Of a stretch of 14,287 nucleotides of DNA, positions 1 through 14,287 are shown piece by piece. Each line of letters opens with the position of its first letter. Within the stretch, counting starts at the first letter, position 1. The notes under the pieces are model-generated. The model made no database searches and had not been told where the DNA came from. It worked only from the letters and a program-made list of their open reading frames with translations. Source of the stretch: Halothiobacillus neapolitanus (GTDB lineage Bacteria; Pseudomonadota; Gammaproteobacteria; Halothiobacillales; Halothiobacillaceae); contig DYMR01000004.1 of NCBI GenBank assembly GCA_020721485.1, positions 11,442-25,728 on the forward strand, written 5' to 3'. A program made the position numbers and the translations under genes.

Positions 1-11
1 TGGCATGATCC

Positions 12-27
12 TGAGCAACGGCGCTCA
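12..27 (+). promoter_or_regulatory. Candidate ANTAR-target hexaloop hairpin (antiterminator) in the nrt leader
   Basis: Bases 12-16 (tgagc) pair perfectly with 23-27 (gctca) and leave a six-base loop, aacggc (17-22). A is at loop position 1 and G at position 4. Known ANTAR-domain antiterminators (NasR, NasT, EutV, AmiR) bind tandem hairpins with hexaloops conserved at exactly A1 and G4, and the second hairpin overlaps the 5' arm of a terminator. Here bases 21-27 are shared with the terminator arm 21-33, so the two folds exclude each other. The expected first hairpin would lie before base 1 and cannot be seen. A five-pair stem is short enough to arise by chance, so this rests on geometry plus the nitrate-operon context. 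Confidence 0.55.
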
Positions 28-59
28 CAAAACAGGAAGTTTTGTGGGCGCTTTTTTTT
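21..59 (+). terminator. Intrinsic terminator, probably the nrt operon attenuator
   Basis: Bases 21-33 pair with 39-51 in a 13-pair stem (one G-U pair, t25 with g47), with a five-base loop aggaa. Eight consecutive T follow at 52-59. This is a textbook rho-independent terminator for plus-strand transcription. It ends 30 bases before the nrtA ATG, which leaves too little room for a separate complete promoter. I therefore read it as a leader attenuator for the operon. The alternative is that it only ends a gene upstream of the window. It also rules out the TTG at 42 as the nrtA start, since that codon lies within the stem. Confidence 0.9.
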
Positions 60-89
60 GGCATTTGTGAAACGAATGGGGCACCCAAG

Positions 90-1541
90 ATGACTATGAA
101 CGATGACTTGGCTACGGTACCGACGACTTCTTCTGCCGCCGAGCGCAGCGCGCCAAGCCGTCGGCATTTTCTGAAAACTGCGCTGGGGCTGGCGGTGGGC
201 GCCGCGCTGGGGCGATCGGTTTTGGGTGAGGCATTTGCCGCCGATGCGGTCGGGCCGGCTGAAAAACCTCAACTGACCCTCGGGTTCATCAAGCTGACCG
301 ATATGGCGCCGCTCGCCATCGCCTACGAAAAGGGCTTTTTCCAAGATGAAGGCTTGTTTGTGACCTTGCAGGCGCAGGCAAATTGGAAAGTCTTGCAGGA
401 TGGGGTCATCAGCGGCGCCTTGGATGGTTCGCATATGTTGGCGGGGCAACCGCTGGCGGCATCCATTGGGTTTGGCACGAAAGCCGATTTGATTACGCCG
501 TTTTCGATGGATTTGAATGGCAATGCCATTACGGTATCCAACAGCGTGTGGGCGCAAATGCTGCCGAAATTACCGAAAATGGCGGACGGGAAACCCGTGC
601 ATCCGATTGGTGCGCAATACCTGAAGCCGATTGTGGAAGACTACAAAAAAGAAGGAAAAGCATTCAAAATGGGGATGGTATTCCCCACCTCTACCCACAA
701 TTATTATTTGCGCTATTGGCTGGCGGCGGGTGGATTAAATCCGGGGGTATACGATCCGGCGAAGGGCGATACCAGCGGCCAAAAAGGTGCCGAAGTCTTG
801 TTATCGGTCACGCCGCCGCCGCAAATGCCCGCCACCTTGCAAGCCGGTACGATTGACGGGTATTGCGTGGGCGAGCCGTGGAACGAGCAAGCCATTATGC
901 GCGGCATTGGCGTGCCGGTTATTGCCGATTTGGAAATCTGGAAAAACAATCCTGAAAAAGTCTTTGGGATTCGTGCCGATTTCGCGCAGAAATACCCCAA
1001 TACCACGATCCGCCTGGTGAAAGCGCTGATTCGTGCCGGACATTGGTTGGATGAAAATCATAATGCCAATCGACCGGAAGCCGTTAAAATTCTCTCGAAA
1101 GCCCAATATGTTGGTGCCGATGCGGATGTGATTGCCAAATCCATGACGGGTACTTTTGAGTTTGATAAAGGCGATGTGCGCCCGCTGCCTGACTTTAATG
1201 TATTCTTCCGCGATAACGCAACTTATCCGTATTATTCCGATGCGGTCTGGTTTTTGACGCAAATGCGCCGTTGGGGACAAATCCCCGAAGCCCAACCGGA
1301 TGCGTGGTATCTCGATACGGCGAAAAAAGTGTATCGTCCCGACTTGTATCAAAAAGCAGCCTTGGCTTTGATTGCGGAAGGGAAATTCAAAACCAATCAA
1401 TTCCCGGATTTCTCGACCGAAACTGGCTTCAAGCCGGTCACGGATACCTTTATCGACAAAGTGTCTTACGACGGTCATACCCCGAATGCCTACCTGGCGC
1501 AATTTGCGATTGGGATTCAGGGTAAAGGCGGTGCGGCATGA
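90..1541 (+). CDS. nrtA: Nitrate ABC transporter periplasmic substrate-binding protein (NrtA/CmpA family)
   Basis: Binds the anion in the periplasm and delivers it to the NrtB/NrtD importer. The 483-residue product starts with a Tat signal: SRRHFLK at residues 23-29, a hydrophobic stretch at about 30-45, and likely cleavage near AFA-A (50/51). There is no lipobox cysteine, unlike the cyanobacterial lipoprotein forms. Family landmarks are NWK (98-100), HMLAGQP (115-121), [15 protein letters not shown] (201-215), PPPQM (242-246) and CVGEPWN (259-265). NrtA (nitrate) and CmpA (bicarbonate) are close relatives, and I could not separate them by residues. The ANTAR-like leader favours nitrate or nitrite. 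The signal peptide argues against the cytoplasmic sensor NasS, a homologue without one. ATG at 90 is chosen because the TTG at 42 lies in the terminator; ATG at 96 is also possible and neither has a clear Shine-Dalgarno. The stop overlaps nrtB by four bases (ATGA). Confidence 0.85.
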
Positions 1542-2476
1542 GTCCATTCTGGCAACGCTGGGCACGCCAATTGGGCTTGCCCTTGATGGGGCTCGCCGTG
1601 TTCGTGATGATCTGGGGCTTGGTGGCCGACCACATCCACACCGCGCTCGGCACCTTTCCGGGGCCGGTGGCGGTGGCAGAACAATCCGACCAGCTTTATC
1701 ACGAATATGAGCGGGAACAACAACGCAAAGCGCAGTTCTATGTCATGCAGGAACAGCGCAATGCGCAAATGCTGAAAGAAAATCCAAGCTATCAAGCCGT
1801 GGTGTACCCGTACACGGGGCAGCCGACTTTCGTGAGTCAGGTTGGCACCAGCTTGGTGACGGTGCTTTCGGGATTTATTTTGGCTTCATTAATCGCCATT
1901 CCCTTAGGGATTGCGATTGGCTTGTCGTCGAATTTGCATGCGGCGGTGAATCCCATCATTCAGATTTTGCGGCCGGTTTCGCCTTTGGCTTGGTTGCCCT
2001 TGGTGACGATTGTGGTGAGTGCGGTGTATGTATCCAGTGATCCGTTATTTTCTAAATCGTATTTGGTTTCGATGATTACGGTATTGCTGTGCTGTTTGTG
2101 GCCCACCATTATTAATACCGCTGTCGGCGTGGCCGCCATTTCTCAGGATTTGTTGAATGTGTCTAAGGTTTTGCGGCTGTCTTGGTGGACGCATGTGCGC
2201 AAAATCGTGATTCCTTCGGCATTACCCTTGATGTTTACCGGTTTGCGTTTGTCTTTGAGCATCGCGTGGATGGTGTTGATTGCGGCGGAAATGCTGGCAC
2301 AAAATCCGGGTTTGGGTAAATTCGTTTGGGATGAGTTTCAAAATGGTTCCTCCGATTCCCTCAGCCGCATTATGGTGGCCGTGATTGTGATTGGTTTAAT
2401 CGGTTTCTTGCTGGATCGCAGCATGTTGATGTTGCAGCGCTGGATTTCCTGGGATAAGAAAACCGCTCTGCGGTAA
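1538..2476 (+). CDS. nrtB: Nitrate ABC transporter permease (NrtB family)
   Basis: Inner-membrane channel subunit of the nitrate-type importer, expected to act as a dimer with the ATPase encoded next. It has 312 residues. An N-terminal membrane segment (about 12-30) is followed by a polar, charged stretch with alternating E/Q/R/K (about 48-95, likely helical). A BPD-type permease core begins near residue 102 with further membrane segments. The coupling (EAA-type) loop falls at about 225-262, including [12 protein letters not shown] (233-244) and GLGKFVWD (258-265). The polar insert after the first segment is, from memory, usual in proteobacterial NrtB proteins. The start codon overlaps the nrtA stop (ATGA), so translation is probably coupled. 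This gene is clearly more AT-rich than most of the window; bases 2041-2100 hold 22 G/C out of 60. Confidence 0.86.
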
Positions 2477-2505
2477 GAACGAGCCATTTAGAGTTGAGAA
2501 CAGCG

Positions 2506-3303
2506 ATGAATCCGAAATATCTACAAATCAGTCAGATTTCGATTGAGTTTCCTACCCCCAAAGGGCCGTTTAAAGCATTGGATGGTGTGGATTTAACCAT
2601 CGCGCAAGGGGAGTTTGTTTCTCTGATTGGCCACTCGGGTTGCGGTAAATCCACCGTGCTGAATATCGTGGCGGGTTTGTATCAAGCCACGGCGGGTGGG
2701 GTGATTTTGGAAGGCCGCGAGGTGAAAGAACCGGGGCCTGAGCGGGCGGTGGTGTTTCAAAACCATTCGTTATTGCCTTGGTTGACGGCCTATGAAAATG
2801 TCGAGTTGGCCGTCAAAGAGGTGTTCCGGGGGCAGAAATCGCGCGGTGAAATGCGCGATTGGATTGAGCACAACCTGACCCTGGTGCACATGGATCATGC
2901 GATGCATAAGCGCCCGGATGAAATTTCCGGCGGCATGAAGCAGCGGGTTGGCATTGCCCGTGCGCTGGCGATGCAGCCCAAAGTGATGCTGATGGATGAG
3001 CCGTTCGGTGCGCTGGATGCGCTCACCCGGGCGCACCTGCAAGATTCGCTGATGGCCATTCAGGCGGAACTGAACAACACCGTGATTATGATTACGCACG
3101 ATGTGGATGAGGCGGTGTTGTTGTCCGATCGCATCGTGATGATGACCAACGGCCCAGCCGCGACGGTGGGTGAAATTCTGCCGATTCAGTTGCCGCGCCC
3201 GCGTGAGCGTTTGGCACTGGCGGATGATCCGGAATACAACCATTATCGGCATGCGGTTCTGAAGTTTTTATATGAAAAACAACGGCATCCGACGGGGCAT
3301 TGA
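2506..3303 (+). CDS. nrtD: Nitrate ABC transporter ATP-binding protein (NrtD type)
   Basis: Cytoplasmic ATPase that powers the importer. The 265-residue product has a complete ATP-binding cassette: Walker A GHSGCGKST (42-50), Q-loop Gln85, signature ISGGMKQR (140-147), Walker B VMLMDEP (160-166), D-loop GALD (168-171) and switch His198. It lacks the NrtA-like C-terminal domain that cyanobacterial NrtC carries, so it matches NrtD. The family also resembles the sulfonate and taurine ATPases SsuB and TauB; the neighbours decide in favour of nitrate. I start it at ATG 2506, preceded by a purine-rich stretch (gagttgagaa, 2491-2500); the upstream TTG at 2494 lies in that stretch. The gene lies 29 bases after nrtB. 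It ends 17 bases from the convergent lpxB stop, with no terminator visible between them. Confidence 0.86.
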   Translation: MNPKYLQISQISIEFPTPKGPFKALDGVDLTIAQGEFVSLIGHSGCGKSTVLNIVAGLYQATAGGVILEGREVKEPGPERAVVFQNHSLLPWLTAYENVELAVKEVFRGQKSRGEMRDWIEHNLTLVHMDHAMHKRPDEISGGMKQRVGIARALAMQPKVMLMDEPFGALDALTRAHLQDSLMAIQAELNNTVIMITHDVDEAVLLSDRIVMMTNGPAATVGEILPIQLPRPRERLALADDPEYNHYRHAVLKFLYEKQRHPTGH

Positions 3304-3320
3304 TGGGGTTTGTTCTTGAT

Positions 3321-4538
3321 TCAGGCAGGCCGCGCCAGCGACACAATTAAGTCGGCCAACCGTTCCAGCCCACCGCCGGCGCCCAAATGTGCCGGAATTT
3401 CAGCTAAAGCCATTTGTTGCTGATGAAACGCCGAAGCGGGCGGCAGCAGGGCTTGAATCGCCTGCGCCAAGGCGAGCGGGTTGGCTTCTGACTGAAGGTA
3501 TTCCGGCACGGCGGAGCGACCCAGCACAATGTTGGGCAAGCCAATCCGTTCGATTTTGACCAGATGTTTGGCCAGCCAAAAGGTGATTGGGTGCGTGCGG
3601 TACACGATCACCATGGGGGTGCCGATCAGCGCGGCCTCCAGCGTGGCGGTGCCGGAGGCGATCAGCAGGCAGTCGGCGGCGGTCATCGCCAGTCTGGCCT
3701 GCCCGTCGATGCAGTGGAGCGCGGCCTCCAGCGCCGGGCTGATTGGGTGGCGCGCGCGCACGGCCGCCACGCGGTCGGGGTTCAAACTCGGCGCGATGGG
3801 CAGCACGAAGCGCAGGGATGGGTTCTGCGCCAAGAGGTGCTCGGCGGTTGCCAACAGCACCGGCAGCAAGCGTTCGATTTCGCTGTGTCGGCTGCCCGGC
3901 AACAGGCCAATCACTGTGCCGGATTCCGGTAGCCCCAAAGCCGCCCGCGCGGTGGTTTGCTGCGTGGGGTTGTCGCTGGAATTGTTGGCCTGAATTTTTC
4001 GATCAGCCGGTGGAATCAAATCCAATAACGGGTGGCCGGTGTGGGTGGTGGGCAGGCCGTGGCGGGCGAATAGCGGCACTTCGAAATCGAACAACACGGC
4101 CAAATGATCGGCCGTTTGTTGAAACTGAGCGGCTCGACCGGGGCGCCAGGCCCACACTTGCGGCGCGACAAAAAACAGCACCCGAATGCCGCGTGCGCGG
4201 GCGGCTTTGGCCAAGCGCTGATTGAATTCCTGAAAATCAATGGCGATCAGCAGATCCGGCGGGTTGCGATCCATCGCGGCCAGCAGGGTGTTCATGGCCT
4301 GCTTCAAGCGCCCGTAATGGCGCAACACTTCGACCAAACCCATGACGGAAACGGTGGCCAAATCCACCACCGTTTCGATGCCGGCCGCGCGGCTTTCTAC
4401 GCCGCCCAGCCCCTGCGCGCGGGCATTTGGGCAGCGGGCGCGCAGGGTTTGGAACACTTCGGCGGCGTAGTGATCGCCCGAGGCTTCGCCGGCGGAAAAA
4501 AATAATGACAGCGGGCGGGCGGCAGGCGCCTCGGTCAT
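3321..4538 (-). CDS. lpxB: Lipid-A-disaccharide synthase
   Basis: Joins UDP-2,3-diacylglucosamine and lipid X into the disaccharide core of lipid A, at the inner face of the cytoplasmic membrane. The 405-residue product carries the family landmarks in order: FFSAGEASGD (13-22), GLGG (43-46), SVMGLVE (64-70), VAPQVWAWRPG (124-134), LLPGSRHSEI (212-221) and SGTATLEAAL (295-304). Asp101 and Arg217 sit where the known catalytic Asp and Arg of LpxB fall. The usual IDAPDFN-like segment reads IDFQEFN (100-106). A polar N/S/T/Q-rich stretch at about 182-197 helps make it longer than E. coli LpxB (about 382 residues). ATG at 4538 overlaps the upstream adaptor stop (ATGA), so I prefer it to the TTG at 4577. 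Its place behind efflux genes, not in the usual lpxD-fabZ-lpxA-lpxB cluster, is unusual. Confidence 0.93.
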   Translation of the reverse strand: MTEAPAARPLSLFFSAGEASGDHYAAEVFQTLRARCPNARAQGLGGVESRAAGIETVVDLATVSVMGLVEVLRHYGRLKQAMNTLLAAMDRNPPDLLIAIDFQEFNQRLAKAARARGIRVLFFVAPQVWAWRPGRAAQFQQTADHLAVLFDFEVPLFARHGLPTTHTGHPLLDLIPPADRKIQANNSSDNPTQQTTARAALGLPESGTVIGLLPGSRHSEIERLLPVLLATAEHLLAQNPSLRFVLPIAPSLNPDRVAAVRARHPISPALEAALHCIDGQARLAMTAADCLLIASGTATLEAALIGTPMVIVYRTHPITFWLAKHLVKIERIGLPNIVLGRSAVPEYLQSEANPLALAQAIQALLPPASAFHQQQMALAEIPAHLGAGGGLERLADLIVSLARPA

Positions 4539-5332
4539 TCCGGTAGGCTCAGTTGAACGGGCAGGCCGGCGACCCAATTCGGCTCTGCCGGCAACCGCAC
4601 CCGCAGGAGGTATTCCGGCGCGGCGTTGCCGGGCGGATTGCTGATGGCGATTACTTTGCCTTGCGTGGTTTTTTGGCTTGCCCCTTCACCCACGCGCGCG
4701 CGAACGGTTTGACCGAGGCTCAGGGTGGCCGCCTGTTGTGGCGTGAGGCGGGCGACCGCGTCGAGGTGGTCGGCCTGTGCCACGGTGATGAGCGGCGTGG
4801 GCGCGAGCTCGGCGCTCACGGTTTCGCCGGGGGCTGTCAGCACATTGATGATGCGGGCGGCGAAGGGGGCTTTGAGGGTGCTTTGCGATTTTTCCCAACC
4901 CCGCAGGCGGGTGCTGGCCTGGCTGCGCGCCACTTGGGCGGCGGCTTTTTCTTGTGCGATGAGGGCGGTTTGCACCTCGGATTCTGAGGCCACGGTGCGG
5001 TCAAATAATTGCTGCGTGCGTTCCGCATCGCGTTTGGCCTCGGCGGCGGCGCGGGTGAGGGCGCTGCGCTCGGCGCTGGCGGCGGCCAGTCGATCATCGA
5101 ACGGTGCCGGATCCAGCCGCAGCAATTCCGTGCCTGCCGCTACGATTTGGCCGGGCGCCACCGCAACGCGCTGCACCACGCCGGAAACGGGCAAGCTCAA
5201 GCGCGTTAGCCCCGCCCAATCGAGTGTGCCGGTCAGCGTATCCGCCGCGACACTGGGCTGCGTCATGCCGCTGCTGCACAAAACCACGGCAGCCAGCAGG
5301 CGCTGCCAATTCAGGGTGGGGCGGAAACTCAT
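4535..5332 (-). CDS. Short periplasmic adaptor (membrane-fusion) protein of an efflux system
   Basis: Predicted periplasmic adaptor linking an inner-membrane pump to the outer-membrane channel encoded just upstream in the operon. The 265-residue product has a signal peptide (about 1-29, SVA-A cleavage). The first lipoyl half-motif is at about 44-77 (LPVSGVVQRVAVAPGQIVAAG is its core region), followed by an Ala/Arg/Glu-rich coiled-coil hairpin (about 78-150). The second lipoyl half begins at STLKAPFAARI (151-161), and a beta-barrel region runs from about 188 to the end. It is much shorter than typical RND adaptors (about 370-400 residues), and the C-terminal membrane-proximal domain appears to be missing. 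The ATG at 5332 overlaps the channel gene's stop (ATGA) and has a GGAG Shine-Dalgarno eight bases upstream (5341-5344). No RND, ABC or MFS partner is in the window, so the substrate is unknown. Confidence 0.82.
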   Translation of the reverse strand: MSFRPTLNWQRLLAAVVLCSSGMTQPSVAADTLTGTLDWAGLTRLSLPVSGVVQRVAVAPGQIVAAGTELLRLDPAPFDDRLAAASAERSALTRAAAEAKRDAERTQQLFDRTVASESEVQTALIAQEKAAAQVARSQASTRLRGWEKSQSTLKAPFAARIINVLTAPGETVSAELAPTPLITVAQADHLDAVARLTPQQAATLSLGQTVRARVGEGASQKTTQGKVIAISNPPGNAAPEYLLRVRLPAEPNWVAGLPVQLSLPE

Positions 5333-6675
5333 GGGCGTGGCTCCGAAGTCGCGGCGAATAAGGCCTGGTCGATGGATTGATTTTGCATTTCCGCCAAGCT
5401 CGCCCATGCGGTGGCCAGCGCCACCGTGGTGCGCAGGCGCAGGAGGGTGGCGGCGGATTCTTGCACCATCGCATCGCCCAAGTCCGTGGCTTTTTCCATT
5501 TGGTATAGGGTTTGTTTGCGGGTGAAATTCAAGTCTGCCGCGTTGGCTTGTGCTTTCGCACGGCTCAAACCGGCCTTTTGATACAGCGCGATGTGTTCCA
5601 GCGCCGCCGTGCAGAGTTCCCGCAGTTGGGCTTCTCGTTCGGCGATGTCGGCCGCAAGCCGCATGCGCGTGGCTTGCGCTTTACCGAGGTCCGCATCGCG
5701 CAGGCGACCATCGTACAGTGGCACCGAAAGGTAAATGCCGGCGCGCAGCGGATCGCGGGAACCCAGTTCGCGCTGATATTGATCGGCGTTCAACTCGGCA
5801 TAAATGCTGGGGCGGTTGTGGTCGCGCGCGGCATCAACCCCATGCACTGCCGCTTGATAGCGTGCCCGCAGCGCGTGCAGGCTGGGGTCTTCGGCCAACA
5901 CCTGCTTCATCGCCTCGTCGAATTCGGGCGCGGGTCGGGTGAACAGTGCGTCGAGCGACGGGGTTTTCAGCTTGCCCGGCAGTTGGTTTGGCGTGCCCAG
6001 TAATTCCGCCAGAATCCGCCGCGAGGTGCGCCGGTTGGCATCGGCCTCACTGCGGGCGAACAGCGCGTTTTCGTAGTCGATTTGCGCCTGGGCGAGGTCG
6101 TCGTCGGACAGCATGCCCAGTTCGCGCCGATCTTTGATTTTATCGAACCGCACGAAGGCCACCGCCATGTGTTCGTTGGCGACGGTGTAGGTTTGATCGG
6201 CCAGTAACACCGCAAAAAACGCCTTCATAATCAGCAGTTTTTGCCGCTGGGTTTGCGCCGCCAGATTGAGCTCGGCGCCGCGTACCTGCTCATGCGCGGC
6301 CGCATCGCGGGCGGATTGACGACCAAAATCAAACAACTGCTGGCGCAGGCTGATGCCGATGGCGTTGTCGGCGTGGTTGTCTGGGTCGGGCGCCACCCGA
6401 CTGGGTTTAATGGCGCGCAGTTGGGCGTTGACCGTCACGACGGGGTCATACCAGCTTTGAATTTGCGCCTGATTCGCCCGAGCCTGCGCCAGTTCTGCTT
6501 CGGCACGCATCACCGTGTATTGATCTTGCAAGGGCGCGGCCAGCGCGGTTTGCAAAGACAAGGCCGTCGGGGCATCGGCGGCCAGCGCAGCGGGTTGCAG
6601 CCCTGCGAAGTTGACCCAAACAAAGCAGGCAGAAGCCAGCCAAAAGGCCAGCCTAAAGGAGAGTGGACGCGGCAT
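5329..6675 (-). CDS. TolC-family outer-membrane efflux channel
   Basis: Predicted trimeric channel spanning the outer membrane and periplasm, the exit duct of a tripartite exporter or type I secretion system. The 448-residue product has a signal peptide (about 1-33, ALA-A) and two outer-membrane-efflux repeats. Each repeat has long Ala/Gln/Arg-rich coiled-coil helices. The strand-to-helix turns read QLFDFGRQSARD (113-124) and VPLYDGRLRDADLGKAQ (318-334), the usual family pattern. The start at 6675 has a good Shine-Dalgarno, AAGGAG (6684-6689), eight bases upstream. It lies 23 bases after the SoxW-like gene and overlaps the adaptor gene by four bases. Channel and adaptor are therefore translationally linked and probably work together. 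The substrate cannot be read from the sequence. Confidence 0.87.
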   Translation of the reverse strand: MPRPLSFRLAFWLASACFVWVNFAGLQPAALAADAPTALSLQTALAAPLQDQYTVMRAEAELAQARANQAQIQSWYDPVVTVNAQLRAIKPSRVAPDPDNHADNAIGISLRQQLFDFGRQSARDAAAHEQVRGAELNLAAQTQRQKLLIMKAFFAVLLADQTYTVANEHMAVAFVRFDKIKDRRELGMLSDDDLAQAQIDYENALFARSEADANRRTSRRILAELLGTPNQLPGKLKTPSLDALFTRPAPEFDEAMKQVLAEDPSLHALRARYQAAVHGVDAARDHNRPSIYAELNADQYQRELGSRDPLRAGIYLSVPLYDGRLRDADLGKAQATRMRLAADIAEREAQLRELCTAALEHIALYQKAGLSRAKAQANAADLNFTRKQTLYQMEKATDLGDAMVQESAATLLRLRTTVALATAWASLAEMQNQSIDQALFAATSEPRP

Positions 6676-6698
6676 GATGAGCGCTCCTTCTGGCCGGA

Positions 6699-7247
6699 TT
6701 ATTCGCCGTGCGCCTTGCGGTACTTGAAGAAATTCATCCCCGGTTCTTTGTACGCGCCACTGACGACAAACTCGGCCAGCAGCATAAATTCAGCCGGCGT
6801 GCGGGTAGGGCCGGTGAACACGGTGGCCACTTTGCCTTCGGGTGTGACAAAGGCCATCACCGGCGTGGCGCGCACGCGGAATTGCTTGAAGGCAAAGTCT
6901 TTTTGCGTGGTCTGTTTGCCATCGAAATCCGTCATGGCCACATCGCCTTCAATGTCGATGGACGCCGTAATGAAATGCTGTTTCATATAGTCGGCGACTT
7001 TGGGGTCGGTAAACACCGTGGTTTCCATGCGATGGCAAAACGGGCAATCCGCCATTTGAAAGAACAGAAACACCCCGGCTTTCCCCTCGGCCTTGGCCTG
7101 TTTCAAATCTGCCGGCATGTCGTAGAACGAATCCGTCCAGAAGCCCTCGGCCTGCGCGGCGGGCAGTGCCATGAACATCAGCAGCGCCCAGAACCACAGG
7201 GCGAAGGGTTTGAACCGATAAAGGGTTGAACGAGTGGGGTGGCTCAT
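6699..7247 (-). CDS. Periplasmic thioredoxin-fold protein, SoxW-like
   Basis: Predicted exported thiol-disulfide oxidoreductase. The 182-residue product has a signal peptide with a hydrophobic core at about 14-30 and AQA-E cleavage (33/34). The thioredoxin fold has active site CPFC (68-71), in the context FFQMADCPFCHRME, and cis-Pro129 in ATPVM. This context matches the SoxW and DsbD-C-terminal-like group better than classic WCGPC thioredoxins. SoxW is known from sulfur-oxidation (sox) loci, but no sox gene is visible here, so I do not assign that role. The TlpA-like gene directly upstream suggests the two act as a redox pair, probably fed electrons by a DsbD or CcdA protein encoded elsewhere. 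A Shine-Dalgarno AGGAG (7256-7260) lies eight bases before the ATG. Confidence 0.78.
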   Translation of the reverse strand: MSHPTRSTLYRFKPFALWFWALLMFMALPAAQAEGFWTDSFYDMPADLKQAKAEGKAGVFLFFQMADCPFCHRMETTVFTDPKVADYMKQHFITASIDIEGDVAMTDFDGKQTTQKDFAFKQFRVRATPVMAFVTPEGKVATVFTGPTRTPAEFMLLAEFVVSGAYKEPGMNFFKYRKAHGE

Positions 7248-7297
7248 GGCGTTGGCTCCTGGTGTTGGCTTTTTTTGTGATATTTATTGTTGATTCT

Positions 7298-7321
7298 ATT
7301 GGTTATTTTATTGGTTATTTT
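7298..7321. repeat. Perfect 12-base tandem duplication across the TlpA-like stop codon
   Basis: The unit attggttatttt occurs twice back to back (7298-7309 and 7310-7321). On the minus strand each copy reads aat-aac-caa plus a stop, in frame with the TlpA-like gene. The first copy encodes Asn-Asn-Gln and TAA, the real end of the gene. The second would add Asn-Asn-Gln and then TAG if the first stop were read through. It looks like a simple slippage or duplication event in an AT-rich gap. Confidence 0.9.
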
Positions 7322-7790
7322 GAATCATTTGCTGCAACTGCGCTTGGGTAATGGCGCCAATATGCCGCGCTACCAATTCACCCTTCGGGTTGACGAGGAA
7401 GGTGGTGGGAATGCCCGGAATGTTGCCAAACGCAGCCAGAGTGCGCGGGGTGATTTTGAAAATCGGGTAGCCAATGCCGTGGGCGGCGGCGAACAGCGCC
7501 AGTTCCCCTTCGGATTGATCGGTGTCCACGCTCAGGCCCCACACCTTGATGTGATCTTTTTCATGCGCTTTGGCGAAGGCCGCGAGTTCGGGCAATTCTT
7601 TGCGGCAGGGCGGGCACCAAGTCGCCCAAATGTTGATGACCACAAAATTTCCGCGTTCATTGGTCAGGTTATGGGTTTTTCCGTTGACATCTTGTGCTGA
7701 AAAATCAAAGGCCTGCGCTTGCGCGGCGAGCAACAATGCGCCCAAAGAAAAAACGGCGAGAAATAACCGACGGAACCGATGAAAAACCAT
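7308..7790 (-). CDS. Periplasmic TlpA/ResA-family thiol-disulfide oxidoreductase
   Basis: Exported reductant of the TlpA/ResA/CcmG group, which typically keep periplasmic cysteines reduced, for example for cytochrome c or copper-centre assembly. The 160-residue product has a signal peptide (about 1-27, AQA-F cleavage). No lipobox cysteine is present, so it is soluble or held by an uncleaved signal. The active site is WCPPC (58-62) in INIWATWCPPCRKELPEL, cis-Pro128 lies in GIPTTF, and SVDTD (87-91) fits the TlpA core. The start at 7790 has a Shine-Dalgarno GAGGT just upstream. It is the first gene of the five-gene minus-strand run, divergent from wrbA, so its promoter should lie between 7791 and 7930. 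The physiological target is unknown. Confidence 0.84.
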   Translation of the reverse strand: MVFHRFRRLFLAVFSLGALLLAAQAQAFDFSAQDVNGKTHNLTNERGNFVVINIWATWCPPCRKELPELAAFAKAHEKDHIKVWGLSVDTDQSEGELALFAAAHGIGYPIFKITPRTLAAFGNIPGIPTTFLVNPKGELVARHIGAITQAQLQQMIQNNQ

Positions 7791-7930
7791 ATCGACCTCA
7801 CAAGATTGAAAGCGGGCGGCGGCGCAAGTGGCGCATAAATTGGCTATGATGCAATGCCAGTGCCGTCACGATGGCGGCATTTCTTCATTCTTGCAGATTT
7901 TATGCGGTTTTTAACGCGCCACGGGTACGC
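7791..7930. other. Divergent intergenic region between the TlpA-like gene and wrbA
   Basis: This 140-base gap must hold the promoters of the minus-strand envelope operon and probably of wrbA. A TATGAT hexamer at 7845-7850 resembles a -10 box on the plus strand, but no convincing -35 lies 16-18 bases before it. I see no clear operator palindrome or terminator. Confidence 0.35.
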
Positions 7931-8533
7931 ATGAGCGATATTTTGATTCTGTATTACAGCCGCTACGGCGCCACCGCGCGCATGGCGCACCAAGCCGCAC
8001 GCGGCGTTGAGCAAGTGAGCGGCATGCAGGCGCGGATTCGGCGGATTGCCGACTTGCCTGACCCCGCCGGAAAAACGCACCCCGTCCCGGATGATGCCCC
8101 GCCCTTGGTCACGCCGGAAGATTTCGAGCAATGCGCGGGCTTGTTGCTCGGCAGCCCGACTTATTTCGGAGGCATGGCGGCGGCGGTGAAGTATCTGATC
8201 GACGACACCAGCCGACAGTGGTTCAAGGGGCATTTAACCGGCAAACCGGCGGGCGTGTTCACCTCGACCGGTTCGATGCACGGCGGGCAGGAAACGGTGC
8301 TGCTTTCGATGATGGTGCCGCTATTGCACCACGGCATGTTGATGGTTGGGATTCCTTATGCCGAACAGGCGCTGACCCACACCCAAACCGGCGGCACACC
8401 GTATGGCGCCAGCCACACCGCCGGTCATAACCGACCCTTGAGCGCGGAAGAACGCACACTCACGCAATCTTTGGGCGCGCGCGTGGCGCAAGTCGCGGCG
8501 GAATTGGCGCGGGGCAGGGCCGAGGCCGTCTAG
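7931..8533 (+). CDS. wrbA: NAD(P)H:quinone oxidoreductase, WrbA family flavodoxin-like protein
   Basis: Cytoplasmic FMN enzyme expected to reduce quinones by two electrons and so limit oxidative stress. The 200-residue product is the usual WrbA length. It shows the FMN phosphate loop SRYGATA (10-16), SPTYFGGMAAAVKYLIDD (75-92), TSTGSMHGGQE (111-121), HHGM (133-136) and GGTPYGA (154-160), all WrbA landmarks. I use the ATG at 7931, because MSDILILYYS begins the flavodoxin fold directly; the upstream ATG at 7871 would add twenty residues with no family counterpart. The Shine-Dalgarno is weak. The DUF2069 gene begins one base after its stop, a pairing that recurs in gammaproteobacteria. Confidence 0.9.
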   Translation: MSDILILYYSRYGATARMAHQAARGVEQVSGMQARIRRIADLPDPAGKTHPVPDDAPPLVTPEDFEQCAGLLLGSPTYFGGMAAAVKYLIDDTSRQWFKGHLTGKPAGVFTSTGSMHGGQETVLLSMMVPLLHHGMLMVGIPYAEQALTHTQTGGTPYGASHTAGHNRPLSAEERTLTQSLGARVAQVAAELARGRAEAV

Positions 8534-8534
8534 C

Positions 8535-8963
8535 GTGCCAAGTCCACGCACCCGCTCGCGGCTCAACCCACAGCCCCCTGCACGCTTGATTGTCGGGCTG
8601 CGCGCGTTGATTATCGGCGTGCAGCCCCTCATCCTATTGGCCTACTTGGGTTTGGCGCATTGGGGCGAAGCCATCAACCGCCCGCAAGGACTGTGGCTTT
8701 TGGCACTGCTGCTGCCCTTGATTGTCCTGACGCCGCCGCTTTGGCGCGGGCACTACGCCGCGTTCGTCTGGGCGGCGCTGTTCGATTTGTTCTATCTCAT
8801 GCTTGCCGTCACCGATGCCTTCAGCAGCCCGGTCGATCGCCCGTGGCAACTGGCGATTGTGTGTTTGGCGACGGTCGGCTTTGTGGCCGCTTGGATACAA
8901 GGCATTGTGTTGCGTCGCGCCGCGCGAGCAAAACCACACGGGCGGCACCGTGCGAGCGGGTAA
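8535..8963 (+). CDS. DUF2069 family small inner-membrane protein
   Basis: Function unknown. The 142-residue product has about four membrane segments (roughly 18-40, 51-68, 72-92 and 104-125), with a basic N-terminus and a very basic tail rich in Arg, His and Lys. Size, layout and position directly after wrbA match the DUF2069 membrane proteins of gammaproteobacteria, which I recognise by context and topology, not by a catalytic motif. The start is a GTG at 8535, one base after the wrbA TAG, so translation is probably coupled. The wrbA pairing hints at a link to membrane quinones, but that is inference. Confidence 0.75.
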   Translation: MPSPRTRSRLNPQPPARLIVGLRALIIGVQPLILLAYLGLAHWGEAINRPQGLWLLALLLPLIVLTPPLWRGHYAAFVWAALFDLFYLMLAVTDAFSSPVDRPWQLAIVCLATVGFVAAWIQGIVLRRAARAKPHGRHRASG

Positions 8964-9047
8964 AACTTCCCCACTCGCCGCAACCGTCATCTACGCACGG
9001 TATGATGCGCTACCGTATTTCAGCGACACCCCACTTCAGGAGTTTTT

Positions 9048-9869
9048 ATGATTCGCAAATGCCTGTTTCCGGCGGCGGGTTATGGCACCCGGTTTCTGCC
9101 TGCCACCAAAGTAATGCCCAAAGAAATGCTGCCGGTACTGGATCGCCCGCTGATTCAATACGGCGTGGAAGAGGCGCTGGAAGCCGGCATCAAAAACATG
9201 GCGATTGTGACCGGTCGCGGCAAGCGCGCGCTGGAAGATCATTTCGATGTGAATTACGAGCTGGAACACCAAATTCGCGGCACTTCCAAGGCGGGCATGC
9301 TGGCGAGCATTGACCGCATTTTAGAAAACTGCACCTTCTCTTATACGCGACAAATCAATATGTTGGGGTTGGGTCATGCCATTCTCACCGGCGAGCCGTT
9401 GATCGGCAACGAAGCCTTTGCCGTCGTGCTCGCCGATGACCTGTGCGTGGGCTACCCCGTGGGCGTGCTCAAGCAAATGGCCAAAATTTACGAACAATAT
9501 CAATGCAGTGTGGTGGCCGTGGAAGAAGTGCCGATGCACGAGGTGCAAAAGTACGGCGTCATCGCGGGCGATGCGATCAACGACGAGTTGATTCAAGTGC
9601 GGGAAATGGTGGAAAAACCAGCCGCCGATGCCGCGCCGAGTAACCTCGCCATCATTGGGCGATACATCCTCACGCCGGATATTTTCGAGATTCTTTCCGC
9701 CACAGCGGCTGGTGCGGGGGGGGAAATTCAACTCACCGACGCGCTGCGCACCCAAGCCGAACAAGGCAAGGTGATTGCCTACAAATTCAAAGGGATGCGG
9801 TTTGATTGCGGCAGCCCCTCGGGTTTTGTCGCCGCCACCAACCATTTTTACCACCTCAGCCGCCGTTAA
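9048..9869 (+). CDS. galU: UTP-glucose-1-phosphate uridylyltransferase
   Basis: Makes UDP-glucose from UTP and glucose 1-phosphate in the cytoplasm, supplying LPS core, exopolysaccharide and trehalose or glycan synthesis. The 273-residue product opens with the nucleotide-binding signature AAGYGTRFLPATKVMPKEML (9-28). GLGHAI (107-112), the metal-binding LADDL (128-132), EKP (189-191), GGEIQLTDAL (224-233) and the C-terminal FDCGSPSGF (252-260) follow. It is slightly shorter than E. coli GalU (302 residues), with little sequence after the CGS motif; short forms are common. Shine-Dalgarno CAGGAG lies just before the ATG. The 84 bases before it (8964-9047) hold a TATGAT at 9001-9006 without a good -35, so a separate promoter is possible but unproven. 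Confidence 0.94.
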   Translation: MIRKCLFPAAGYGTRFLPATKVMPKEMLPVLDRPLIQYGVEEALEAGIKNMAIVTGRGKRALEDHFDVNYELEHQIRGTSKAGMLASIDRILENCTFSYTRQINMLGLGHAILTGEPLIGNEAFAVVLADDLCVGYPVGVLKQMAKIYEQYQCSVVAVEEVPMHEVQKYGVIAGDAINDELIQVREMVEKPAADAAPSNLAIIGRYILTPDIFEILSATAAGAGGEIQLTDALRTQAEQGKVIAYKFKGMRFDCGSPSGFVAATNHFYHLSRR

Positions 9870-9896
9870 GCGCCGGCCTGTTTTAGAGAGCAACGC

Positions 9897-10385
9897 ATGA
9901 ACATTGCCCACGATTCCGTCGTTTCCATCGAATACACATTGACCGACGACCACGGTGCCGTCATCGACAGCTCCGTCGGTGGCGAACCGCTGGAGTATCT
10001 GCATGGTCACCACAACATCATCCCCGGCCTAGAAGACGCCCTGTTGGGCAAAGCCGTGGGCGAGCACTTCACCGTGCGTATTCCGCCGGAAGAGGGGTAT
10101 GGCCTGCGGGAAGACAGCATGATGCAAATTGTGCCGCGTCACCTGTTCCAAGGGGTTGACGAAATCGTGCCCGGCATGAAATTTCACGCTGAAGCCGCGC
10201 ACGGCACGACGGTTGTCACCGTGACCGCCGTGCAAGGTGATGACATCCATTTGGATGCCAACCACGAGCTCGCCGGTCAACACCTCAATTTTGAAGTGAC
10301 CGTGAAAGCGATTCGTGCCGCCACCGCCGATGAAATCGCCCACGGCCACGCCCACGGCCCGGATGGTCATCACCACCATCATTAA
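9897..10385 (+). CDS. slyD: FKBP-type peptidyl-prolyl isomerase SlyD with His-rich tail
   Basis: Cytoplasmic folding helper with prolyl isomerase activity; the family also delivers nickel for hydrogenase maturation. The 162-residue product has an FKBP domain split by the insert-in-flap chaperone domain (roughly residues 70-125). Landmarks are GGEPLEYLHGHHNIIPGLE (about 28-46), the IPPEEGYG segment (about 62-69) and NHELAGQHLNFEVTV, matching the family's NHPLAG-LNFxV return strand. The last fourteen residues are dominated by His and end in five consecutive His, a likely Ni/Zn-binding tail. It is shorter and lacks the many cysteines of E. coli SlyD. It lies 27 bases after galU, with a purine-rich AGAGAG Shine-Dalgarno, and is followed by an intrinsic terminator (10426-10456). 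Confidence 0.92.
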   Translation: MNIAHDSVVSIEYTLTDDHGAVIDSSVGGEPLEYLHGHHNIIPGLEDALLGKAVGEHFTVRIPPEEGYGLREDSMMQIVPRHLFQGVDEIVPGMKFHAEAAHGTTVVTVTAVQGDDIHLDANHELAGQHLNFEVTVKAIRAATADEIAHGHAHGPDGHHHHH

Positions 10386-10407
10386 GCCAGCCCCAATGCG
10401 GCACCTG

Positions 10408-11745
10408 CTACGGGGTTCCCGATACGCCTTGGCGAGAGTGTTCCGCCAAGGCTTTTAGGTATGCGCTTTCTTGCTGTTGCCATTGAGCCAGCAGGCCGTG
10501 GGATGCCGTGAGGGTGGGCGTAAATATGGGTAAGTTGCCCCACAGTGCGCTGCGGATCGTGGCGAGGTTGCTGTGGTCGGCGGTGTGCGCGGGGACGAAG
10601 CCGGTCCGGCCTTTTTCTGGTGTGACGGCGTAGATCAGCCCGGCGGCGCGGAGTTGTTCGAGTAGCTGGGCGATGTGCGTTTCGTAGCTGGCGGGCATTT
10701 GGGTTTGCACCGCTGCGGTGATTTGCACCAAGTCCGGCGCGGGCTGGCCGCGTTCGAAACAGTCGTACATATGGTCGAGCGCCATCAGTGCGGCGGCAAA
10801 TTCGGTCAGGCAGGGGGCGGTTTGCCCCGCTTCGGTCAAGGCGGGATTGAGCTGGGCATCATGCTGCCAGGCATAGGCGACGATGGCGCCCACCAGCACG
10901 ATCAGCCACGCGACTTGCAGCCACACCATGAACAGGACGAGCGAGGCGAAGGCCGAGTAAATCGCGGTGTAGGAAGTGGCTCCGGCGATCATGGTGCCGA
11001 ACGCCAAACCCACGCCATTCCACAAAATGCTGGCCATGAGCGCGCCGACGAGGGCGGCGGATAATTGCACCCGCGCATTGGGAATGAAGCCGTAGATGAA
11101 GGCGAACACCCCGAGCCACAACAGCAGCGGCGGCAACCAGCCGAAGGCGTCGATGAGGTCGAGAATCAGGGCATGATTTTTTAAGTCGCTGATCCAATGG
11201 GCAGAAAAAATCGAGGCGGTCACGCCGGTGGCGGCCAGCACCAGCACGGGGCCGACCAACAGCACGGACAAATACATCGGCAGGCGGGTGCCGAGGGGGC
11301 GCAGTTCTTGTACCTGCCAAATGCTGTTGAATACCGATTCGATTTTCTGCATCAGGGTGACGGCGGTGTAAAACAACAGCGCGATGCCGACCGTGCCGAG
11401 CACGCCCACTTTGATGTTGTCCACAAACTCCAGCACCCGCGTGGTGAGTTCCGCGCCGGAGCTGCCCAGCGGTTCGAGCAGGGTGGTGAGAAAGGGCTGA
11501 ATCACTTGCCCGGAGCCGAAGGCTTTGAGCACGGAAAAACTCACCGCAAGTAACGGCACCATCGACAGCAGGGTGACATACGACAAACTCATGGCATTGA
11601 GTTGCACCTGGCCGCCGGATAACGCCCGAAACAGGTAATGCAGCACCCGCCCACCCCGTTGCAACAAGCGGCCGGAACGCAGGCTGGGTTGATGCTGCCA
11701 GAGCCAATGATTCAGGCGGGCGAGGGGGGCGCTGGGGTCAGGCAT
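10408..11745 (-). CDS. yihY: YihY/BrkB family inner-membrane protein (UPF0761)
   Basis: Integral membrane protein of uncertain function; the old names ribonuclease BN and virulence factor BrkB are not supported by biochemistry I would rely on. The 445-residue product shows family segments LNAMSLSYVTLLSMVPLLAV (49-68), GFIPNARVQLSAALVGALMA (219-238) and SAFASLVLFMVWLQVAWLIV (264-283), within about six membrane spans up to residue 292. A C-terminal cytoplasmic region follows; its segment LVQITAAVQTQMPASYETHI and beyond resembles a winged-helix fold. I start it at ATG 11745. The reading frame stays open back to 12129, but that part is antisense to thiD and has no hydrophobic or family character. 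It is a lone gene, convergent with slyD (22 bases between stops) and divergent from thiD. Confidence 0.88.
   Translation of the reverse strand: MPDPSAPLARLNHWLWQHQPSLRSGRLLQRGGRVLHYLFRALSGGQVQLNAMSLSYVTLLSMVPLLAVSFSVLKAFGSGQVIQPFLTTLLEPLGSSGAELTTRVLEFVDNIKVGVLGTVGIALLFYTAVTLMQKIESVFNSIWQVQELRPLGTRLPMYLSVLLVGPVLVLAATGVTASIFSAHWISDLKNHALILDLIDAFGWLPPLLLWLGVFAFIYGFIPNARVQLSAALVGALMASILWNGVGLAFGTMIAGATSYTAIYSAFASLVLFMVWLQVAWLIVLVGAIVAYAWQHDAQLNPALTEAGQTAPCLTEFAAALMALDHMYDCFERGQPAPDLVQITAAVQTQMPASYETHIAQLLEQLRAAGLIYAVTPEKGRTGFVPAHTADHSNLATIRSALWGNLPIFTPTLTASHGLLAQWQQQESAYLKALAEHSRQGVSGTP
10426..10456 (+). terminator. Intrinsic terminator of the galU-slyD unit, inside the yihY coding end
   Basis: gccttggcg (10426-10434) pairs perfectly with cgccaaggc (10444-10452) around a nine-base loop, followed by TTTT (10453-10456). 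The T run is on the plus strand, so it stops transcripts coming from slyD, whose stop is at 10385. The whole hairpin lies in the last codons of convergent yihY. The minus-strand copy has no T tract after the stem, so it is one-way. Confidence 0.75.
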
Positions 11746-11841
11746 GAGGCGAAATCCAGTGAAATGCCCCGCTAACCTACCCCAAAGCGGTCGGTTTTGC
11801 AGTATCGTTGTCTGCACCACAATGAGGACGGGAAGCGATTC
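11746..11841. other. Divergent intergenic region between yihY and thiD
   Basis: These 96 bases should carry promoters for both genes. I see no confident -35/-10 pair, no strong palindrome and no TPP riboswitch-like core before thiD. A purine-rich stretch (gaggacgggaag, 11824-11835) serves as the thiD ribosome-binding site. Confidence 0.35.
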
Positions 11842-12702
11842 ATGAACACGACGGAGAACAATGTGCCGGTTGTCCTGGTTTTTTCCGGCCACGATCCTTC
11901 CGGTGGCGCGGGCGTTCAGGCGGATATCGAAGCGATCATCAGCCAAGGCGTGCATCCGGCCACGGTCATTACCGCCCTGACCGTGCAAGACACGGTAAAT
12001 GTGAAGCGTTTTGTGGCGACCGATCCAAATTTGGTGATCGAACAGGCGCGCGCGGTCCTCGAAGATATGCCGGTGTCCTGCATCAAAATTGGCATGATTG
12101 GCAGCGTGGTACTGGTGGAAGTCATCCACAGCATCCTGCGCGATTATCCCGACATTCCCGTGGTGCTGGATCCGGTTCTGGTGGCCGGCGGCGGCGGATC
12201 GCTGGCCGATGAAGCGGTGGCGCGGGCGATGATTTCCTTGCTGCTGCCGCTGTGCACCGTGCTCACACCGAATGCGCTGGAAGCCCGCGTGCTGGCTGAG
12301 TTGGCCGGTGGCGATGCCCGCACCGTGGAAAGCCGGGGCGAGGCCTTGCTGGAGGCTGGCGCCGATTTCGTGCTACTCAAGGGCGGTGATGAACCGGGCG
12401 TTGAGGTGGAAAACTGGCTATTCAGCCGCCACCAACCGCCGAGAAAATTCTCCTACGAACGGTTTCCGGGCGAATTTCATGGTTCCGGCTGCACCTTGGC
12501 GGCCGCGATTGCCGGCTTGATCGCCCAGGCGGGCGATGCCGACATCGGCAATGCGATTCATGAAGCGCAGGAATACACCAGCCACGCCCTCTATCACGCC
12601 GCGCAAATCGGCCACGGCCAGTGGATTCCGCACCGCCTGTTCTGGGCGGATTCCCCCGATGAGGGCGAGGCGGATTCCGATCAAGTCACCCGCATTCATT
12701 AA
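11842..12702 (+). CDS. thiD: Hydroxymethylpyrimidine/phosphomethylpyrimidine kinase
   Basis: Phosphorylates the thiamin pyrimidine HMP, and then HMP-P, to HMP-PP in the cytoplasm for thiamin synthesis. The 286-residue product is a ribokinase-fold enzyme with SGHDPSGGAGVQADIEA (15-31), ALTVQDT (45-51), KIGMIGS (82-88), VLDPVLVA (108-115), LTPNALEA (141-148), LLKGG (178-182) and the anion-hole motif HGSGCTLA (213-220) with catalytic-position Cys217. ATG 11842 is preferred over the 11797 start because it has a purine-rich Shine-Dalgarno and the family motif begins soon after. No other thiamin gene is present; it is followed closely by yqcC and metZ. The C-terminus ends in an acidic tail (about 270-281). 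Confidence 0.93.
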   Translation: MNTTENNVPVVLVFSGHDPSGGAGVQADIEAIISQGVHPATVITALTVQDTVNVKRFVATDPNLVIEQARAVLEDMPVSCIKIGMIGSVVLVEVIHSILRDYPDIPVVLDPVLVAGGGGSLADEAVARAMISLLLPLCTVLTPNALEARVLAELAGGDARTVESRGEALLEAGADFVLLKGGDEPGVEVENWLFSRHQPPRKFSYERFPGEFHGSGCTLAAAIAGLIAQAGDADIGNAIHEAQEYTSHALYHAAQIGHGQWIPHRLFWADSPDEGEADSDQVTRIH

Positions 12703-12711
12703 GGGCGCCAA

Positions 12712-13059
12712 GTGACGGTGCATTCAGCGGAAACCTTGTTGGTCGAACTGGCGCGATTGGAGCAGGCTTTGCTGGAATCGCCGTTGACCACGGCGCAGCC
12801 GACAGCGGCGGCGCTGGCCAGTACCGCGCCGTTTTGTTTCGATACGATGCCGTTCGAAGCGTGGTTGCAATGGGTTTTTGTGCCGCGCATGCGCCAAGTT
12901 TTGCAGGAAGGCGTTTGCCTGACAACGCCGTGTTCGATGGCGCCATTGGCCGAACATCAATGGCAAAATCGACCCGAAGATACCCGTGATTTGGCCGCGC
13001 GACTGGCGCAGTTCGATGCGGCCATCAACCGCCATTTTGATTTACGCCCGCCCGAATAA
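12712..13059 (+). CDS. yqcC: YqcC family protein (DUF446)
   Basis: Function unknown; small, probably all-helical cytoplasmic protein. The 115-residue product shows the family core PFCFDTMPFEAWLQWVFVPRM (residues 40-60 approximately; aromatic FxFDTM followed by EWLQW-like and IPRM-like segments), with conserved-looking MAPLAEH further on. The length fits E. coli YqcC (about 109). It starts at GTG 12712, nine bases after the thiD stop, with aaggg upstream; a second GTG at 12718 would remove only two residues. The spacing to thiD (9 bases) and metZ (27 bases) suggests one transcript. A small GC hairpin (13049-13066) overlaps its stop codon. Confidence 0.78.
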   Translation: MTVHSAETLLVELARLEQALLESPLTTAQPTAAALASTAPFCFDTMPFEAWLQWVFVPRMRQVLQEGVCLTTPCSMAPLAEHQWQNRPEDTRDLAARLAQFDAAINRHFDLRPPE

Positions 13060-13086
13060 TCGGGCGCCCGATTCGAGGAATTTCGC

Positions 13087-14286
13087 ATGATTATTCGCCA
13101 CGAAGACGACGATTGGCAACCGCAAACCCAAGCCATTCGTGTGGGGCATCACCCCACCAACGAAGGGGAACACGGCGAGCCGATTTTCACCACATCCAGC
13201 TTCATGTTCGAGTCGGCGGAACAGGCGGCGGCGCGGTTTTCCGGTGCGGAGCCCGGCAACATCTACGCGCGCTTCACTAACCCGACCACCAAGGTGTTCG
13301 AAGACCGCCTCGCCGCGCTGGAAGGGGCGGAAAGCTGCGTCGCCACCGGATCGGGCATGTCGGCCATTTTGAGCACCTTCATGGCACTGTGCTCGGCGGG
13401 GGATGAAGTCGTCGTAGCGCGCCAAGTGTTCGGCACCACCAGCGTGTTATTCAACAAATACCTCGCCAAATTCGGCTTGAAAATCAAATGGGTGAATCTG
13501 ACCGACCGCGCCGGATGGCAGGCCGCGATCACCGATTTGACCCGCTGGGTATTCGTCGAAAGTCCCTCCAACCCGCTGACCGAAGTGGTCGATATCGCAT
13601 GGCTGGCGGCGTTGGCGCACCAGCATGGCGCGGGGCTGATCGTCGATAACTGCTTCTGCACGCCGATTTTGCAACAGCCACTGGCCTTGGGCGCCGACAT
13701 CGTCATTCACTCGGCCACCAAATATCTGGACGGACAAGGCCGCGCGATTGGCGGCGCGGTAGTGGGCGACACAGCGCGGGTCGGCGAAGAAGTGCGCGGA
13801 TTCCTTCGCACCTGCGGCACCACCATGGCGCCGTTCAACGCCTGGATTTTCGCCAAAGGGCTGGAAACTTTATCGCTGCGGATGAAGGCGCATACCGCCC
13901 ACGCCACCGCCGTGGCCGAGTTCTTAAGCCAACATCCGGCCGTGAAAAAAGTGCACTTCCCCGGCCTGCCCAGCCACCCGCAGGCCGAACTCATCGCACG
14001 GCAACAGCAAGGCGCCGGCGCGATCGTCTCCTTCGAACTGCATCGCGGCCAAGCGGCGGCCTGGCAAGTCATCAATGGCACCCGGATGGTGTCAATCACC
14101 GCCAATCTGGGCGATGCAAAAACCACCATCACCCATCCGGCGACCACAACCCACGGCCGCCTCACCCCCGCACAACGCGCGGAAGCAGGCATCGACGATG
14201 GCCTCGTGCGGCTCGCGATTGGCTTAGAAGATCCACGCGACATCATCCGCGATCTTCAGCGTGGCCTGGATCAAGTCGGCGGTTAA
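13087..14286 (+). CDS. metZ: O-succinylhomoserine sulfhydrylase
   Basis: PLP enzyme that makes homocysteine directly from O-succinylhomoserine and sulfide, bypassing cystathionine. The 399-residue product is a Cys/Met-metabolism PLP-dependent enzyme: YARFTNPTT (60-68), ATGSGM (86-91) for phosphate binding, ESPSNPLTEV (158-167), cofactor-contacting Asp187 in VDNCF, and Schiff-base Lys212 in HSATKYLDGQG (208-218). NxFxTPxLQxPL-like sequence and the RAIGG context fit MetZ better than MetB or MetC. Homologous O-acetylhomoserine sulfhydrylases (MetY) are longer, usually about 430 residues. The start has a good Shine-Dalgarno, GAGGAA (13075-13080), six bases before ATG. The TAA ends one base before the window edge, so the gene is complete but its terminator is not seen. 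Confidence 0.92.
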   Translation: MIIRHEDDDWQPQTQAIRVGHHPTNEGEHGEPIFTTSSFMFESAEQAAARFSGAEPGNIYARFTNPTTKVFEDRLAALEGAESCVATGSGMSAILSTFMALCSAGDEVVVARQVFGTTSVLFNKYLAKFGLKIKWVNLTDRAGWQAAITDLTRWVFVESPSNPLTEVVDIAWLAALAHQHGAGLIVDNCFCTPILQQPLALGADIVIHSATKYLDGQGRAIGGAVVGDTARVGEEVRGFLRTCGTTMAPFNAWIFAKGLETLSLRMKAHTAHATAVAEFLSQHPAVKKVHFPGLPSHPQAELIARQQQGAGAIVSFELHRGQAAAWQVINGTRMVSITANLGDAKTTITHPATTTHGRLTPAQRAEAGIDDGLVRLAIGLEDPRDIIRDLQRGLDQVGG

Positions 14287-14287
14287 C

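Follow-up and report, generated by a model that had tools for sequence, protein, structure and literature searches.

What occupies the short interval between an assembly gap and the start of a predicted nitrate-uptake operon, and how might it control that operon? An earlier note on this DNA had proposed an ANTAR-type antitermination leader before nrtABD. We analyzed the whole stretch of 14,287 nucleotides (the window; G000:C197:11442-25728), which belongs to an assembly of 1.8 Mb in 217 contigs that is 81% complete (G000, here the own genome); two of its nearest named relatives are Halothiobacillus MAGs. Our reading, to which we give a probability of roughly 0.9, is that bases 1 to 59 form the 3′ portion of an attenuator leader that responds to an ANTAR protein, in this case NasR, and controls nrtABD. 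This bears out the proposal, with support from two-hairpin leaders in relatives, a gene for a NIT-ANTAR protein in the own genome, and a further leader before nirB.

The nrtABD operon and its upstream gap

Three forward-strand genes follow the leader: one for an nrtA-like substrate-binding protein with a Tat signal (90 to 1541; NMT1_2 and TAT_signal matches), one for an nrtB-like permease (1538 to 2476; best match TIGR01183, below the cut-off of that model), and one for an nrtD-like ATPase (2494 to 3303; TIGR01184, above its cut-off). An NCBIfam search of the nrtA-like protein gave no match at 1e-10; we take the gene to be nrtA from homology to annotated CmpA/NrtA neighbors of nasR elsewhere. 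A protein search of the own genome for a NarK-like gene gave none at 1e-10.

Directly before base 1 the assembly has 100 N (L002 3343-3442), the customary filler for a scaffold gap whose length is not known. Because this gap covers their expected place, the first hairpin (P1) and the promoter of the window's leader are unreadable. The earlier note put P1 just before base 1, a position that would fall within the gap. From the upstream side, a same-strand open frame of more than 750 codons extends into the gap; it has no Pfam match.

Two mutually exclusive structures precede nrtA

Re-reading and folding of the sequence confirmed the structures described in the earlier note, namely a 5-pair hairpin with an A1/G4 loop that excludes a 13-pair terminator followed by eight T. 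The second ANTAR-type hairpin (P2; 12 to 27, forward strand) pairs TGAGC (12 to 16) with GCTCA (23 to 27) over five pairs, and its hexaloop, AACGGC (17 to 22), has A at position 1, G at position 4, and a C:G closing pair. Bases 1 to 11, between the gap and P2, are probably the linker, a role suggested by the relatives described below. The intrinsic terminator, on the same strand, has a stem of 13 pairs, one of them G-T (21 to 33 with 39 to 51, around a loop at 34 to 38), which a terminator scan lengthens to 14 pairs (20 to 52); eight T at 52 to 59 follow the stem directly, and 30 bases separate the end of this run from the start of the nrtA-like gene. Since bases 20/21 to 27 are common to P2 and the terminator, the two folds are mutually exclusive.

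Folding of bases 1 to 62 gave −23.5 kcal/mol, compared with a shuffled mean of −14.7 (z, −3.2; 1 of 200 shuffles was as good or better). Taken alone, hairpin 12 to 27 has an energy of −5.6 kcal/mol and terminator 20 to 52 one of −21.5 kcal/mol, and the remnant of the terminator once P2 forms (28 to 52) is left with −3.4 kcal/mol. Terminator-likeness by itself is not rare in the window, where 19 such sites were found and 19.8 were expected; the 20 to 52 terminator has the most pairs among the 19. That P2 and the terminator would not have come together by chance is best evidenced by their conservation in relatives.

The window has no Rfam match at gathering cut-offs. Two Rfam matches in 801 bases around the leader (E up to 10), one of which, ctRNA_p42d, falls on the terminator itself, lay far below the gathering scores of their families and were set down to chance.

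Loops are conserved and stems covary in relatives' nrtA leaders

Searching 57 genomes with the nrtA protein at E ≤ 1e-60 gave 26 matches, either nrtA or NasS-like, spread over 21 genomes, one of which is the own genome. We found first and second hexaloop hairpins in 20 nrtA leaders of relatives, the hairpins having been picked for these features. The P1 loop was of the A1/G4 kind in 18 of the 20, the two others (L006 and L007) having GATGAA. The P2 loop was A1/G4 in all 20, a count raised by the picking of stems for pairing, which likewise raises the 98.8% of stem cells that are paired in alignment A2 (17 leaders). Covariation, together with controls in which the alignment was slid, is the better measure: across 17 of the 20 leaders (16 distinct) the score was 0.708, compared with 0.249 ± 0.034 for shuffles, none of 500 reaching it, and slid versions scored at most 0.160. 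An overlapping terminator was present by one fixed rule in 19 of 20 leaders (the exception being L018), and a sigma54-type site lay 45 bases or less upstream of P1 in 16 of 20 (12 of 40,000 shuffles). The comparison of orthologous leaders that the earlier note had called for thus turned out in its favor, with conserved loops and covarying stems.

Alignment A2 and a model, R1, were made from 17 of the 20 leaders; left out were L006 and L007, whose P1 was misaligned by MAFFT, and L015, which has a 38-base linker. We kept L033 (two A1/G4 hairpins, no T-run seen), L034, and L035 out of the count of 20, outside which L032 and L036 to L038 also stand; L030 and L031 were taken with L007 and L006, respectively, and counted once. 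No leader was found at L025 to L029, which are NasS-like paralogues.

R1, built without the window, matched bases 5 to 26 at model positions 24 to 45 (20.1 bits, E 0.0054 in 168 kb); searched against the whole own genome, the same place scored 16.2 bits (E 0.54). This match is consistent with an ANTAR leader but weak, because only half of the motif is there. Of the 25 genomes that have an ANTAR gene, 18 had an R1 match at E ≤ 1e-3, as did 1 of the 32 that lack such a gene, which makes 19 of the 57. Seventeen of these 19 genomes had supplied leaders to R1, so independent support comes down to six further places at E ≤ 1e-3 (two in G008 and one each in G014, G020, G025, and G038), and an ANTAR gene is present in every one of these genomes. 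ANTAR-gene genomes lacking a match at this threshold were G000, G001, G002, G004, G010, G036, and G045. In G017, which has a match but no ANTAR gene, 52 bases separate the match from the end of a contig, and in G011 and G015, of the same genus as G017, nasR stands just upstream of the leader. We rejected an own-genome match at C96:3461 (18.8 bits), which is inside a long open frame, and matches in G001 C37, G005 C5, G008 C3, and G008 C7, which lie in or across open frames and have no P2 with terminator.

The own genome encodes a NasR-type regulator

The earlier note had looked to a NasT- or NasR-like protein as inducer. Its expectation of an ANTAR gene held: the 81% complete genome has a single ANTAR match (G000:C122:10184-10339), within a 423-residue protein that carries an N-terminal NIT domain (PF08376, 34 to 277, 148.5 bits) and a C-terminal ANTAR domain (PF03861, 362 to 413, 73 bits), the arrangement that marks NasR. 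Residues 3 to 416 align with Klebsiella NasR 4akk (E 2.6e-40). Matched by eye, the stretch KELAGQERA, around pocket residues named in PMC7496416, is kept in that alignment, and the residues that contact G4 in EutV (E160, Y164, and R142; PMC8934654) appear to be kept as well. The gene lies on a different contig from the nrt operon. Of the two kinds of inducer proposed, the NasR-like one was therefore found; a NasT-type ANTAR protein was not found in this 81% complete genome, and the sole NasS match was nrtA itself, at 38%, so that the pairing of NasT-type protein and NasS that defines the other system is missing from the sequence at hand. Because the sole ANTAR gene is of the NIT-ANTAR type, NasR, not NasT, is likely the regulator of the window's leader.

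Regulators differ within the genus. Of ten of its genomes that we compared, five (G000, G001, G002, G004, and G009) have an ANTAR protein of 423 to 427 residues, which we class as the NasR type from Pfam domains run on the G000 protein alone and, for the other four, from alignment to it over 413 to 420 residues at 43 to 46%. In the ANTAR helix, LR reads MQ in those four proteins (L058, L059, L060, and L062, of G001, G002, G004, and G009), and the window's organism keeps LR. Three genomes (G005, G007, and G008) have ANTAR proteins of 192 to 206 residues, and a response-regulator model matched residues 5 to 130 of the G008 protein; in the remaining two of the ten (G003 and G006) no ANTAR gene was found. 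NasS-like proteins at 65 to 67% to that of G008 occur, within the genus, in G005 and G007 only. In a one-protein UvrD tree, built without G013, G028, and G036, G000 is the first branch among the ten (support 92/93 for the node that unites the other nine), and the regulator types are mixed, the NasR-type G004 adjoining the NasT-type G008 in a group with support 94/93. This mixing suggests that the regulator type changed more than once in the genus or was lost in places.

We think it very unlikely that the leader, though of the ANTAR type, answers instead to a NasS-NasT pair missed by the incomplete assembly. Such a pair could have escaped an assembly that is 81% complete, and the short ANTAR proteins and NasS-like proteins of G005, G007, and G008 accompany leaders of the same design; yet the one ANTAR match of the own genome is NIT-ANTAR, its one NasS match is nrtA at 38%, and the two types were not found together in any of the ten genomes compared.

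A second leader of the kind precedes nirB

The own genome has another such leader (L105, G000:C26, about 270 to 425) upstream of nirB and nirD, which are followed by the beginning of a nitrate-reductase-like gene. In order, it comprises a sigma54-type site (TGGCACGAGGGTTGCT), a hairpin, P2 (AAGAC-AAAGGC-GTCTT), and a terminator; the first hairpin is long and has a three-base loop, which departs from the A1/G4 rule. A loose P2 pattern occurs at 38 places in the own genome, compared with 23 for a reversed control, and 2 of the 31 places inspected among the 38 have an overlapping terminator, these being the window's and the nirB leader's. The own genome has a sigma54 gene.

It is scarcely credible that the two structures simply close an upstream transcription unit, with a coincidental hexaloop and an nrtA promoter after base 59: the long same-strand open frame that enters the gap and the ordinariness of terminator-like sites in the window would suit such an end, but both loop and terminator also precede nrtA in relatives whose upstream genes differ, a similar loop before a terminator recurs at nirB, and a sequence scan found no sigma70-type site at 60 to 89, with sigma54-type sites upstream of the hairpins in the 16 relatives counted above.

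Within the genus, the first hairpin varies with regulator type

To read P1 without presupposing it, we used a scan for P2 plus terminator that is blind to P1, over 21 stretches (225 kb in total). These were taken from the surroundings of nrtA or ANTAR genes, apart from L105, L106, and L108 to L111, which were selected by model matches. For the genus, the scan, which recovered the G009 nirB hairpin, gave 10 leaders from genomes of the NasR type and 7 from those of the NasT type. Under a strict rule for P1 (A1/G4 loop, at least four pairs, C:G closing pair), P1 was present in 7 of 7 leaders of NasT-type genomes. Of the 9 readable leaders from NasR-type genomes, 1 had it (that of G009 nrtA), or 2 with the closing-pair rule dropped; the tenth NasR-type leader is the window's, whose P1 place is inside the 100-N gap. 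The difference by regulator type has a Fisher p of 0.0014, a figure that ignores shared ancestry, and the strict rule was satisfied in 0 to 1.5% of shuffled regions. Among nirB leaders of NasR-type genomes, 0 of 5 had a strict P1.

According to PMC7496416, NasR exists as a stable dimer that its NIT domain keeps inactive, and response-regulator types dimerize on signal. This could be why some NasR types have lost the P1 loop: tentatively, and with less than even odds, NasR-type leaders of the genus, the window's organism included, might work with a single hexaloop hairpin, having lost the loop of the recruiting hairpin P1 and kept P2, since a permanent NasR dimer would not depend on RNA to join its two subunits, with NasT-type leaders still needing, and so keeping, both. 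Just as open is the possibility that the P1 loop was lost by drift, with weakened regulation of these operons.

Outside the genus, we scanned 23 loci with NasR-like genes, 9 of which had leaders (10 in total). The P1 loop was A1/G4 in 7 of the 10 (Klebsiella, Pantoea, Erwinia, Ideonella, the first Niveispirillum leader, G361, and G133), with a U:G closing pair in Ideonella and a three-pair stem in G133, and lacked A1/G4 in 3 (Pseudoalteromonas, G079, and the second Niveispirillum leader). In G011 and G015, both NasR type, the P1 loop is AACGTC on a stem with one mismatch; among the 20 nrtA leaders described above, every one that comes from a NasT-type genome has a P1 loop of the A1/G4 kind. 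The mixed pattern suggests that loss of the P1 loop marks some NasR lineages but not all.

Comparison with known ANTAR leader systems

As set out in PMC3369931, an ANTAR leader has a P2 stem of at least three pairs with an A1/G4 hexaloop, a like hairpin (P1) upstream, and a terminator overlapping P2; it belongs to a genome with an ANTAR gene, and it binds the protein and lets transcription read through in response to a signal. The window has such a P2 (five pairs, AACGGC) and terminator (20 to 59), and its genome has an ANTAR gene. The two-hairpin definition may not hold here, given that strict P1 is missing in 8 of 9 readable NasR-type leaders of the genus.

A close parallel is the NasR-controlled Klebsiella nasF leader (PMC7496416), with which the own genome shares a NIT-ANTAR regulator, an A1/G4 hairpin exclusive with a terminator, and an nrtA-type first gene. 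The Klebsiella record runs from nasR through a sigma54-type site, P1 (CGAACC-AATGGC-GGTTCG), P2 (loop AAAGGC), and the terminator to the nrtA-type gene; a sigma54-type site upstream is thus common to it and to relatives of the window, and Ntr and sigma54 are described as controlling the Klebsiella operon (PMC5424462). Unlike Klebsiella, G000 has nasR on another contig, the place of P1 falls in the gap, and the P1 loop of its nirB leader has three bases.

The nas leaders governed by NasS-NasT in Paracoccus and Azotobacter (PMC3795266 and PMC5424462) are of the same design as the window's; their regulator type is used by three genomes of the genus, but neither gene was found in G000. The eut leaders of Enterococcus, under EutV, also have A1/G4 hexaloops and a second hairpin exclusive with a terminator (PMC3369931 and PMC8934654). 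According to PMC8934654, P1 is required for EutV action in vivo, and lengthening the linker by 20 bases abolishes antitermination in vitro. By comparison, P1 is often noncanonical in NasR-type genomes, and P1-P2 linkers in the relatives' nrtA leaders run from 6 to 38 bases, even though 20 added bases put an end to EutV antitermination in that work. In literature on Halothiobacillus with ANTAR or nitrate assimilation, no account of this leader was among the matches listed; the predicted-leader tables of PMC3369931 lay outside that search.

Discussion

What was observed is that the window can form either of two exclusive structures, that relatives conserve them, and that the own genome has one gene of the NasR type and one for sigma54. 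Most likely the window's leader is an ordinary example of the known ANTAR leader kind, and from these elements we propose the following course of events. Transcription would start at a sigma54-type promoter that, judging from the relatives, probably lies inside the upstream gap. Without nitrate, the terminator at 20 to 59 would end most transcripts before nrtA. With nitrate, the NIT-ANTAR protein would free its ANTAR domains, which would bind the hexaloop hairpin at 12 to 27; bound P2 would occupy the 5′ arm of the terminator, so that polymerase would read on into nrtABD. A first hairpin may also take part in the own genome.

With NasR- and NasT-type regulators acting on similarly built leaders in a single genus, the pattern in P1 would offer a natural way to test the need for both hairpins, the requirement reported for EutV; among the leaders examined in the genus, P1 drift was seen in NasR-type leaders only. 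For the organism, the leaders would tie two operons, nrt and nirBD with its nitrate-reductase-like gene, to one regulator, and would place nitrate uptake in a sulfur-oxidizing genus under attenuation of the NasR or NasT type.
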